DNA of 64,000 nt from an uncultured Alphaproteobacteria bacterium (GTDB taxonomy: Bacteria; Pseudomonadota; Alphaproteobacteria; Caulobacterales; Parvularculaceae), in contig CADEDN010000005.1 of NCBI GenBank assembly GCA_902826095.1, positions 1 to 64,000 on the forward strand, in the 5' to 3' direction. This document shows positions 1 through 64,000 of this stretch, piece by piece. Position 1 is the stretch's first letter. Each line of letters begins with the position of its first letter. The notes below the pieces were generated by a model that ran no database searches, was not told where the DNA came from, and worked only from the letters and a program-made list of their open reading frames with translations. Both the position numbers and the translations under genes were made by a program.

Positions 1-45
1 CGCCTTCTTGGCACATCAATGCCGTAGGGAGGGGCCGTCCACACC

Positions 46-228
46 ATCATCCCGGATGCGCTGCAGCGTGCAACGCTGCTGCGCTGATCCGGGATCTCGC
101 GCAGTTTCGGGCCCTCGGCTGCACGCGGTCCCGGGTCTGCGCAGCAACACTACGTGTTGCAGCGCGCCCGGGATGACACTTTCAAAAGCAGAAGGGATCC
201 TCGCCGAATGAGTTGGACTCAGCGCAAA
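46..228 (+). repeat. Family A palindromic repeat with conserved tail
   Basis: The element runs from TCATCCCGG to CCGGGATGAC (ending at 177) with internal sub-hairpins such as CAACACTACGTGTTG. A tail reading about CTCGCCGAATGAGTTGGACT follows. The same element and tail recur at 44558-44740, and a half copy in the opposite orientation lies at 32658-32776. I see no convincing gene in bases 1-261; the short ORFs there are translations of the repeat. Confidence 0.85.
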
Positions 229-261
229 TTGGCATAAGGCGCATGACAAGCGCGCGTGCGG

Positions 262-858
262 TTAAAAGAGATTAAACGACCCGCCGATGATTCCGACCGG
301 CCAGCGGCCGAACTCGAACAATCTGAATTTCGCCGTAAGCGGATGATCGTCCGCGTCGAAATCGGGATCGATCGCGGCGACGAGCACCAGCGCGGCGAGG
401 TGCGCCGCCTGCACGGCGGCGCCGACCGCGAGCTGTTTTTGCGCTTCGTCCTCGACGTCCCAGATGAAGCTCGCCTGCTCCATCGCTTCTTTCGCGGGCT
501 CGACGATGCGATCGGCGATCAGGGTCATCGCGATCCGCAGCGCTTCCTCGGAGAGGACTTCGAGCGCGCGCGCGGTCAGATCGGCGCGGAGCAATTCCTC
601 CGCCTCCCACGCCGGCGAATTCCAGCCCTCATGCTCGGCGGCGGCGGCGGCGTCCTCCCAGTCGACGAGAATCGCGATGTCGGCGTCCGGAAAACCAAGA
701 CCATTCGTATACGTATTAGCGATCGCGCGCGCGCCCGCGGTCAGCGGCTCGCCGAGATTGGCGAACCAGGGAATGCGGTCGAGCGAGGCGGCGAAGCGGC
801 GGATTCGCGACAGCGCCGGAAGCTCGCGTTCGAGGGATTGAAGGTCGCGGTCGTCCAT
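262..858 (-). CDS. Hypothetical protein, 198 aa
   Basis: I do not recognise this family. The ATG at 858 is preceded by a strong GGGAGGGAG Shine-Dalgarno, and it is preferred over the longer reading frame, which would run back through the terminator at 893-929. The product is acidic and mostly helical in character, with Ala/Glu-rich stretches in the middle and a hydrophobic C-terminal end (WPVGIIGGSFNLF). There is no signal peptide and no clear membrane segment. It lies alone downstream of a putative sRNA terminator, so it probably has its own promoter in 859-892. Function unknown. Confidence 0.7.
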   Translation of the reverse strand: MDDRDLQSLERELPALSRIRRFAASLDRIPWFANLGEPLTAGARAIANTYTNGLGFPDADIAILVDWEDAAAAAEHEGWNSPAWEAEELLRADLTARALEVLSEEALRIAMTLIADRIVEPAKEAMEQASFIWDVEDEAQKQLAVGAAVQAAHLAALVLVAAIDPDFDADDHPLTAKFRLFEFGRWPVGIIGGSFNLF

Positions 859-892
859 CGGAGCGTTCTCCCTCCCTTTTCCCCGCCCGGCC

Positions 893-929
893 ACAAAAAA
901 GCGCCCGATCCTGGGACAGGACCGGGCGC
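893..929 (-). terminator. Rho-independent terminator
   Basis: A 13-bp stem with one mismatch (901-913 pairing with 917-929, loop GGA) is followed on the minus strand by six T residues. It ends the candidate sRNA and would also stop read-through from lolA. Confidence 0.85.
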
Positions 930-1037
930 TAAGCTGCGCTGTTGCGCCTACACCGGGAGGGGATATTCCGGTGACGAAGGCGACGCTCGGACCTGCTAGC
1001 GGGGGGGCAACGCCGGTCCGAAAGAATGTCACCCACG
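893..1037 (-). ncRNA. Candidate small RNA with C-rich loops
   Basis: On the minus strand this spacer reads as two hairpins followed by an intrinsic terminator. Hairpin 1 is closed by CGGACC/GGTCCG with a CCCCCC run in its loop. Hairpin 2 is closed by CACCGG/CCGGTG with loop AATATCCCCTC, which is complementary to a GAGGGG Shine-Dalgarno. A promoter-like TTGAAA / TAGAGT pair ends a few bases upstream. Exposed C-rich anti-SD loops are typical of trans-acting alphaproteobacterial sRNAs (for example the alpha-r14 and CcsR-type families). I cannot assign it to an Rfam family by eye; 6S and SRP RNA hallmarks were not found. Confidence 0.5.
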
Positions 1038-1044
1038 CAGTGTT

Positions 1045-1074
1045 ACTCTAACGCCGCACACGCTAACTTTTCAA
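1045..1074 (-). promoter_or_regulatory. Possible sigma70-type promoter of the sRNA
   Basis: On the minus strand TTGAAA (1069-1074) is separated by 18 bases from TAGAGT (1045-1050). The -10 match is only 4 of 6, so this rests mainly on its position just upstream of the structured RNA. Confidence 0.35.
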
Positions 1075-1135
1075 TAGGGAATTTGAAAAAAAGCTTGCCT
1101 GTGACGGCGGTACATACGGAATCGTGAATTCCTAT

Positions 1136-1858
1136 CTAATCGTTAATGAAGGCGCCGCCGGCGTCCGGGGCCCGGAAAAGGCGGTTGTCGACAGCGCCGC
1201 CCGCGGTCACGCCCTGAAGCGCGACCACTGTGACGCCGTCTTGCGGGTCGCGCACCGCCCATTCCCGTATCGCCAGCGCGGGCGCTGAAAGCACCAGCGT
1301 GATCTCGCCTTCGGTCTCTTCATCGGTCGATGCGTAAGTGACGGCGACGGAATCGCTCATCCGCTCGACCGCCTTCAAGGTCGCATCGCCAACGTCGATC
1401 TTCTTGCTGAGCAGGAATCGCAGCGGCGTTTTCTTCAGCGGATAGGAATCCGTCGTCTCAAGCTCGCTGTTCTCGACATAGACCATGCCTTGCGTGGCGA
1501 CGATGGTGATCGGCGAGGGATCGTCATAGTCGAAGCGGATCTGCCCGGGCCGGCGGAGGTGAAATTTCCCGGAGACGACCGCGCCGGACGGCGCTGTCTG
1601 CACAAAAGTTCCCGCGAGCGTCGTCAGCCCTTCGATATATCGGAGCACGTCGTCTGCGACCGCTTGATCGCTGAGGTCGGCGAAAACCGGCTTTGGCGCC
1701 GCCTTGTCTTCCGTCGCTGGCGAGGCCGCCGCGACGATCAAGGGCTGCGCCTTCTCCGGCGCGGCGGCGACGCGAACCGGCGCGGGAGTTGGCGCGGGCG
1801 GGCCGCCGGCGGCGTCCACCAGGGCGAAAGCGACGGTCGACAACAGGACGCTGAGCAT
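1136..1858 (-). CDS. lolA: LolA-family outer-membrane lipoprotein carrier
   Basis: The product is 240 residues. It has an N-terminal signal sequence (about residues 1-17), a Pro/Ala-rich linker to about residue 60, and then the LolA fold signature: GTFVQ near residue 83, GKFHLRRPGQIRFDYD near 97-112, and a run of beta-strand-like segments to the C-terminus. LolA ferries lipoproteins across the periplasm from LolCDE to the outer membrane. The long low-complexity linker after the signal peptide is unusual. The family call is confident; the carrier function is inferred from the family. Confidence 0.88.
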   Translation of the reverse strand: MLSVLLSTVAFALVDAAGGPPAPTPAPVRVAAAPEKAQPLIVAAASPATEDKAAPKPVFADLSDQAVADDVLRYIEGLTTLAGTFVQTAPSGAVVSGKFHLRRPGQIRFDYDDPSPITIVATQGMVYVENSELETTDSYPLKKTPLRFLLSKKIDVGDATLKAVERMSDSVAVTYASTDEETEGEITLVLSAPALAIREWAVRDPQDGVTVVALQGVTAGGAVDNRLFRAPDAGGAFIND

Positions 1859-1994
1859 CTTGGCTCCTCAAGAATCAGAGCGGCGCGCGCCGCCCTATAC
1901 AGTGAAAATACTGGCGCCAGGCAATGATCGAATGCAGGCGCCCTGAAGGCCCAATTGTGGCGATCGGCCCGCCAGGGTCACGAGAACGCGACCT

Positions 1995-2237
1995 TTAACC
2001 CCCGCCAGCGCCGGCCAGGGCGTTTGCAAGCGCGTTCACCTCGTCATCGCTGAGCGTTCGCGCCTCATCAACCAGCATGATCGGAATGCCGTCGCGGATC
2101 GGGTAGGCGAGGCGCGCCTTGCGGCTCAGCAATTCCGAGGTTTCCTTCCGATAGACGAGGCGATCCTTCGTCGCCGGGCAGACGAGTATTTCCAGAAGCT
2201 TCGGGTCGACTTCCTTGATGATTTCGGCGTTGGTCAT
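1995..2237 (-). CDS. Trm112 family protein (UPF0434)
   Basis: An 80-residue protein with the family core [11 protein letters not shown] near residues 14-24, then a conserved [16 protein letters not shown] segment. Trm112-like proteins are small zinc-ribbon-type proteins; in eukaryotes and archaea they activate methyltransferases, while the role of the short bacterial UPF0434/YcaR forms is not settled. It sits 20 bp downstream of the LonN-domain gene on the same strand and is probably co-transcribed with it and the thioredoxin gene. Confidence 0.9.
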
Positions 2238-2257
2238 GTCCAGGCGTCCATCGGCCC

Positions 2258-2929
2258 CTATTGAACGATCGTCGTGTCGGCGGGGTCGCTCCCGCTCATC
2301 CGCATCAAGGCGATCAGGCAGTCGGCGCGATCTTCCAGCGTCGGCGCCTCAAGCAGCGCCTGTTTCTCGTTCGGCGCGAAAGGACAGCCCATCGCCAGCG
2401 AATTGACAAGCGCGTCCGTCGGCGCCGACGCCGCCTCTTCCCAATCGGTGCTCAATTTCTCGGTTTCAAGATAGATCCGCATGGCGGCGAAGAGGCGTTC
2501 ACGGTCGACCGCCGCCGCGGTCTTGTCCGGATCGGCGTCGCCGACAAAGGGCGCGTAGTCGATTTCGGCCTGACGATAGGGCGTCGGCGCGCTGAGTTCG
2601 GCGACTAGATGAAATCGAAGGACGCCGCTCAAGGTGATCAAATAGCGCCCGTCCCCGGTCTCCGCGAAGGAGGTGATGCGGCCCGTGCAGCCGACCCCAT
2701 AGAGCGGCGGCGCGGGCGCCTCCGACTCGCGCGGCTGGATCATGCCGATGATCCTTGAGCCGGCGAGCGCGTCGTCGATCATCCGCAGATAGCGCGGCTC
2801 GAAAATATTCAGCGGCAGCTGGCCTTTGGGCAGCAGGATGCAGCCGGCGAGCGGAAAGACCGGAATGACGCCCGGCTGCTCGCGTCCATGAACGCGGATC
2901 GCCTTGCGAGGGGCGCCGGCGGCGCTCAT
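2258..2929 (-). CDS. LON peptidase substrate-binding (LonN) domain protein
   Basis: A 223-residue protein formed almost wholly of the N-terminal domain of Lon: [19 protein letters not shown] near residues 22-40, then [15 protein letters not shown] and a GCTGRITSF segment. No ATPase or protease domain follows. Stand-alone LonN proteins are common beside the thioredoxin-TPR gene in Alphaproteobacteria; their role is not established. Its ATG overlaps the stop of the upstream thioredoxin gene by one base (TGATG), indicating translational coupling. Confidence 0.9.
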
Positions 2930-3855
2930 CAGGAAAAGAGCAGCGAGGAAAGGCGCCGCCGGCCCTGCACCGTCTGCGGATGCGTCGGCCCCAGCGCTTC
3001 AAAGATCGTCAGCATTTTCTTGCGCGCCGCCTCCTCGTTCCAGCTGCGGTCGGCGGCGAACATCGCAAGAAGTTCGTCGATCGCCGCTTCCATGTCGCCG
3101 CGCGCCGCAAACCCTTCGGCGAGTTCCATGCGAAGCGTGAAATCCCTGGGGTTCGCGCCGGCGCGGCGTTTCAGATCCGCAATATCGACGCCCGATTTCT
3201 CGGAAAGGCCGATCTGCGCGCGGACGGCGTTGAAGACGGGATCGTCCTTCTTCGCCTCGGGCGCGAGGGCGAGGACTTCGCGGGCGCCCGCGACATCGCC
3301 GGTCGCGAGCCTGCATTTGGCGAGGCCGGCGACGGCGCGCAGGAAATGCGCGTCGGCCGCTTCTTCGGAGATTTGCGCGACATCGGCATAGGCCTGCGCC
3401 GCCGCCGCCGCGTCGCCCTCGGCGAGCGCCTTGTCCGCCGCATCGAGAACAGCGGCGAGATCGACCGCGCCGGCCGGCGGACCCGCCATTTCGGAGAGAC
3501 GGCTGATGAACGCCTTCACCTGGCTTTCGGGAACGGCGCCCTGAAAGCCGTCGACCGGGCGACCCTGAAAAAACGCATAGACGGTCGGCACCGACTGGAT
3601 GCGCAATTGCGAGGCCAGCATCTTGTTCTTGTCGATGTCGATCTTGACGAGACGCACGGCGCCGTTCGCGGCGGTGACAGCCTTCTCAAGGATTGGCGTC
3701 AACTGACGGCAAGGCCCGCACCATTCGGCCCAGAAATCGACGATGACCGGCAGGGCCATCGACGCTTCGAGCACGTCGCGCTCGAATGTTTCGATCGTCG
3801 CGTCCTTGATGAGTTCGGCTTTTCCGGTTTTCTGCGCGCCGGCCTTAAGGTCCAT
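2929..3855 (-). CDS. Thioredoxin-TPR co-chaperone (YbbN/CnoX-like)
   Basis: Residues about 20-130 form a thioredoxin domain with the active site WCGPCRQL (Cys46, Cys49). The remainder is helical and TPR-like (ALAEGDAAAAAQAYADVAQ, then SEEAADAHFLRAVAGLAK), matching the YbbN/CnoX layout. Unlike E. coli YbbN, whose motif is SxxC, both cysteines are present here, so redox activity is plausible. It heads the three-gene operon with LonN and Trm112. Length (308 aa) is normal for the family. Confidence 0.9.
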   Translation of the reverse strand: MDLKAGAQKTGKAELIKDATIETFERDVLEASMALPVIVDFWAEWCGPCRQLTPILEKAVTAANGAVRLVKIDIDKNKMLASQLRIQSVPTVYAFFQGRPVDGFQGAVPESQVKAFISRLSEMAGPPAGAVDLAAVLDAADKALAEGDAAAAAQAYADVAQISEEAADAHFLRAVAGLAKCRLATGDVAGAREVLALAPEAKKDDPVFNAVRAQIGLSEKSGVDIADLKRRAGANPRDFTLRMELAEGFAARGDMEAAIDELLAMFAADRSWNEEAARKKMLTIFEALGPTHPQTVQGRRRLSSLLFS

Positions 3856-3924
3856 GAGCCACCTGTTCCTGTCGCCCCCTAAATGAGATCGGGCGCGCCG
3901 GAAGGCAACCGGCTGACGCGCTTT

Positions 3925-4437
3925 TCAGGCCGGATTTTCCGGCCTCGCGAGGTCGATCAGTCGCGGTTCAAAGCCGCAGGCGCGGATGAATTTCAACAGA
4001 TCGCCTGGCGCGACCGCCGTCGAGGCGCTGTTTTCAAGCGGGTGGAACCAGACCGCCTCATAAGTCATCAACGCGGCGTCGACCGCGACGCCGGTCAGCG
4101 CCTTCGCGGTCTCGTTGGCGAGCGCGAAAGGCGTCACCGCGCCCGGAATGACGCCGAGCGTCGCGGTCATCAGCTCGGGCTTGCCGAACGACAAGCGCCC
4201 TTTCGCGCCGGCGGCGCGGCCAAAGCCGACAATGTCGACCGCCGTGTCGCAATGCGCGACGGCGAGAAAGAGGCGATCCTTCTTGTCCTTGAGGAAGAGG
4301 TTTTTCGAATGCCCGCCCGGCATTGTCACCTTGTGGCCGCGTCCCTCCTCGACCGTGAAAATCGGCGGATGATCGACCGTCCGGTGCGCGATCGAAAGGG
4401 AATCGAGAAGGGCGAAGAGGTCAGCGCGGGTCAGCAT
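3925..4437 (-). CDS. Prolyl-tRNA editing deacylase (ProX/YbaK family)
   Basis: A 170-residue YbaK-type deacylase of the ProXp-ala/PrdX group, which hydrolyses mischarged aminoacyl-tRNA(Pro). Recognisable parts are HPPIFTVEEG near residues 23-32, GGHSKNLFLKDKKDRLFL near 41-58 and GAVTPFALAN near 99-108. The gene lacks a purine-rich ribosome-binding site: the heptamer array at 4440-4479 abuts the ATG, so the natural 5' leader seems to be replaced by repeat. Confidence 0.88.
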   Translation of the reverse strand: MLTRADLFALLDSLSIAHRTVDHPPIFTVEEGRGHKVTMPGGHSKNLFLKDKKDRLFLAVAHCDTAVDIVGFGRAAGAKGRLSFGKPELMTATLGVIPGAVTPFALANETAKALTGVAVDAALMTYEAVWFHPLENSASTAVAPGDLLKFIRACGFEPRLIDLARPENPA

Positions 4438-4439
4438 GA

Positions 4440-4585
4440 TTTGGGATTAGGGATTAGGGATTAGGGATTAGGGATTGGACGCCAAGGCTCCGGCGAATTG
4501 GCGGCGCGCGAAGCGACCGGATTTCGAACTGCTTGCACTCGGTGAAGATGCGCATCAATCCAAATCCCTAATCCCCAATCCCGCC
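4440..4585. repeat. Inverted heptamer repeat (family D, copy 1)
   Basis: The left arm (4440-4479) is GGGATTA repeated every seven bases, closing with GGGATTGG. About 80 bp later the right arm (4559-4585) carries the complement, CCCTAAT CCCCAAT CCC. The spacer shows no gene. The arms could form a long imperfect hairpin. A second locus of the same design lies at 21676-21866 with a different heptamer. Confidence 0.8.
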
Positions 4586-4665
4586 TGCCGCCTTCTTGCC
4601 AAACCGGCGCCCCTGTTGCATAGAGCGGCCCACCCCGCCGCGGGCTTCCCGTGGCGCAAAGCCGA

Positions 4666-4740
4666 GCGGGCGTAGCTCAGGGGTAGAGCATCACCTTGCC
4701 AAGGTGAGGGTCGGGCGTTCGAATCGCCTCGCCCGCTCCA
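4666..4740 (+). tRNA. tRNA-Gly (anticodon GCC)
   Basis: All cloverleaf elements are visible: acceptor GCGGGCG/CGCCCGC, D-arm GCTC/GAGC, anticodon stem TCACC/GGTGA with loop TTGCCAA, T-loop TTCGAAT, discriminator T and an encoded CCA. The anticodon GCC reads GGC and GGT glycine codons. Confidence 0.97.
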
Positions 4741-4839
4741 TTATATCCTTGATCGTTTGTTTCGCCCGCCGCCAGGTCGGTCTTGGCGGGCGCGGCCGGC
4801 TGCGCCAAATGACGAACGGCCTGTCGACGGAGCTTGTCC

Positions 4840-7185
4840 ATGATCACGAACGCCGCCGCCGCGCTCAAGGACGCCTATGGCGTCGAGGGACGGCTTTCGC
4901 CTCTTCCCGGCGAGTTCGATCTCAATTTCGCGGTCGACGCCGGAAGCGCGCGCTACGTCTTCAAGGTCATGCGGGCGGGGTGCGATCCTGCTTTCGTCGC
5001 GATGCAGGCGGCGGCGATGGCGCGCGTCCGCGCGGCCGGCCTCTCCCGCGAAATCCCTGAAGTCATCCGTACAAGGAGCGGCGAGATTTCGACCGAGGTC
5101 GCGGGCGAGGGCGGCGCGACTCGCGTCGCCTTTCTGATCTCGCACCTCCCGGGCGCCGTTCTCGCGACGCTTGAGCCCTGGCCGGCGTCGCTTGCCGCGT
5201 CTGTCGGCGGCCTTCTGGGGCGTCTTGCCGTCGCGCTCGACGGCTTTGATCATCCGCTGCTCGCCCGGCCGCTCAAATGGAATCTTCTGGAGGCGGGCTG
5301 GATCGCCCCCCATCTTGGCGCGCTGGCCGATCCGCGCCGGCGGCGGCGCATCGAGGGAATTCTCGCGCGATTTCAGGACGACATTCTCCCGCGCCTTGAA
5401 GCGCGTCCCCGCGGCGCGATCTACAATGACGCCAATGACCACAATATTTTCGTCGCGCGCGGAAAAGACGGCGCCTATTCCGCGACGGGCCTCATTGATT
5501 TCGGCGACATCACGCGCGCGCCCCGCGTCTGCGACCTTGCGGTCGCTTGCGCCTATCTGATGATGGGGCCGCTCGACCCGCTCGCGCGCGGGGCGGCGCT
5601 CGCCGCCGCTTTCGCCCGCGCCGCGCCGCTCGCCGAGGAGGATATTGCGCTGCTGGCGCCGCTGATCGAAACGCGGCTCGCCGTCAGCGTCACCAACGCC
5701 GCGATCGAGTGCGCACAAAGGCCCGAAAACGCCTATCTTCAGGTGAGCGCGCGGCCCGCCTGGCGGCTGCTTGACTATCTCGAAGACGTCGGCGCGGCGC
5801 ATGTCGCGGGCGAACTCATCCGCGCCTGCCGCGACCGCGATCCGGCGACGGCGGCGGCGACGAAAACAAGCCTTCTTGCCCGCCGCCGACGCGTCGCGCC
5901 GTCGAGCCAGTCGCTGTTTTATGCCGATCCCTTGCGGATCGTCCGCGGCGAGCGTCATTTCCTTTATGACGCCGACGGCGCTCAATATCTCGACGTCTAC
6001 AACAACGTCCCGCATGTCGGCCACGCGCACCGCCGCGTCGTCGACGCCGCGGCGCGACAGATGGCGCTCGTCAACACCAATACGCGCTATCTGCAGGACG
6101 TCCATGTCGACTACGCCGAGCGCATGCTCGCCCGCATGCCGGCGACGCTTTCGAAAATCGTTTTTCTGAATTCAGCGAGCGAGGCGAACGAACTCGCCTT
6201 GCGTCTTGCGCGCGCGGCGACCGGCGCTGAAGACATGGTCGTGATGGACCATTGCTATCACGGCAACACGACGGGCGCGATGGACATCAGCCCCTACAAG
6301 TTCAACCACCCGAAATCGAAACGCGGAAAACCGGCCTGGGTGCATGTCGCGCCGCAGGCCGACATTTACAGGGGGCTTCGCCGCGGCGACGGCGCCGGCG
6401 CGCTTTATATCGAGGATTTCGCGCGCACGATCGAGGCGGCGCGCGTCGGCGGGCGCGGCGTCGCCGGCTTCATCCATGAATGCGCGCCGAGCGTCGGCGG
6501 ACAGATTTTCCTGCCTGACGGCTACCTCGCCGCCGCCTACAAGATGATTCGCGCGGCGGGCGGCGTCGCGATCGCCGACGACGTGCAGACGTCGCTCGGC
6601 CGGCTCGGCGGGCATTTCTGGGGCTATGAATATCAGGACGTCGTCCCCGACATCCTCGTCCTTGGAAAGCCGATCGGCAATGGTTTCCCGCTCGCCGCTG
6701 TCGCCATGACCGACGCGATCGCGGAAGCGTTTTCGGCGGGCCCTGAATTCTTCTCGACCTTCGGCGGATCAAGCGCGTCCTGCGCCGCCGGCGCCGCCGT
6801 GCTCGACGTCCTTCAGGACGAAGCGCTGCAGGAGAACGCGCGCCTAGTCGGCGACCGGCTGCTCCAGGGCCTTGGCGACCTCGCGCGCCGGCATGAAATC
6901 ATCGGCGACATTCGCGGCTCGGGCTTTTTCCTCGGCGTCGATCTTGTCCGCGACCGCGAAACGCGCGAGGCGGCGACCAGCGCTGCCTCTTACGTCAAGA
7001 ACGCGCTCAGGGAGCGGCGCATCCTTCTCGGCACGGAAGGCCCCGACGACAACGTCCTCAAAATCAGGCCGCCAATGACCTTCGACGCCGCCGCGGCCGA
7101 CCGTTTGCTGCAGGAGCTTGATCGCGCGCTCGCCGCCGCGCCTAGCTCATCGGGCGTCGTTCAGGAATCACGCCCGAAGCTCTAG
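4840..7185 (+). CDS. APH-type kinase fused to class III aminotransferase/phospholyase
   Basis: About 781 residues with two domains. Residues 1-345 are an aminoglycoside-phosphotransferase/hydroxylysine-kinase-like kinase (catalytic-loop segment IYNDANDHNIF, then LIDFGDITRAP). Residues 355-770 are a class III PLP aminotransferase with the Schiff-base lysine in VLGKPIGNGFPL (Lys610). The same pair exists as separate human enzymes: AGPHD1, which phosphorylates hydroxylysine, and AGXT2L1/2, which remove ammonia and phosphate from phosphoethanolamine or phosphohydroxylysine. By inference this enzyme phosphorylates an amino-alcohol and then eliminates phosphate. ATG 4840 (GGAG seven bases upstream) is preferred to the TTG at 4834. 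The last 14 or so codons come from repeat family C, so the C-terminus is not native. Confidence 0.85.
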   Translation: MITNAAAALKDAYGVEGRLSPLPGEFDLNFAVDAGSARYVFKVMRAGCDPAFVAMQAAAMARVRAAGLSREIPEVIRTRSGEISTEVAGEGGATRVAFLISHLPGAVLATLEPWPASLAASVGGLLGRLAVALDGFDHPLLARPLKWNLLEAGWIAPHLGALADPRRRRRIEGILARFQDDILPRLEARPRGAIYNDANDHNIFVARGKDGAYSATGLIDFGDITRAPRVCDLAVACAYLMMGPLDPLARGAALAAAFARAAPLAEEDIALLAPLIETRLAVSVTNAAIECAQRPENAYLQVSARPAWRLLDYLEDVGAAHVAGELIRACRDRDPATAAATKTSLLARRRRVAPSSQSLFYADPLRIVRGERHFLYDADGAQYLDVYNNVPHVGHAHRRVVDAAARQMALVNTNTRYLQDVHVDYAERMLARMPATLSKIVFLNSASEANELALRLARAATGAEDMVVMDHCYHGNTTGAMDISPYKFNHPKSKRGKPAWVHVAPQADIYRGLRRGDGAGALYIEDFARTIEAARVGGRGVAGFIHECAPSVGGQIFLPDGYLAAAYKMIRAAGGVAIADDVQTSLGRLGGHFWGYEYQDVVPDILVLGKPIGNGFPLAAVAMTDAIAEAFSAGPEFFSTFGGSSASCAAGAAVLDVLQDEALQENARLVGDRLLQGLGDLARRHEIIGDIRGSGFFLGVDLVRDRETREAATSAASYVKNALRERRILLGTEGPDDNVLKIRPPMTFDAAAADRLLQELDRALAAAPSSSGVVQESRPKL

Positions 7186-7245
7186 TCAGTTGTTTGGTCG
7201 CGCCGTTTGGCGAAAAACCGGTTTCCACTTTTTCGCCCGGCGCTC
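7142..7245 (-). repeat. Family C palindromic repeat, doubles as terminator
   Basis: About 104 bp aligning end to end with 32973-33077. It holds the perfect palindrome GGCGAAAAA (7209-7217) / TTTTTCGCC (7229-7237) and a CGGGCG/CGCCCG hairpin. It starts inside the 3' end of the fusion enzyme gene and ends at the stop codon of the convergent gene at 7245. The T/A-flanked stem lies between convergent stops and could terminate both transcripts. Confidence 0.75.
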
Positions 7246-8534
7246 TATTTGATCCGCGCCCGGAATTGCAGGCTGAAAGTCGGGTCGGGGCTCCCCGCCA
7301 GCATCTTCCCCTTCGGATTGAGGCAAAGATAGCGGACATTCGGATCGTAACCGGCCGACGGCGTGTAGGCGCAGGCGGCGAAATTCGCCGGGGCCGAGAC
7401 GGCGTTTGAGTATTTGACGTCTGTCGCCAGCGTGAAGGTGAGGCCGGCGCCCGTTTGCGTGAAATAGACGGCCCCGGTCGCCGGGCCGGCGCCGTCGATA
7501 TCGCCATTGAAGAATTCGACCTGCGTCGGGAGCGGATCGGCGAGGAAAAGCGTATCCGTGTCGACTGTTCCGTCGCCGGAGTTCGTCACCGTCAGCGTGT
7601 AATAGACGTCGTTCCCCGGAATGGCGAAGCTCGCATTGCCGCTCGTCCCGACCATCGCGACGGACTTCAGCGAGGACAAAAGCGGCATGATCTTGTTGTA
7701 GGTGAGATCGTAGATCCCAAGTTGCTGGCTGCCGGGGTCGGTCGATGATCCGTCATTGCCCGAATAATAGATGATCCGGACCGCCGTAACCTGCAGCGTT
7801 CCGAAATTCAGCATCAGATTGCCGTTGATATTGGTGTTGGGCGAGTTGCTTGACGTGCCTTCCCAGCCGTCAGCGAAGGTTTCATCGTCGGTCGCAACGG
7901 TCGGCGAGGGATTGGTGCTGGCGAAAGAGCCCGTGCGGGCGTTCACGAAGCCGGAACCCGTATTGTAATAGATCTCGACGAAATCGTCCCATGAACTCTG
8001 GTCGATGTCGGTCATCGTGAAGGCGAGACTGGTCACCGCCTCCGAGAACGTGAAAGTGACCGTGATCTTGTCGTCCCGGTCCTGACGGCTGTTGTCGAAA
8101 CCGACCTGCATGAAGCCGGTGAGCCCGCCCTGCGCGCCGGATTCGTAGCTGACGAAATCGGCGCCCTCATAGGGATTGAACGTGCCGCCGTCGGTGACCG
8201 ACGACCAGGTGACGGTTGTCGTGACGCCCGCCGACGTCGCGGTGTCGCCGGAGAAGATTTCAGCTTCGTCCGAATAGCCGAGCGTCGACCAGTCGACGAT
8301 GCCGGAGACTTGCGCTTGAGCGGGGGCGAAGAGGGAGAAGAGGGCGAAGAGGAGGGTGAAAACAAGCGAGCCGCCTGCTCTGCTCCCCCGCTTGCGGGGG
8401 AGCTGTCGCCGAAGGCGACTGAGGGGGCTCTCTCCGCCAACGCCGCGCGCGCGGATGGAGCGCGCGCCCTCAGTCAGCTTCGCTGACAGCTCCCCCGCCA
8501 AAGCGGGGGAGCAAAAAGTGGCGAGCCCCCTCAT
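7245..8534 (-). CDS. Secreted DUF11-type protein with repeat-derived N-terminus
   Basis: As read, 429 residues. The ATG overlaps the stop of the upstream giant gene (CAATGAG), so coupled translation is likely. The first 55 or so residues are encoded by a family B palindrome, and only then comes a typical signal sequence (LVFTLLFALFSLFAPAQA). I see no usable start codon between the repeat and the signal sequence, so the exported protein must carry, or once lacked, this insert. The mature part has a beta-rich domain to about residue 280 and then a DUF11-like domain (GNDVYYTLTVTNSGDGTVDT, then LADPLPTQVEFF). It is the last gene of the surface-protein operon. Function unknown. Confidence 0.75.
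   Translation of the reverse strand: MRGLATFCSPALAGELSAKLTEGARSIRARGVGGESPLSRLRRQLPRKRGSRAGGSLVFTLLFALFSLFAPAQAQVSGIVDWSTLGYSDEAEIFSGDTATSAGVTTTVTWSSVTDGGTFNPYEGADFVSYESGAQGGLTGFMQVGFDNSRQDRDDKITVTFTFSEAVTSLAFTMTDIDQSSWDDFVEIYYNTGSGFVNARTGSFASTNPSPTVATDDETFADGWEGTSSNSPNTNINGNLMLNFGTLQVTAVRIIYYSGNDGSSTDPGSQQLGIYDLTYNKIMPLLSSLKSVAMVGTSGNASFAIPGNDVYYTLTVTNSGDGTVDTDTLFLADPLPTQVEFFNGDIDGAGPATGAVYFTQTGAGLTFTLATDVKYSNAVSAPANFAACAYTPSAGYDPNVRYLCLNPKGKMLAGSPDPTFSLQFRARIK
8382..8512. repeat. Family B palindromic repeat inside a CDS
   Basis: CTCCCCCGC/GCGGGGGAG hairpins at both ends enclose a copy of the CCCTCAGTC...GACAGCTC motif. It lies between the start codon and the signal-peptide codons of the minus-strand gene ending at 7245. 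Confidence 0.85.
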
Positions 8535-11500
8535 TGGCCGCGCTCCGGCGAGATCGCGTCGAGGAGGCCCTTCGCGGTCGACTGGTCGAATTTGACGCGG
8601 AGCTTGAGGTATGGCCCGGCGCGGGAATATTCCGCGGCGGAAAAATCCTCATCGACAAAGCCGGCGAAGTTCCAGCCGAAGGAGAGCCAGACATTGTCGG
8701 CGGGCGTGATCCCGACCATCGGCCCGTAAGCGTAGTCGAGCGTTCCGGCGTTGAACGAATAAATCGCCTCGCCATGAACGCCGATGTCGAGCCAGTCTTT
8801 TATATCGTAGCGCGCCTCGGCGCCCAAAAGCTCGGTGATCCCGGCATGGGTGACGCCGTCCGCCGTCAGCACGGAATATTTGAATCCGTGGTTGAGGGCG
8901 ACCTGGAGCTTTTCGCCGAGCATGGCGTTGACGGCGAGATTGTGCACCGCTTTCCAGCTTTCCGACTGCTGATCTGTCTCCCGTTGTTTGACGTCAAAAC
9001 GGTTAAGAATGATCAACCCTTCATCGTGAGGCCGCCAGGATGCGCCGATCCTTGCGTCGAACCGGCGTTCGTCGGCGAGGATTTCGTTGTTGTCCGCCTG
9101 GTAGCGCCCGGCGGCGGCGAAGGAGAGCTGTTCGGAGAGCTCGCGCGCGGCGCCGGCGGCGACCATGTAACGCTGGCCGACTTCGGACTTCTTCATTTCA
9201 AAACGGCTTGAGCCGGATGTCGCTTCACCGCGATATCCGGCCCCAACGTACAAGGATGTATAGGCGCCGCCCGCTTCCTCGAAGGGCGACTTCGGCATGT
9301 CCGGGACAATGTCGTCGACGGCGTCGACGGCGCCCCGCTCCTTCAGATCTTCGCGCCGCGCCAATCCAAGCGAGCCCGTCCATTTGTCCGAAAGCCGAAC
9401 CTGCTGGTCGACCGCGAACGTCGCGCCGATCCGTTCCGACGAATCCTGCGTCAGCCGGTCGCCCGAGAGCGTGATCTTGCCGCCGGTCCAGGGTTCGGCT
9501 GTCAGCCCTACCGTCGTGTTCGACTGCGAGACGGCGTCGCCATCGAGGATTTCGTGGGTCGCGCTCAAGGTGAAACCCTCGAACAGGCGCTGGTCGAACC
9601 CGAGCGAAGTGCGCGTCGGGAACAGCGCCGAGGCGTCGTCGCCGGCGATCGCCTGCTCGCGCGCGGCGCGCAGCGACAGGCCGAGATCTTCGAACCGCTG
9701 TTTCGCCGCCGCGACCGCGAACAGCCCTTCGCGCTCCGGTCCCGCCGCCGCCTGTTCGCGAACCCCTCGAAGGCCGACCGTCCCCGATGTCGCGTTCGAT
9801 TCCTGCCGGACCGCGATTTCCGCAAGATCGCGGCTGGCGCCGGTTTGCAGGTTCTTTTCGCGGTAGGCCTTGGCGTCGACATAGCGGCCGCCGCGCATCG
9901 TGCCTTCGTCATTCTCAAATTCGTCGAATTTGTAGCTCGCCTCCGCGCCATATCGCGTCACGCCGACGCTTGCGGAGGTCTGCTGCGCGAGGCCGAAATT
10001 CGGTTCGACCCTCGAATAATAGCCCTTCGCGGCGAGACGCTCGCCAGTATGGCTGAGTTCGGCGAGGATCGCGTCGGCGCGCTCATGCCCTGAAGATCCG
10101 TCGTGCAAGGTCGTCGCATATTCAACGCGGACGCTGTCCTTGTCGGTGAGGTCAAGGGTGAGATCGCCGCCCGCGAGATCGGTCTTTTCACCGGCGATTC
10201 CCGGCGCTTCCTCGTGAATATAGGTCGCGCCCGCCTCGCCCCGGCCGCCGAGGAATTTGACCGCGCCGCGCCCGCCCGCGGTCAGGTTGCGATCGACCGG
10301 GGCCGCGGTTTCATAGTCGACGATGATGACGTTCGGATTGAACGCCGCATCCGCCGCCGCGACCGGCAGGCGGAAAATGATCTCGCCGGTTTGAAAGTCG
10401 ATGTCATAATCCGCGTACCGAATGAGCGGAACCGACGCGAGGATGACGTCCGGGCGGAAGCGGTCGCGGGTCTCGACGCTGATTTTCTCCGAATTCCGGA
10501 CCAGCGGCGCCGAGGCGAGGGTGAACGGACCGGAGGTGCCGTCCGCCGCGATCTCGTCCTTGACGAAGGCCTGGTTGGTTTCCGCCGCAAAGCCGGTGAA
10601 CGCGAAGCGCTCGCCTTCATAAACACTCTGCAGGCCGGAAAGGCGGCGGTCATACCGGCTGAGTTTTGACTGGTTGAGGCCGGTCGCATAATCGCCGAAC
10701 TGCGCCTTGAAGCCGTTTTTCTCCGCTTTGAGATAAACGGGATAACGGCTCTGCGCCTCGAATGTCTGGTTCGACCGGTCGCCGTAAAGCGGATAGCGGT
10801 CATCGGGATCAATGACGTCAAACAGCTCATCATCGGCGGCGGAACGTTCATTCTTGCTGTCGCCGGCGATGGTGACGAGCCAGTCGCCCTTGACCGTTCC
10901 CTTGGCGAAACCGGCGACGCGTCCGTCGCCGAGCAGGTCACGGCCCGACGGCGTCGCGGCCGGGCCCTTTTCCTTCTCGTAGGACGCCTCGCCCTCGGCC
11001 AGGCCGACGACGATCCAGTCGCGGCTGGCGGGTTTCACATAAGTCGTGAAGGTCCTGGTGACGCCGCCATCAAGTTCGACCTTGATCGTCGCAAGGCCGG
11101 TTTCGACGGTCGGTTCGAGTTCGACCAGGAGGACTCCGTTCTGGCCGACCGGCGCGCCCGATTTCGCCGACAAGGGCGCGTCGAGCGGGGCGCGCTGTTC
11201 AATCGCTTCTCTTGTCGCGGCGCGGAAGGGCGGCGCGATCTCGACCGGCATGATGCGGCCGGCGCGCACCGGGCGCCCGGCGCCGTCGGTGATCTTGACG
11301 GCGATGACGGGCTTCGTCTTGCCGTCGGCGAACGCGGCGGTCTCGCCCGGGAGGAAGACCGCTCGGTCGGCGCGTTCGATGAAGTCGACGCTGCGCGCGA
11401 CCCGCGCGATTTCGGCGCCGCTCTGGTCTTTGAGGACCGCTTCAAACCGGTTGACGCCCTCAAGCAGGTCGACGCCCTTCCAGCGGGTGAGCGCGACGGT

Positions 11501-13660
11501 GCGCATGATCGAAACGTCGCGGCCGGCGAAGTTCTCGATCGGCACTTCATGGCCGTTAAGGAACAGCGTCGGGCGGAGATTGGCGTCGTGCTTGAGGCCG
11601 AGATTGACCGAGGGCGAGGACGGCGTCACGCCGTCCGCGGGGTAGGCCCATTGATTGCCCGCCGGCTGCTGGTTCAGCCAGATCTTGTCGAAGGCGAGGT
11701 ACTCCCGGTCGGCGTTGAAGGCCTGACTTTGCTCCCCCGCAAGCGGGGGAGCTGTCCGCGAAGCGGACTGAGGGGGGATGTTACGGCCCCCCTCCGTCGC
11801 CTTCGGCGACACCTCCCCCGCAAGCGGGGGAGGAGAGGCGCTGGCGGTCTTCTTCAGATAGAAATTCGCCCGCCAGAGTTTGCCGCCCTTGGCGTCGACG
11901 AATTGCGAGCGCGCGCTCCCCGCATAACGGGTGTTGTCGTCGCATTGGACGAGCGCGTAGCCTTCGGGGAGGCTTTCCTCATCGACCTGCACGACATGGG
12001 TGCGCGGGGTCACGTCCTCGAAATGATAAAGCCCGTTCTCATCCGAAACGACCGTCGCGCCGGTTTCCATGTAGAGGCGGACGCCGGCGACGCCCTTGCC
12101 GGCGCGCCGGTTTTTCCCGCCGGCGTCGCAGCCGTCTTCAACGATCCGGCCGAGGATCGTCAGGCTGGAGCGCAGGAAATCATCCTCGATGAGGAGGGAG
12201 GCCTCGGCGCGGTTCGAGATGACGACGCCGTTCTGGCTGACGGCGTTGGCGCGATTGATCGCGGCGCCATTTTTCGCGCCGGCGCCGATTTCCGCGACAT
12301 AGGTAAGTTCAAAGACCGCGCCGGGCGCTGTGAGCCCGAGCGTGAAGATCAGCGTCTCGCCATTCGACAGGATTTGCGGATCGGCGAGCGCGGCGCCGTT
12401 GGTGCGGGCCGATCCCGCCTGAAAGCGAAAGCCCGCCGGCAGCGAGTCGGCGATGCGGACGAGGCTCGCGGTCGCGGCGCGGTTCTCGATCGAGATCTTG
12501 TAGCGCACAAAATCGCCGATCGACGCGGATGCGACGTCGGCGGTCTTCAGGATCACAAGATCGGTGATCGGATCGAGCGGGAAGTCGAACTCGACGTCGC
12601 CGACGCCGCTCAGCGTGAAGACCTGCGCGTATGACCCGGGGATGATGGTGAACGGCGCGTTCGCAAGGCCGACAAAAGACGGCGCCTGCACGGTTGACGG
12701 CGCGGTATAGCCGGAAGGCGGCGTCACCACGAGCCGGTATGACCCTGGAAACATGATCGGAAAGCGGAATTCGCCGGGCGAGAGCGCGTAGACCATGCCG
12801 CCTGCATCGGTGACGGTCTGACCGCTGACGATCGTCGACGGGTAGGCCGAAACGCCGTCAATCCCGAAGACCGTCGCGGGAAGGCCCGTCGCATCGTCGA
12901 CAATCGTCACCGTCGCGCCGTCGATGAGGGCGCCGGTCAGACTGTCGAAAACGCGGCCGAACGGATCGACGCCCGCGGTGTCGGTCGAAATTTCCGTGAG
13001 GTCGAACGGATCCTGGTAGCGCGCGATCAAGACGGCGCCATGCGCGATCGTCAATGTCGCGTCGTTCTGGACGACGGCCCCCGGTGCGCTTGGAATCCAC
13101 GCATAGAACTGTCCCGTATCGGGACCGCTTTCGTAGAGCCGCAAGGTGACGAGATCGCCATTGGCGGTGCGGATCGTTGCGACCAAGGTTTCAATGACAT
13201 TGGGATCGCCGTTCTGTCCGGCGTCGGTGACGCGGACGATGACCGGCTCGCCGGTGTAGTATGCCGTCGCCGGCGCGATATTGACGGGGCCGCCGGTGTT
13301 GACGACAGCGCCGCCCGCGGCGACGAGCGGTCCGACCGCCTGGTAGGCGCCGCCCGCCGCCGGCAAATAGTCCGACCCGTTGAGGCGGACCGCGATCGCG
13401 CCTGGCGCGCTCGGCGCGTAGCGGAAGAATTCAATGGTTGAGGGCGTCCGCGCCGCTTCGATGATGAAACTCGCCGGCGGCGTCGTCACCGTCGCGCTGG
13501 TCGCGCCGAGCGTGTAGGAGACTTCCGCGACATTATCGACCTGCGCGCCGAGGACGGCGGCGTCGGCGCGTCCTGAGGCGCCCCCCATCGCAGCCAATGC
13601 GAGGGCGGCGATGGCGGCCAGTCGCCGCGAAACACCCCTTATGTCGCCCCTTTTATCCAC
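8531..13660 (-). CDS. Giant surface protein: DUF11, SdrD-like domains, C-terminal barrel
   Basis: 1709 residues from a GTG start. In order: signal peptide (about 1-34); beta-rich N-terminal region; DUF11-type domain near 365-490 (DFVRYKISIENRAATASLV); an SdrD-B/Cna-B-like domain near 500-590 (GVAGVRLYMETGATVVSDENG); a family B repeat insert near 609-643; Ig-like segments; then from about 950 a long region of alternating amphipathic strands ending VRVEYAT...KLRVKFDQ, which I read as an outer-membrane beta-barrel. It probably displays its N-terminal domains at the cell surface. It lies 111 bp after the DUF11 gene at 13772-14884 and overlaps the next gene. A stem at 13712-13742 in the gap may attenuate read-through. 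Confidence 0.82.
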   Translation of the reverse strand: MDKRGDIRGVSRRLAAIAALALAAMGGASGRADAAVLGAQVDNVAEVSYTLGATSATVTTPPASFIIEAARTPSTIEFFRYAPSAPGAIAVRLNGSDYLPAAGGAYQAVGPLVAAGGAVVNTGGPVNIAPATAYYTGEPVIVRVTDAGQNGDPNVIETLVATIRTANGDLVTLRLYESGPDTGQFYAWIPSAPGAVVQNDATLTIAHGAVLIARYQDPFDLTEISTDTAGVDPFGRVFDSLTGALIDGATVTIVDDATGLPATVFGIDGVSAYPSTIVSGQTVTDAGGMVYALSPGEFRFPIMFPGSYRLVVTPPSGYTAPSTVQAPSFVGLANAPFTIIPGSYAQVFTLSGVGDVEFDFPLDPITDLVILKTADVASASIGDFVRYKISIENRAATASLVRIADSLPAGFRFQAGSARTNGAALADPQILSNGETLIFTLGLTAPGAVFELTYVAEIGAGAKNGAAINRANAVSQNGVVISNRAEASLLIEDDFLRSSLTILGRIVEDGCDAGGKNRRAGKGVAGVRLYMETGATVVSDENGLYHFEDVTPRTHVVQVDEESLPEGYALVQCDDNTRYAGSARSQFVDAKGGKLWRANFYLKKTASASPPPLAGEVSPKATEGGRNIPPQSASRTAPPLAGEQSQAFNADREYLAFDKIWLNQQPAGNQWAYPADGVTPSSPSVNLGLKHDANLRPTLFLNGHEVPIENFAGRDVSIMRTVALTRWKGVDLLEGVNRFEAVLKDQSGAEIARVARSVDFIERADRAVFLPGETAAFADGKTKPVIAVKITDGAGRPVRAGRIMPVEIAPPFRAATREAIEQRAPLDAPLSAKSGAPVGQNGVLLVELEPTVETGLATIKVELDGGVTRTFTTYVKPASRDWIVVGLAEGEASYEKEKGPAATPSGRDLLGDGRVAGFAKGTVKGDWLVTIAGDSKNERSAADDELFDVIDPDDRYPLYGDRSNQTFEAQSRYPVYLKAEKNGFKAQFGDYATGLNQSKLSRYDRRLSGLQSVYEGERFAFTGFAAETNQAFVKDEIAADGTSGPFTLASAPLVRNSEKISVETRDRFRPDVILASVPLIRYADYDIDFQTGEIIFRLPVAAADAAFNPNVIIVDYETAAPVDRNLTAGGRGAVKFLGGRGEAGATYIHEEAPGIAGEKTDLAGGDLTLDLTDKDSVRVEYATTLHDGSSGHERADAILAELSHTGERLAAKGYYSRVEPNFGLAQQTSASVGVTRYGAEASYKFDEFENDEGTMRGGRYVDAKAYREKNLQTGASRDLAEIAVRQESNATSGTVGLRGVREQAAAGPEREGLFAVAAAKQRFEDLGLSLRAAREQAIAGDDASALFPTRTSLGFDQRLFEGFTLSATHEILDGDAVSQSNTTVGLTAEPWTGGKITLSGDRLTQDSSERIGATFAVDQQVRLSDKWTGSLGLARREDLKERGAVDAVDDIVPDMPKSPFEEAGGAYTSLYVGAGYRGEATSGSSRFEMKKSEVGQRYMVAAGAARELSEQLSFAAAGRYQADNNEILADERRFDARIGASWRPHDEGLIILNRFDVKQRETDQQSESWKAVHNLAVNAMLGEKLQVALNHGFKYSVLTADGVTHAGITELLGAEARYDIKDWLDIGVHGEAIYSFNAGTLDYAYGPMVGITPADNVWLSFGWNFAGFVDEDFSAAEYSRAGPYLKLRVKFDQSTAKGLLDAISPERGQ
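11731..11834. repeat. Family B repeat, in frame within the giant surface protein gene
   Basis: It starts GCTCCCCCGC, ends GCGGGGGAGG and contains two internal hairpins. It is read through in frame as about 35 residues rich in Pro, Gly and Ser between the SdrD-like domain and the Ig-like region, where a linker would be tolerated. Confidence 0.85.
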
Positions 13661-13690
13661 TCAACCCGGAGCTCTCAGCTCGTTACAAAA

Positions 13691-13742
13691 AGGCCCCTTT
13701 AGTGCGACGATGCCGCCGCATCGGATTTCCCGACACGGCGGC
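13691..13742 (-). terminator. Possible intra-operon attenuator
   Basis: On the minus strand a stem of about 13 bp with two mismatches (13712-13742, GCCGCCG...CGGCGGC) is followed 15 bases later by AAAGGGGCCTTTTT. It could reduce transcription from the small DUF11 gene into the giant one. The distance between stem and T-run makes it uncertain. Confidence 0.3.
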
Positions 13743-13771
13743 CCGTCCGTCTTCAGGCGTTGGTCCAGCGC

Positions 13772-14884
13772 TTAGCGGACCAGCGCCCTGATCGTGACCG
13801 TCCCGGTCGCGCTCGCATTCAAGGTCGCGCCGGTCAGCGCGACCGTGCAGCCCGTCGTGCAGCCGACCGCCGGCGTCGTCAGCGTGCCGGCGACCGAAAA
13901 GCCCCCTTGCGTCGCCGCGACGAACTGGACCTCGTCGGGAAGCACGTCGTTGATGTCGATGTTGGTGGCCGCGGCGCCGCCGGCCGCGTTCGCCGCCGAG
14001 ATCACGTACTCGACGCAAGCGCCCGGCGTCGCAAAGCCGCCGGCGATCGCATCCGTCGCGCAGTTCACCGGATTGGTGGCGACGACGGCGACTGTTTTTG
14101 ACGCCGTCAGCGCGGCGGCGGCGACCGTGTAGGTGGCGGTCGAGGAATGCGCGCCGTCATTGGCGACGTCTTCCGGCGCGCCGGCCGTGCCGGTTCCGTC
14201 GGCAAGAACGCTTTCGGATTCGCCGCCCATCGTGTTCGCGGCGTCCTGCGTCACTTCCGTGCCCGCTGTGTTGGTGTTCGCACCGTCGAGCGAGGTCACC
14301 GGATAGAAGGAGTTGGCGATCAGGATGACATCGTCGGTGTCGCCGTTCGTCTGCGTGCCGGGAACGTCGCCGGAAATGATCACCCAGATCGTCGCATCCG
14401 GCGCGACGTCGGCGGTGACGCCGGCCCCGAGGGTGTAGGCCGTGCCGGCCCCCGCGTCGTCGACGCCCGGCGTGAAGATGCCGTCAGCGCCAGCGTCCGC
14501 GTAATAGCGCGCCGTATAGGTTCCAATGTCGAAACTGTCGGTGCCGACATCCTTGATCGAAAGCCGCCAGGCCGTCGCGTCGTTGCCGTTGTTGACGACG
14601 CCGTAGACAAGCTCCGCGCCGGTTTCGCCAGGCGCGACCGTCGCGCTGACCGCCGTCGAGACGGTCAGGTCGATCTTGCGGTCGACGGTGAACGTCGTCG
14701 GCGTTCCCGACGTGTCGATTTGCGGCTGGCCGACGCCGCCGACGCTGTAATCGAGCGTGAAACTGTTCGCGACCGACGCGCCGGCCGTCGTTCCCGCCGC
14801 GAGCGCGGAACTCGCGGACGCAAGGGCCGCGCCGCCCGCCGCCATAATCGCAATGTTGCGCAATGCGCGCAGAAATCCATTCAT
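13772..14884 (-). CDS. Secreted DUF11-domain protein
   Basis: 370 residues from the ATG at 14884, which follows an AGGGGA Shine-Dalgarno. A signal peptide (about 1-29, ending SSALA) precedes a Thr/Asn/Ala-rich, cysteine-poor, beta-type protein. Two recognisable units are the segment VANSFTLDYSVGGVGQP and a C-terminal DUF11-like domain (CVEYVISAANAAGGAA, then DINDVLPDEVQFV) with four cysteines that could pair. It is the first gene of the operon with the giant barrel protein. Probably an extracellular structural or adhesive component; no specific function can be given. Confidence 0.8.
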   Translation of the reverse strand: MNGFLRALRNIAIMAAGGAALASASSALAAGTTAGASVANSFTLDYSVGGVGQPQIDTSGTPTTFTVDRKIDLTVSTAVSATVAPGETGAELVYGVVNNGNDATAWRLSIKDVGTDSFDIGTYTARYYADAGADGIFTPGVDDAGAGTAYTLGAGVTADVAPDATIWVIISGDVPGTQTNGDTDDVILIANSFYPVTSLDGANTNTAGTEVTQDAANTMGGESESVLADGTGTAGAPEDVANDGAHSSTATYTVAAAALTASKTVAVVATNPVNCATDAIAGGFATPGACVEYVISAANAAGGAAATNIDINDVLPDEVQFVAATQGGFSVAGTLTTPAVGCTTGCTVALTGATLNASATGTVTIRALVR

Positions 14885-15141
14885 ACTCAGTCCCCTGGAC
14901 ACTAGCCGCCCTGAGAAATGACATTCCGGCGTAAAGAAATTGATAAAGTTGATCGCGAATATAGAGATCATAGACACAACTATAAATTGAATTAATGTCT
15001 TCTTTACTTAATGGCGAATTCACCAATCCTTCGAAGCAATGAACGCGCGCGGACGACCGCCTCGTTTTTCGCGTCGCCGTTAAGGCGGCGTTTACCGCGC
15101 CCGCGCTAGGAGCGAGACGGTGAGGGATAAGGAATCAGCCG
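14885..15141. promoter_or_regulatory. AT-rich divergent promoter region
   Basis: The spacer between the divergent DUF11-type genes is clearly richer in A+T (about 14925-15010, for example TATAAATTGAATTAATG) than the surrounding DNA. It is the obvious place for promoters of both the surface-protein operon and the small exported protein at 15142. I cannot fix specific -35/-10 boxes. Confidence 0.4.
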
Positions 15142-15615
15142 ATGAAAAGCTCGCTTTTGCTCTTTTCCGCGATCGCGGCGCTGGCGGCCTCGCCGGCGGC
15201 GGCGGCGCTGAAAGCGACGCAGATCGTCGAGAAGGAAGTGATCGTGCGCGCGCCCGACGGCGCCGAGACCGCCAAACGTCAGGCGGCGGACAAAGTCGCG
15301 CCGGGCGAAACGGTCGTTTACTCGATCAGATATGAGAATGACGCCGCGGCCGCGGCCTCCGACATCACCCTCGTGATGCCGGTGCCGGAAGAAGTCGCCT
15401 ATGTCGAGGGCTCGGTTTCCGGCGACGATTCCAGCGTTTCCTTCTCCGCCGACGGCGGCAAGACCTATGTCGCGCGCGGCCGCCTCACCGTCATCGAAGG
15501 CGGCGCGGCGCGTCCGGCGCGCGGCGACGAAATCACCCATATCCGCTGGACGCTCGCAGGCCCCGTGCCGCCAAAGGGCAAAGGCGAAGTCTCCTACAAG
15601 GGCATCTTGCGGTAG
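15142..15615 (+). CDS. Small exported DUF11-like protein
   Basis: 157 residues with an AAGGA ribosome-binding site. A signal peptide ends near residue 20 (ASPAAAA). The rest is one DUF11-like beta domain: GETVVYSIRYENDAAAAASD, then VMPVPEEVAYVEGSVSGD and ITHIRWTLAGPVPPKGKGEV. It is transcribed divergently from the surface-protein operon and shares its domain type, suggesting a common role at the cell surface, for instance as a subunit or partner. That link is inferred from position only. Confidence 0.82.
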   Translation: MKSSLLLFSAIAALAASPAAAALKATQIVEKEVIVRAPDGAETAKRQAADKVAPGETVVYSIRYENDAAAAASDITLVMPVPEEVAYVEGSVSGDDSSVSFSADGGKTYVARGRLTVIEGGAARPARGDEITHIRWTLAGPVPPKGKGEVSYKGILR

Positions 15616-15625
15616 GGCCGCGGCC

Positions 15626-15979
15626 CTACCGGTCGAGGATGGCGAGGATGGCCTCGGGCGGCCGCCCGATCGCCGCCCTGCCTTTCGAGAAGACGATCGG
15701 CCGCTCAATGAGGACGGGATTTTCCGACAGCAGAACCGAAAGTCGCGCCTCGTCCAGCGACGGGTCGTCAAGGCCGAGCCTTGAGTAAGCTTCTTCCTTC
15801 GTGCGGATCATCTGGCGGACGCTGAGGCCGAGCGTTTTCGCGGCCGCGCGGATCTCCGCCGGCGATGGCGGCGTCGCGCGATAGTCAATGATCTTCGGCG
15901 CAAGGCCCCTCGCCTCGATCAGCGCGAGCGCCTCAAGCGATTTCGAGCAGCGCGGATTGTGCCAGATGACGACACTCAT
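15626..15979 (-). CDS. arsC: ArsC-family arsenate reductase (glutaredoxin type)
   Basis: 117 residues, the family's usual length. The catalytic motif HNPRCSKS places the nucleophilic cysteine at Cys11, and the C-terminal ENPVLIERPIV segment carries the conserved substrate-binding Arg. The family reduces arsenate using glutathione/glutaredoxin, but many chromosomal members have other or unknown substrates. No other ars genes are nearby, so a role in arsenic resistance is not certain. Confidence 0.88.
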   Translation of the reverse strand: MSVVIWHNPRCSKSLEALALIEARGLAPKIIDYRATPPSPAEIRAAAKTLGLSVRQMIRTKEEAYSRLGLDDPSLDEARLSVLLSENPVLIERPIVFSKGRAAIGRPPEAILAILDR

Positions 15980-15998
15980 TGCCGTCGACCGGTCGACG

Positions 15999-16688
15999 TC
16001 ACGTCGCCAGGCGATAGCCGCCCTGCTCCGTCAAAAGGATTGACGCCGCGCCGGGATCGGGTTCGATTTTCTGGCGCAGGCGATAGACATGCGTTTCAAG
16101 CGTGTGCGTCGTGACGCCCGAATTATACCCCCAGACCTCGTCGAGGAGGACGTCGCGCGTCACCGCCTTGCCGCCGGCGCGATAGAGGAATTTGAGGATC
16201 GAGGCTTCCTTCTCGGTCAGCCTGATTTTCTTGTCGGTCTCCGACACCAGCATCTTGACTGAGGGGCGGAACTCATAAGGCCCGATCCGGAAGACCGCAT
16301 CCTCATTTTGCTCATGGCTTCGAAGATGCGCGCGGATGCGCGCGAGCAGCACGGCGAATTTGAAGGGCTTGGTCACATAATCATTGGCGCCGGAATTGAG
16401 GCCGAGGACCTCGTCCGCGTCGGTGTCGGCGCCGGTCAGCATGATGATCGGCGATTTAAAGCCGTTCTTGCGCATCACCTGGCAGGCCTCGCGCCCGTCC
16501 ATGTCAGGCAGGCCGACATCGAGCAGCACGAGATCGATATGCGCTTCGTCTTTCACCTTGGCGATCGCGGCGTTCGCGCTCGCCAGCGCTTCGACGTCGA
16601 ATTCGTCATGGTGGCCGAACTGGTCGACGAGGGTCTCGCGCAGGAGATCGTCGTCATCAACCAGCAGAATGCGTTTGGCTCTTGCCAT
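15999..16688 (-). CDS. OmpR/PhoB-family response regulator
   Basis: 229 residues. The receiver domain (1-120) has the acidic pocket DDDD at 11-14, the phospho-acceptor Asp57 in LLDVGLPDMDG, the MLTGAD switch and the conserved Lys in VTKPF. The C-terminal winged helix (about 130-229) carries the recognition segment TRDVLLDEVWGYN followed by THTLETHVYRLRQKIE. No histidine kinase lies beside it, so its partner is elsewhere. I cannot assign a specific regulon. Confidence 0.92.
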   Translation of the reverse strand: MARAKRILLVDDDDLLRETLVDQFGHHDEFDVEALASANAAIAKVKDEAHIDLVLLDVGLPDMDGREACQVMRKNGFKSPIIMLTGADTDADEVLGLNSGANDYVTKPFKFAVLLARIRAHLRSHEQNEDAVFRIGPYEFRPSVKMLVSETDKKIRLTEKEASILKFLYRAGGKAVTRDVLLDEVWGYNSGVTTHTLETHVYRLRQKIEPDPGAASILLTEQGGYRLAT

Positions 16689-16784
16689 GATGATGGCGCC
16701 TTTCTTTCTCTCACCCCGTCTGCGGCATAGGACTATCGCCGACGGTTGGGAAAATCAAAACTGCGTCACGGGTGCGTGAGCGCC

Positions 16785-17480
16785 CTATGCAACCGCGTCC
16801 CGCGGCCGGGCCCCGAACAGCGCCGAGCCGACGCGCACATGGGTGGCGCCAAGCCCCGCCGCAATGTCGAAATCCCCGCTCATCCCCATCGACAAGACGG
16901 AAAGAGCGTTTCGTGCGGCGAGCTTTGAAAGCAGCGCGAAATGCGGCGCCGGCGGGTCGTCCGCGGGCGGAATGCACATCAGGCCGTCAATAGCGAGTCC
17001 GAACCTGTCTCGGCAGTCGCGAATAAAGGCGTCGGCGTCTTCCGGCAAAACGCCCGCTTTTTGCGCTTCGGCGCCCGTATTGACCTGAACGAGGAGGCGC
17101 GGCCGCCGGCCTGAGCGCGCCATTTCGTCGGCGAGCGCGGCGGCGATCTTCGGCCGATCGACGGTTTCGATGACGTCAAAGAGCGCGACCGCCTCGGCGG
17201 CCTTGTTCGACTGCAGGGGGCCGATGAGATGCAACTCAATATCGGGAAACTCCAGCCGCAGCGCCGGCCATTTCGCCTTCGCTTCCTGCACGCGGTTTTC
17301 GCCGAAAACGCGATGGCCGGCGGCGAGCGCCTCGCGAATGCGGTCGGCGGGGAAAGTCTTTGTCACCGCGACGATCTCGACAGGCGCCGTCCGTCCTGCT
17401 TCTTTCAGCGCAGCGGCGATCCGCGCGCGGATGGCGGCGAGATTTGAGCGGAAATCGGTTGGCGGATGAGCGGCGTTCAT
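16785..17480 (-). CDS. YggS-family pyridoxal-phosphate homeostasis protein
   Basis: 231 residues with the PLP-binding lysine in VAVTKTFP (Lys41) and the family motifs FGENRVQEA, LIGPLQSNKA and LSMGMSGDFDIA, ending in VRVGSALFG. The family buffers PLP and affects amino-acid and vitamin B6 balance. Its 5' end overlaps the divergent thiE-like gene by 15 bp, so the two promoters must lie inside each other's coding sequence or one start is further in. Confidence 0.93.
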   Translation of the reverse strand: MNAAHPPTDFRSNLAAIRARIAAALKEAGRTAPVEIVAVTKTFPADRIREALAAGHRVFGENRVQEAKAKWPALRLEFPDIELHLIGPLQSNKAAEAVALFDVIETVDRPKIAAALADEMARSGRRPRLLVQVNTGAEAQKAGVLPEDADAFIRDCRDRFGLAIDGLMCIPPADDPPAPHFALLSKLAARNALSVLSMGMSGDFDIAAGLGATHVRVGSALFGARPRDAVA

Positions 17481-18149
17481 GAGGGACTGCGCGACAGGGC
17501 GGCGAAGCTAGCAGCCGCCGCCGCCGCACTCAAACGAAGCGGATCCTCGTCCGCCGCGCCATTTTCGCTCGCCTTTCTGACCGACCGGCGCCGGATCGAA
17601 AATCCCGAGCCGATCCTCGCTGCGCTGCCCAGAGGCGCCGCCGTCATCTATCGCGATTATGACAACCCAAGGCGCGCCGGCGTCGCGGCGCGCTATCGAT
17701 CGATCTGCGGCGCGCGGGGTGTCTTGTTCCTGGTCGCCGGCGATATCGGCCTCGCCTGCGCGATCGGCGCTGACGGCTTGCATCTGCCGGCGCGAACGCT
17801 TTCTTCTTCCGCATATAGGAGAGAAAAGCGCCTTCTCCTAACCGCCGCCTGCCATGATGCGGCCGAGCTCGCCAGAGCCGGCGCCGCCGGCGCCGATCTC
17901 GCGCTCTTGTCGCCGGTCTTCGCGACGCCAAGCCATCCGGGCGCGGAGCATTTGGGCGCTGACCGGTTCAAGGCGCTTGCAGCGGCGTCTCCCGTCCCCG
18001 TGCTCGCGCTCGGCGGCGTCGATGAAACAAATGCGCCGCTGCTCGCTGGTCGCAATATCTCGGGAATCGCGGCGATAAGCGCCTTTGCAGGAAGGATACA
18101 GGTTTCGCATGTCGAGATCCGGGGTGACGCCCGGCCGCCCAAGCCCTAA
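17466..18149 (+). CDS. Thiamine phosphate synthase/TenI-like protein
   Basis: 227 residues of the ThiE/TenI TIM-barrel family. Visible elements are FLTDRRR near residues 37-43, GADGLHLPAR near 120-129, LLSPVFATPSHPGA near 164-177 and VLALGGV near 194-200. ThiE joins the pyrimidine and thiazole phosphates of thiamine, whereas TenI/ThiE-like stand-alone proteins may be thiazole tautomerases or of unknown role. There are no other thi genes and no TPP riboswitch here, so the exact activity is open. Confidence 0.78.
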   Translation: MSGVHEGLRDRAAKLAAAAAALKRSGSSSAAPFSLAFLTDRRRIENPEPILAALPRGAAVIYRDYDNPRRAGVAARYRSICGARGVLFLVAGDIGLACAIGADGLHLPARTLSSSAYRREKRLLLTAACHDAAELARAGAAGADLALLSPVFATPSHPGAEHLGADRFKALAAASPVPVLALGGVDETNAPLLAGRNISGIAAISAFAGRIQVSHVEIRGDARPPKP

Positions 18150-18201
18150 AACCAATACCCGAAATCCAAATCCGATCCCATCGAAACGGGGCCAAACGCC
18201 C

Positions 18202-20118
18202 ATGGACGGCGCCTTCCGATACAAGGCTTTCATCAGCTACAGCTGGAAGGATCGCCGCGCGGCCGAACGGCTCCATCATGCCCTGGAAACATTCAGGACG
18301 CCGAAGGATTTCGTCGGCCGGGCGACGCCAGACGGCCCGGCGCCCCGTCGGCTGCACCCGATCTTCAAGGACCGTGAGGAAGAGGCGGCGGGCGCAAGTC
18401 TTCGCGGCGCGATTGAAGAAGCGCTCGACAATTCCGAGTTCCTGATCGTCATCTGCTCGCCGGCGGCCGTCGAAAGCCGCTGGGTTACGAAGGAGATCGC
18501 CTATTTCAGGAAGCGCCGCGATCCCCGAAAAGTGCTTCCTTACATCATCGGCGGCGAACCGCTCGCCTCGCTGGCGCCGGAGCGCATGGCGGAAGAGTGT
18601 TTCCCGGAGGCGATGCGCGTCGAGACGGGCGAGGACGGGACTCCGACCGGCGCGGCGATCGAGGCCCCGCTCGCCGCCGATGCGCGCAAATCCGGCGACG
18701 GCGCGCGTCCGGCGCTCTTGAAGATCGCCGCCGCGATGCTCAGCGTCGGCCTGGACGATCTCGTCCGGCGCGACGCGCAGCGCCGCGCGCGGGCGATGCG
18801 CCTGGCGCTGGGCGCCGCGAGTTCGATCGCGCTCGCGATGAGCGCGCTGGCGCTTTACGCGGTCGACCAGCGCGACGAAGCGCGCGCCCAGCGCGCCGTC
18901 GCTGAAAAAGAGCGCGACACGGCGACCGCCGCGCTCGACTTCCTCGTTTCGACTTATGAACTCGCCAATCCCGCGACCGAGAATCCGAAAACCGTCACAG
19001 CGCTCTCGATTCTCGAGCGCGGCGAGAAGAAAATCGACACGGACCTTGTCGGCGAGCCGGAAGTGCAAGCGAAACTGCTCAGCGCGCTCGGCGCCGTCTA
19101 CCATAATCTCGGCGACATCGACCAGGCGGAGCGCCTGCTGACGCGCGCGACGAAAGTTTCGGGCGCGCCGGCGCGTGAGCGGCTCGCCGCCGACCTTCAG
19201 CTGTCCTGGATCGCGCTGAAGCGCCGCGATCTGGGAAGAGCGGGCGCGCGGCTCGCCGCGCTCGACGTCGGCGTCGCCGCCGCCGCCAAGGCAGGCGCGA
19301 TCAGCCCGGCCGAAGCGCGCGACTTCGCGATCAGCCTCGGCGAACACCGGGCCTATCACGCCTATCTTTCGGGCGAGGCTGATGACGCGATCGCGCTCTA
19401 CACGCAAGCAATCGATCTCATCGATCCGGACGCGCCGGACGCTGCGCGTCGCGGCGCCAAACTCGCGACCAATCGCGGCATGATTCTCGTCGCGCGCAAG
19501 GATTTCGCCGCCGGCAGGGCCGATCTCGATCGCGCGCGCGCATTCTTCGCCGACCATTATGGCGAAGGGCATCTGCTGACCGCGCAAGCGACGCACAACA
19601 TCGCCTATGCGGAGTTCGAGGCGAAACGCTACGACGGCGCGATCGCGGAAATGCGCGCGGCGCTCGCGGTCTATGAGCGGGTGCTGAGCCCGAACCATCC
19701 CGATCTCGCGACAGCGCACAAGCTGTTTGGAACGATGCTGACGGCGGCGGGCGAGCCGGCGCAAGCGATCGCGCCGCTAAAGGCCGCCGTCGCCGGATTT
19801 CAGGCGGCCTACGGACTAAATTATTACGACGCCGGCTATTCGCTGGTTTATCTCGCCGCCGCCTATGCTGACGCCGGCATGCCGGCCGAGGCGCTGGCCG
19901 CCATCGACCGCGCAGAGGCGATTTACGGGAAGAACTTCGAGCCCGACGGCTTCGACTTCGGCGATCTCAAGGTCTATCGCGCGCTTGTCTACGCGAAGGC
20001 CGGCCGGCGCGCCGAAGCGCCGCCCCTTTGCGCGGCGGGCCTTTTGATCCTCAAGGCGAACCTTGCGGCGGACGATCCTTATTTTGTCGACATGGCCTCC
20101 AAATGCGCGAGGCTCTAG
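18202..20118 (+). CDS. TIR-domain, membrane-anchored TPR protein
   Basis: 638 residues from ATG 18202. Residues 1-150 form a TIR domain starting YKAFISYSWKDRRAAERLH, with the helix SPAAVESRWVTKEIAYF holding Trp94 and Glu98; Glu in this SxWxxxE position is the catalytic residue of NAD-cleaving TIR domains. A single membrane segment lies at about 199-221, followed by TPR-type helices to the end (AVYHNLGDIDQAERLLTRAT and similar). This arrangement suits a cytoplasmic TIR effector or signalling domain tethered to the membrane with a TPR sensor. Topology, with both ends cytoplasmic or TPR outside, is not settled. No adjacent defence gene is present. Confidence 0.85.
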   Translation: MDGAFRYKAFISYSWKDRRAAERLHHALETFRTPKDFVGRATPDGPAPRRLHPIFKDREEEAAGASLRGAIEEALDNSEFLIVICSPAAVESRWVTKEIAYFRKRRDPRKVLPYIIGGEPLASLAPERMAEECFPEAMRVETGEDGTPTGAAIEAPLAADARKSGDGARPALLKIAAAMLSVGLDDLVRRDAQRRARAMRLALGAASSIALAMSALALYAVDQRDEARAQRAVAEKERDTATAALDFLVSTYELANPATENPKTVTALSILERGEKKIDTDLVGEPEVQAKLLSALGAVYHNLGDIDQAERLLTRATKVSGAPARERLAADLQLSWIALKRRDLGRAGARLAALDVGVAAAAKAGAISPAEARDFAISLGEHRAYHAYLSGEADDAIALYTQAIDLIDPDAPDAARRGAKLATNRGMILVARKDFAAGRADLDRARAFFADHYGEGHLLTAQATHNIAYAEFEAKRYDGAIAEMRAALAVYERVLSPNHPDLATAHKLFGTMLTAAGEPAQAIAPLKAAVAGFQAAYGLNYYDAGYSLVYLAAAYADAGMPAEALAAIDRAEAIYGKNFEPDGFDFGDLKVYRALVYAKAGRRAEAPPLCAAGLLILKANLAADDPYFVDMASKCARL

Positions 20119-20213
20119 CGTCCTTGCAACCCAAAAACGGCGCCGCCGTCAGCATTGAGATAATGCGCTCGCCCGCCTAAGGTCGCGGCCGCGATCCGTG
20201 GGAGAGGCGCACA

Positions 20214-21167
20214 ATGACGTTGAAATCGGCGATTCTGGGTTCATTGTTCGCGGCGGCCGCGATCTTTGCCGGCGCGACGGCGCACGCCGCGACCGTGACG
20301 ACTTTTGACTTTCAGGGGAGCGCCAGCGCCGGCCAGAACGGCATTTTGCTTCCTGGGTTTCCCGCGGGCGGCGTCGCCCGCGTCGCCGATCCGAGTTTCA
20401 ACTACGCCGCAACGGTCGGCGCCGGCGCCGCGAACCCGTTCATCTTCGCGGTCGGCGCGGCGTCCGCCGGCAAGGCGTCGGCCGACGCCAGCGTGACGGT
20501 CACGATTGACATCACCAACGACACCGGCGTCGCCAGCGACGGATCGTTCAGTGCGCTGATTTTCGCCGGCGCGGTCGGCGTCGCCAATCCGGACTTCACG
20601 AGCGCGTCGTGCGCTAAGACCGCGATTGAATCCTGCGGGAAATTCTTGTCCGGGACGACGTCAATCAATCCCGGGGAGGCCGCCTCGCTCGATTTTTCGG
20701 CGCTCCTTGACGGCGCGCTGCTTTACGGCGGCTCTATCGCCGTCAACAGCGCCGGCAAGTCCGCAACCTTTTCAAACGGCTTTTCGCTGACGGGCTTTGG
20801 CCCTGACGCCGCCAACGCCAATCTCTTCAGCTGGGCCGACACGCTGATCAGCGGCGTCAGCCTCGGCGTTTTTGCGCCGGGCGAGACGAAGACCCTGACT
20901 TTTCTCGTCTCGGCGAGCGTCGCGACCGCCGCCGGCTTCGGCTGCAAGCTTGTCGCTTATAACTGCCCGCTCGCGCTTTCCGGCTTCGGCGATCCGCCGC
21001 CGGGCAATGGCGGGGTCATCATCGGACCCGGCCGGACGTCCGCGTCGTTTTTCTCGTTTGTCTTCCAGCCGGTGACGCCAATCCCGCTGCCGCCGGCGCT
21101 GTTCCTCTTCACAACCGCAATCGCGGCCTTCGGCTTCGCGAAGGGCGCCGGGAACCGCCGGGGCTGA
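20214..21167 (+). CDS. Exported protein with VPLPA/PEP-CTERM-like sorting signal
   Basis: 317 residues: signal peptide (about 1-25, ending AHA), a Gly/Ala/Ser-rich beta-type body, and a C-terminal tripartite tail. The tail has the motif PIPLPPALFLF, a hydrophobic stretch (TTAIAAFGFA) and a basic end (KGAGNRRG). This is the layout of VPLPA-CTERM/PEP-CTERM proteins that exosortases process. Known biology: such proteins are linked to exopolysaccharide and surface assembly. No exosortase gene is in the window. The body is unrecognised. Confidence 0.78.
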   Translation: MTLKSAILGSLFAAAAIFAGATAHAATVTTFDFQGSASAGQNGILLPGFPAGGVARVADPSFNYAATVGAGAANPFIFAVGAASAGKASADASVTVTIDITNDTGVASDGSFSALIFAGAVGVANPDFTSASCAKTAIESCGKFLSGTTSINPGEAASLDFSALLDGALLYGGSIAVNSAGKSATFSNGFSLTGFGPDAANANLFSWADTLISGVSLGVFAPGETKTLTFLVSASVATAAGFGCKLVAYNCPLALSGFGDPPPGNGGVIIGPGRTSASFFSFVFQPVTPIPLPPALFLFTTAIAAFGFAKGAGNRRG

Positions 21168-21297
21168 TCGGCCCCCCTGCCCCTGCCTCCGTCGGGCTCG
21201 CGGGAACGCGGTGCGGCGCGATGCTGCTTTCACCGACTTCGTCGGACCTGGCGCGACGGCGCGTCTCGCCGCGCTAATCTTCAAGGCTTGGAGGCGT

Positions 21298-21660
21298 CTA
21301 TTCCGCCGACGCCTGCGCTTTCGTCCACACCGCGAGCGCATTGCCGCAAGGGTCGGTGAAATGGAACCGCCGCCCGCCCGGAAACTCGTGCCGCGCGCCG
21401 ATGACGCCGCCCGCCTTGACGACGCGCTTTTCCGTCGCGTCAAGATCGTCCGCATAGAGAATGACGGTCGTCGATCCGGCGCGCGGCGCCTCGCCGCCGC
21501 GCACGCCGCCGTCGATCCCGGCGCCCTCAAAGCTCACATAATCGGGACCCCAGTCCTGAAAGGTCCAGCCGAACGCCTCGCCGTAGAACGTCTTGAAGAT
21601 CGAAAGGTCCGCGGCGGCGAATTCGACATAGTCGATGCGGCAGTTCTTGGGGGAAGGCAT
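21298..21660 (-). CDS. VOC-family (glyoxalase-fold) protein
   Basis: 120 residues from ATG 21660, which follows GGAGAG. The single VOC module shows IDYVEFAAADLSIFKTFYG at the start, AGSTTVILYADDLDATEKRV in the middle and FHFTDPCGNALAVW at the end. Metal ligands cannot be assigned with certainty, and the substrate is unknown. The reading frame continues upstream into heptamer repeats, but that extension is repeat translation, not protein. Confidence 0.87.
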   Translation of the reverse strand: MPSPKNCRIDYVEFAAADLSIFKTFYGEAFGWTFQDWGPDYVSFEGAGIDGGVRGGEAPRAGSTTVILYADDLDATEKRVVKAGGVIGARHEFPGGRRFHFTDPCGNALAVWTKAQASAE

Positions 21661-21675
21661 TGGGCTCTCCGTTAC

Positions 21676-21866
21676 CGAGGCAGTGGGCAATGGGCAATAG
21701 GCAGTGGGCAATAGGCAATGGGCAGTGGGCAATGGGCGGTAGTCGATGGGGGTCGGAACGACCAGAAATTCCTTTGCTTCCGCGCGCCGTATTCAACGAG
21801 TGTCGCGCTTTCTACTGCCCATTGCCCATTGCCCATTGCCTATTGCCCACTGCCCACTGCCCACTC
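21676..21866. repeat. Inverted heptamer repeat (family D, copy 2)
   Basis: The left arm (about 21676-21738) repeats variants of TGGGCAA/TGGGCAG/TAGGCAA every seven bases. The right arm (about 21811-21866) is the complement, built from GCCCATT, GCCTATT and GCCCACT. About 70 bp of unique DNA separates them. The seven-base period matches the array at 4440-4585, and both lie just upstream of a minus-strand gene start. Confidence 0.85.
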
Positions 21867-21875
21867 ACTCAATGA

Positions 21876-21911
21876 CAAAAAAACGGGCGATCTCATCGCT
21901 GAGACCGCCCG
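21876..21911 (-). terminator. Rho-independent terminator of the porin gene
   Basis: The stem CGGGCGGTCTC/GAGATCGCCCG on the minus strand has one mismatch and is followed by seven T residues. It lies 45 bp past the porin stop codon. Confidence 0.9.
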
Positions 21912-21955
21912 ATTTCATATCCCCTCTAAGCAGCAGGCGCTTTTAGAACCTTGGC

Positions 21956-23203
21956 CTAGAACTTTATTGAGCTCTCGATGACGACGGTGGCGGCTTCTTC
22001 CGGTCCGCCCGCCGTCGCCGGCTTTTGGGATTCGACATATTGCGCGGCGGCCCCGACCGTGATGCCGCGTCCGACAAAATAGGTGACGCCCGCCTGCGCC
22101 GTCTGGGTGTCGCGGAAAACGGTCGGCGACACCGGGTTCGGCGGCGCGGCGACATTGGCTTCCGCCTGGCCGTAGCCGAGCATGACGCCCCAGTCGCCCT
22201 TGTCCTCGCCGGTCTTGAAAGTGATGCCGGCGTCGAAGGCGAGATAGCCGTCCTCGTCGAGATTGGCGAGGCCGGAATTCGTCGTCTTGACGGAGCCGCC
22301 GACGGTGAGGCCGCGGAACCCAAGATTGAGCCCGAGCGCATAGGCCCGGTAATCGTCATAAGCCTCGGTCAGCACGCGCGCGTCTTCATTGGCCGAGACG
22401 TAGCTTGCGCCAAGCCCGAGCAGAAGGCCGTCGCGGCCGCCGACTTTTTTCTGGTAATACATCGCCGCCTCGACGACGTCGTCCCAGCGCGAGGCGTCGC
22501 CGAGGAGCTGGCCGTCCGGCGCGATCATCAGCCGGTCTTCCGGCGAGCAGAGATCCTCGCCGCAATGCGCGAGCGACGGGCTGTAGGAGACGCCGAGCTG
22601 CAACCCGCCGAGCGCGCCGCCGAGGAAATTCGCGGGCGGCATATAGGTGAGTTTGGTCGAATAGCCGGAGAAATCATTGACGGTGTGCACGTCGTTGAGG
22701 CCGGAAAGATCCGTACGCCAATCATTGACGTTGACCGACTGGAAGATCGTCGGCGCGGTGACGGCGAAGGTTCGCCCGACGCCGTGATCGCGCCCGACGA
22801 TCACCTGGCCGAAGCCGCCGCGCGCATAGGCGTAAGCGCCCTGGAGATAGGCGTCGCTCGTCAGCGGCGCGATCCCGCGCGGGCCGCCGATCAGCATCGA
22901 GGAATAGCGCCCGCCGCCGTAAATCTGGTTCGGCTGCTGACCGTCGAGGCGCCCTTCGACGACGGCGCCGAGTTCAAGCCCGCTGCCAAGAACGGTCGAG
23001 CCTTTGACCGCGATCTCGATGTCGGCGTCGGCGCGTCCCTCGCCGTCGGAAACGCCGACCGCGGCGGAGGCCTTGCCGTCGACTTCCAGCTTGACCGGAC
23101 CATCGCCGGCCTCTGCGGCGAACGCCGGCGTCAGCGCCAGCGCCGTTGCGCTTGTCGCCAGATACGCCAGCCAATGCGGCCGCTTGGTCACAGTCCCATC
23201 CAT
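21956..23203 (-). CDS. Outer-membrane porin
   Basis: About 415 residues. A signal peptide ends at TPAFA, followed by VKLEVDGKASAAVGVSDGEGRADADI and glycine-rich barrel strands, and the protein closes with VVIESSIKF, an aromatic C-terminal residue as required for BamA recognition. A segment DLCSPED near residue 220 includes two cysteines that could bridge a loop. It resembles the Gram-negative general-porin superfamily of Alphaproteobacteria. Several in-frame ATGs exist (23245, 23218, 23203); I chose the innermost because it gives the most normal signal peptide. A strong terminator follows. Confidence 0.83.
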   Translation of the reverse strand: MDGTVTKRPHWLAYLATSATALALTPAFAAEAGDGPVKLEVDGKASAAVGVSDGEGRADADIEIAVKGSTVLGSGLELGAVVEGRLDGQQPNQIYGGGRYSSMLIGGPRGIAPLTSDAYLQGAYAYARGGFGQVIVGRDHGVGRTFAVTAPTIFQSVNVNDWRTDLSGLNDVHTVNDFSGYSTKLTYMPPANFLGGALGGLQLGVSYSPSLAHCGEDLCSPEDRLMIAPDGQLLGDASRWDDVVEAAMYYQKKVGGRDGLLLGLGASYVSANEDARVLTEAYDDYRAYALGLNLGFRGLTVGGSVKTTNSGLANLDEDGYLAFDAGITFKTGEDKGDWGVMLGYGQAEANVAAPPNPVSPTVFRDTQTAQAGVTYFVGRGITVGAAAQYVESQKPATAGGPEEAATVVIESSIKF

Positions 23204-23448
23204 TCCCTGTCGCGCCATGGTCCGCGCCATGGTCAATGCGCGCAATTCAAGGCGCGGAATATTGTCGGCACGCCGCCATCGCCCCGTTTTACCTGGACGG
23301 GGCGCGATACGCTTACAAGGCGAGTTAAGGCCCCTCCGCGCCCATGGTCAAGGAAACCACACCCCTGAGAGTTGTCACGACGGCGGTTTGTGGTAGGAAA
23401 GCCACGTTCGCGGCTTCTCGGCCGCCCCAATATGGAACAGTTCCCCTC

Positions 23449-23904
23449 ATGAGTCTCGAAAAACGACGCCTGATCAATGTTTTAGGCGCAGCGATCGCGG
23501 CCGGCGCGCTGGCCGCCTGCGGCGGCGGCGACAAGGACCAGGTCGCGCGCGATGCGACGCTCGTCGGCGCCAAGGGCGCAACGACCGTCAACCGCTATTT
23601 GTGGTCGGCCTCGCTCGAGACCCTCGATTTCCTGCCGGTGTTCAAGGCCGATCCGATCGCCGGCCTCATCGTCACCGACTGGTATTCAAACCCGGAGACC
23701 CCGGCCGAGCAGTTCAAGGTCTCGGTCTATATCCTCGACTCGGCGCTCCGCGCCGACGCGCTTCGCGTCTCGGTCTTTCGTCAGACCAAGGACGCCGGCG
23801 GCCAATGGACCGAGGCAAGCGTCAACCCGGCGACCGCCCGCGAGATCGAAAACGCCATCCTGACGCGCGCAAGACAGCTTCGGCTCAATCAGATCGAGGA
23901 TTGA
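23449..23904 (+). CDS. DUF3576-type lipoprotein
   Basis: 151 residues from ATG 23449. The lipobox LAACGGG puts the lipidated Cys near residue 24. The body contains the conserved DUF3576 features VNRYLWSASLETLDFLP and DWYSNPETPAEQFKVSVYIL. The family sits near leuS in many Alphaproteobacteria, as it does here, and its role is unknown. Its 3' end overlaps the convergent YiiX-like gene by 16 bp. Confidence 0.85.
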   Translation: MSLEKRRLINVLGAAIAAGALAACGGGDKDQVARDATLVGAKGATTVNRYLWSASLETLDFLPVFKADPIAGLIVTDWYSNPETPAEQFKVSVYILDSALRADALRVSVFRQTKDAGGQWTEASVNPATAREIENAILTRARQLRLNQIED

Positions 23905-24530
23905 GCGCCCGGCGCCGACCGCCAGACCGGCACGAGATCGGGGCTTTCGGCGAGATCATCAAGCGCGATATACGCGTCGGCGCCGCGCATCGTCTTTTCC
24001 GGAACCGGATCCCTGCCGACCGCCAGCGACAGCGCGCGCCAGACAAGCTCGGTGCAATAAAGCGCGTCGGCGCTCGCGAGCGAGAATCGTCGGTCGAACG
24101 GCGCTTCTTGCGCCGCCCGCGCCGCCGCGTAGGCGATCAGGACCCCGACCCCGGTTTCATCCGCCTGCGGACGATAGAGCGCGGCCTCGCTCGCCGATCG
24201 GAGAAACACGGCGAAATCCGCTTCCTGCACGCGGCCGTCGGCGCGCGCGGGATCGCCGCCGGCGTGAATGACGATGAGCGCGCCGTCGCCGCCGTCGGCG
24301 ACGATCCCGACATGGCCGAAGCCCTCGCCGTCGGCGTTAAAGCGCGCGGCGAGGCGCGCCCAAAACATCGGCTCAGCCTTGAAGAGGACGTCGCCCGGCC
24401 GCGCGGCGGCGAGCGCCGCGCCGACAAACGCCGGCGGCGACGCCGCGACCGTCTCGCGATCCGGCCTTGCCGGGCTCGCCGTCGCCAGCGCGGCGACCAG
24501 ACCGGCGAGGACTACGACCCGGCCGCGCAA
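23889..24530 (-). CDS. YiiX/YebB-like NlpC/P60 cysteine hydrolase
   Basis: 213 residues from a TTG start, with a signal peptide (1-22). The permuted papain-like core is visible as RPGDVLFK, then GFGHVGIVADG (catalytic His) and LYCTELVWRAL (catalytic Cys). Members are thought to be amidases or thiol hydrolases acting on cell-wall or acylated substrates. It overlaps the upstream lipoprotein gene by 19 bp on the same strand, suggesting a shared transcript. Confidence 0.83.
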   Translation of the reverse strand: MRGRVVVLAGLVAALATASPARPDRETVAASPPAFVGAALAAARPGDVLFKAEPMFWARLAARFNADGEGFGHVGIVADGGDGALIVIHAGGDPARADGRVQEADFAVFLRSASEAALYRPQADETGVGVLIAYAAARAAQEAPFDRRFSLASADALYCTELVWRALSLAVGRDPVPEKTMRGADAYIALDDLAESPDLVPVWRSAPGAQSSI

Positions 24531-24844
24531 CTCTTCGCCGCGCCGACCATCGACAGCTGGGTCATTTCGCTAAGCCCCGCGTCGCGCGCGGCGCTGTCGA
24601 AATCGCCATCGCTCTTGGATTTCTTCAGCGCCTTGGCGAGCGCTTTCAGATTGTCCTCGCTCATGTCGGCTTTGAGCTTGTCGCCGAAACAGGCGCAGGT
24701 CTTTTTCTGGTCGGCGCCGCCCGCGACCTCGCTCAACATGTTGAGGCGGACGCAATCCTTGGCGATCGATTTTTCCGGCGGCGGCGCGCAGCCGGCAAGC
24801 AACAAGGCGCCGCCGATCACGGCGACCATCTGAGTAAGGCGCAT
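24512..24844 (-). CDS. Small hypothetical lipoprotein
   Basis: 110 residues from ATG 24844, which has a GGAGGGAG Shine-Dalgarno. The signal sequence ends in LLAGCAPPP (lipidated Cys19). The mature part is helical with four further cysteines in two pairs (CVRLN, CACFGDK, SCAAGS region), a spacing that suggests disulfides. A longer upstream frame exists but lacks coding character. I do not recognise the family. Confidence 0.78.
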   Translation of the reverse strand: MRLTQMVAVIGGALLLAGCAPPPEKSIAKDCVRLNMLSEVAGGADQKKTCACFGDKLKADMSEDNLKALAKALKKSKSDGDFDSAARDAGLSEMTQLSMVGAAKSCAAGS

Positions 24845-24912
24845 CGATTGTCTCCCTCCATTGCGGGCGGAGCATCGCCCGGTTGGCGGTCGAAAGACAA
24901 GGGAGCCGCCCT

Positions 24913-25719
24913 CTACCCCTTGAACCGGCGGCCGATCCTGATGCGGATGACCCAGAAGACCATCGCCGCGAGCGGCGCGAGCGCAAGGACGATGAGGACG
25001 GGCGAGCCGCGCATCCACGCCGGCATCACCGCCTGCTGGCCGAGAAAGAACGATCCCGCCGCGATGAAGAGCGAAAAGCACATGCGCCACAGATGCCGGG
25101 CGATCCGCGCGTTTTCGGGCAACCGGCCGCGCAGGAGGACGTGGAGTTCGCCAAGAGCCGCGATCGCGGAGGCGACGATGAAAATGACCAGCGCCTGCGT
25201 CGGCGAGCCGTCGATCGATCCTTCCGGGGTCAGCGAACCAAGATAGTTGAAATAGAGGCATGCGACGCCGATCGTCAGGGCGACCGCGAGGCCCGCGACA
25301 TGCCACGGGCTGGCGGCGATGACGCGGCTTCGCGCGCTCGCAACGCCGCTGATGAGGAGATAGAGCGCCGATGCGGCCGCGATCGTATTGGTGACCGGGC
25401 CGTCGGTCAGGAACGGCGCGACCGCAAAGGCGACCGAATAGCAAACGAGCATTGATGCGAAAAAGACGGCGCCGGCCGCCCGGTGGATGCGCGCGCCCTT
25501 GCGCGAGGCGAGCGCGACGGCGCCGGATAGAATGCCAACCGCGCCGCCGCCGATATGGGCGATGAGCAGCGCATCGGCGCCCCAATGCGCCCAGGCGGGC
25601 GCGTCGGGCCCGGCTTCAAGGCGTGTCGCCAAAGCGGGCAGGGCGGCGAGCGCCCACAACAGCGCGCCCATCAGGGTCGCGCGCCGGGCGGCGTTGGTCA
25701 TGCCCTTGTCCATTTTCAT
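24913..25719 (-). CDS. Multi-pass membrane protein (DUF2306-like)
   Basis: About 268 residues with seven to eight hydrophobic segments and conserved His residues at helix ends (LLIAHIGGGAVGILSGAVAL, ASPWHVAGL). This pattern resembles the DUF2306 membrane family. The likely start is ATG 25719 or the ATG at 25701; neither has a good Shine-Dalgarno. Histidines could bind haem or metal, but that is speculation. Confidence 0.68.
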   Translation of the reverse strand: MKMDKGMTNAARRATLMGALLWALAALPALATRLEAGPDAPAWAHWGADALLIAHIGGGAVGILSGAVALASRKGARIHRAAGAVFFASMLVCYSVAFAVAPFLTDGPVTNTIAAASALYLLISGVASARSRVIAASPWHVAGLAVALTIGVACLYFNYLGSLTPEGSIDGSPTQALVIFIVASAIAALGELHVLLRGRLPENARIARHLWRMCFSLFIAAGSFFLGQQAVMPAWMRGSPVLIVLALAPLAAMVFWVIRIRIGRRFKG

Positions 25720-25864
25720 CGAATGAGGATCGCAGGGGCGCGCGCGCCTCGCCATGATCGTTGGTTGCGTCCGCATGATTTTGGGCGTCACCGAACAGGG
25801 CGCCCGGGGATGACGCAGCGCACAACGCGGGTTAAAGGTCGCGTCCGCAACGAATCTGACCGGT

Positions 25865-28800
25865 ATGGCCCGCTACAATCCCAAGGACATCGAGCCGAAA
25901 TGGCGCAAGCGCTGGGACGACGAACAGGCGTTCCTGACCGCGACCGACCGGTCCCGCCCGAAATACTACGTCCTTGAGATGTTCCCCTATCCGTCGGGGC
26001 GCATCCATATGGGGCACGTCCGGAACTACGCGATGGGCGACGTGATCGCGCGCTTCAAGCGGGCCCGCGGGTTCAACGTTCTGCACACCATGGGCTGGGA
26101 CGCCTTTGGTCTGCCCGCTGAAAACGCCGCGATGCAGACGGGCGCTCACCCGCGCGAGTGGACCTACGCGAATATCGACCACATGCGCCGCGAGCTGAAA
26201 CAGATCGGGCTCGCGATCGACTGGAGCCGCGAATTCGCGACGTCCGACCTTGGGTATTACCGCTGGCAGCAAAAACTCTTCCTCGATTTCTGGAAGGCCG
26301 GCTTTGTCGAGCGGCGCGAATCTTACGTGAACTGGGACCCGGTCGACATGACCGTGCTCGCCAATGAACAGGTGATCGACGGCAAGGGCTGGCGTTCCGG
26401 CGCCGCCGTCGAGCGGAAAAAGCTCTCGCAATGGTTCCTGAAGATCACCGACAAGGCCGAGGACCTCCTCGCCGCGCTCGACGACGGGCGGCTGAAGGGC
26501 TGGCCGGACAATGTGCGGCTGATGCAGAAGAACTGGATCGGCAAGTCGAAGGGCTTGTCGATGACGTTCCGTTTGATGGACGGAACGGGTCCTGTCATCC
26601 CGGAAAATCGCGCAGCGATTTATCCGGGACCCCGTGACGCTGGCGGGCGTCAACCTCATGGGATCCCGGCTCTGCGCGGCGCTGCGCCCCGCGCCGGCCG
26701 GGATGACACTAATTTTCCGGCGGAAGAGGGGAACGGCGGCATTGAAATCTTCACCACACGCCCCGACACCCTGTTCGGCGCGTCCTTCATCGCCGTCGCG
26801 CCCGATCATCCGCTCGCGCAGCGCTTTGCCGCTAAGGACAAGGCGGTCGCGGCGTTCATCAACGAGTGCCAGAAAACGGGCACCTCGCAGGAAGCGATCG
26901 ACAAAGCCGAGAAAAAGGGCTTTCGCCTGCCGTTAGAGGCTGAGCATCCTTTTCTCAAGGGTCGCAAACTCCCCGTTTACGTCGCGAATTTCATCCTCAT
27001 GGGCTACGGGACCGGCGCGATCTTCGGCTGCCCGGCGCATGACGAGCGCGACCATGAGTTCGCGTTAAAGTATCGACTCGATATTATCCCTGTCGTGCTG
27101 CCGCCGGGCGAGGACCCGAAGACCTATTCCGTCGCCGCGGCGCCCTATGTCGGGCCGGGGACGCTCTACAATTCCAGCTTTCTCGACGGATTGTCCGTCG
27201 ATGACGCCATTGAGGCGGCGATCGCCCGGATTGAGGCGATCGGCGCCGGCAAGGCGACGACGCAATATCGTCTCCGCAACTGGGGCGTCTCGCGCCAGCG
27301 CTATTGGGGCTGTCCCATCCCGGCGATCCATTGCGAGAAATGCGGCGTCGTTCCGGTTCCTGAAAAGGACCTCCCTGTCAAACTGCCCGAGGTTCCCGCC
27401 TCCGCCTTCAAGGTTCCCGGCAATCCGATGGACCGGATGCCGGAATGGCGCAATGTTCCGTGCCCGGAGTGTCAGGGCCCGGCAAGGCGCGAGACCGACA
27501 CCTTCGACACTTTCGTCGATTCAAGCTGGTATTTCGCAAGATTCGCGGCCGCCCGTGATGACAGGCCCGTCGACAAGGGCGACTGCGATTACTGGCTCCC
27601 CGTCGATCAATATATCGGCGGCGTCGAACACGCGATCCTGCATCTTCTCTATGCGCGCTATGTCACCCGCGCGATGAAGGAAACCGGGCATTTGTCGATC
27701 GAGGAGCCCTTCGCCAATCTCTTCACGCAGGGGATGGTGACGCACGCGACGTATAGTGATCAGGACGGCAATTGGATCTTGCCCGAAGAAATAACCTCAA
27801 AATCCGCTGGCTTTGGCGGCGAAGATTGTTTTCCGGATGAGCTTCGCGGCCTGATCGAAGCTCAACTAAATAATCGAACCGGGGAGTTTTGGGATGCGTA
27901 TAGGGAGCAGACGCAAAGCACTGGGCGGTTCTTCTTCCGTGACCCGCAATTTTCACCACTTCGGGTTGAGGGATTGATCGAGTTTGCGTTGATCGGCCCG
28001 ATCGAAAAAATGTCGAAGTCGAAGAAGAACGTCGTCTCGCCGGTCGACATCATCGCGAAATTCGGCGCCGACGCCGCGCGCTGGTTCATCCTGTCGGACT
28101 CGCCGCCCGAGCGCGACGTCGAATGGACGGACGCCGGGGCCGCCGGCGCCTGGAAGCTCGTCGCGCGCATCTGGGAGACGGTCGAGCCGCATCAGGGGCT
28201 GCTGCTGGCCTTTCCTCCCCCGCAAAGCGGGGGAGGTGTCGGCGCAGCCGACGGAGGGGGCCCCCTCAGTCACGCTGCGCGTGACAGCTCCCCCGCAAGC
28301 GGGGGAGCAAACGCCGACCTTCGCCGGGCGACGCATGCGGCGATCCATGGCGTCACCGAGGACATCGAGCATTTCCGCTTCAACAAGGCGATCGCGCGGA
28401 TTTATGAGTTCCTGGCGACCATCCGGAAAGCCGCGCCCCATCCTGTCATCCCGGAAAATGCCGAAGGCATTTATCCGGGACCCCGTTCGGAAAGCGGCGC
28501 GCCGACTTCAGGGGGTCCTGGCTCTCCGCCGCCGCGCGGCTCCGGCCGGGATGACACCGCGGGGTCGACTGCAAGCTGGTCGCTCGCCGAAGCCCTTTCC
28601 GCGCTTGTTCGCCTGATCGCGCCGTTCACGCCGCATCTCGCCGAGGAATGCTGGAAGCATCTTGGCGGAAAGGGTCTCGTCTGCAACGCGCCCTGGCCGG
28701 CGGCGGACAAGGCGCTCCTCGTCAAGGACGAGGTCGTCCTCCCCGTGCAGGTCAACGGCAAGCGCCGCGCCGAGATCACGGTCGCCGCGAGCGCCGACGC

Positions 28801-28918
28801 CAAGGCGGTCGAGGCGTTCGCGCTCGCCGACGCCGACGTGAAGCGCTACACGGAAGGGCTCACCGTCCGGAAAGTCGTTGTCGTGCCCGGGCGGATCGTC
28901 AATATCGTGGCGAATTAG
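25865..28918 (+). CDS. leuS: Leucyl-tRNA synthetase with in-frame repeat insertions
   Basis: 1017 residues against about 860-880 in typical bacterial LeuRS. Class Ia motifs are intact: HMGH (48-51), the editing-domain threonine-rich [41 protein letters not shown], and KMSKS (715-719). The extra length comes from three palindromic repeats read in frame (residues about 244-281, 784-815 and 861-897) plus a lower-GC stretch before KMSKS (about 630-707). The repeats fall at the entry to the editing domain and between helices of the anticodon-binding region, where loops are expected. Since LeuRS is essential and I see no second copy here, the enzyme should be functional. It begins the leuS-lptE-holA order. 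Confidence 0.95.
26594..26707. repeat. Family A repeat in leuS (insert 1)
   Basis: 114 bp (38 codons), GTCATCCCGG to CCGGGATGAC, with the sub-hairpin AAATCGC/GCGATTT. It is inserted between FRLMDG and IEIFTTRP at the start of the CP1 editing domain. Confidence 0.92.
27752..27985. other. Lower-GC, LeuRS-atypical segment in leuS
   Basis: About 52-55% G+C over 180 counted bases (27781-27960), against about two thirds in the surroundings. It encodes a stretch rich in Phe, Asn and Gln ([20 protein letters not shown] and onward) between QGMVTHATY and [10 protein letters not shown]. Normal LeuRS has a much shorter linker here. It has no palindromic ends, so it is not family A or B. Confidence 0.6.
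28214..28308. repeat. Family B repeat in leuS (insert 2)
   Basis: Runs from CCTCCCCCGC to GCGGGGGAGC with a GTCGGCGCAGCCGAC hairpin inside. It is read in frame as about 32 Gly/Ser/Pro-rich residues in the anticodon-binding domain. Confidence 0.92.
28445..28555. repeat. Family A repeat in leuS (insert 3)
   Basis: 111 bp (37 codons) of the same subtype as insert 1, beginning GTCATCCCGGAAAATGCC and ending CCGGGATGAC. It lies between [10 protein letters not shown] and [13 protein letters not shown]. Confidence 0.92.
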
Positions 28919-28929
28919 CGGGCCGCCTT

Positions 28930-29035
28930 GTCATCCCGGAAAATCGCCGTAGGCGATTTATCCGGGACCCCGCGCGGCGCGCGGCGGCCTCCGCTACAAG
29001 GTCCCGGCTCGCCGCTTTGCTCCAGCTGGGACGGC
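28930..29035. repeat. Family A repeat between leuS and lptE
   Basis: The same subtype as the two leuS inserts (GTCATCCCGGAAAATCGCC...), with a degenerate right end. It fills most of the leuS-lptE spacer and creates a false N-terminal extension of lptE. Confidence 0.85.
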
Positions 29036-29065
29036 AGGGCGGTTGAACGCGAAAGACAGGACGAG

Positions 29066-29590
29066 ATGATCCGCAGATTGGCCATGGCGCTCGCCGCCCT
29101 CCTCCTCCCAGCCTGCGGCTTTCAACCGCTTTACGCGACGAATGCGGGCGCCGCGGCGCCGGGCCTTCGCCATATCGCCCTGAAGAGCGTCGACGCGCCC
29201 GAAGACATCGCGCCGGTGGTGACGCGCGCTTTCGAGCGACGTATGGCGACCGCGCCGGACGGCGCGAAATACGACTTGTTGATCACCGCGAGCGAACAGG
29301 CCGAGCGGCTTGCCGTGCAGATCGACGCGTCGGTGACGCGCTATAATTACCGGATCGTCGGCCGCTACACCCTCGTCAATCGCGCGACCGGCAAGCAGAC
29401 AAAAGGCGCGGTCACCTCGATCTCCTCGTTCAACGTCGTCAATTCGCAATATTCGACCCTCCATGCGGAGGACGCGGCGCGCGAGAAGGCCGCAAACCAG
29501 CTCGCCGAGGACATCGAGCGCGACATCCTCCTTGAACTCGCCTCGGCCGGCGACCGGCCCGAAAAGGCGAAATCCGGCAAGAAAAAGTGA
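29066..29590 (+). CDS. lptE: LPS-assembly lipoprotein LptE
   Basis: 174 residues from ATG 29066 (AGGACG ribosome-binding site). A lipoprotein signal ends LLLPACGFQPLY, the standard LptE start, with the lipidated Cys at about 17. The body alternates strands and helices (KYDLLITASEQAERLAVQID, YNYRIVGRYTLVN) and ends in a Lys-rich tail. LptE plugs the LptD barrel and is needed for LPS insertion in the outer membrane. Position between leuS and holA supports the call. Confidence 0.93.
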   Translation: MIRRLAMALAALLLPACGFQPLYATNAGAAAPGLRHIALKSVDAPEDIAPVVTRAFERRMATAPDGAKYDLLITASEQAERLAVQIDASVTRYNYRIVGRYTLVNRATGKQTKGAVTSISSFNVVNSQYSTLHAEDAAREKAANQLAEDIERDILLELASAGDRPEKAKSGKKK

Positions 29591-30642
29591 CGGCGCTGAA
29601 GGGAAAGGCGATCGACGCCTTCGTCGCGAGGCGCGACCCGAAGATCGCGGCGGTCCTCGTTTACGGGCCCGATCTCGGGCTCGTCCGCGAGCGGGCGGAC
29701 AAGATCGCGCGGGCGGTCTGTCCGGATTTCAAGGACCCGTTCAATTATCTCGAACTCGGCGAGGCCGATTTGAAGGGCGAGCCCTCGCGCCTCGCCGACG
29801 AGGCGGCGGCGCTCTCGATGATGGGCGGTGAGCGGGTCGTCCGACTACGGACAAACGGCGAGACGGCGGCGCCGGCCGCCAAACTCCTCGTCGAGGGGCT
29901 GGAGAACGGACATCTGAAGCCGACCGGGATCGTCCTCATCGAGGCGGGGGATCTGGCGAAATCCTCCGGCCTTCGAAAGCTGTTTGAGGGCGCAAGGACC
30001 GTGGTCGCCCTCCCCTGCTACGCCGACGCGCCGGCCGAAGTGCGCGCCCTCGCGGAGGCCGCGGCGAGGGCCGAGGACCTCAAATTCGACGCCGACGCGC
30101 TTGACCTTCTCGTCACGCTCCTTGGCGAGGATCGCGGCGTCTCGCGGTCGGAAATCGACAAGCTTATCCTCTACAAGGGCCCGAAAGCCGTCCGCGAAGG
30201 CCCGGCGACGATCACGCTTGAAGATGTCCGGACGATGCTCGTCGACACGGTCTCGGACGCGGCCGGCGAGGCGGCGGGCGCCGCCGCCGACGGGTCGCAA
30301 AAGGAGCTTGCGCGGGCGCTCCACCGCATCGCCGGGGCCGGCGCCTCTCCGATCGGGACGGTGCGCGCGCTGCAGCGGGAATTCGCCCGCCTCAGAACCG
30401 CCCGCGGCCATATGGCGGAGGGCGCGTCGGCCGAGAGCGCCATGGGCAAGCTCCGCCCGCCGGTTTTTTTCATGGAGCAGCGCGCCTTCGCCGCGCGCCT
30501 TCAGCGCTGGACAGCGCCGAAGATCGACGCCGCGCTCGACATCCTGCTTGAAGCCGAGCTTGGCGCGAAGTCGACCGGCCTTCCCGATGAGGAAATCGTC
30601 GAGCGCGCGGCGATGAGGATCGCCGCGCTGGCTGGACGGTAG
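29587..30642 (+). CDS. holA: DNA polymerase III subunit delta
   Basis: 351 residues starting with GTG that overlaps the lptE stop (GTGA), so translation is coupled. Recognisable parts are VYGPDLGLVRERADKIARAV, the strand-helix core (RVVRLRTNG, IVLIEAGDLAKSSGLRKLFE) and the C-terminal helical collar domain. Delta opens the sliding clamp in the clamp-loader complex. Confidence 0.93.
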   Translation: MTALKGKAIDAFVARRDPKIAAVLVYGPDLGLVRERADKIARAVCPDFKDPFNYLELGEADLKGEPSRLADEAAALSMMGGERVVRLRTNGETAAPAAKLLVEGLENGHLKPTGIVLIEAGDLAKSSGLRKLFEGARTVVALPCYADAPAEVRALAEAAARAEDLKFDADALDLLVTLLGEDRGVSRSEIDKLILYKGPKAVREGPATITLEDVRTMLVDTVSDAAGEAAGAAADGSQKELARALHRIAGAGASPIGTVRALQREFARLRTARGHMAEGASAESAMGKLRPPVFFMEQRAFAARLQRWTAPKIDAALDILLEAELGAKSTGLPDEEIVERAAMRIAALAGR

Positions 30643-30647
30643 GGCGG

Positions 30648-31979
30648 ATGCGGCCCCCTCCCAGCACGCGCTACGGGCCCACCGCCGCCACCGCCGTCAT
30701 CATCGCCAATATGGTCGGAACGGGCGTTTTCACGAGTCTTGGATTCCAGCTTGTCGACTTGCCGGCGGGCTTTCCGATCCTGCTTTTGTGGGCGCTTGGC
30801 GGCGTCGCCGCGTTCGCCGGCGCGATGTGTTACGCTGAGCTTGGCGCGGCGCTGCCGCGCTCGGGCGGCGAATATCACTTCCTGCGCGAAGTCTACCACC
30901 CGGCGGCCGGCTTCGTTTCCGGATGGATTTCATCGACGATCGGCTTTGCCGCGCCGACCGCGCTCGCCGCGATCACTTTCGCCGCCTACGGATTATCCGT
31001 GTCGGCGCCGGATGCTTCCGGGCCGGCGCATCAGGCGGTCGCGCTGGCGCTGATCGGCGCCCTCGCCCTCATTCACGCGTCCCGCCGGGCTGTCAGCGGC
31101 GGCATGCAGTCGGCGCTGACCGCCTTCAAGATCGCCGCGATTCTCGCTTTCTGCGCGGGGGCGGCCCTGGTGATCGATCGTCCCGCCGCCAGCCTTGCGC
31201 CCGCCGCGGGCGATGGCGGCGTCATCGCCAGCAGCGCCTTCGCCGTCGCGCTCATTTATGTCAGCTACGCCTATACCGGCTGGAACGCCGCCGCCTACAT
31301 CACCGGCGAGATTGAAGACCCGGCGAAAAACCTGCCGCGCATTCTCGCCGCCGGATCGCTGATCGTGACCGCGCTCTATGTCGGGCTCAACGCCGCCTTC
31401 CTTGCCGCTGCGCCGCGCGAGGCGCTCGTCGGCGAGGTCGAGATCGGCTTCATCGCCGCTCAGAGCCTGTTCGGCGGCGCCGTCGCCAATGCCGCCGGGC
31501 TTGTCATGGCGAGCCTCCTGATTTCGACGGTGAGCGCGATGACGATCGCGGGCCCGCGCGTCTTGCAGGCGATCGGCGAGGACTACGCCGCGTTTCGCCC
31601 GCTGGCGGCGACCAACGCCGACGCGATCCCGGCGCGCGCAATCTACGCGCAGACGGCGGTCGCCGCCCTGTTGATCGTGACCTCGAGTTTCCAGTCAATT
31701 CTGGTCTTTGCGGGGTTCTTGACCGCCCTCAACAGCTTCTTCACCGTGCTGGCTCTCATGGTCCTGCGCATTCAAAAGCCGATGCTCGCCCGCCCGTTCC
31801 GGACGCCGCTCTATCCTTTGACGCCGCTTGTCTATCTCGGGCTGACCGGCTGGACCCTTTATTACACCGCCCTCAGCCGCCCCGTCGAAATCGCGTTTGC
31901 GGCCGTGCTCATCCTCGCCGGCCTTGCCGCTTATCTTCTGCTGGAAAAATCCGCGCGGGGGCGGCAGCAGCGAAGCTGA
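30648..31979 (+). CDS. APC-family amino-acid permease
   Basis: 443 residues with about 12 membrane segments. Helix 1 has the broken-helix motif IIANMVGTGVFTSLGF typical of APC transporters, followed by CYAELGAALPRSGGEYHFLREVYHP. It starts 5 bp after holA and may ride on that operon. The substrate cannot be told from sequence. Downstream lies a 1.1 kb repeat field. Confidence 0.9.
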   Translation: MRPPPSTRYGPTAATAVIIANMVGTGVFTSLGFQLVDLPAGFPILLLWALGGVAAFAGAMCYAELGAALPRSGGEYHFLREVYHPAAGFVSGWISSTIGFAAPTALAAITFAAYGLSVSAPDASGPAHQAVALALIGALALIHASRRAVSGGMQSALTAFKIAAILAFCAGAALVIDRPAASLAPAAGDGGVIASSAFAVALIYVSYAYTGWNAAAYITGEIEDPAKNLPRILAAGSLIVTALYVGLNAAFLAAAPREALVGEVEIGFIAAQSLFGGAVANAAGLVMASLLISTVSAMTIAGPRVLQAIGEDYAAFRPLAATNADAIPARAIYAQTAVAALLIVTSSFQSILVFAGFLTALNSFFTVLALMVLRIQKPMLARPFRTPLYPLTPLVYLGLTGWTLYYTALSRPVEIAFAAVLILAGLAAYLLLEKSARGRQQRS

Positions 31980-32023
31980 CGGAAGGAATGAATCACAAAG
32001 CCTTCGCGCGCGGCGAGACCGCG

Positions 32024-32231
32024 CCCCCCTCAGTCAGGCCGCGTAGCGGCCTGACAGCTCCCCCGCTCGCGCGGGGGAGCAAAGGGGGCTTCTTTCCTCC
32101 CCCGCTTCAGCGGGGGAGGTGTCGGCGAAGCCGACGGAGGGGGTGAGTCCAGCCTCACCGAATTCGAGCGTTCCCCCTCAGTCAGGCCGCGCAGCGGCCT
32201 GACAGCTCCCCCGCTCGCGCGGGGGAGCAAA
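32024..32231. repeat. Cluster of three family B repeats
   Basis: Units at about 32024-32080, 32096-32144 and 32172-32231 share CTCCCCCGC/GCGGGGGAG and CAGTCAGGCCGC...GCGGCCTGAC hairpins; the first and third are nearly identical. Confidence 0.88.
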
Positions 32232-32657
32232 GAGGCGCCTTATGGTTAATTCGTAGTCGGACGAACGCCCGCCGCACGCGAAATCGCGTTGGCGAATACG
32301 CGCAAATCGGTTCTTGAACGAGCGGCGGAAATCGCCACCTGAAACATTGATACGACGCCGGGGCGGCGACGCGCCGGCGGCTCTTTAACAAGTTGGATGG
32401 ACGCGGCGGTTCGGCTCCCTGAACTGTCCGTCGCGGGTGTGAAGCGGAATTCGTCTCGCGATCCGTTTCGCAGGAAAGCAACGCCCGCGCATGGCGCGTG
32501 CGGCGGCCGCCAAGCCGTGCGCCGAGCTCCTCCACGCGCGCAGGGCAGGGCTTTTAGAGTCTCGGCTTGCATGTGGAAGACCGAAAAACGAACCGCAGCC
32601 TCGCGATAGAAGCCGGGCGAATGCGGGCCGGCGGGCCGCTTATACGCAGTTGCACGG

Positions 32658-32776
32658 GGTCCAACGCATTCGGCGAGGACAGCTTGTGCTTTTGAAAGTG
32701 TCATCCCGGGCGCGCTGCAACACGTAGTGTTGCGGCGCAGACCCGGGACCGCGTGCAGCCAAGGGCCCGGAAACCG
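32658..32776 (-). repeat. Family A repeat, half copy
   Basis: Inverted relative to 46-228: the tail comes first (GCATTCGGCGAGGAC), then GTCATCCCGGG and CAACACGTAGTGTTG, ending at the internal CCCGGAAACC without the second half. Confidence 0.8.
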
Positions 32777-32972
32777 GAACATCATGAGTCTTCTTCAACG
32801 CAACTTGTTATTATTCGCCCGGAAGGCGAGTGCGGATAATGCGGATAATACAGACAAAACCGCTGAACCCCGCGTGAAATCAGGGATCAACAAGAGCGGG
32901 GGGCGTCGGACAAGCCGCATTCTCCGGACAATCGGCAGCAAGAATCGGCGCGCCGGTCCGACATTGGCGGCT

Positions 32973-33077
32973 TTAGCGCCGGGCGCGAAAGTGGAAACCG
33001 GTTTCGCGCGCAAAGGCGCGCCAAATCAACAGGCTGGAACATCGGGCGCGATTCCCCTATCGCGCCCGGTGTTCTAG
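32973..33077 (+). repeat. Family C repeat downstream of parB
   Basis: It aligns with 7142-7245 in reverse and ends with the perfect 10-bp stem CGGGCGCGAT/ATCGCGCCCG. It sits 6 bp beyond the parB stop and may act as a transcription end signal, although there is no T-run. Confidence 0.75.
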
Positions 33078-33082
33078 CCGGC

Positions 33083-34039
33083 CTAAATCCCCGTCCCCAT
33101 CAGCCGCTTGCAGACGTCGTCAAGCTGGTCGAGCGAGCGGTAGCCGATGGTGATGACGCCCGAGCCTTTCGGCTTGTGGTCGATCGCGATTTCAAGCCCC
33201 AGAGCCGCGGCGAGGTCGGCTTCAAGCGCCCTGGTGTCGGCGTCTTTCTTTCCGGGCACGGAGGATTTCCCCGGCTCGCGGCCGACGCCGCCCGGCTTTT
33301 CCGCCGGGCCCTCATTGAGCTTTTTGACGTAGGCTTCGGTGTCGCGGACGTTAAGGCCCTGTTTGAGGACGACGGCGAGCGCCGCGTCCGGGTTCTGCGC
33401 GCCAAGCAGGGCTCTCGCATGGCCCATGGTCAAGGCGCCGTCTTCAAGCGCCTTCCTGCATTTCGCCGACAGCGCGGTGAGGCGCATCATGTTGGCGACG
33501 TGGCTGCGCGACTTGCCGACCGCCTCGGCGATCTGGTCTTGCGTGCGTCCGTGCGTTTCAGCGAGGCGCTGATAGGCGGCGGCCTCTTCCATCGGGTTCA
33601 AATCGACGCGCTGCAGGTTCTCGATGAGGGCGATTTCCGCCGCCGCGGCGTCGTCAAGCTCGCGGATGACGACCGGGATGTCGTGGACGCCGGCCCGCTG
33701 CGCCGCCCGCCATCGGCGCTCGCCGGCGACGATCTCATAGGCCTCATGACCGGTCTTGCGCACAAGGATCGGCTGCAGGAGGCCGCGCGCGCGGATCGAG
33801 CTTGCAAGCTCCTCGATCGCATCCTCGTTGAAATGACGGCGCGGCTGTGTCGCGTTCGGGCGAACAAGCTCGATCGGCAGGGTCTGGAGCAGCCGCCCCG
33901 CCGCGCCGAGCGCGCTATCGCCCGCCGGGCGCCCGCGATCTGCTTCCGCTTGCTTGAGGCCGGTGATCCGCGCGACCGACGAGTCGCCGAGAAGCGCGTC
34001 AAGACCGCGGCCGAGGCCTCTGGGCTTTTTAGCGTTCAT
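33083..34039 (-). CDS. parB: Chromosome-partitioning protein ParB
   Basis: 318 residues. The N-terminal GLGRGLDALLGD tag (ParA-contacting) is followed by the CTP-binding/ParB-nuclease fold with the VAGERRWRAAQRAG motif and ENLQRVDLNPMEEA, a helix-turn-helix (QDQIAEAVGKSRSHVANMMR) and a C-terminal dimerisation domain. It loads at parS and spreads by CTP-dependent sliding. It lies 12 bp after parA, and parS sites occur 1.4-4 kb upstream. Confidence 0.97.
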   Translation of the reverse strand: MNAKKPRGLGRGLDALLGDSSVARITGLKQAEADRGRPAGDSALGAAGRLLQTLPIELVRPNATQPRRHFNEDAIEELASSIRARGLLQPILVRKTGHEAYEIVAGERRWRAAQRAGVHDIPVVIRELDDAAAAEIALIENLQRVDLNPMEEAAAYQRLAETHGRTQDQIAEAVGKSRSHVANMMRLTALSAKCRKALEDGALTMGHARALLGAQNPDAALAVVLKQGLNVRDTEAYVKKLNEGPAEKPGGVGREPGKSSVPGKKDADTRALEADLAAALGLEIAIDHKPKGSGVITIGYRSLDQLDDVCKRLMGTGI

Positions 34040-34051
34040 GAGCCCTCCTCA

Positions 34052-34842
<791 letters not shown>

Positions 34843-34846
<4 letters not shown>

Positions 34847-35502
34847 GGCTTCTTTCGGTGCTGCGCGCCCTTCAAGGCGGCCTTCGGTCTCAGATGCCGG
34901 ATGACGAGAATGGTAGAGCCGGGGCTCGTCACGCTCGGCTGCTTTTCGAGATCCATATGCCAAGATTTAGCGGCTTGGGTCAATTCAACCTCAACATCTT
35001 GTCCCTTCGGGAAGATGAGGGTCGTCTTTTCGTCCGCAATCTCATGGGCGTATCCGAGGAGCTTATCAAGTTGGGCGAGGGCCCTGGCGGTCACTACATC
35101 CGGCGCTGAAAGACTAATGCTTTCAACCCGTTGCGGTATGACCTGGACATTGGGCAGCGCCATCGCCTCGACTGCGGCGGCGAGGAACCTTGCTTTCTTG
35201 CCGACCGATTCGACAAGGGTGACGGCAAGTCCCCGCTCCGCCCCCATCGCCGCCAGCACCAGCCCTGGAAAGCCGGCGCCGCTGCCGATGTCGACCAGCG
35301 TCCTGGCCGCCGGAGGAAGCAATGCGTAGAGCTGCGCGCTGTCGCGGTAATGCCGGCCCCAGCGGTCTTCGATCGTCGAGCGCGCGACCAGATTGTGCCG
35401 GGACGCCCAGTCCGTCAGCAGCGCGTCGAAGGCCGTCAGCCTGCGGAACGTTTCACGTGAAACGTCATACTCGCGGCCGAAATCATAAGCAGAGTAAGTC
35501 AT
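34843..35502 (-). CDS. rsmG: 16S rRNA (guanine-N7) methyltransferase RsmG
   Basis: 219 residues. The SAM-binding loop is TLVDIGSGAGFPGLVLA, with HNLVARST and HYRDSAQL before it and TARALAQLDKLL after. It methylates G527 of 16S rRNA. ATG 35502 is preferred over GTG 35514. A parS site lies in its 5' coding part (35449-35464). Confidence 0.95.
35449..35464. promoter_or_regulatory. parS site 1 (in rsmG)
   Basis: CGTTTCACGTGAAACG, a perfect 16-bp palindrome with the GTTTCACGTGAAAC core bound by ParB. Confidence 0.92.
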
Positions 35503-35675
35503 GCCGCCATACACCGCGATTCGCCGCGCCGCACTTTCTTCGCCCGCTTGCCCGGGAAATGTCGGCGGAGCCGAGGAAGCAGGCTCTCACCATGAAAGCC
35601 GCGCCCGCGGAAACAGCAACCTCTCTCGGGCAGGCCCCGCCTGAGCGCTCGGCCGTAGACTGGGGAGCGAAGAAG

Positions 35676-37550
35676 TCATCCCGCGGCGCGGTCGTTCTTT
35701 TTCAGGAAGGCGAGGACGATCGCCATCGCCGCCGGCGTCACCCCTTCGACGCGGCCGGCCTGGCCGAGGGTCGCGGGCCTTGTCGCCGCAAGCTTCGAGC
35801 GGACCTCGTTGCTGAGGCCCCTGATCTCCGCATAGGGGAGATCAGCAGGAAGTCGCAGGGATTCATCGCGCTTGAAGGCGACAATATCCGCTTCCTGCCG
35901 GTCGAGATAACCGGAATAGAGCGCTTCGATCGCAAGCTGCTCGGCGACATCCGCCCGCAAATCGCGGAACTGCGGCCAAAGGCGCGCGACGTCCGCAAGT
36001 GTGACGCCCGGCAGCACGAGGAGTTCGAGAATATTGCGGCGCCGTCCGTCCTGATTGATCGAAATCCCCGCCTTCGCCGCTTCGTTCGGCGTCAAATCAT
36101 GCGCGCGGGCAAAGTCGCGCGCCTCATCCATGAGCCGGTGTTTCACGTGGAACGCCTTCGCCCGCTCGGCGCCGACAAGGCCGAGCTTTTCGCCGCGCCC
36201 GGTAAGGCGCAAATCCGCATTGTCCGCCCGCAAGGTCAGGCGGTACTCCGCGCGGCTCGTAAACATGCGATAAGGCTCAGTGACGCCGCGCGTCACCAGG
36301 TCGTCGACAAGAACGCCGATATAGGCTTCGGCGCGATCGATCAGGATCGGGCCCGACCCCGCCGCCTTCGCCGCCGCATTGGCGCCGGCGACAAGGCCTT
36401 GCGCCCCCGCCTCCTCATAGCCGGTCGTGCCGTTGATCTGGCCGGCGAGAAAAAGCCCGCCGAGGCGCTTGGTCTCAAGCGTCGGGTAAAGTTCCCTTGG
36501 ATCGACATAGTCATACTCGATCGCATAAGCGTGACGGATCACCCGCGCCTTTTCGAGGCCGGGGATCGTCGCGAGGAATTCGTCCTGCACGTCTTCCGGC
36601 AGAGAGGTCGAAATGCCGTTCGGGTAGACCGTGTCATCATCGAGCCCTTCGGGTTCGAGGAAAATCTGGTGGCTCTGCTTTTCAGCAAAGCGCACGATCT
36701 TGTCTTCGATCGAGGGGCAGTAGCGCGGCCCCCTGCCCGCAATGCTCCCGGAATAAACCGCGGATTTTTTGAGGTTACGCTCGATCACCGCGTGCGTCGC
36801 CCGGGTCGTATGGGTGATGCCGCATTCGATTTGCGGGACGCTGATGCGGTCGGTGAGGAACGAGAACGGGACCGGCTCGGCGTCGGCGGGCTGCATTTGG
36901 AGGCCCCGCCAGTCGATGGTGCGTCCATCAAGGCGCGCCGGCGTCCCCGTCTTCAATCGCCCCATCTGGAAACCAAGCCCGTAGAGACGGTTGGAAATTC
37001 CGATCGCCGGCGGCTCGACGCCGTCGGATTTGGCGCGGCCCGCCGGGATGCGCCTGTCGCCTATGTGGATGACCCCCTTGAGAAAGGTGCCCGTCGTCAG
37101 AACGACCGCGCCGGCGAAATATTCATTGCCGGCGCCATCGCGGACGCCCTCGACAATTGTTCCATGTGGAACAATCAGGTCCTCGACCGCCATTTCAAGC
37201 ACCTCAAGCCCTGGCGTCGCGGCGATCGCCTCCTGCATGTGCTGGCGGTAGAGCTTGCGGTCTGCCTGGGCGCGCGGGCCGCGGACGGCCGGCCCCTTGG
37301 AGCGGTTGAGCATCCTGAACTGGATGCCGGCCCGATCAATGACCCTGCCCATCAACCCGTCAAGCGCGTCAATCTCCCGGACAAGGTGCCCCTTGCCGAG
37401 GCCGCCGATCGCCGGATTGCAGGACATCTCGCCGATGGTCGACGCCTTGTGGGTCGCCAGAAGCGTTCGCGCGCCCATGCGCGCGGCCGCAGCCGCCGCC
37501 TCACAGCCGGCGTGTCCGCCGCCGATGACAATGACATCGAAGGATTTCAT
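35676..37550 (-). CDS. mnmG: tRNA modification enzyme MnmG
   Basis: 624 residues, the normal length. The FAD-binding start is [39 protein letters not shown] and [13 protein letters not shown] are further family signatures. With MnmE it adds carboxymethylaminomethyl to U34 of certain tRNAs. Two parS sites lie within it (36139 and 37158), and gene order mnmE-mnmG-rsmG-parA-parB is conserved. Confidence 0.97.
36139..36154. promoter_or_regulatory. parS site 2 (in mnmG)
   Basis: TGTTTCACGTGGAACG: one mismatch in the inner palindrome plus a non-palindromic outermost pair relative to TGTTYCACGTGRAACA. Confidence 0.85.
37158..37173. promoter_or_regulatory. parS site 3 (in mnmG)
   Basis: TGTTCCATGTGGAACA, with the palindrome extending outward to ATTGTTCC/GGAACAAT. 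The central CACGTG is CATGTG. Confidence 0.8.
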
Positions 37551-37651
37551 CGGCGCTCCTATACGCCAGCTTCAAGGCAAGTGAACCCATCAAAGCTTGA
37601 TCCTGGCGACCGAGACGATTGCAAAGGCTCGCCGCCGGCGCGGCGCGCCGG

Positions 37652-39088
37652 CTATTTCCCGATGCAAAAACTCGAAAAGATGGCGCCGAGCACCTCCTCC
37701 ACCCCGACAGCCCCGGTGATGGCGCCGAGCGAGCGCGCGGCAAGCCGAACATCCTCCGCCGCGAGTTCCGGCGCGCCAAGACGGTCCAGCGCGCGGGAGA
37801 GATGGCGTATGGCCGCTTCGACCGCTTCGACATGCCGGACGCGGGAAAGCCCGGCGCCCTCGGCGCGACCGCAACGGCGGGCCGCCTCGCTCGTCAGCGC
37901 CGTGACCAGCGGCGCGAACCCGTCGCCGGTTTTCGCCGAAACGGCGAACGCCGTCATACCAGCAGGCGCAACAGGGGTGAAAACGACGCCGGCGACATCA
38001 GTCTTGTTGAAAATGACGACATCGCCTTCGCGCATCAGGCCATACGCGGCGTCGTCTTCAACTTTTGGTTGTAAAAAGGACGCCATTGTTCCCTGTGAAA
38101 CGTTTCGCGCCGGTAGTGTTTCACGTGAAACATCGATCATCAGTAAACGGATGTCGGCGTCCTCGGCATTACTCCGTGCACGGCGCATCCCTTCCGCTTC
38201 AATAAAATCCGATGTTTCCGCGCGCAGTCCGGCCGTATCGAAAAGGGAAACGAGAATCCCGCCGAGATCGAGCCGCGCCTCGATGACGTCGCGCGTCGTT
38301 CCCGGCGTCTCCGAGACGATCGCGCGCTCCGATCCCGCCAGACGATTGAGGAGAGATGATTTCCCCGCATTCGGCGCGCCGATGATCGCGACCTTGACGC
38401 CCTCACGGATCGCTCGCGCCGCCGAGGCGGTTTTCAAGAACCCCTCAAGCTCGCCGATCAACGCCTCGATCACGGGGCCCGCCCGCGCCGCGATCGCGGC
38501 CGGAATATCTTCCTCGTCGGGGAAGTCGATCGCCGCCTCAAGCGGCGCCATGACCGCCAGAAGGCGGGCTCGCCACCCTTCCGCCGCCGTCGAAAGCCTG
38601 CCGCCGAGCTGGCCCAAAGCCTGCTTTCTTTGTAGGCTCGTTTCGGCGTCAAGAAGATCAGCAAGCCCTTCGACTTCGGCAAGATCGAGCTTGCCGTTCA
38701 AGAGCGCCCGTTTGGTGAACTCGCCCCGCTCGGCAAGCCGGCACCCAAGCGCCAGGACCGCGTCAATCAGCGCCGCCTCGACGGCGGCGGACCCGTGCAC
38801 ATCGAACTCGGCGACATCCTCGCCCGTAAAACTGCGCGGCGCCTTGAATAGTATGACCAGGCCCTTGTCGATCAATTCGCCCGAGGCGTCCCGGATCGAG
38901 CGAAGCGCGGCCCGCCCTGGCGCCGGAAGCTTCCCAACCAGCGCTTTGGCGGCCTCGAACGCGCGCGGTCCCGATAGGCGGAAAACCGCCACCCCGGCGC
39001 GGCCGGCGCCGGATGCCCTGGCGAAAATCGTATCGTCTGCGAGCGATCCGATTGCGCCGCCGCGGCCGGATCGCGGATTAGGGCTCAC
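37652..39088 (-). CDS. mnmE: tRNA modification GTPase MnmE
   Basis: 478 residues from a GTG start. An N-terminal formyl-THF-binding domain (DTIFARASGAGRAGVAVFRL) is followed by a helical region and an inserted G domain with G1 GAPNAGKSSLLN, G3 DTAG and G4 NKTD, ending in the obligatory FCIGK. It works with MnmG. A parS site and a degenerate one lie in the G-domain coding region. Confidence 0.97.
   Translation of the reverse strand: MSPNPRSGRGGAIGSLADDTIFARASGAGRAGVAVFRLSGPRAFEAAKALVGKLPAPGRAALRSIRDASGELIDKGLVILFKAPRSFTGEDVAEFDVHGSAAVEAALIDAVLALGCRLAERGEFTKRALLNGKLDLAEVEGLADLLDAETSLQRKQALGQLGGRLSTAAEGWRARLLAVMAPLEAAIDFPDEEDIPAAIAARAGPVIEALIGELEGFLKTASAARAIREGVKVAIIGAPNAGKSSLLNRLAGSERAIVSETPGTTRDVIEARLDLGGILVSLFDTAGLRAETSDFIEAEGMRRARSNAEDADIRLLMIDVSRETLPARNVSQGTMASFLQPKVEDDAAYGLMREGDVVIFNKTDVAGVVFTPVAPAGMTAFAVSAKTGDGFAPLVTALTSEAARRCGRAEGAGLSRVRHVEAVEAAIRHLSRALDRLGAPELAAEDVRLAARSLGAITGAVGVEEVLGAIFSSFCIGK
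38087..38102. promoter_or_regulatory. Degenerate parS-like half site (in mnmE)
   Basis: TGTTCCCTGTGAAACG has one good parS half (GTGAAACG) and one poor half. It lies 30 bp from site 4, one of the reasons to list it. Confidence 0.4.
38117..38132. promoter_or_regulatory. parS site 4 (in mnmE)
   Basis: TGTTTCACGTGAAACA, a perfect match to the parS consensus. Confidence 0.95.
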
Positions 39089-39100
39089 AATCGCCGGCCG

Positions 39101-39373
39101 TCACTTCTTTTTCGGCGCCGCGCCGGACGCAAGGCCGGCCCCGGACCCCGCCATCGCCGCGTTCAGCATGCCGGAGAACGCATCCATGCCCTTGCCGCTC
39201 ATCTCCATCCAGCGCGCGACGAACCGCTCCGGATCGGCCAGCGTGTCCATCTGGTCTTTCGCCCGCTTCGACATTTCCGTGACGATCATCGCATTCAGCG
39301 GCGCAACATCCGGCATTCCGAAAAAAGCGCGCGCCTCTTCCGGCGTGCAGTCGATATTGATGGTAAAGCGCAT
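39101..39373 (-). CDS. Small conserved protein (DUF6489-like)
   Basis: 90 residues from ATG 39373, preceded by AAAGGAG. The start MRFTINIDCTPEEARAFFGM and the phrase PERFVARWMEMSGKGMDAFS resemble the DUF6489 family of Alphaproteobacteria, with a Gly/Ala and Lys-rich tail. It lies 12 bp upstream of mnmE on the same strand and is probably co-transcribed. Role unknown. Confidence 0.8.
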   Translation of the reverse strand: MRFTINIDCTPEEARAFFGMPDVAPLNAMIVTEMSKRAKDQMDTLADPERFVARWMEMSGKGMDAFSGMLNAAMAGSGAGLASGAAPKKK

Positions 39374-39451
39374 CCGCAAAACTCCTTTGGCGAAGACCAT
39401 AGTCAATGCGAAGGAAAATCGACAGGCTCTAAACCCGAAAGGAACAAGCCC

Positions 39452-39829
39452 TTGGCTCGTAAAGCGATCCTGATCAACAGCGCCGCCCTGAAGGACCTCC
39501 CGTTTTCGCCGGCCGTCCGCGCTGGGAAACTCCTTTTCGTCAGCGGTCAGGTCGGGCTCGACCCGACGACCGCATCGCTCGTCAAGGGCGGCGCGGCGGC
39601 CGAAACCGAGCAGATATTCAAGAATATCGCGCTCGTCCTCGCGGCTTCAGGCAAGGAATTGTCGAACGTCGTGAAGGCGAACGTCTATCTCACCGACATG
39701 GCCGATTACGGCGCGATGAACGTCGCCTATGCGAAAGCCTTTGAAGCGCCCTACCCGGCGCGGACCTGCATCGGCGTCGCCGCCCTCCCCCTCGGCGCGA
39801 AGGTCGAGATCGAGGTCGTCGCGCGATGA
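39452..39829 (+). CDS. RidA-family deaminase
   Basis: 125 residues from a TTG start with AAGGA upstream. Family features are AGKLLFVSGQVGLDP, the catalytic Arg in PARTCIGVAALPLGA and VEIEVVA at the end. RidA hydrolyses reactive enamine/imine products of PLP enzymes. Its stop overlaps the next ATG (ATGA). Confidence 0.93.
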   Translation: MARKAILINSAALKDLPFSPAVRAGKLLFVSGQVGLDPTTASLVKGGAAAETEQIFKNIALVLAASGKELSNVVKANVYLTDMADYGAMNVAYAKAFEAPYPARTCIGVAALPLGAKVEIEVVAR

Positions 39830-40791
39830 AAAGCGTCGTTTTGACGGCGATCGGCGGGCCGGAGAACTTACAGCTCACGGAAAGAGAGCGCGCGCCGCTC
39901 GCGCCCGGTTTCGTCCGCGTGCGGAATAAGGCGGTCGGCGTCAATTTCATCGACATCTATCAGCGAAAGGGCCTCTATCCGATGTCGACGCCGTGCGTCC
40001 TCGGTCAGGAGGGCGCGGGCGTCGTCGTGGAATCGGGCGCCGGCGCGTCGTTCAGACCGGGCGATCGCGTCGCCTATCTCTCCGGCGGAGAAGCCTACGC
40101 TGAGGAAATCCTCGTCGACGCCGCGCGCGCCGCCCTGATCCCGGCCGGCGTCGCCGACGATCTGGCCGCCGCCGCGTTCCTCAAGGGCCTCACCGCCGAA
40201 ATGCTGTTAAAGCAGGTTTTCCCGCTAAAACCTGGGCAGTCGGCGCTGATTTCCGCCGCCGCCGGCGGCGTCGGCTCGCTGTTGACGCAGTGGGCCGCGA
40301 ATATCGGCGCGAGGGTCATTGCGATTGTCGGCGAGGCTTCGAAAGTCGCCGCCGCCAAAGCCAACGGCGCCCATGACGTCATCGACCGCAGCGCGACGCC
40401 CGAAACCGCGAGCGTCGTGCGCGCGCTGACCGACGGGCGCGGCGTCGATGTCGTATATGATTCGGTCGGCGCGGCGACGTTCAACGCCTCGCTCGACAGC
40501 CTCGCGCTGCGCGGCGCGATGGTCACCTACGGCAACGCATCGGGGCCGGTTCCGCCGATCGCGCCGCTCGAATTGACGCGGCGCGGGTCGCTGACGCTCG
40601 CGCGCCCGTCATTATTTCACTATGCGACGCCGGATCGCCTGCCATCCATGGCCAAGGAAGTCTTCGACCTCATCGGCGCCGGAATTTTGCGGCCGACGAT
40701 CGCGCAGGCTTTTCCGCTCGAGCGCGCGGCCGATGCGCACCGCCTTCTCGAAGCCGGCAGGACTGTCGGCGCGATCATCCTCAAGCCATGA
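39826..40791 (+). CDS. NADPH:quinone oxidoreductase (zeta-crystallin type)
   Basis: 321 residues of the medium-chain dehydrogenase/reductase superfamily without zinc ligands. The quinone oxidoreductase signatures are VNFIDIYQRKGLYP and the nucleotide-binding SAAAGGVGSLLTQWA, with GRGVDVVYDSVG later. It is coupled to ridA by a 4-bp overlap. Confidence 0.92.
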   Translation: MKSVVLTAIGGPENLQLTERERAPLAPGFVRVRNKAVGVNFIDIYQRKGLYPMSTPCVLGQEGAGVVVESGAGASFRPGDRVAYLSGGEAYAEEILVDAARAALIPAGVADDLAAAAFLKGLTAEMLLKQVFPLKPGQSALISAAAGGVGSLLTQWAANIGARVIAIVGEASKVAAAKANGAHDVIDRSATPETASVVRALTDGRGVDVVYDSVGAATFNASLDSLALRGAMVTYGNASGPVPPIAPLELTRRGSLTLARPSLFHYATPDRLPSMAKEVFDLIGAGILRPTIAQAFPLERAADAHRLLEAGRTVGAIILKP

Positions 40792-40859
40792 CCCTGTCGC
40801 GTAGCCGCAAGCGCTCAGATCCGGTACAACCGCGTCCTTTCGCGGTCGGGGCTTCAGCC

Positions 40860-41819
40860 ATGCGGTTTTTGTCGATCTTCGGCGCCCTCGCCCTTTGCGC
40901 CTGCACCGGCGATTCCCCGTCGCCGGCGGCCGGCGCCGTCGTTTCGGGGGACGCGCCTTCCGGCTGGGCGATCGCCGCGGCGGGCGATCTCAATCAGTTC
41001 TTCGACTGCCTCGAAGAAGAAAACGTCGCGCTCGTCGCCGCCCATCGCGGCGGACCGCGCCTTGGTTTTCCGGAAAACGCCATCGAGACATTTGAAAAAA
41101 CGCTTTCGGACGCCCCGGCGCTTCTCGAGATCGACGTCGCGACCTCCTCCGACGGCGTCCTCTTTCTCATGCATGACGACACGCTCGACAGAACGACGAC
41201 GGGGTCGGGCCCGACGGACGCGCTTACTTTCGCCGAAATCTCAAAACTCCGGCTGAAAGACCAAAGCGGCCGCGAGACTGATTTCGCCGTCCCGACATTC
41301 GCGCAGGCGCTCGAATGGGCGAAGGACCGAACGATTCTCGAGATCGATTTCAAGCGAACGACACGCTACGAAGACGTGATCGGCGAAGTGAACCGTCAGA
41401 ACGCGGAGGATCGCGTCATTCTCATCGCCTACACGCTGGCGCAAGCGCAGCGTCTCCATCGGCTGGCGCCGGAGACGATGATCTCGCTGTCGGTGTCGAC
41501 GCAGTCCGATCTCAACCGCACCGTCGCCGCCGGGGTGCCGACAGACCGCCTTCTCGGGTTCACCGGCATCGACGATCCAAAGCCGCGGCTTTTCTCGATC
41601 CTCAACAATCAGGATGTCGAGGTCATATTCGGAACGCTTGGCGGCCGGGACTCGATCGACGACCAGATCGAAGCCGCCGGCGACGACTCCCGATACGCGC
41701 AATTCGCCGGCATGGGCGTCGACATCATCGCGACCGACCGACCGTTCGCTGCGCAGGCCGCCCTCGACAAGGCCGGCCGCGCCGCAACGCCGGGCCTTTG
41801 CGGCGTCAACAAGCTTTAG
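40860..41819 (+). CDS. Lipoprotein glycerophosphodiester phosphodiesterase
   Basis: 319 residues from ATG 40860. Lipobox ALCACTGD. The GDPD TIM-barrel carries the catalytic pair in AAHRGGPRLGFPENAIETF (His, Arg) and HDDTLDRTTTG (His), with EIDVATSSDG giving metal ligands. Probably a periplasmic enzyme that cleaves glycerophosphodiesters. A longer frame starting at 40788 overlaps the oxidoreductase stop but would bury the signal peptide. Confidence 0.9.
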   Translation: MRFLSIFGALALCACTGDSPSPAAGAVVSGDAPSGWAIAAAGDLNQFFDCLEEENVALVAAHRGGPRLGFPENAIETFEKTLSDAPALLEIDVATSSDGVLFLMHDDTLDRTTTGSGPTDALTFAEISKLRLKDQSGRETDFAVPTFAQALEWAKDRTILEIDFKRTTRYEDVIGEVNRQNAEDRVILIAYTLAQAQRLHRLAPETMISLSVSTQSDLNRTVAAGVPTDRLLGFTGIDDPKPRLFSILNNQDVEVIFGTLGGRDSIDDQIEAAGDDSRYAQFAGMGVDIIATDRPFAAQAALDKAGRAATPGLCGVNKL

Positions 41820-41832
41820 AAGGACCCTCTTC

Positions 41833-42555
41833 ATGCAAAAGATCCTCCTTCTCGCCGGCGCTATCGCCCTCGCCGCCGCTTGCGCGCGAGAAGAACCCGC
41901 AAAAGAGCGCGCTGCGACGGAAGCGGCGCTCGGCGCGAGCGACCCCGCGGCCGCGTCCAAGCCCGCGCCGATCGAACCCGCGCTGACGCAAGCGCCCGCG
42001 GGCGCCTATACGCTCGACAAGAGCCATGCGAGCCTCGTCTTCAAGGTCAACCACATCGGCTATTCGAATTACACTGGCGCTTTCGACGCTTTCGACGCGT
42101 CGTTGAACTTTGACCCGCAGGCGCCGGAAAAAATGTCGGTCGAGGCGACGATCGATGTCGGCTCGCTCGACATTCCCGCCCCGCCCGCCGGCTTCCTCGA
42201 CGAATTGAAGAGCGCGCCATGGCTCAACGCCGTCGAATTCCCGACGATGTCGTTCCGATCGGCCAGCGTCTATTTGACGGGCCCGAACACCGCCCGCGTC
42301 GACGGCGAGCTGTCGTTCCGCGGCGTCGCGGCGCCGGTCGCCTTCGACGCGACGTTCAATGGCGGCTATGCCGGGTTTCCGCCCTATGACCCGAACGCCC
42401 GCATCGGCTTTTCGGCGAAAGGAACGTTGAAGCGCTCAATATTCGGCGTCATCATCGGCATTCCGACGCCCGAATCGCCGGTCGGCGTCGGCGATGATGT
42501 TTCGTTTGAAATCGATGCAGAATTCACCGGCCCGCCGACGCCGGTGGCGCAATGA
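41833..42555 (+). CDS. YceI-family periplasmic lipoprotein
   Basis: 240 residues, AAGGA eight bases before ATG 41833. The lipobox ALAAACAREE is followed by a Pro/Ala linker and the YceI lipocalin-like barrel (AYTLDKSHASLVFKVNHIGY, FPTMSFRSASVYL, SFRGVAAPVAFDATFNG). YceI proteins bind polyisoprenoids or related lipids. Its stop overlaps an ATG that leads into the family A repeat and ggt. Confidence 0.92.
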   Translation: MQKILLLAGAIALAAACAREEPAKERAATEAALGASDPAAASKPAPIEPALTQAPAGAYTLDKSHASLVFKVNHIGYSNYTGAFDAFDASLNFDPQAPEKMSVEATIDVGSLDIPAPPAGFLDELKSAPWLNAVEFPTMSFRSASVYLTGPNTARVDGELSFRGVAAPVAFDATFNGGYAGFPPYDPNARIGFSAKGTLKRSIFGVIIGIPTPESPVGVGDDVSFEIDAEFTGPPTPVAQ

Positions 42556-42571
42556 TGATCCCCCACCAAGT

Positions 42572-42739
42572 GTCATCCCGCGCGCGCTGCAACACGAAGT
42601 GTTGCGGCGCAGACGCGGGAACCCATGCGACCGCGAACGCTCTCGCCGCCAGAGCCCAGTACGGCGAGGGCGTCCTGTCGCCTCCCGAGATCCCGCGTCT
42701 GCATCGCAGCGTTTCACGCTGCAATGCGCGCGGGATGAC
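42572..42739. repeat. Family A repeat at the 5' end of ggt
   Basis: 168 bp, GTCATCCCG to CGGGATGAC, with CAACACGAAGTGTTG and other sub-hairpins. The ATG in its terminal CGGGATGAC is in frame with the ggt signal peptide. Confidence 0.9.
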
Positions 42740-44489
42740 AGTCCTCGGCGCCCTGATCGCCTCCCTCGCCATGGCGACCGCCGCCGCCGCTGAAGATTTG
42801 GGGCCCGGGGCACGGCCGATCGGCGCCGACTGGTCGCGGAGCCCGGTGATCGCGGAGCACGGCATGGCGGCGACGGCGCATCCCCTCGCCTCGCAAGTCG
42901 CGATCGACATCCTGAAGAAAGGCGGCACGGCCGTCGACGCCGCGATCGCGGTCAACGCCGCGCTTGGTCTCATGGAGCCGACCGGCTGCGGTATTGGCGG
43001 CGATCTCTTCGCCATCGTTTGGGACCCGAAGACTGAAAAGCTCTACGGCCTCAACGGGTCGGGGCGCGCGCCGATAGGGCGGAGTCTTGAGGAGACGATC
43101 GCCAAATCAGCCGCGATCGTCGGCGAAGGAAAAGGCATTCCGCCCTTGGGCCACCTCCCCGTCACCGTGCCCGGAACCGTCGACGCCTGGTTCGAACTTC
43201 ATCGGAAATTCGGCAAGCTCCCGATGCGGACGATTTTGGCGCCGGCGATCTCCTACGCGAAGGACGGCTTTCCGGTCTCGCCCGTCATCGCCATGTATCT
43301 CGACCGCAATTTCAAGGGCTTTGAATCGCGCCTTTCGATGATCGATGAATTCGACAATGCGCGGGCGACGTATTTCGCGAACGGCGCGCCCAAAGCCGGA
43401 TCGATTTTCAAAAACCCCGACCTCGCGCGAACCTATGAAAAGATCGCGAAGGGCGGCCCCGACGCCTTCTACCGGGGCGACATCGCGAAAACGATTGACG
43501 CCTATATGAAGCGCATCGGCGGCGATCTGCGTTATGAAGATCTCGCCGCGCATCAGTCGGAATGGGTCGATCCGGGCTGCGTCAATTATCGCGGCTATGA
43601 CCTTTGCGAGCTGCCGCCGAACGGACAGGGTTTTGCGGCGCTGCAGATGCTGAACATCCTGAAAAACGCCGATCTCAAGCAATATTCGCGCGGCTCGGCG
43701 GAAGTCTTTCATCTGATGGTCGAGGCAAAACGCCTCGCCTTCGAGGATGTCGCGAAATATTACGCCGACCCCGATTATTCGAACGTGCCGGTCGAGTGGC
43801 TCTTGTCGGATGAATATGGCCGCGAGCGCTACGCGCTGATCGACATGAAAAAGGCGATGCCGGCGCCCAAGGCCGGCGTCGCGCCGAAACTCGAAGGACC
43901 AGGCGACACCACCTATTTCACCGTCGCCGACGAGAGCGGCATGATGGTCAGCCTCATCCAGTCGAATTATCGCGGCATGGGCTCGGGCCTCGTCCCCGAC
44001 GGATTGGGTTTCATGTTGCAGGACCGGGGCGAGCTCTTTCATCTCAACAAGGATCACCCGAACGCCTATCATCCGGGGAAGCGCCCGTTCCAGACGATCA
44101 TCCCCGCCTTCGTCATGAAGGACGGCGCGCCATTCATGTCCTTCGGCCTCATGGGCGGCGCGATGCAGCCGCAAGGTCATGTGCAGGTTCTCGTCAATTT
44201 GATCGACTACGGCATGAATTTGCAGGAAGCGGGCGACGCCGCGCGCTTCCACCATGACGGCGGATCGCAATCGACGGGGATCGATCAGGACCCCGTCGGC
44301 AAGCTCGAACTCGAGCCCGGCGTGCCCGAAGCGACGCGCGAGAAGCTGAAGAAAATGGGCCACAACGTCGTCGTCGAGGAAAGCGGCATCCCCTTCGGCG
44401 GCTATCAGGCCATCCTGCGCGACCATGCAAACGGCGTTTACGTCGGCGCGACGGAGATGCGGAAGGACGGGACGGTGGCGGGATACTAA
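42735..44489 (+). CDS. ggt: Gamma-glutamyltransferase
   Basis: 584 residues from ATG 42735, with signal peptide MTVLGALIASLAMATAAAA. The precursor is auto-cleaved before Thr392 in GPGDTTYFTVAD, and other family landmarks (GGTAVDAAIAVNAALGLMEP, GCGIGGDL, SNYRGMGSG) are intact. It transfers or hydrolyses the gamma-glutamyl group of glutathione in the periplasm. The start codon lies in the end of a family A repeat, and no Shine-Dalgarno precedes it. The alternative start at 42552 is coupled to yceI but would add about 61 repeat-encoded residues before the signal peptide. Confidence 0.9.
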   Translation: MTVLGALIASLAMATAAAAEDLGPGARPIGADWSRSPVIAEHGMAATAHPLASQVAIDILKKGGTAVDAAIAVNAALGLMEPTGCGIGGDLFAIVWDPKTEKLYGLNGSGRAPIGRSLEETIAKSAAIVGEGKGIPPLGHLPVTVPGTVDAWFELHRKFGKLPMRTILAPAISYAKDGFPVSPVIAMYLDRNFKGFESRLSMIDEFDNARATYFANGAPKAGSIFKNPDLARTYEKIAKGGPDAFYRGDIAKTIDAYMKRIGGDLRYEDLAAHQSEWVDPGCVNYRGYDLCELPPNGQGFAALQMLNILKNADLKQYSRGSAEVFHLMVEAKRLAFEDVAKYYADPDYSNVPVEWLLSDEYGRERYALIDMKKAMPAPKAGVAPKLEGPGDTTYFTVADESGMMVSLIQSNYRGMGSGLVPDGLGFMLQDRGELFHLNKDHPNAYHPGKRPFQTIIPAFVMKDGAPFMSFGLMGGAMQPQGHVQVLVNLIDYGMNLQEAGDAARFHHDGGSQSTGIDQDPVGKLELEPGVPEATREKLKKMGHNVVVEESGIPFGGYQAILRDHANGVYVGATEMRKDGTVAGY

Positions 44490-44557
44490 TACAAAATCGC
44501 ATTGAAAAAGACTCATGACGTTCCTGTTTCCGGGACCTCTTCAAAGGAGAAAACCGT

Positions 44558-44740
44558 GTCATCCCGGGCGCGCTGCGGCATGACAATGCCGCTGCGCAGA
44601 CCCGGGATCCCGCGCAGTTTCGGGCCCTCGGCTGCACGGGGTCCCGGGTCTGCGCCGCAACACTACGTGTTGCAGCGCGCCCGGGATGACACTTTCATCA
44701 GCAGAAGGGGTCCTCGCCGAATGAGTTGGACTCAGTGCGA
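44558..44740 (+). repeat. Family A repeat with tail, between ggt and amidohydrolase
   Basis: The closest relative of 46-228, with the same tail. The tail runs into the convergent gene and supplies its last codons and stop. Confidence 0.9.
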
Positions 44741-45559
44741 CTTGGTATAAACCCCAAAGACTTTTCTCGCATTGCCGCTCAGAAACGCCTCTTTCCCCGC
44801 CTCGTCCAACCCCAGCGCATTGAGCTTCTCAAGACACCGTTTCGCTGCCAGCATCGGGAAATTGCTGCCGAACATGATGCGGCCCCGCCCCTCGCCTTTC
44901 ATCAGCCTGACGAAATCCTCCGGCAGGCGGTGCAGCGCATAGGCGCTGGTATCAACGTGGAAATTCGGGAATTTGCGGATCATGGTCGCGACTTCGTCGA
45001 TCCACGGGAAGCCGACATGGCCGCCGACGACGACAAGCTCCGGGAAGTCGATCATCACTTCTTCGAGGTAGGGGATCAATCGTCCGGTCTCGGAGCGTTT
45101 CAAGGGCCCCGTGTGGCCGATCTGCGTGCAGAAGGGCAGGCCCGCATCGACGCAGGCGGCATAGACCGGATAATAGCGCCGGTCGTTCGGCGGCAGATCC
45201 CAGAGCCAGGGGATGACGCGCACGCCGACGAATTTGCCGGTCTTTGCGCGCGCCCTGATTTCCCGCACGGCCGCCATCGGCTCGGAAAGATCAGCGCCGA
45301 TGAGGCCTTTAAGACGCGCCGGCGCCGCATCGACCGCCGCCTCGACCTCGTCATTGGAGATGAGGTCGCCCTTGGGCGAGGACCAGCCGGAGATCAGCGA
45401 CAGGGCGACGCCAGCCTCTTCCATCGCGGCAATAAGCGCTGCCGGGGGGATCGCCTCGCTCGGCGTTTCCTCGCGGTTCCAGCGCATCAGACTCGCCAGC
45501 CATTTCTCCCGCCAGAATCGCGCGGTCGGAAGCTGCGTCCAGACGTCGATGATGTTCAT
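44732..45559 (-). CDS. Amidohydrolase-2-family protein lacking the HxH metal motif
   Basis: 275 residues of the ACMSD/amidohydrolase-2 fold: an N-terminal strand IIDVWTQLP, then QIGHTGP, VVGGHVGFPWIDE and FGSNFPM. In typical members the first strand is DxHxH and the last conserved residue is Asp (FGxDxP); here they read D-V-W-T-Q and FGSNFP, so at least three metal ligands are absent while two later His remain. It may be inactive, metal-free or act on another chemistry. The last residues are encoded by the tail of the family A repeat. Confidence 0.8.
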   Translation of the reverse strand: MNIIDVWTQLPTARFWREKWLASLMRWNREETPSEAIPPAALIAAMEEAGVALSLISGWSSPKGDLISNDEVEAAVDAAPARLKGLIGADLSEPMAAVREIRARAKTGKFVGVRVIPWLWDLPPNDRRYYPVYAACVDAGLPFCTQIGHTGPLKRSETGRLIPYLEEVMIDFPELVVVGGHVGFPWIDEVATMIRKFPNFHVDTSAYALHRLPEDFVRLMKGEGRGRIMFGSNFPMLAAKRCLEKLNALGLDEAGKEAFLSGNARKVFGVYTKSH

Positions 45560-45621
45560 GGCGGCCTCGCCAGGAAATTATCCGGCGACGGCCCGTCATC
45601 CGCAACCGCTTTGCGCAGCGA

Positions 45622-46905
45622 TCAGGTGTTCATCGAGTCGAAGAAATCCTGATTGCTCTTGGTCTGGCGGAGCTTGTCGAGCAGGAAATCGACCGCGTCG
45701 GACGTTCCCATCGGATTGAGGATGCGGCGCAGAACATAGACCTTCTGCAGCTCGTTCTTCGGCACCAGGAGTTCTTCCTTGCGCGTGCCGGACTTGGCGA
45801 TATCGATCGCGGGATAGGTCCGCTTGTCGGCGACCTTGCGGTCGAGCACGAGTTCGGAATTGCCGGTGCCCTTGAACTCCTCGAAAATGACCTCGTCCAT
45901 TTTCGAGCCGGTGTCGATCAGCGCGGTCGCGATGATGGTGAGCGATCCCCCCTCCTCGATATTGCGCGCGGCGCCGAAGAAGCGCTTTGGCCGCTGCAGC
46001 GCGTTGGCGTCGACGCCGCCAGTCAAAACCTTGCCGGATGACGGCACGACCGTGTTGTAGGCGCGCCCCAAACGCGTGATCGAGTCGAGGAGGATGACGA
46101 CGTCGCGGCCGTGCTCGACAAGGCGCTTGGCCTTCTCGATCACCATTTCGGCGACCGCGACATGGCGCGTCGCCGGCTCGTCGAAGGTCGATGAGACGAC
46201 CTCGCCTTTGACGGATCGCTGCATGTCCGTCACTTCCTCGGGCCGTTCATCGATCAAAAGGACGATGAGGAAGCATTCGGGGTGATTGACCTCGATCGAA
46301 TGCGCGATGTTTTGCAGGATGACGGTCTTGCCGGTGCGCGGTTGCGCGACGATCAGCGAGCGCTGGCCCTTGCCGATCGGCGCGACGAGATCAATGACGC
46401 GGGCCGTCAGGTCCTTCTTCTTTGAATCTTCGACCGAGGTGATTTCGAGGCGGAACCGCTCATCAGGGTAAAGCGGCGTCAGATTGTCGAAATGCACCTT
46501 GTGGCGGGTCTTCTCGGGATCTTCGAAATTGATCGTCGAGACCTTGAGCAGCGCGAAATAGCGTTCGCCCTCTTTCGGGCTCCGGATCTCGCCAAGCACC
46601 GTATCGCCGGTCCGGAGCGCGAAGCGGCGGATTTGCGAGGGCGACACATAGATGTCGTCGGGACCCGGGAGATAATTCGCTTCCGGCGAGCGCAAGAAAC
46701 CAAAGCCGTCTGACAGCACTTCGAGAACGCCGCCGCCATTGATCTCGACCTCGCGATCCGCGAGCTCTTTCAAAATCGCGAACATCATGTCCTGACGGCG
46801 CATGGTCGAGGCGTTTTCGACTTCAAGCTCTTCGGCGAAGGCGAGAAGATCCCCCGGCGTCTTCGCCTTGAGATCATCGAGGGACATCTGGGTTGGAATG
46901 GACAT
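45622..46905 (-). CDS. rho: Transcription termination factor Rho
   Basis: 427 residues from ATG 46905. The N-terminal Rho domain ([24 protein letters not shown]) and RNA-binding cold-shock fold ([23 protein letters not shown]) precede the ATPase core with Walker A in [14 protein letters not shown], Walker [14 protein letters not shown] and the Q/R loops. It is a hexameric RNA helicase that ends transcription. It sits next to hemJ/hemE as in Caulobacter. Confidence 0.97.
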
Positions 46906-47082
46906 GGCGATTGCCTTTGAACGCGAGGGGACTCCCGGCGAAAGCCGGGCGATGCGTGCGTTGGAGGTTGATCCGGATGCGCGCGCGCTGCCGTCAATCC
47001 GGCGCCGCCCGCAAGGTGGGAGAGACGGTCCTGATATAGTCTTCGCCATCCCCTAGTCAATGGGTTGCGGCGTTCGCCCTCG

Positions 47083-47529
47083 CTAAAGCGGCTTCGCCAC
47101 CGCCATGAATACGGCGATCAGCATCATCAGGAACGGGATTTCATTCATCACCCGCCAGAACCGTTCGGTGCGCGGCCGCTCGCCGCGTTCGAACGCCCTG
47201 CGGGCTCTGGCGTACCAGCCATGGATCGCCGAAATTCCGAGCACCATCGGGAACTTCACCATGAACCAGCCGGCGCTGAAAAGCGCCGGATTGGCGTAGA
47301 GCATGAGACCTGCGAGCAGCCAAACGGCGATCATCGACGGATTGATGACGCCCTTCAAAAGGCGCCGCTCCATCTGGACGAAGAAGCGCTCGGCTTCGCC
47401 GCCTTTCGCCGCCTGATGATGATAGATGAAGAGGCGCGGCAGATACATCATGCCAGCCATCCACGCGATCACCGCCGCAATGTGAAGCGCTTTGATCCAA
47501 GGATAAATCGACAGCAAAAAGTCCCGCAC
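47083..47529 (-). CDS. hemJ: Protoporphyrinogen oxidase HemJ
   Basis: 148 residues, GTG start. A four-helix membrane protein with the family signature WIKALHIAAVIAWMAGMMYLPRLF, the conserved His in the first helix and VKFPMVLGISAIHGWYA later. It oxidises protoporphyrinogen IX in haem synthesis and lies 4 bp after hemE. Confidence 0.94.
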   Translation of the reverse strand: MRDFLLSIYPWIKALHIAAVIAWMAGMMYLPRLFIYHHQAAKGGEAERFFVQMERRLLKGVINPSMIAVWLLAGLMLYANPALFSAGWFMVKFPMVLGISAIHGWYARARRAFERGERPRTERFWRVMNEIPFLMMLIAVFMAVAKPL

Positions 47530-47533
47530 CGCC

Positions 47534-48580
47534 TTACCCCGCCCTGACGATTTCGACGAGCCGGGCGACGTTTTCGGGCGGCGTGTCCGGCGTCAGACCA
47601 TGGCCGAGGTTGAAGATATAGGGAACCCCGCGAAACGTCTCGACGAGACGGCGCGCCGCTTTATCCATCGCCTCCCCGCCCTTGACGACCAGCATCGGAT
47701 CAAGGCCGCCCTGAACGACGGCGTGCGGCGATACCGCGTCGCGCGCGAACCGCCATGGCGTTGCAAAATCGATCCCAACCGCATCGCATGCCTGAAGCCG
47801 CGCATAATCGCTCAAGGATGCGCCGACGCCCTTCGGAAACAGAATGATGGGAATGCCCGGCCGCGCGGATTTCAGTCGCTCAGCGATCGTCCTCAGCGGC
47901 TTGATCGAGACTTCCGCAAGAACATCTTCCGGCAATCCGCCAGCCCAGCTGTCAAACAATTGCACGACGTCAGCGCCGGCATCGATCTGAGCCGACAGAT
48001 AGTCGACCGTCGCATCAACGAGGATGTCGATGAGCCCGCTGATGAACGCCGGCTGCCCGTACCAGATCCGGCGAAGAGCGGCGGGGTCATCGCAAGGACC
48101 GCCGGAAAGCATGTAGGTGGCGACAGTCCAGGGCGCGCCGGCAAATCCAATCAGCGACTTGGCTGGCGCTAGTTCCTGACGCGTGCGCCTGACGGTCTCA
48201 TAGACCGGCGACAATACAGCGCCGATATTCCTGCCGCGCATCCGGTCAAGATCGCCAACCGACACCGGCGGATTGAGGCGCGGCCCCTCGCCTTCGACAA
48301 AAGAAAGCGCTTGTCCCAGCGCATGCGGGATGAGGAGGATATCGGCAAAGAGGATCGCCGCGTCGAAATCAAACCGGCGGATCGGCTGCAAGGTCGCCTC
48401 GGCGGCAAGTTCGGCATTGAAGCAAAGATCGAGAAATGAGCCCGCTTCGGCTCTGACCGCGCGGTATTCCGGCAAATACCTCCCCGCCTGACGCATCAGC
48501 CAGATCGGCGGTATGGCTGACGCTTCGCCCGCGATCGTCGAAGCAAAAAGTCCCTTCATGTTTTCAGCGCCGATCGTCAC
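47534..48580 (-). CDS. hemE: Uroporphyrinogen decarboxylase
   Basis: 348 residues from GTG 48580, which is preceded by AAAGGAGAAGGG. The signatures are PPIWLMRQAGRYLPEYRAV and GFAGAPWTVATYMLSGG. It decarboxylates uroporphyrinogen III to coproporphyrinogen III. Its promoter must lie in the putative origin immediately upstream, as in Caulobacter, where hemE borders Cori. Confidence 0.97.
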   Translation of the reverse strand: MTIGAENMKGLFASTIAGEASAIPPIWLMRQAGRYLPEYRAVRAEAGSFLDLCFNAELAAEATLQPIRRFDFDAAILFADILLIPHALGQALSFVEGEGPRLNPPVSVGDLDRMRGRNIGAVLSPVYETVRRTRQELAPAKSLIGFAGAPWTVATYMLSGGPCDDPAALRRIWYGQPAFISGLIDILVDATVDYLSAQIDAGADVVQLFDSWAGGLPEDVLAEVSIKPLRTIAERLKSARPGIPIILFPKGVGASLSDYARLQACDAVGIDFATPWRFARDAVSPHAVVQGGLDPMLVVKGGEAMDKAARRLVETFRGVPYIFNLGHGLTPDTPPENVARLVEIVRAG

Positions 48581-49002
48581 CTGCCCTTCTCCTTTCTGAG
48601 ACTCTTAAAAAAGAATGAATCTAAGAGTAGGACTTGATGCGGGGGAAAACTGACGCTCATTCGTTCGCCCCCAAATTCTCCAGCGGCTTTCCCCAGAGAC
48701 TGCCAACATGGCCATACCGTCCCCGGCGCCTCTGGACAATCAGCCTAAGGGGTTGAATGGACCGGACGATTGATCCACCGCGGAGAACGCCTTCAACGGT
48801 AATCCCCAGCACTAACCCGCGCCCATTGACGACGATCCCCATTGAGTTCCCTCCTCCTCATTGTGGGGGTCGTTGGGGCGCAAAATTGCAAGGTCGGACT
48901 AATGGTTGGACTCCGCGTCATCTATGAGAGCAATTCCCCATGCGTTACACAGGGTATGACGCCCGCTGGGTAAAACGCGCCCGCTCTCAAACCGGATCAT
49001 TG
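48581..49002. other. Putative chromosomal replication origin (oriC)
   Basis: The hemE/PPSR gap matches the position of Cori in Caulobacter. Sites seen: one Caulobacter G-box-like DnaA box TGATCCACC (48771-48779), and weak W-type boxes with a TCCCCA core at 48687-48695, 48800-48808, 48833-48841 and 48932-48940. An AT-rich patch at 48600-48628 is bounded by the inverted repeat ACTCTTA/TAAGAGT and could unwind; it includes a CtrA-like TTAA-N7-TGAA. No canonical TTATCCACA box was found. Confidence 0.75.
48657..48842 (-). CDS. Possible small protein inside the origin region
   Basis: 61 codons from ATG 48842, preceded at about 7 bases by an excellent AGGAGGAGGG Shine-Dalgarno. The product would be basic and beta-like with no recognised motif (MGIVVNGRGLVLGITVEG at its start). 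It would be transcribed through several DnaA-box-like sites. It may be chance, but the ribosome-binding site is stronger than most in the window. Confidence 0.3.
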   Translation of the reverse strand: MGIVVNGRGLVLGITVEGVLRGGSIVRSIQPLRLIVQRRRGRYGHVGSLWGKPLENLGANE

Positions 49003-49848
49003 ATGTCTGCCCAACCGAGAATCCTGGCGAGCTACTTTCATGTTCATCTCGTATCGGATTCAACCGGCGAGACATTGAATACGGTTTTCGCCGCGGTCAC
49101 CTCGCAATTCGCGACGGCGCACGCGTTCGAGCACATATATGCGCTGATCCGGTCGCGTCCGCAGATGGAAAGAGTCCTCGCTGATATTGAGGCGGCGCCC
49201 GGACTTGTTCTTTACACCGTCGTCAATCCGGAGCTTCGCCGCTTGCTCGAAGCGCGCTGTTCGGAACTGCAGACGCCGGCGATTTCAGTGCTTGATCCCC
49301 TGATCGAGGCGTTTTCCGATTATCTCGGGCTCGAACAGACGCGGCGCGCCGGCGCCCAGCACGAAATGGACGAGGCCTATTTCAAACGGATCGCCGCGGT
49401 CGATTTCACGCTGGCGCATGATGACGGCCAGATGACCTGGGATCTGGAGCCGGCGGACGTCATTCTGGTCGGCGTCAGCCGGACGTCGAAGACCCCGACC
49501 TGCATGTATCTCGCGAACCGGGGGATCAAGGCGGCGAACATTCCGCTGGTGCCGGGGACGGAGCCGCCGCAGCAACTCTTTTCGGTCCGAAAGCCATTGG
49601 TCGTCGGGCTCATTGCGAGTCCGGAACGGCTGGTCCAGATTCGCCAGAGCCGGCTTGGCGGAATGAACGCCGAAGATCATGCCGACGACTATTCAGACCT
49701 TGAAATCGTCAGAGCGGAAGTCCTTCGCGCCAAGCGCCTTTACGCCAAACACCGCTGGCCGATGATCGACGTCACCCGGAAATCCGTCGAGGAAACCGCC
49801 GCCGCGATCCTGACGAAGCTCTCCGCCCGGCGGAATGAAACCCAATGA
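49003..49848 (+). CDS. PPSR-type pyruvate dikinase regulatory protein (DUF299)
   Basis: 281 residues from ATG 49003. The family start FHVHLVSDSTGETLNTVFAAV and the P-loop VILVGVSRTSKTPTCMYLA are clear. Bifunctional kinase/pyrophosphorylases of this family phosphorylate and dephosphorylate PPDK or PEP synthase. It borders the origin and runs away from it, coupled to maf. Confidence 0.93.
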   Translation: MSAQPRILASYFHVHLVSDSTGETLNTVFAAVTSQFATAHAFEHIYALIRSRPQMERVLADIEAAPGLVLYTVVNPELRRLLEARCSELQTPAISVLDPLIEAFSDYLGLEQTRRAGAQHEMDEAYFKRIAAVDFTLAHDDGQMTWDLEPADVILVGVSRTSKTPTCMYLANRGIKAANIPLVPGTEPPQQLFSVRKPLVVGLIASPERLVQIRQSRLGGMNAEDHADDYSDLEIVRAEVLRAKRLYAKHRWPMIDVTRKSVEETAAAILTKLSARRNETQ

Positions 49849-50438
49849 AGCCCCGCCTCATTCTCGCATCGACCAGCGCGATCCGCGCCCGGATCCTCAA
49901 AGCCGCCGGCGTGCCGTTCGAGGCGATAAAGCCCGATGTCGATGAAAGCGCGATCAAGGCGATTGCGGCGCGCGAAGGACTTGCGCTTCCCGACATCGCC
50001 CAGCGCCTCGCTGACGCCAAAGCGCTCGCGGTCGAAGCGCCAGGCGCGATCATCCTTGGATCGGACCAGATGATGGCGTTTGAGGGCAGGGGGTTCGACA
50101 AGCCGCAAACCATGGGCGAGGCGCGCCGGCGGCTCATCGAATTGCAAGGCAGAACGCACACGCTCATCAACGCAGTCTCGATCGCGAAGGAAGGGCGGAT
50201 CGCCTTTCGTCACCTTGACGAACCCAAGCTCCGGATGCGGGCGATGAGCGCGGAGGAAATCGACGCCTATCTCGATCAGGCGGGCGAAGAGATTCTGGCG
50301 AGCGTCGGCGCCTATCAGGTTGAGGCGCTAGGGAGCCGCCTCTTTGATCAAATTGACGGGGATTATTTCGCCGTGCTCGGCCTCTCCTTGACGCCGGTGC
50401 TCGGGTTTCTTCGCCGCGAAGGGCTGTTGACGTTTTGA
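49845..50438 (+). CDS. Maf-family nucleotide pyrophosphatase
   Basis: 197 residues. It begins RLILASTSAIRARIL, the Maf strand-loop with conserved Ser and Arg, and has ILGSDQMMAFEGR with the catalytic Asp. Maf proteins hydrolyse non-canonical nucleoside triphosphates. The ATG overlaps the previous stop (ATGA). Confidence 0.93.
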   Translation: MKPRLILASTSAIRARILKAAGVPFEAIKPDVDESAIKAIAAREGLALPDIAQRLADAKALAVEAPGAIILGSDQMMAFEGRGFDKPQTMGEARRRLIELQGRTHTLINAVSIAKEGRIAFRHLDEPKLRMRAMSAEEIDAYLDQAGEEILASVGAYQVEALGSRLFDQIDGDYFAVLGLSLTPVLGFLRREGLLTF

Positions 50439-51289
50439 TGGCGAACCGGTCTCACGCGTCTTTGCGCCTCGCCGGAATCGTCGGCTGGCCGGTCTCGCAT
50501 TCCCTGTCGCCGCTCATTCACGCGGAATGGGCGAGGCGGGAAGGGATCGCGGTCCGTTACGACGCGTTTGCGGTTGAGCCCGACGAAGCCTCCTTTCGCC
50601 GCGCCATCGACGATTTGCGGGCGAAGGGCTATCGCGGCGTCAATGTCACCCTTCCGCACAAGGAACATGCGATCCGTTACGCCGCGCAAGCGAGCGAAGA
50701 GGCGAGGGCGGCCGGCGCCGCCAACATGCTGAGCTTTGACGGCGCGGCGGTGCTGGCGGAGAATTCAGATGTCGCAGGTCTTGCGGCGGCGCTCGGCGCG
50801 ATCAACGGCGCGACTTTGTCGGCCCTGATCCTCGGCGCCGGCGGCGCGGCGCGCGGCGTCGCGATCGCGCTTTCGCGCCGTTGCCGCGTCCGGCGCATCG
50901 CCGTCGCGAACCGCGGCATGGCGCGCGCAAAGGAAGTCGCGGCGCTGGTCGACGGCGTCGCCGTCAGATGGGACGACCGCAATGACGCGCTCGCGGGCGT
51001 CGACATCATCGTCAATGCGACATCGCTCGGCATGAAAGACTCGCCCGCTCTTCAATTGGCGGTCGACAGGATTTCGCCGGACGCGATCGTCTGCGACATC
51101 GTCTATGCGCCGCTTGAAACGCCGCTGCTGAAAGCGGCGAAGGCGCAAGGATGCATGATCGTCGACGGCCTTTCGATGCTGATGCATCAGGCGGTTCCGG
51201 GTTATCTTGCGTGGCTTGGAACGACGGCCGTCGTCGACGCCGATCTGCGCGCGCGGCTTGAGGCGGCCCTGAAGGCGAGGGGCGAATGA
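50438..51289 (+). CDS. aroE: Shikimate dehydrogenase
   Basis: 283 residues; ATG 50438 shares one base with the maf stop. Motifs: GWPVSHSLSPLIHAEW, the catalytic Lys and Asp in NVTLPHKE and AENSDVAG, and the NADP loop LGAGGAARGVAIAL. It reduces 3-dehydroshikimate in aromatic amino-acid synthesis. Confidence 0.96.
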   Translation: MANRSHASLRLAGIVGWPVSHSLSPLIHAEWARREGIAVRYDAFAVEPDEASFRRAIDDLRAKGYRGVNVTLPHKEHAIRYAAQASEEARAAGAANMLSFDGAAVLAENSDVAGLAAALGAINGATLSALILGAGGAARGVAIALSRRCRVRRIAVANRGMARAKEVAALVDGVAVRWDDRNDALAGVDIIVNATSLGMKDSPALQLAVDRISPDAIVCDIVYAPLETPLLKAAKAQGCMIVDGLSMLMHQAVPGYLAWLGTTAVVDADLRARLEAALKARGE

Positions 51290-51885
51290 TCACGATCGGC
51301 CTCACCGGATCGATCGGCATGGGAAAATCGACCGTTCTTTCCATGTTCGCGGATGAAGGCGCCGTCGTCTGGAACGCCGACGACGCCGTGCATCGCCTTT
51401 ATCAAAGGGGCGCCGCCGGAGCGAAGGCTGTCGGCGAGCGCTTTCCCGACGCGATCATCGACGGCGCTGTCGATCGCGCTGTTCTGTCGAGGCTCGTTCT
51501 CGAAGACGCTTGCGCGCTCGCCGAGCTTGAAGCGATCGTGCATCCGCTCGTCTCGGCGGACCGCGCGGCGTTTCTCGACGGCGCGGCGCGCGACGGCGCC
51601 GACATGGCCGTGCTCGACATTCCGCTGCTGTTCGAAAAGGGATCGGAAAAATTCTTCGACGCCGTGGTCGTCGTCTCGGCGCCCGCCGACGTTCAGAAGG
51701 CCCGGGTGATGGCGCGGCCCGGCATGACGGAGAAGAAATTCCGCTCGATCCTGATGAAGCAGACGCCGGACGCGGAAAAGCGCCGCCGCGCCGATTATGT
51801 GATCGACACCGGCGCAAGCCTTGATGAGACGCGGCGCGCGGTGAGGGCGGTCGTCCGCGCGCTCAAGGAGCGGTTCGGACTTTGA
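51286..51885 (+). CDS. coaE: Dephospho-CoA kinase
   Basis: 199 residues with P-loop GLTGSIGMGKST, then DADDAVHRL-like NADDAVHRLY and the lid Arg-rich region. It makes CoA from dephospho-CoA. ATGA overlap with aroE. In the Caulobacter order dnaQ and secB would follow; here repeats and an unusual cassette follow instead. Confidence 0.96.
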   Translation: MITIGLTGSIGMGKSTVLSMFADEGAVVWNADDAVHRLYQRGAAGAKAVGERFPDAIIDGAVDRAVLSRLVLEDACALAELEAIVHPLVSADRAAFLDGAARDGADMAVLDIPLLFEKGSEKFFDAVVVVSAPADVQKARVMARPGMTEKKFRSILMKQTPDAEKRRRADYVIDTGASLDETRRAVRAVVRALKERFGL

Positions 51886-51894
51886 TCCGGGCGC

Positions 51895-52095
51895 GCGGCC
51901 ATCCTTCGCGACGCGCGCGTTCCGCGCGCTCCTCAGGATGAGGCTTTGGTTTTGTGAGCGGCGGTGCGAGTCGGGTCGCCTCACCCGAAGGAGCCTTGCG
52001 CCGCATGCGGCGCAAGGCGTCACGAAGGGCGCCGCCGCACTTGTCATCCCGCATCTGCGGCGCACCGCTTCGCGCTGCGCCGCGCGCGGGATGAC
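51895..52095. repeat. Repeat cluster after coaE
   Basis: Three palindromic pieces: a CATCCTTCG...CAGGATGAGG element (51899-51943), the perfect 24-bp palindrome at 51994-52017 (CCTTGCGCCGC/GCGGCGCAAGG), and a 53-bp mini family A (52043-52095, GTCATCCCGC...GCGGGATGAC). No gene is seen in 51886-52126. Confidence 0.8.
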
Positions 52096-52126
52096 AAGAC
52101 CGCGATTCTTCCGTATACAGACTATA

Positions 52127-52579
52127 TCAGAACAGCCCGAAAATCTTCCGGCGCGGCTTCAGCTTCGGCGTCGATTTCGGGTTGGCGGCGGCGAAGGCGG
52201 CGTAGTCGAAATCGCGCCGCTCGGTGCGCATTTCCGTCGATTTGAGGCCGCGGATCAGATCGCGAACGGCTTCGGGCGCGCTCGATTCCGCGGCGTCCGC
52301 CGACAACGGGGCCGGGGGCGCGGAAAAGCCGCGTCCGGCGGCGCGCGCGCGGCGCTCTTCCTTCTTGATCTGCCGCTGCTCCGCGGCGGAGAGGCGATGT
52401 TTCAGCGCGGCGAAGGCGGCGTCCGCCGGCGCGGCGAAATTCTTCGGCAGGAATTCCGCGTCATGGGCGCGAAATTCGCGCCGGTTCGGGATTTCGATAT
52501 TCTCGATCCCGCGCCCCGTCAGATTGCGCTGCGTGACCCGCTCAAACCCGCCCCAGATCTGCTTTAGCCGTTCGGCCAT
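52127..52579 (-). CDS. Hypothetical partner of the Ntn-hydrolase-like protein
   Basis: 150 residues, basic (pI clearly high), probably helical and partly disordered. It opens AERLKQIWGGFERVTQRNL, has a Lys/Arg-rich helix near residues 65-82 (SAAEQRQIKKEERRARAAG), then an Ala/Pro/Ser linker and a basic end (KPRRKIFGLF). No family recognised. It starts 9 bp after the stop of the larger gene on the same strand, so the two form an operon. Confidence 0.75.
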   Translation of the reverse strand: MAERLKQIWGGFERVTQRNLTGRGIENIEIPNRREFRAHDAEFLPKNFAAPADAAFAALKHRLSAAEQRQIKKEERRARAAGRGFSAPPAPLSADAAESSAPEAVRDLIRGLKSTEMRTERRDFDYAAFAAANPKSTPKLKPRRKIFGLF

Positions 52580-52588
52580 GACGCTCTC

Positions 52589-53869
52589 CTACAAATCCGG
52601 CTTATCGCGTTTCATCTCGAGCCCGCCATTGCGGGTGATGACGGCGACATCGATCGGCCCGCCGACGGTTTCGATCGAATGCATGACCTTCTGCTGGAAG
52701 GAATTCAGCTTGATGAGCGAGGCGGCGGTCTCGCCGAGTTCGCGCTTGGGAAGCGATCCGATCGCGCGATAGATCGGGCGCGTGTGGACGGCGTATTGAT
52801 AGGCGTCGATCGATTTGAAGAATTCCCGGAGCGCGTGGCCCATGTTGTTTTCGGAATAATCGCGGAACAGCTGCTGGCGCTGCTGGTCCGAGATCGGCGC
52901 GCGGCTGACGAGATCGGTGACGAGGTTCATCGAGAGCTTCAAGGTCTCGCCATACATGAACATTCGAAGATATTGGTCCATGCCCGTCAGAAAGGTCCGG
53001 ATCATCCGGTCCTGCGCGAAGGGCTGAACGACCGGCCCGCCGTCCGAGGTCATGTCGGCGGCGCGATCTTGTTTGCGCTTCAAAATGCCGAGAATGACGC
53101 TTGAGGTGAGGTAGGAGCGCATCGCCGGGAATTTGTCGCGCGCGCCAAAGCCCGCGAAAACGACCCCGGTGTAATGCTCGAAGAAGGCGTCGCGCGTCGC
53201 CGAAAAAACGGCGATCTCGCGAAGCCGTTCGATTGTCGCGTCCGAGACGGCGAACGCGCCGTAATCATTGCGAAGCGAGGCGACAAGGCTCTGGATCAGC
53301 TGTTCGATCTCGTTGCGGTAGCGGCGGCGCACCTGCTCGGCCATGCCGCCCGGGAAGCAGGCGAGATCGCCGCGCTGGGTGTCGTCGGGATAGCGCTGAT
53401 AGTCGGCGTGGAGCTGGCCGACGACGAATTCGAAGATCGCCGCGAGATGGTCTTTGACCCGCGCGCCGGGCGCCTGCGCGAGCTTTTGGATCTGCGCGTC
53501 GAAATCCTCGGCGATGACGGTGAAGACGACCGCCATCAGCTTGAAAAACTCCGTATCCTGATGATCAGCGGGGAAGAGGTCCGGATTGCCGGACAGGAAA
53601 TTCATGAAGTCTTCGGCGTAGTCCTGCACCGTGTCGAGCGAGCGCCCGCGCGTCTGGTCGCGGTAAAGCGAGATCACCGTCTCCCACGGCGTCGACATGA
53701 TTTCGGCGTTGTTATAGATCATCACGCCGACCGGCTGGCCCTCGACCAGCGGGAACAGCTTGTCCACCGACTGATAGGTCTTGAGGTACTGGTGGCCGGT
53801 GATCGTGACGGCGCTGTCCGCGGCCATCGCCACCGCCTGGCGGTTCATCAACACCACTTCGGAGGTCAT
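52589..53869 (-). CDS. Proteasome-like Ntn-hydrolase with long C-terminal extension
   Basis: 426 residues from ATG 53869. After Met removal the chain starts TSEVVLMNRQAVAMAADSAV, very like proteasome beta/HslV subunits, where Thr1 is the nucleophile. Thr1 and Asp17 (in AADS) fall at exactly the proteasome positions, and Lys36 in SVDKLFPL matches Lys33 with a three-residue shift. PVGVMIYNNAEIMSTPWET follows where proteasomal strands are expected. Unlike the usual 170-250 residues, a further roughly 200 mostly helical residues follow. I read this as an Ntn hydrolase, possibly a threonine protease or amidase; substrate, assembly and activity are inference. Confidence 0.7.
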   Translation of the reverse strand: MTSEVVLMNRQAVAMAADSAVTITGHQYLKTYQSVDKLFPLVEGQPVGVMIYNNAEIMSTPWETVISLYRDQTRGRSLDTVQDYAEDFMNFLSGNPDLFPADHQDTEFFKLMAVVFTVIAEDFDAQIQKLAQAPGARVKDHLAAIFEFVVGQLHADYQRYPDDTQRGDLACFPGGMAEQVRRRYRNEIEQLIQSLVASLRNDYGAFAVSDATIERLREIAVFSATRDAFFEHYTGVVFAGFGARDKFPAMRSYLTSSVILGILKRKQDRAADMTSDGGPVVQPFAQDRMIRTFLTGMDQYLRMFMYGETLKLSMNLVTDLVSRAPISDQQRQQLFRDYSENNMGHALREFFKSIDAYQYAVHTRPIYRAIGSLPKRELGETAASLIKLNSFQQKVMHSIETVGGPIDVAVITRNGGLEMKRDKPDL

Positions 53870-54189
53870 TCGCCCCTCATCCTCCCAACACCCCGACATC
53901 CGACCGGGGGCGGGAGGCCGCCGGCGGCGAACCCATCCCCGAGAGGGTCCAGCGGGCGATGTTAACGATAAAAGCCCGGCTTGGAAACGCCGCCTGTCGC
54001 CGCGGACGGCGCTTGTCGCCCCCGCGCCACAGCCCGTCCGGCTCGCCCCAAAACCCCGTCGGTTCGTCCAAAATCGCGGAAAAGTGCGGTTTTGTGTGAT
54101 GTAAATCGCGCATCCCGACCCTAATTCGGCCGTATCTGAAGGACGCCGGACGGACAAAAATAACCCCGCCGGCGGTGGGAGAGACCAAA

Positions 54190-54315
54190 ATGACAGTTCT
54201 TGGACCGGCCGGAATCATCATCATCGCCTTTGTCGGCTTCATTTCGGCGCTTGCGGCGACCTATTCGATCGAAGAGGCCGTCAGGGGCGCCGTCAGATCG
54301 CCGCGCGGGCGCTGA
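54190..54315 (+). CDS. Tiny single-pass membrane protein, 41 aa
   Basis: ATG 54190 follows GGGAGAG at good spacing. The product is one membrane helix (GPAGIIIIAFVGFISALAAT) with a short acidic turn and an Arg-rich tail (SPRGR). Too short to show a family. It precedes a second tiny membrane protein on the same strand. Confidence 0.55.
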   Translation: MTVLGPAGIIIIAFVGFISALAATYSIEEAVRGAVRSPRGR

Positions 54316-54381
54316 AAAAGTCGGACTTTGTTCAGCTTGCGGGCGTCTAATGCCCCTGCCTTGCGGAGTCCGGATTGCCCC

Positions 54382-54498
54382 ATGAGCGCCGCCGCCTTCC
54401 TGCTGATCGCCTTTATCGGCCTCGTCACGCTCGCGAGCCTCGCGTTCATCCTTCAAAACGCCTTTGGCCGGCGACCGCCCGGGGACGGCGAGCGCTAG
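54382..54498 (+). CDS. Tiny single-pass membrane protein, 38 aa
   Basis: It starts MSAAAFLLIAFIGLVTLASL, one hydrophobic helix, then RRPPGDGER. It resembles its neighbour in layout (helix plus basic tail), which suggests a related pair. The stop codon merges into a family C repeat. Confidence 0.5.
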   Translation: MSAAAFLLIAFIGLVTLASLAFILQNAFGRRPPGDGER

Positions 54499-54500
54499 TC

Positions 54501-54565
54501 TTTTGATTAGTCGCGCGTTCCTGTCCGAAAACCGCTGACACTTTTCGGGAACGCGCTCCAGAGCC
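54501..54565 (-). repeat. Family C-like repeat, partial
   Basis: On the minus strand it reads CGTTCCCGAAAAGTGTCAGC and then GGTTTTCGGACAGGAACGCG, the palindromic core typical of Alphaproteobacteria and related to the core at 7209-7237. Confidence 0.7.
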
Positions 54566-54600
54566 TTGCCGGTTTTCGCGAACCCCGCGACGACGGCCAG

Positions 54601-56148
54601 ATGGCGCTCTTCAACAAAATTTCGATCGCGAAGGCTTACGCGGCGATCGCCCTCATCTTCGGGGCGTTCTTTCTCGCTTCGACCCCGCCTTTCGGGACCG
54701 GCGACGAGACCGCGCATTTTGAGCGGTCCTACGAAATCGCGACCGGCGCCTTCCTCGGCGCCGACGGCGTCCCGGCCGGCATGCAATCGCTGATCGACGA
54801 CGCGTTCGGCAAGGTGAAGTCGGGCGAGGCGGTCAGCGCCGAAGACTATCAGCGCTGGGCGGCGATCCCGCTCGACGGCGCCGACATCACGCCATGGCCG
54901 GAACCCATTCGCGTCGTGATGCGGCTTCACAGCCCGCTCTGCTATCTCCATCTGGCGCCGGTTTCGGCCGTCGGCGCGGCGTTCGGATTGCCGCCGCTCT
55001 GGCAGTTCTATCTCGGGCGCCTCGCCGCGCTTCTGGTCGGCGTCATTCTGGTTTCCGCGGCGATCGCGCGGGCGCCGTCGGCGTTGCGGCCGGCGCTCGC
55101 TTCGGTCGCGCTCTTGCCGACGACAATCGTCTATTTCGCCGGGCTGAATATTGAATCGCTGCTTGTCGGCCTCGGCTTTTATTTTTTCGCCCTGATCGCG
55201 AGCCTTTGCGCCGAGCCGGACAAGCGGCTTGCAAGAGGCGACATCATCGCGCTCGCCGCTGTCGCTTTCCTGCTCGGGCAGTTCAAGACCGGCTATCTTC
55301 TCATTCCCGCCGCCGCGCTGGTCCTGCCGAAGACGAAATTCGCCAGTCTCCCGTCGCGCGCGCTGATCCTCGCCTTGATCATTCTGCCGGGCGTCGTCGC
55401 CAGTCTCGGCTGGGCGATGATCGTCAAGGACGCGATCCTCGGCGATCTCGTCTATTCGACGCTTGACGGCAATCATGTCGAGCCGGCGGCGCAACTGAAA
55501 GGCGTACTCGCCGATCCGCTCGGCTACGCAGCCGTCGTCGCGAGGACGATCTTCGCTTCCGACGCGCCGACGATCGCGTGGAAGACGTTCATCGGGACCG
55601 CCGGCTGGACGAACATTCCGCTGCCGCCGCTCTTCCTCGCGCTGTCGACGGTCGCGCTCGTTCTGGTCTGGATGAGCGGCGAGGCGGCGCCAAAGCCGTT
55701 GACGCGGCCCTTCGCGGCTTTCGTGCAGCTTTCGGTATTTGCGGCGACCGCGCTCTTTATTCTGACGCTCGTCTATTTCCAGTGGAACGGCGTCGGCGCG
55801 CAAACGATCACCGGTTTTCAGGGACGCTATCTTCTCGCCGCGGCGCCGTTCGTTCTTGCGCTCGCGCCGCTGCGTCTTGAGCTTCTGGCGGCGCCCGGCC
55901 GGCGCGAGGCGCTGGCGTTCGGCGCCGCTATCATCGGCCTTCTCGCAATGGCCGCCGCCGTGACGGATCGCTATTACGGACATGGCTCAGCGATCCAGCG
56001 CGAGGCGTCGAGCGCGAGCGCGTCGCGCATCCGCGAAATTTCCGAAAGCTTCGCGCAAAGCGCCGACCAATCATCATCGGCCGCGATCGGCGCCCAGATC
56101 GCCTCGACCTCGTCGATCAGCATGGTTGAGGGCGCGCCGGCGAAATAG
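54601..56148 (+). CDS. DUF2142 multi-pass membrane protein
   Basis: 515 residues with about ten membrane segments. The early loop FGTGDETAHFERSYEIATG matches the DUF2142 family (predicted GT-C-like membrane proteins, some in polysaccharide synthesis). Hydrophobicity ends near residue 460 (RYYG), after which about 50 Ser/Ala-rich residues run 175 bp into the 3' end of the convergent selO gene. That tail is probably due to loss of the original stop codon. Confidence 0.85.
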   Translation: MALFNKISIAKAYAAIALIFGAFFLASTPPFGTGDETAHFERSYEIATGAFLGADGVPAGMQSLIDDAFGKVKSGEAVSAEDYQRWAAIPLDGADITPWPEPIRVVMRLHSPLCYLHLAPVSAVGAAFGLPPLWQFYLGRLAALLVGVILVSAAIARAPSALRPALASVALLPTTIVYFAGLNIESLLVGLGFYFFALIASLCAEPDKRLARGDIIALAAVAFLLGQFKTGYLLIPAAALVLPKTKFASLPSRALILALIILPGVVASLGWAMIVKDAILGDLVYSTLDGNHVEPAAQLKGVLADPLGYAAVVARTIFASDAPTIAWKTFIGTAGWTNIPLPPLFLALSTVALVLVWMSGEAAPKPLTRPFAAFVQLSVFAATALFILTLVYFQWNGVGAQTITGFQGRYLLAAAPFVLALAPLRLELLAAPGRREALAFGAAIIGLLAMAAAVTDRYYGHGSAIQREASSASASRIREISESFAQSADQSSSAAIGAQIASTSSISMVEGAPAK

Positions 56149-57416
56149 GGATCGGCGAGGCGCTCGGGCCGCGCCGGCTCGAACGCGAGAAAACGCTGGC
56201 GGAGCGGCGCGAAACTCGCGTCCGCGTAATGCGGCGCGACCGGGCTTTGCGCGGCGCGCGCCGCCGACGCGGACCCGCAGAACCAGTCGAAAAAGACCCG
56301 CTCGAACGGGATTCGCCGCGCTTCCATCCATTGCAGCAGGTCGCCCGTGAAATCGAAATCCGTCGCGCCCGACCGGACAAGACCCAAGCGCGCGAAAAAC
56401 GCTTCCGTCATCGCCTGTTCAAACCGCGCCGTGAAAGATTGCAGCGCCCTGTTGAGCGCGTCTTCCGCCGCATGCGCGATCAAGGTCCCGCCGAGCCTTG
56501 AAAGATTCCACAGCGCCGCCTCGGGCTGGCGGCCATAGGCGTAAAGGCCGCTCTCGTCGAAATAGGCGGCGGTGAAGGAAAAGTCGGTCTCGCCGAGAAA
56601 GCGCCAGGGGCCGTAGTCGAAACTCTCGCCGGTGACGTTCATGTTGTCGGTGTTGAGAACGCCGTGCACGAAACCCGCCGCCATCCATTGCGCGGCGAGC
56701 CGCGCCGTGCGGGCGACAACGCGGTCGAAAAATCGGACGGTTTTTTCGGCGCGCGCAAGCGGCTCAAGATCGGGATCGAACTCGGCGACGCAATAATCGA
56801 CAAGGCGCGCGATCGCGTCGGCGTCGCCCTCATAAGCGAGGCGCTGAAAGGCGCCGAAACGGACATGGCTGTGGCCGAGCCGGACGAGAACGGATGAGCG
56901 CGTCGGGGAGGGCTCGTCGTTCCGGAAAAGCGCCTCGCCGGTCTCAATGAGGCTGAAGGTCTTCGACGTGTAGACGCCGAGCGCTTCCAGCATTTCCGTC
57001 GCGAGAATTTCGCGGACGCCCCCCTTCAGCGTCAGCCTTCCGTCCGCCGTCCTTGAATAGGGCGTCCTGCCCGAGCCCTTCGTGCCGAGGTCGAGGAGGC
57101 GCCCCTGATCGTCGCGCAATTGCGCGAACAGGAAGCCGCGCCCGTCGCCGATGTCCGGATTGTAGCTGCGGAACTGGTGGCCGTGATAGCGGATCGCCAG
57201 CGGGCGCGGCAGATTATCCGCAAGCGGATCAAATCGCGCAAAATGGCGAAGCCACGCGTCGTCGGAGAGATCGCCGAGCCCGACCGCGCGCGCCCAAAGG
57301 TCATTGCGGTAGCGCAAGACCGCCTTCGGAAAGGACGCGGGCTCCACCGGATCGAAGAAGGGCGCGCCGCCGAGCGCGGCAAATCTTGGGTCGGGCCTGT
57401 ATCCAACGCTTGGCAT
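55974..57416 (-). CDS. selO: SelO-family protein adenylyltransferase
   Basis: 480 residues from ATG 57416 (GGAG four bases upstream). Family landmarks are YHGHQFRSYNPDIGDGRGFL, GTKGSGRTPYSR, RLTLKGGVREILATEML and FVHGVLNTDNMNVTGESFDYG. SelO (YdiU) is a pseudokinase-fold AMP transferase acting on redox proteins. Upstream ATGs exist (57494, 57521), but the region before 57416 shows no SelO similarity. A C-terminal Cys (EPCP) near the end recalls the selenocysteine/Cys of the family. Confidence 0.92.
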   Translation of the reverse strand: MPSVGYRPDPRFAALGGAPFFDPVEPASFPKAVLRYRNDLWARAVGLGDLSDDAWLRHFARFDPLADNLPRPLAIRYHGHQFRSYNPDIGDGRGFLFAQLRDDQGRLLDLGTKGSGRTPYSRTADGRLTLKGGVREILATEMLEALGVYTSKTFSLIETGEALFRNDEPSPTRSSVLVRLGHSHVRFGAFQRLAYEGDADAIARLVDYCVAEFDPDLEPLARAEKTVRFFDRVVARTARLAAQWMAAGFVHGVLNTDNMNVTGESFDYGPWRFLGETDFSFTAAYFDESGLYAYGRQPEAALWNLSRLGGTLIAHAAEDALNRALQSFTARFEQAMTEAFFARLGLVRSGATDFDFTGDLLQWMEARRIPFERVFFDWFCGSASAARAAQSPVAPHYADASFAPLRQRFLAFEPARPERLADPYFAGAPSTMLIDEVEAIWAPIAADDDWSALCAKLSEISRMRDALALDASRWIAEPCP

Positions 57417-57519
57417 AAAACTCCAAAAAACCGGCTTCTCTGCCGACTTCAACCCCGGACAGGCGTCAATCCCGGCTGAATCCGCCAAATCCATGTTGCG
57501 CGCGCGAAGATTTTCAAGC

Positions 57520-57690
57520 ATGCACAACGCCCCGGAAAGAGGGTTCGAATGGCTTATGGCGCAACGGCCGACAGCGCAAACGGCGCAAGACGCGGCTCTC
57601 TCGGCGCAGACCGCGGCCGCCGCCGGACCCGCGCGGATCATCGAAAATCCGCGGGCGGCCGCTTATCCCGTTGAAATCGCCGACGATTGA
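57520..57690 (+). CDS. Possible small hypothetical protein, 56 aa
   Basis: Starts MHNAPERGFEWLMAQRPTAQ and ends AYPVEIADD. Third codon positions are mostly G/C as in real genes here, but the ribosome-binding site is weak and no family is recognised. It lies in the divergent space between selO and nfeD. Confidence 0.3.
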   Translation: MHNAPERGFEWLMAQRPTAQTAQDAALSAQTAAAAGPARIIENPRAAAYPVEIADD

Positions 57691-57786
57691 GCGCGCGCGC
57701 CGAAAAGCGGCGCCGGTCGCCGATTGGCGATTGATTAGCGCCCATCGACGCCTATTTTCAGCATGAGTTCGCGAAAGGGGCGGGGC

Positions 57787-59304
57787 ATGCGTGACATCTC
57801 GGGAAAAGCGGCCAGGCTGACCCTCCTCGCCGCGATCGCCGCCTTTGGCGCCGCGCTGTTCGGGTTTGCGGCGAAGGCGCAACAGGCGGACGCCGCGCGC
57901 CAGGCGGTGATCTTGCGGATCGACGGCCCGGTCACCCCCGCCAATGCGCAATATCTCGCAAGGGAGATCGGCGAGGCGTCGGCGGCGAACAAGGAATTGA
58001 TCGTCATCGAAATCGACACGCCGGGCGGTCTTGTCGATTCGATGAAGACGATCATCAAGGCGGTGCTGGCGTCTGAAACGCCGGTCGCGACATTCGTCTC
58101 GCCGCAGGGCGCGCGATCCGCCTCCGCCGGGCTCTACATCATGTACGCCGCGCATGTCTCGGCGATGGCCCCGAACACCAATACGGGCGCCGCGACGCCG
58201 GTCGAACTTGGCGGGCCGCCGAGCGAGGAGAACCCGTTCGAGGAAAAGGGCGGGAAAGACGAAAACCCGGCCGCGCCTGAAGCCGCGCCCGAGGCCGCCC
58301 CAACAGACGCCCAGCCGGCGGACGCTCAGCCTGCGGACGAAACCGCGGCGCCCGCCGCCGCGCCCGAAGAAACCCCCCCGCTCGCCAACGCCGACGCGAT
58401 GCGCGCCAAAATCATCAATGACAGCGTCGCCTATATCCGCGCGCTCGCCGAAGAGCACGGCCGCAACGCCGACTGGGCTGAAAAGGCGGTTCGGGAAGCC
58501 GCCTCTGTGACCAGCCGCCAGGCGCTTGACCTCGGCGTCATCGACTTGATCGCGAACGATCTCGACGATCTCCTGAAGCAGATCGACGGGCGCGTCGTCA
58601 AAACCGTCGCCGGCGAGAAAACGCTGCGGACCGCAGACCTTGTTCTTGAGCGGGTCGAGCCGACCCTGATCGAGCGCATTCTCGGCTTCATCGCCGATCC
58701 CAATGTCGCGGTCATCTTGATGTCGCTGGCGACGACCGGGATCATCATCGAAATGTGGAATCCGGGATCGATCTTCCCGGGCGCGGTCGGCGTCATCTGC
58801 CTGCTTCTCGGGCTCTACGCCTTGCAGGTGCTTCCTTATAATTGGCTGCCGCTCGCCTTGATGGGCGTCGGCGCGATCTTGATCGCGGTTGAGGCCTATT
58901 CGCCGACCTTCGGGCTCGCGGGGATATCCGGGCTCGGGCTCATCGGGGTCGGCATGTATTTTCTGTTCCCGGAGGAATTTCGCGTGTCGACCTCCGTCAT
59001 CGGAATCTTGCTGGCGATGGTCGGCGCGCTGCTCGCGCTCGTGCTCGTCGCCGTCGTCGGCTCGCGCAGCCATGGGCCGATGATCGGCGGCGAAGCGATC
59101 CGCAAGCGCGAAGGGGTCGTCGACGACTGGGACGGCAAGGAGGGCTGGGTGATCGTCGAGGGCGAGCGCTGGCGCGCCCGCTCCGACCGGCCGCTGCACC
59201 CCGGCGACAAGATCAAGGTGGTCGAGATCGACGGCCTTGTCCTCATCGTCAAACAGGCCAAGGCTTCGGGCCTGCTTGAGGCGTTCGCCCCGCGTCCCGC
59301 ATGA
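57787..59304 (+). CDS. NfeD family membrane serine protease (long form)
   Basis: 505 residues from ATG 57787 with AAAGGGGCGGGG upstream. Signal peptide, then a ClpP-like protease domain (AVILRIDGPVTPANAQYL, IDTPGGLVDSMKTII, catalytic Ser in ARSASAGLYIM), an Ala/Pro/Asp-rich insert near 145-205, four to five membrane helices and a C-terminal OB-fold. Long NfeD proteins pair with SPFH proteins; archaeal homologues cleave stomatin. It leads the operon with the short NfeD and the SPFH gene. Confidence 0.93.
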   Translation: MRDISGKAARLTLLAAIAAFGAALFGFAAKAQQADAARQAVILRIDGPVTPANAQYLAREIGEASAANKELIVIEIDTPGGLVDSMKTIIKAVLASETPVATFVSPQGARSASAGLYIMYAAHVSAMAPNTNTGAATPVELGGPPSEENPFEEKGGKDENPAAPEAAPEAAPTDAQPADAQPADETAAPAAAPEETPPLANADAMRAKIINDSVAYIRALAEEHGRNADWAEKAVREAASVTSRQALDLGVIDLIANDLDDLLKQIDGRVVKTVAGEKTLRTADLVLERVEPTLIERILGFIADPNVAVILMSLATTGIIIEMWNPGSIFPGAVGVICLLLGLYALQVLPYNWLPLALMGVGAILIAVEAYSPTFGLAGISGLGLIGVGMYFLFPEEFRVSTSVIGILLAMVGALLALVLVAVVGSRSHGPMIGGEAIRKREGVVDDWDGKEGWVIVEGERWRARSDRPLHPGDKIKVVEIDGLVLIVKQAKASGLLEAFAPRPA

Positions 59305-59334
59305 GGCGTCCGCCCCGCATGAGGAAAGTTCTTT

Positions 59335-59634
59335 GTGACTGAGACCGGCGCAAATCCCTGGCTGCTGGCGGGTGTCCTTGGCGCGATCATCGCGTTCACG
59401 GCGGTCAAGCTCTTCTGGGGCGTCTCGCAATGGGCGAAAAAGCCCCAGCACCGCGTCGGCGACCGCTGGGGCGAGGAGACGGTCGAGGTGACCGAATGGG
59501 CGCAAGGCGGGAAAGGCTATGTGCTGGCCGGCGGCGAGCTTTGGAGAGCGGTCTCGAAAGACGCGCTCGCGCCCGGCGACCGCGTCTATGTCCAGAAAGT
59601 GAAGGGATTGACGCTCGAAGTCCGCAAGGGCTGA
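59335..59634 (+). CDS. Short NfeD-like protein
   Basis: 99 residues, GTG start with GAGGAAAG upstream. One membrane helix (LLAGVLGAIIAFTAVKLFW) is followed by an NfeD-type OB-fold (GETVEV-like GEETVEVTEWA and VYVQKVKGLTLEVRKG). It lies 30 bp after the long nfeD gene and before the SPFH gene. Confidence 0.82.
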   Translation: MTETGANPWLLAGVLGAIIAFTAVKLFWGVSQWAKKPQHRVGDRWGEETVEVTEWAQGGKGYVLAGGELWRAVSKDALAPGDRVYVQKVKGLTLEVRKG

Positions 59635-59685
59635 CGGCGCGGCGTTCGATCGAGGCGGAAACGCCCGCAACCAATGGAGAATGAC

Positions 59686-60441
59686 ATGCCTGATTTCGGC
59701 CTCCTCGGGATTTTGGCGTTCGTGGCGCTCTTTGTGCTGACGAACGTCGTCAAGATCCTTCGCGAATATGAGCGCGGCGTCGTCTTCACGCTCGGCCGCG
59801 TCGGCCGAACGGCGGCGGGCCCCGGCCTCGTCCTTCTCGTTCCCGGCATCCAGCAGATGCGCAAGGTCGACATGAGGACGCTCGTCCACGACGTTCCCGC
59901 GCAGGACGTGATCAGCCGCGACAACGTTTCGGTGAAGGTGAACGCGGTCATCTATTACCGCGTCGTCGATGCGGTCAGAGCCGTCGTTCAGGTCGAAAAC
60001 TACATGGCGGCGACCAGCCAGCTCGCGCAGACGACGCTGCGGTCCGTCCTCGGCAAGCATGAACTCGACGAGATGCTGCAAGAGCGCGACAAGCTCAACA
60101 AGGACATCCAGGCGATCCTCGACCATCAGACCGAAGCCTGGGGGATCAAGGTCTCGAATGTCGAAATCAAGCATGTCGACGTCGCGCCGGAAATGATCCG
60201 CGCGATCGCCAAGCAAGCGGAAGCCGAACGCGAGCGGCGCGCCAAGATCATCTCCGCCGAAGGCGAACAGCAGGCCGCCGCAAAACTCTCGGAAGCCGCG
60301 ACGATCCTTGCGACGTCCGCCGGCGCGATGGAGCTGCGCTATCTTGGCGCCCTCCAGGAAATCGCCTCCGACCGCACCAACACCATCGTCTTCCCGTTCT
60401 CGCTCGCCGATCTCGCCCGCGCGATCCGCGGGACGCACTGA
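59686..60441 (+). CDS. SPFH/band-7 (slipin, stomatin-like) protein
   Basis: 251 residues from ATG 59686, chosen because GGAGA lies six bases upstream. N-terminal membrane hairpin, then the SPFH domain: [43 protein letters not shown] and [19 protein letters not shown], with a coiled-coil end. It probably forms membrane rafts or oligomers with NfeD. Confidence 0.95.
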
Positions 60442-60621
60442 GCGCGGGATGACAGGACTTGCTGTTGAATTGGCGCAACAGGTGGTGGAAACCGGCCGCC
60501 GCCGCGCGAAATAAGGCCGAAAGTTGCGCGTTGCGCCTCGTCCGCGCGGAAGAAATCGCCTAGGCATCGTCTCAATAAAAGGAAGGCCGCCCGCCGATGG
60601 GGGGCCGATCAGGGAGGAAGT

Positions 60622-62925
60622 ATGAAGAAGCGCCTTTGGGCGAAAGCCTCGATCATTGCGTTGACGCTCGCCGCGCCGACCGTCGCCATGGCGCAAGGCG
60701 CCGCCGACGTTCTTCGCGACGAAATCCTGGTGACCGCGACGAAACAGGCGAACGCGGAGAACGTCCAGGACGTGCCGCTCGCGGTGACCGCCTATGGCGA
60801 GGACCAGCTCGACGCGCTGAAGGTCCGCGATCTTGAAAGCCTCAGCTATGCGATGCCGAACGTGTCGCTCGACGATGTCGGCACGGCGCCCGGCGTCGCC
60901 AATTTCGCGATCCGCGGCCTTGGCGTCAACTCCTCGATCCCGTCGATCGACCCGACCGTCGGCACTTTCGTCGACGGCGTTTATCTCGGCATCAACGCCG
61001 GCGTCGTGCTCGACATTTTCGACCTCGAATCGATCGAAGTCCTGCGCGGCCCACAGGGCATTTTGTTCGGCCGCAACACCACCGGCGGCGCGGTCTTGAT
61101 CAACACCAAGAAGCCCGGCGACGAATGGGAAGGCGATCTGAAGCTCGCGGCCGAAAGCGGCATGCGCGGCACCGGCATGAACTGGTACGCGATGGGCGGC
61201 GTCGGCGGCCCGCTGATTGATGACGTGCTGCGGGCGCGCGTCGCGGTCTATTACAACAAGGACGAGGGCTGGTTCAAAAACTACCTCGGCGGGCCGGTCC
61301 CGAACGCGATCGCGGGCGTTGCTTTCGGCGCGCTCGCGCCGCTGGTCGTCGGGCCCGGAACCGACGCCTTCGAGGATTTCGGCGAGGCCGAAACGCTGCT
61401 CATCCGTCCTTCCATCTACTGGACGCCGAGCGAAAGCTTTGAACTGACCTTGCGCTATGAATATGGCGATGTCGAAAGCGACGGCCCGGCCGCTCAAAAT
61501 CACACCAACGGCCTCGGCGTCACGAACGCGTTCTTTTCGGCGCCGCGCGACTCGTTCACCTTCTCGGTCAACGAGCGGGGTTTTGCGGACCAGCAATGGC
61601 ATAGCGCGAGCGCCGAAGCGCGGATCGATCTCGGCGACAGCGGCGTTTTCACCAACATCTTCGGCTGGCGCGATTATGAATCCGACACCAACAGCGACAT
61701 CGATGCGACGCCGCTGACGCTTTTCCACGCCGGCGCGACGACCGACCAGGACCAGATTTCGAACGAACTCCGGTACAACAATCGCATCTTCGACGCGGCG
61801 GATTTGACGCTCGGCTTCTACTATTTCACGCAGGACATCGCCTATAATGAGAACCGGACGATCGTCGGCGGCTTCCGCCGCTTCTTCGGCGGCGGCGTGC
61901 AGGACCAAAAGACGATCGCCGGCTTTGGCCAGATCGATGTCGATCTTTCGGACCGCTTCACGCTGAATTTCGGCGCGCGCTACACGCATGAAGAAAAAGA
62001 CGTCGTCATCTCGAACCTGCTCCTCAATTCGAATGTTCCGGCGTTCATGAATCCGTCGCCCGCCTGCGACGTCCGCATCGCGGGCGACTGCACGGAAGAC
62101 TTTGTCAGCAGCGACAGCTGGAACAATTTCACGCCGAAGGCCGGCTTCGAGTGGCGGGTCGTCGACTTCATGAATCTCTACGCCCACTGGACGCAGGGCG
62201 TGCGCTCCGGCGGCTACAATTTCCGCAACACGTCGCTGGCGTTCGCGCCGGGCCCGTTCGACGAGGAAAAAGTCAACGCCTACGAACTCGGCTTCAAGGT
62301 GCAGCCGGGCGACGGCAAGGCGACGATCAACGCCGCGTTCTTCGTCAACGACGTCAGCGACATGCAGCGCGAGATCAATCTCGCCGATCCGCTCGCCGGC
62401 GTCGTGCAGGTCATCCGCAACACCGCGGACGCGACGATCTGGGGCGTCGAAATTGAAGCGCAGATCGCCTTCACCGACCACTTCGTCGTGCTCGGCAATG
62501 TCGGCCACACCGAAGGCAATTACGACTCGGTGCTGTTCGACATTTCGAGCGACGGCGTCATCAACGACGCGGATCTGCGCCTCGATATTCCGCGCCTTGC
62601 GCCATGGACCTATGGAATCGGCTTCGTCCATACGCTGCCGCTTTCGGACAGCGTCAATGTCGACACCAGGTTCAACTATTCGCACCGGGATCGCGCGTTC
62701 TACACCGATAACAATCTCGGCTTCCTCAACGAGGTCGATCTGATCGACGCCGCGATCGCGCTGAATTTCGGTTCGGCGATCCTCTCGGTCTACGGCAAGA
62801 ACCTCACCAACGAAGTGAACTTCGGCGGCGACACCCAGCTGCCGGTCGCCAATATCGGCGGCGGCACGTTCTCGCCGCTGCAAAAAGGCAGGCGCGTCGG
62901 CGTCGAACTGCAGGTCGGCTTCTAG
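60622..62925 (+). CDS. TonB-dependent receptor
   Basis: 767 residues with signal peptide (ending AMA) and ribosome-binding site GGGAGGAAG. TonB box-like DEILVTATKQ near residue 33, plug domain (LPLAVTAYGEDQLDALKVRD, VEVLRGPQGILFGRNTTGGA), then a 22-strand-type barrel ending LQKGRRVGVELQVGF with terminal Phe. No siderophore or sugar genes adjoin it, so the substrate is unknown. A strong terminator follows. Confidence 0.95.
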   Translation: MKKRLWAKASIIALTLAAPTVAMAQGAADVLRDEILVTATKQANAENVQDVPLAVTAYGEDQLDALKVRDLESLSYAMPNVSLDDVGTAPGVANFAIRGLGVNSSIPSIDPTVGTFVDGVYLGINAGVVLDIFDLESIEVLRGPQGILFGRNTTGGAVLINTKKPGDEWEGDLKLAAESGMRGTGMNWYAMGGVGGPLIDDVLRARVAVYYNKDEGWFKNYLGGPVPNAIAGVAFGALAPLVVGPGTDAFEDFGEAETLLIRPSIYWTPSESFELTLRYEYGDVESDGPAAQNHTNGLGVTNAFFSAPRDSFTFSVNERGFADQQWHSASAEARIDLGDSGVFTNIFGWRDYESDTNSDIDATPLTLFHAGATTDQDQISNELRYNNRIFDAADLTLGFYYFTQDIAYNENRTIVGGFRRFFGGGVQDQKTIAGFGQIDVDLSDRFTLNFGARYTHEEKDVVISNLLLNSNVPAFMNPSPACDVRIAGDCTEDFVSSDSWNNFTPKAGFEWRVVDFMNLYAHWTQGVRSGGYNFRNTSLAFAPGPFDEEKVNAYELGFKVQPGDGKATINAAFFVNDVSDMQREINLADPLAGVVQVIRNTADATIWGVEIEAQIAFTDHFVVLGNVGHTEGNYDSVLFDISSDGVINDADLRLDIPRLAPWTYGIGFVHTLPLSDSVNVDTRFNYSHRDRAFYTDNNLGFLNEVDLIDAAIALNFGSAILSVYGKNLTNEVNFGGDTQLPVANIGGGTFSPLQKGRRVGVELQVGF

Positions 62926-62949
62926 GCCGGACCTCGCCGCAAGGATCGA

Positions 62950-62978
62950 GCCCCCGCTTCGGCGGGGGCTTTTCTTTT
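62950..62978 (+). terminator. Rho-independent terminator
   Basis: GCCCCCGC-TTCG-GCGGGGGC followed by TTTTCTTTT, a perfect 8-bp stem with a UUCG tetraloop. Confidence 0.95.
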
Positions 62979-63004
62979 GGCGGGCGGGGTCCGAAAAGCC
63001 GGCG

Positions 63005-63241
63005 ATGGCGCAAGACCAGATGCTTGATGCGACCGGGCTTTCCTGCCCTTTGCCGGTGATCCGGATGGAGGCGATGCTGCGCCGGCTCGCCCCCGGGGAC
63101 CGGCTCCTTGTGATCGCCGACGATCCGGTCGCCGCGGTCGATATTCCGCATTTCGCGGCGGAAGGCGGCCATGGCTGCGCGCGGCGGGAGGGCCCGCCGG
63201 GGACTTGCGTCTTTCTGGTCACGCGCGGCGAAAAACCGTGA
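63005..63241 (+). CDS. TusA-family sulfur carrier protein
   Basis: 78 residues with the conserved cysteine in DATGLSCPLPVIR. The family passes persulfide sulfur for tRNA thiolation and cofactor assembly. It stands alone after the TonB receptor. Confidence 0.92.
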   Translation: MAQDQMLDATGLSCPLPVIRMEAMLRRLAPGDRLLVIADDPVAAVDIPHFAAEGGHGCARREGPPGTCVFLVTRGEKP

Positions 63242-63459
63242 CTGGGCGGGGTTGACGGCTTGCCGCCGGCCGCCGGCCAGTCGCCAAATTGTCTTTGGCC
63301 ATGGTAAAGGTTAATGTGGCGCAAGAGGCCCGTGCGTGGTCTATTCAAGTCGGAAGGCGGCCCCGGCGGCCGGGTCCGGCCTGCTGGAGCAAGCGTTCGG
63401 GGGAGGAACGCCCGGTCAGTCAAGCGCGGTTGCGCCAAGGGTTGGGGAGTCGAGGGGTT

Positions 63460-64000
63460 ATGAGGAAATTCAAGCTTATGCACAAATCCGGACTGCGCCG
63501 GGCGCTTGTCAGCGTCGCGGCGGCCTCCGCCCTTGCGCTTGGCGCGAGCGGCGTCGCGCACGCCAATTACGATATCGGCCTTAAGGCCTATGAGCAGGGC
63601 CAGTATGATGTCGCGGTCGACATCTGGGCGCGCTTTTCCGTCGCCGGCGACGTCCGGTCGATGAAAGCGCTCGGCGACGTTTATTCCGGCGCCGTCCTTG
63701 AAGGGTCGAAAGGCGCGAAGATCCCGCTGGAGACCGGCCGCAAGATCAACAATGTCGAATCGCTGCGCTGGTACACGCTCGCCGCCTATCACCGCTTCAA
63801 TGAAGGCTTCCAGATGCCGTCGGCGGAAGAGCGCAATGCGCAGATCCTCGCCGAAGAGCGGCTCCCCGAAATCCGTTTCCGCATGAGCACCGCGGAAGTG
63901 ACGAAGGCGCAAAAGCTCGTCTCCGACACGTTCGAGCGCGGCAGCCCCTATGATCTCTACACGCTCGGCGACATGTACCGGCGCGGCACCGGCGTCGACA
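63460..64000 (+). CDS. Exported Sel1/TPR-like protein, truncated by window end
   Basis: 180 codons are visible from ATG 63460, which follows GAGGGG closely; the gene runs off the window. Signal peptide (ending GVAHA) precedes Sel1-type repeats: GLKAYEQGQYDVAVDIWARF and MKALGDVYSG. Such proteins mediate protein contacts in the periplasm; no specific role can be given. A second ATG at 63478 is possible. Confidence 0.8.
   Translation, partial: MRKFKLMHKSGLRRALVSVAAASALALGASGVAHANYDIGLKAYEQGQYDVAVDIWARFSVAGDVRSMKALGDVYSGAVLEGSKGAKIPLETGRKINNVESLRWYTLAAYHRFNEGFQMPSAEERNAQILAEERLPEIRFRMSTAEVTKAQKLVSDTFERGSPYDLYTLGDMYRRGTGVD

What the first reader, a model, noticed from the sequence alone, without database searches (positions are those of the whole stretch)
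52127..53869. Two-gene cassette with a proteasome-like Ntn hydrolase carrying a 200-residue extension
After Met1 the larger product begins with Thr, has Asp at position 17 in the phrase AADS and Lys36 in SVDKLFPL. Those are the Thr1/Asp17/Lys33 catalytic positions of proteasome beta and HslV subunits (established knowledge), with a three-residue shift for the Lys. Its 426 residues are about twice the family norm; the extra part is mostly helical. A small basic protein is encoded 9 bp downstream. I do not recognise the pair as HslUV, Anbu, BPH or the actinobacterial proteasome, and no AAA+ unfoldase is near. It could be an undescribed self-compartmentalised or stand-alone threonine hydrolase with a dedicated partner.
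Basis: partly seen in the sequence, partly recalled or inferred. Interest (0 to 1): 0.85.

Follow-up and report, generated by a model that had tools for sequence, protein, structure and literature searches.

The report
Proteasome-like enzyme with small partner
A bacterial gene pair encodes a free-standing relative of the proteasome's cutting subunit plus a small basic protein that sits beside it in bacteria, an archaeon and phages; the enzyme family was catalogued in 2021 but I found no earlier report of the partner, and neither protein has a known function.

Summary
Window 53869-52589 (-) encodes a 426-aa protein starting MT; a 150-aa basic protein (pI 10.7) starts 9 bp downstream. The enzyme is a proteasome-like N-terminal-Thr hydrolase. 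In 213 aligned homologues (86 clusters at 70% identity) residue 2 is Thr in 212 (Ser in one), and Asp18 and Lys37 (proteasome Asp17/Lys33) never vary. An AlphaFold2 model finds only 20S proteasome and Anbu subunits among its 50 best PDB matches. The "200-residue extension" is two internal helical insertions (about 101-225 and 299-372). Their positions, and the taxonomic spread including phages, fit PMI-4, one of 22 uncharacterised families listed by Fuchs, Alva and Lupas (2021), so the enzyme type is not undescribed. What appears new is the partner: that paper found no genomic context, yet a small downstream ORF follows the enzyme in 74 of 83 clusters (background 143/288, p = 9e-12), and partner profiles hit only the place behind the enzyme. 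In Parvularculaceae, the window's family, the pair is near-universal and vertical; elsewhere it is patchy, often on prophages, Streptococcus satellites or plasmids. Most likely: a stand-alone threonine peptidase with a dedicated small regulator or targeting subunit. Activity, binding and oligomeric state are untested.

The parts
52589..53869 (-). Proteasome-like N-terminal-threonine hydrolase, 426 aa (PMI-4-like)
53864..53869 (-). Start codon and Thr2 codon (ATGACC); Thr2 becomes the N-terminal nucleophile after Met removal (inferred)
   Evidence: sequence; residue 2 is Thr in 212/213 homologues, Ser in one
53816..53818 (-). Asp18 codon (proteasome Asp17)
   Evidence: Asp in 213/213 homologues
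53759..53761 (-). Lys37 codon (proteasome Lys33)
   Evidence: Lys in 213/213 homologues
53195..53569 (-). First helical insertion, residues ~101-225 (after H1/H2)
   Evidence: AlphaFold2 secondary structure
52754..52975 (-). Second helical insertion, residues ~299-372 (between H3 and H4)
   Evidence: AlphaFold2 secondary structure
52127..52579 (-). Partner: basic 150-aa protein; conserved N-terminal RLKxIWxGF helix, LTGxGV block, FLP motif, DYxxF motif, basic C-terminus ending (K/R)KxFG(L/I)F

Best explanation
The cassette makes a stand-alone peptidase of the proteasome-like Ntn superfamily, most likely family PMI-4. Met aminopeptidase removes Met1 and exposes Thr2, which acts as nucleophile, with Asp18 and Lys37 completing the site. 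No propeptide is visible and no unfoldase gene is linked. The two helical insertions would replace or block ring contacts and restrict access to the active site. The small partner, encoded just downstream and strictly linked to the enzyme, binds it as its dedicated regulator or targeting subunit, through short conserved segments in an otherwise disordered chain. Shown here: the genes, active-site conservation, predicted fold, linkage and purifying selection. Inferred: proteolytic activity, Met removal, partner binding and its regulatory role.
For: Thr2 in 212/213 (Ser in one), Asp18 and Lys37 in 213/213. The 50 best Foldseek matches in the PDB are all 20S proteasome or Anbu chains, probability 0.97-1.00, best E 2e-4. 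Strand/helix order matches the proteasome beta fold plus two insertions at the sites described for PMI-4. Partner: found in 57/60 Parvularculaceae genomes, one copy each, and its profile hits only the slot behind the enzyme among 30,190 six-frame ORFs. Over the whole family a small downstream ORF follows in 74/83 clusters against 143/288 for other long ORFs, Fisher p 9e-12; AT-rich subset 35/39 vs 42/99, p 2e-7. Leave-one-out profiles of the short partner type pick the downstream ORF as top hit in 13 of 15 loci from several bacterial phyla, a euryarchaeote and viral contigs. In a single-chain model of enzyme plus partner (stop read through), one otherwise disordered partner segment, residues 121-140 with the DYxxF motif, rises to pLDDT ~70.
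Against: No activity data. TM-scores to proteasome subunits are modest (0.33-0.51 by target length). Sequence searches find no proteasome in Pfam or the PDB. Partner types of distant groups are not demonstrably homologous to each other (profile-profile P 0.0085-0.86), so the partner's role may differ between groups. The fused-chain signal is weak and was read without coordinates or a partner-alone control.
Confidence: 0.6

Rival explanations
1. The partner is the enzyme's substrate: the peptidase cleaves it, releasing a short effector such as the basic amphipathic C-terminus.
For: Partner is small, largely disordered, faster evolving than the enzyme and has a conserved basic-aromatic C-terminus in the Parvularculaceae and the second alphaproteobacterial type.
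Against: No cleavage-site pattern is shared across partner types; short partners (50-75 aa) in other phyla lack that C-terminus.
Confidence: 0.2
2. A mobile anti-phage or superinfection-exclusion module: protease effector plus small inhibitor or sensor.
For: Relatives in 13 phage records including Streptococcus satellites, several at an element end, 95 IMG/VR stretches, plasmids; patchy outside Parvularculaceae.
Against: No PADLOC match; neighbours in cellular loci are mostly unrelated genes with no defence-island signal; near-universal and vertical in Parvularculaceae, unlike a defence gene.
Confidence: 0.25
3. Connectase-like: the enzyme is a specific peptide ligase or transferase and the partner carries or delivers the recognised sequence.
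For: The superfamily includes connectase, a monomeric ligase with a helical insertion (PMC8665760); the insertions here may gate the site.
Against: Insertions are at different sites from connectase's (S3/S4); H1/H2, absent in connectase, are predicted here; no conserved recognition peptide found.
Confidence: 0.08
4. The small ORF is an unrelated neighbour or a random overlapping ORF.
For: GC-rich genomes give many random ORFs (control 101/189 in GC-rich loci).
Against: AT-rich loci 35/39 vs 42/99; leave-one-out recovery; purifying selection.
Confidence: 0.03

Closest known systems
PMI-4, 'Proteasome homolog with Multiple Insertions' (Fuchs, Alva, Lupas 2021, PMC8665760)
   Same: Thr1/Asp17/Lys33 site; insertions after H1/H2 and between H3/H4; broad bacterial range plus Euryarchaeota and phages; no AAA+ neighbour.
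   Different: The paper reports no genomic context; here a small partner gene is strictly linked. The window's Parvularculaceae clade has a long 150-aa partner and vertical inheritance. Direct comparison with the paper's own sequences was not possible.
HslV (HslUV)
   Same: N-terminal Thr, Asp17, Lys33; Ntn fold.
   Different: The genome has a separate PF00227 protein; this one is twice as long, not matched by Pfam Proteasome, and has no HslU beside it.
Anbu
   Same: Anbu chains among the Foldseek top 50; no unfoldase known.
   Different: Anbu's extra element is a C-terminal helix; here two internal insertions; no sequence match.
Connectase
   Same: Proteasome-like enzyme with helical insertion.
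   Different: Insertion site differs; not among the top structural hits.
PHROG phrog_5990 (unknown function)
   Same: P0001 matches full length, E 9.7e-75.
   Different: Only a phage protein cluster with no assigned function.

Membership tests
Proteasome-like Ntn hydrolases | Thr/Ser nucleophile at the mature N-terminus plus Asp17 and Lys33 | tested here: met
   residues conserved: 212/213 Thr + 1 Ser; 213/213 Asp and Lys; Met removal itself not tested
Proteasome-like Ntn hydrolases | Four-layer alpha-beta-beta-alpha fold | tested here: met
   predicted model only; top 50 PDB matches all proteasome/Anbu, though TM-scores are modest
Proteasome-like Ntn hydrolases | Thr-dependent hydrolysis | not testable with these tools
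   needs biochemistry
PMI-4 | Long insertion after H1/H2 | tested here: met
   helices ~101-225; criterion
PMI-4 | Insertion between H3 and H4 | tested here: met
   helices ~299-372; criterion
PMI-4 | Taxonomic range: most bacterial phyla, Euryarchaeota, phages | tested here: met
PMI-4 | Sequence clustering with the published PMI-4 set | not testable with these tools
   HDY66466.1 and the Mendeley set are not held; PMI-3 shares both insertions but has few members and no phages
HslV | Match to Pfam Proteasome / HslV models and neighbouring hslU | tested here: not met
   a separate PF00227 match lies at C5:145865
20S proteasome beta | Cleaved propeptide and a partner alpha subunit | tested here: not met
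   conservation starts at Met1-Thr2; only one PF00227 gene in the genome
Anbu | C-terminal coiled-coil helix H5, about 240 aa | tested here: not met
   426 aa, ends in beta strands
Known anti-phage defence system | Match to a catalogued defence family | tested here: not met
   no PADLOC match at E<=1

The most novel reading that the evidence does not exclude
An ancient, mobile two-gene module in which a monomeric or unusually assembled proteasome-like threonine peptidase is controlled by a tiny dedicated protein instead of an AAA+ unfoldase; phages and satellites use it as cargo in phage-host conflict, and Parvularculaceae have made it a core cellular gene pair.
Probability: 0.3. Interest if true: 0.8.

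Novelty: new variant of a known kind. Interest (0 to 1): 0.6.

Why it matters
The 2021 survey left PMI proteins with no functional clue. A strictly linked partner gives a handle: it can be co-expressed, co-purified, deleted and used as bait. It also makes testable how a proteasome-type active site is controlled without a ring gate or ATPase. Parvularculaceae isolates (Aquisalinus, Parvularcula, Marinicaulis, Amphiplicatus) offer culturable hosts where the pair is core.

Tried and rejected
Pfam, NCBIfam and PDB sequence searches gave nothing meaningful for either protein. Profile-profile tests did not join the partner types of Parvularculaceae, other Alphaproteobacteria and the short type, so I do not claim one partner family. 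A general [FY]-x-P motif is only mildly enriched over shuffles (18 vs 9.7 +/- 2.7) and is not used as proof. PADLOC matches of neighbours were few and mostly from generic families. The longer reading frame upstream of Met1 (TTG at 54157) was rejected because conservation starts at Met1 and a GAGGGG ribosome-binding site precedes it. A synteny check found nfeD and/or selO next to the pair in 27 of 45 loci, but flanks were at most 8 kb. Literature searches for a function of PMI-4 or its phage relatives found none; only open-licence papers were searchable.

Full report
What is there. The minus strand of the window encodes, at 53869-52589, a 426-residue protein beginning MTSEVVLMNRQAVAMAADSAVT, and 9 bp behind its TAG stop a 150-residue basic protein at 52579-52127. 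The window lies in a genome of the alphaproteobacterial family Parvularculaceae, judging by the named closest relatives. The enzyme gene is in 35 of 37 genomes of that family searched with it, at 65-96% identity; of the two misses, one has the partner at a contig edge and the other is 66% complete. A scan with the partner found it in 57 of 60 family genomes, one copy each. Both genes are under purifying selection.

The active site. In an alignment of 213 homologues (redundant; 86 clusters at 70% identity), residue 2 is Thr in 212 and Ser in one; Asp18, Ser19 and Lys37 are invariant, as are Gly235 and Gly240. Relatives only 23-31% identical keep this set. Removal of Met1 before Thr is general knowledge of Met aminopeptidase, not tested here.

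The fold. AlphaFold2 with 19 relatives gave mean pLDDT 81 and pTM 0.76. The element order is strands 4-52, helices 62-73 and 81-92, a long helical block 101-225, strands 234-283, helix 287-295, a helical block 299-372, helix 375-387, and closing strands 406-421. Foldseek against the PDB returned only 20S proteasome and Anbu subunits in the 50 rows shown (best E 2e-4, probability 1.00). TM-scores are modest, so the topology is supported but not the exact packing.

What it is called. Fuchs, Alva and Lupas (2021, PMC8665760) described 22 new proteasome-like families. PMI-3 and PMI-4 carry insertions both after H1/H2 and between H3/H4; PMI-4 is the large one, in most bacterial phyla, Euryarchaeota and phages. 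The family found here has both insertions and that range. I therefore file it as PMI-4-like; the published sequences could not be compared directly. The genome's Pfam Proteasome match, presumably HslV, is a different gene about 92 kb away on the same contig, and the genome has only one PMI-type gene.

The partner. The survey paper states that no genomic context or co-occurrence was found. Here the gene behind the enzyme is not random. After collapsing enzymes to 70% clusters, 74 of 83 have an ORF of 45-230 codons starting between 35 bp before and 60 bp after the stop; the same test on other long ORFs in the same loci gives 143 of 288 (p 9e-12), and in AT-rich loci 35/39 against 42/99 (p 2e-7). 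In annotated phages and plasmids the small gene is often annotated too: Javan103, Providencia phage, Porphyromonas phage, an Enterococcus plasmid. Partners fall into several sequence types: Parvularculaceae (A), other Alphaproteobacteria (B), an intermediate clade (C), a short type in many phyla and a euryarchaeote (S), and several prophage types. Profiles of the types tested (A, B, S and four prophage types) hit only places behind the enzyme among 30,190 six-frame ORFs; the three hits my position rule did not flag (L170, L043, L046) also appear, from their coordinates, to lie just downstream of the enzyme gene. Leave-one-out tests of the S type rank the right ORF first in 13 of 15 loci. The types are not provably homologous to one another.

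How it may work. I commit to a stand-alone threonine peptidase whose partner is a dedicated regulator or targeting subunit. The partner is predicted mostly disordered; in a read-through single chain (enzyme-QESV-partner, possible because the two genes happen to be in frame) only partner residues 121-140, with the conserved DYxxF, reach pLDDT about 70. That is weak evidence of docking. No AAA+ gene lies beside the pair in the window, and neighbours in 21 non-Parvularculaceae loci are mostly unrelated to each other.

Two lifestyles. In Parvularculaceae the pair is vertical, with selO and/or nfeD beside it in 27 of 45 loci checked. In a sample of 399 genomes of the phylum only eight outside the family carry a relative, while relatives occur in 13 phage records, 10 plasmids and at least 80 viral contigs, several at element ends or beside lysis genes. 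This suggests cargo of mobile elements, but no defence signature was found.

Verdict. Observation confirmed; interpretation right on fold and partner, wrong on being undescribed. Interest rests on the partner rather than on the enzyme.

Noticed in passing
L133:2733-7437 (Mesorhizobium plasmid NZ_AP023255.1): A relative of the enzyme lies about 1.2 kb from divergent genes for a ThiF-type adenylyltransferase and a multiubiquitin-domain protein: a possible bacterial ubiquitin-like system beside a proteasome homologue. One instance only.
   Followed up: no
L023:4178-5527 (G034:C15): A second, divergent copy (about 27% identity) in a Parvularculaceae genome, followed by a transposase-like ORF; suggests horizontal gain beside the core copy.
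   Followed up: no
window 52040-52100: Inverted repeat (TTGTCATCCCGC...GCGGGATGACAA) just after the partner gene; possible terminator or dispersed intergenic repeat.
   Followed up: no
window 57514-63912: Very long minus-strand ORF (2132 codons) antisense to nfeD/stomatin-type genes; looks like a GC-rich frame artefact, not a gene.
   Followed up: no
L130:4001-5251, L134:6001-7302: Relatives in Stenotrophomonas phage BUCT708 and a Pantoea plasmid have no annotated small gene behind them; L130 has an unannotated 46-codon ORF, L134 none found. Possible partner loss.
   Followed up: partly
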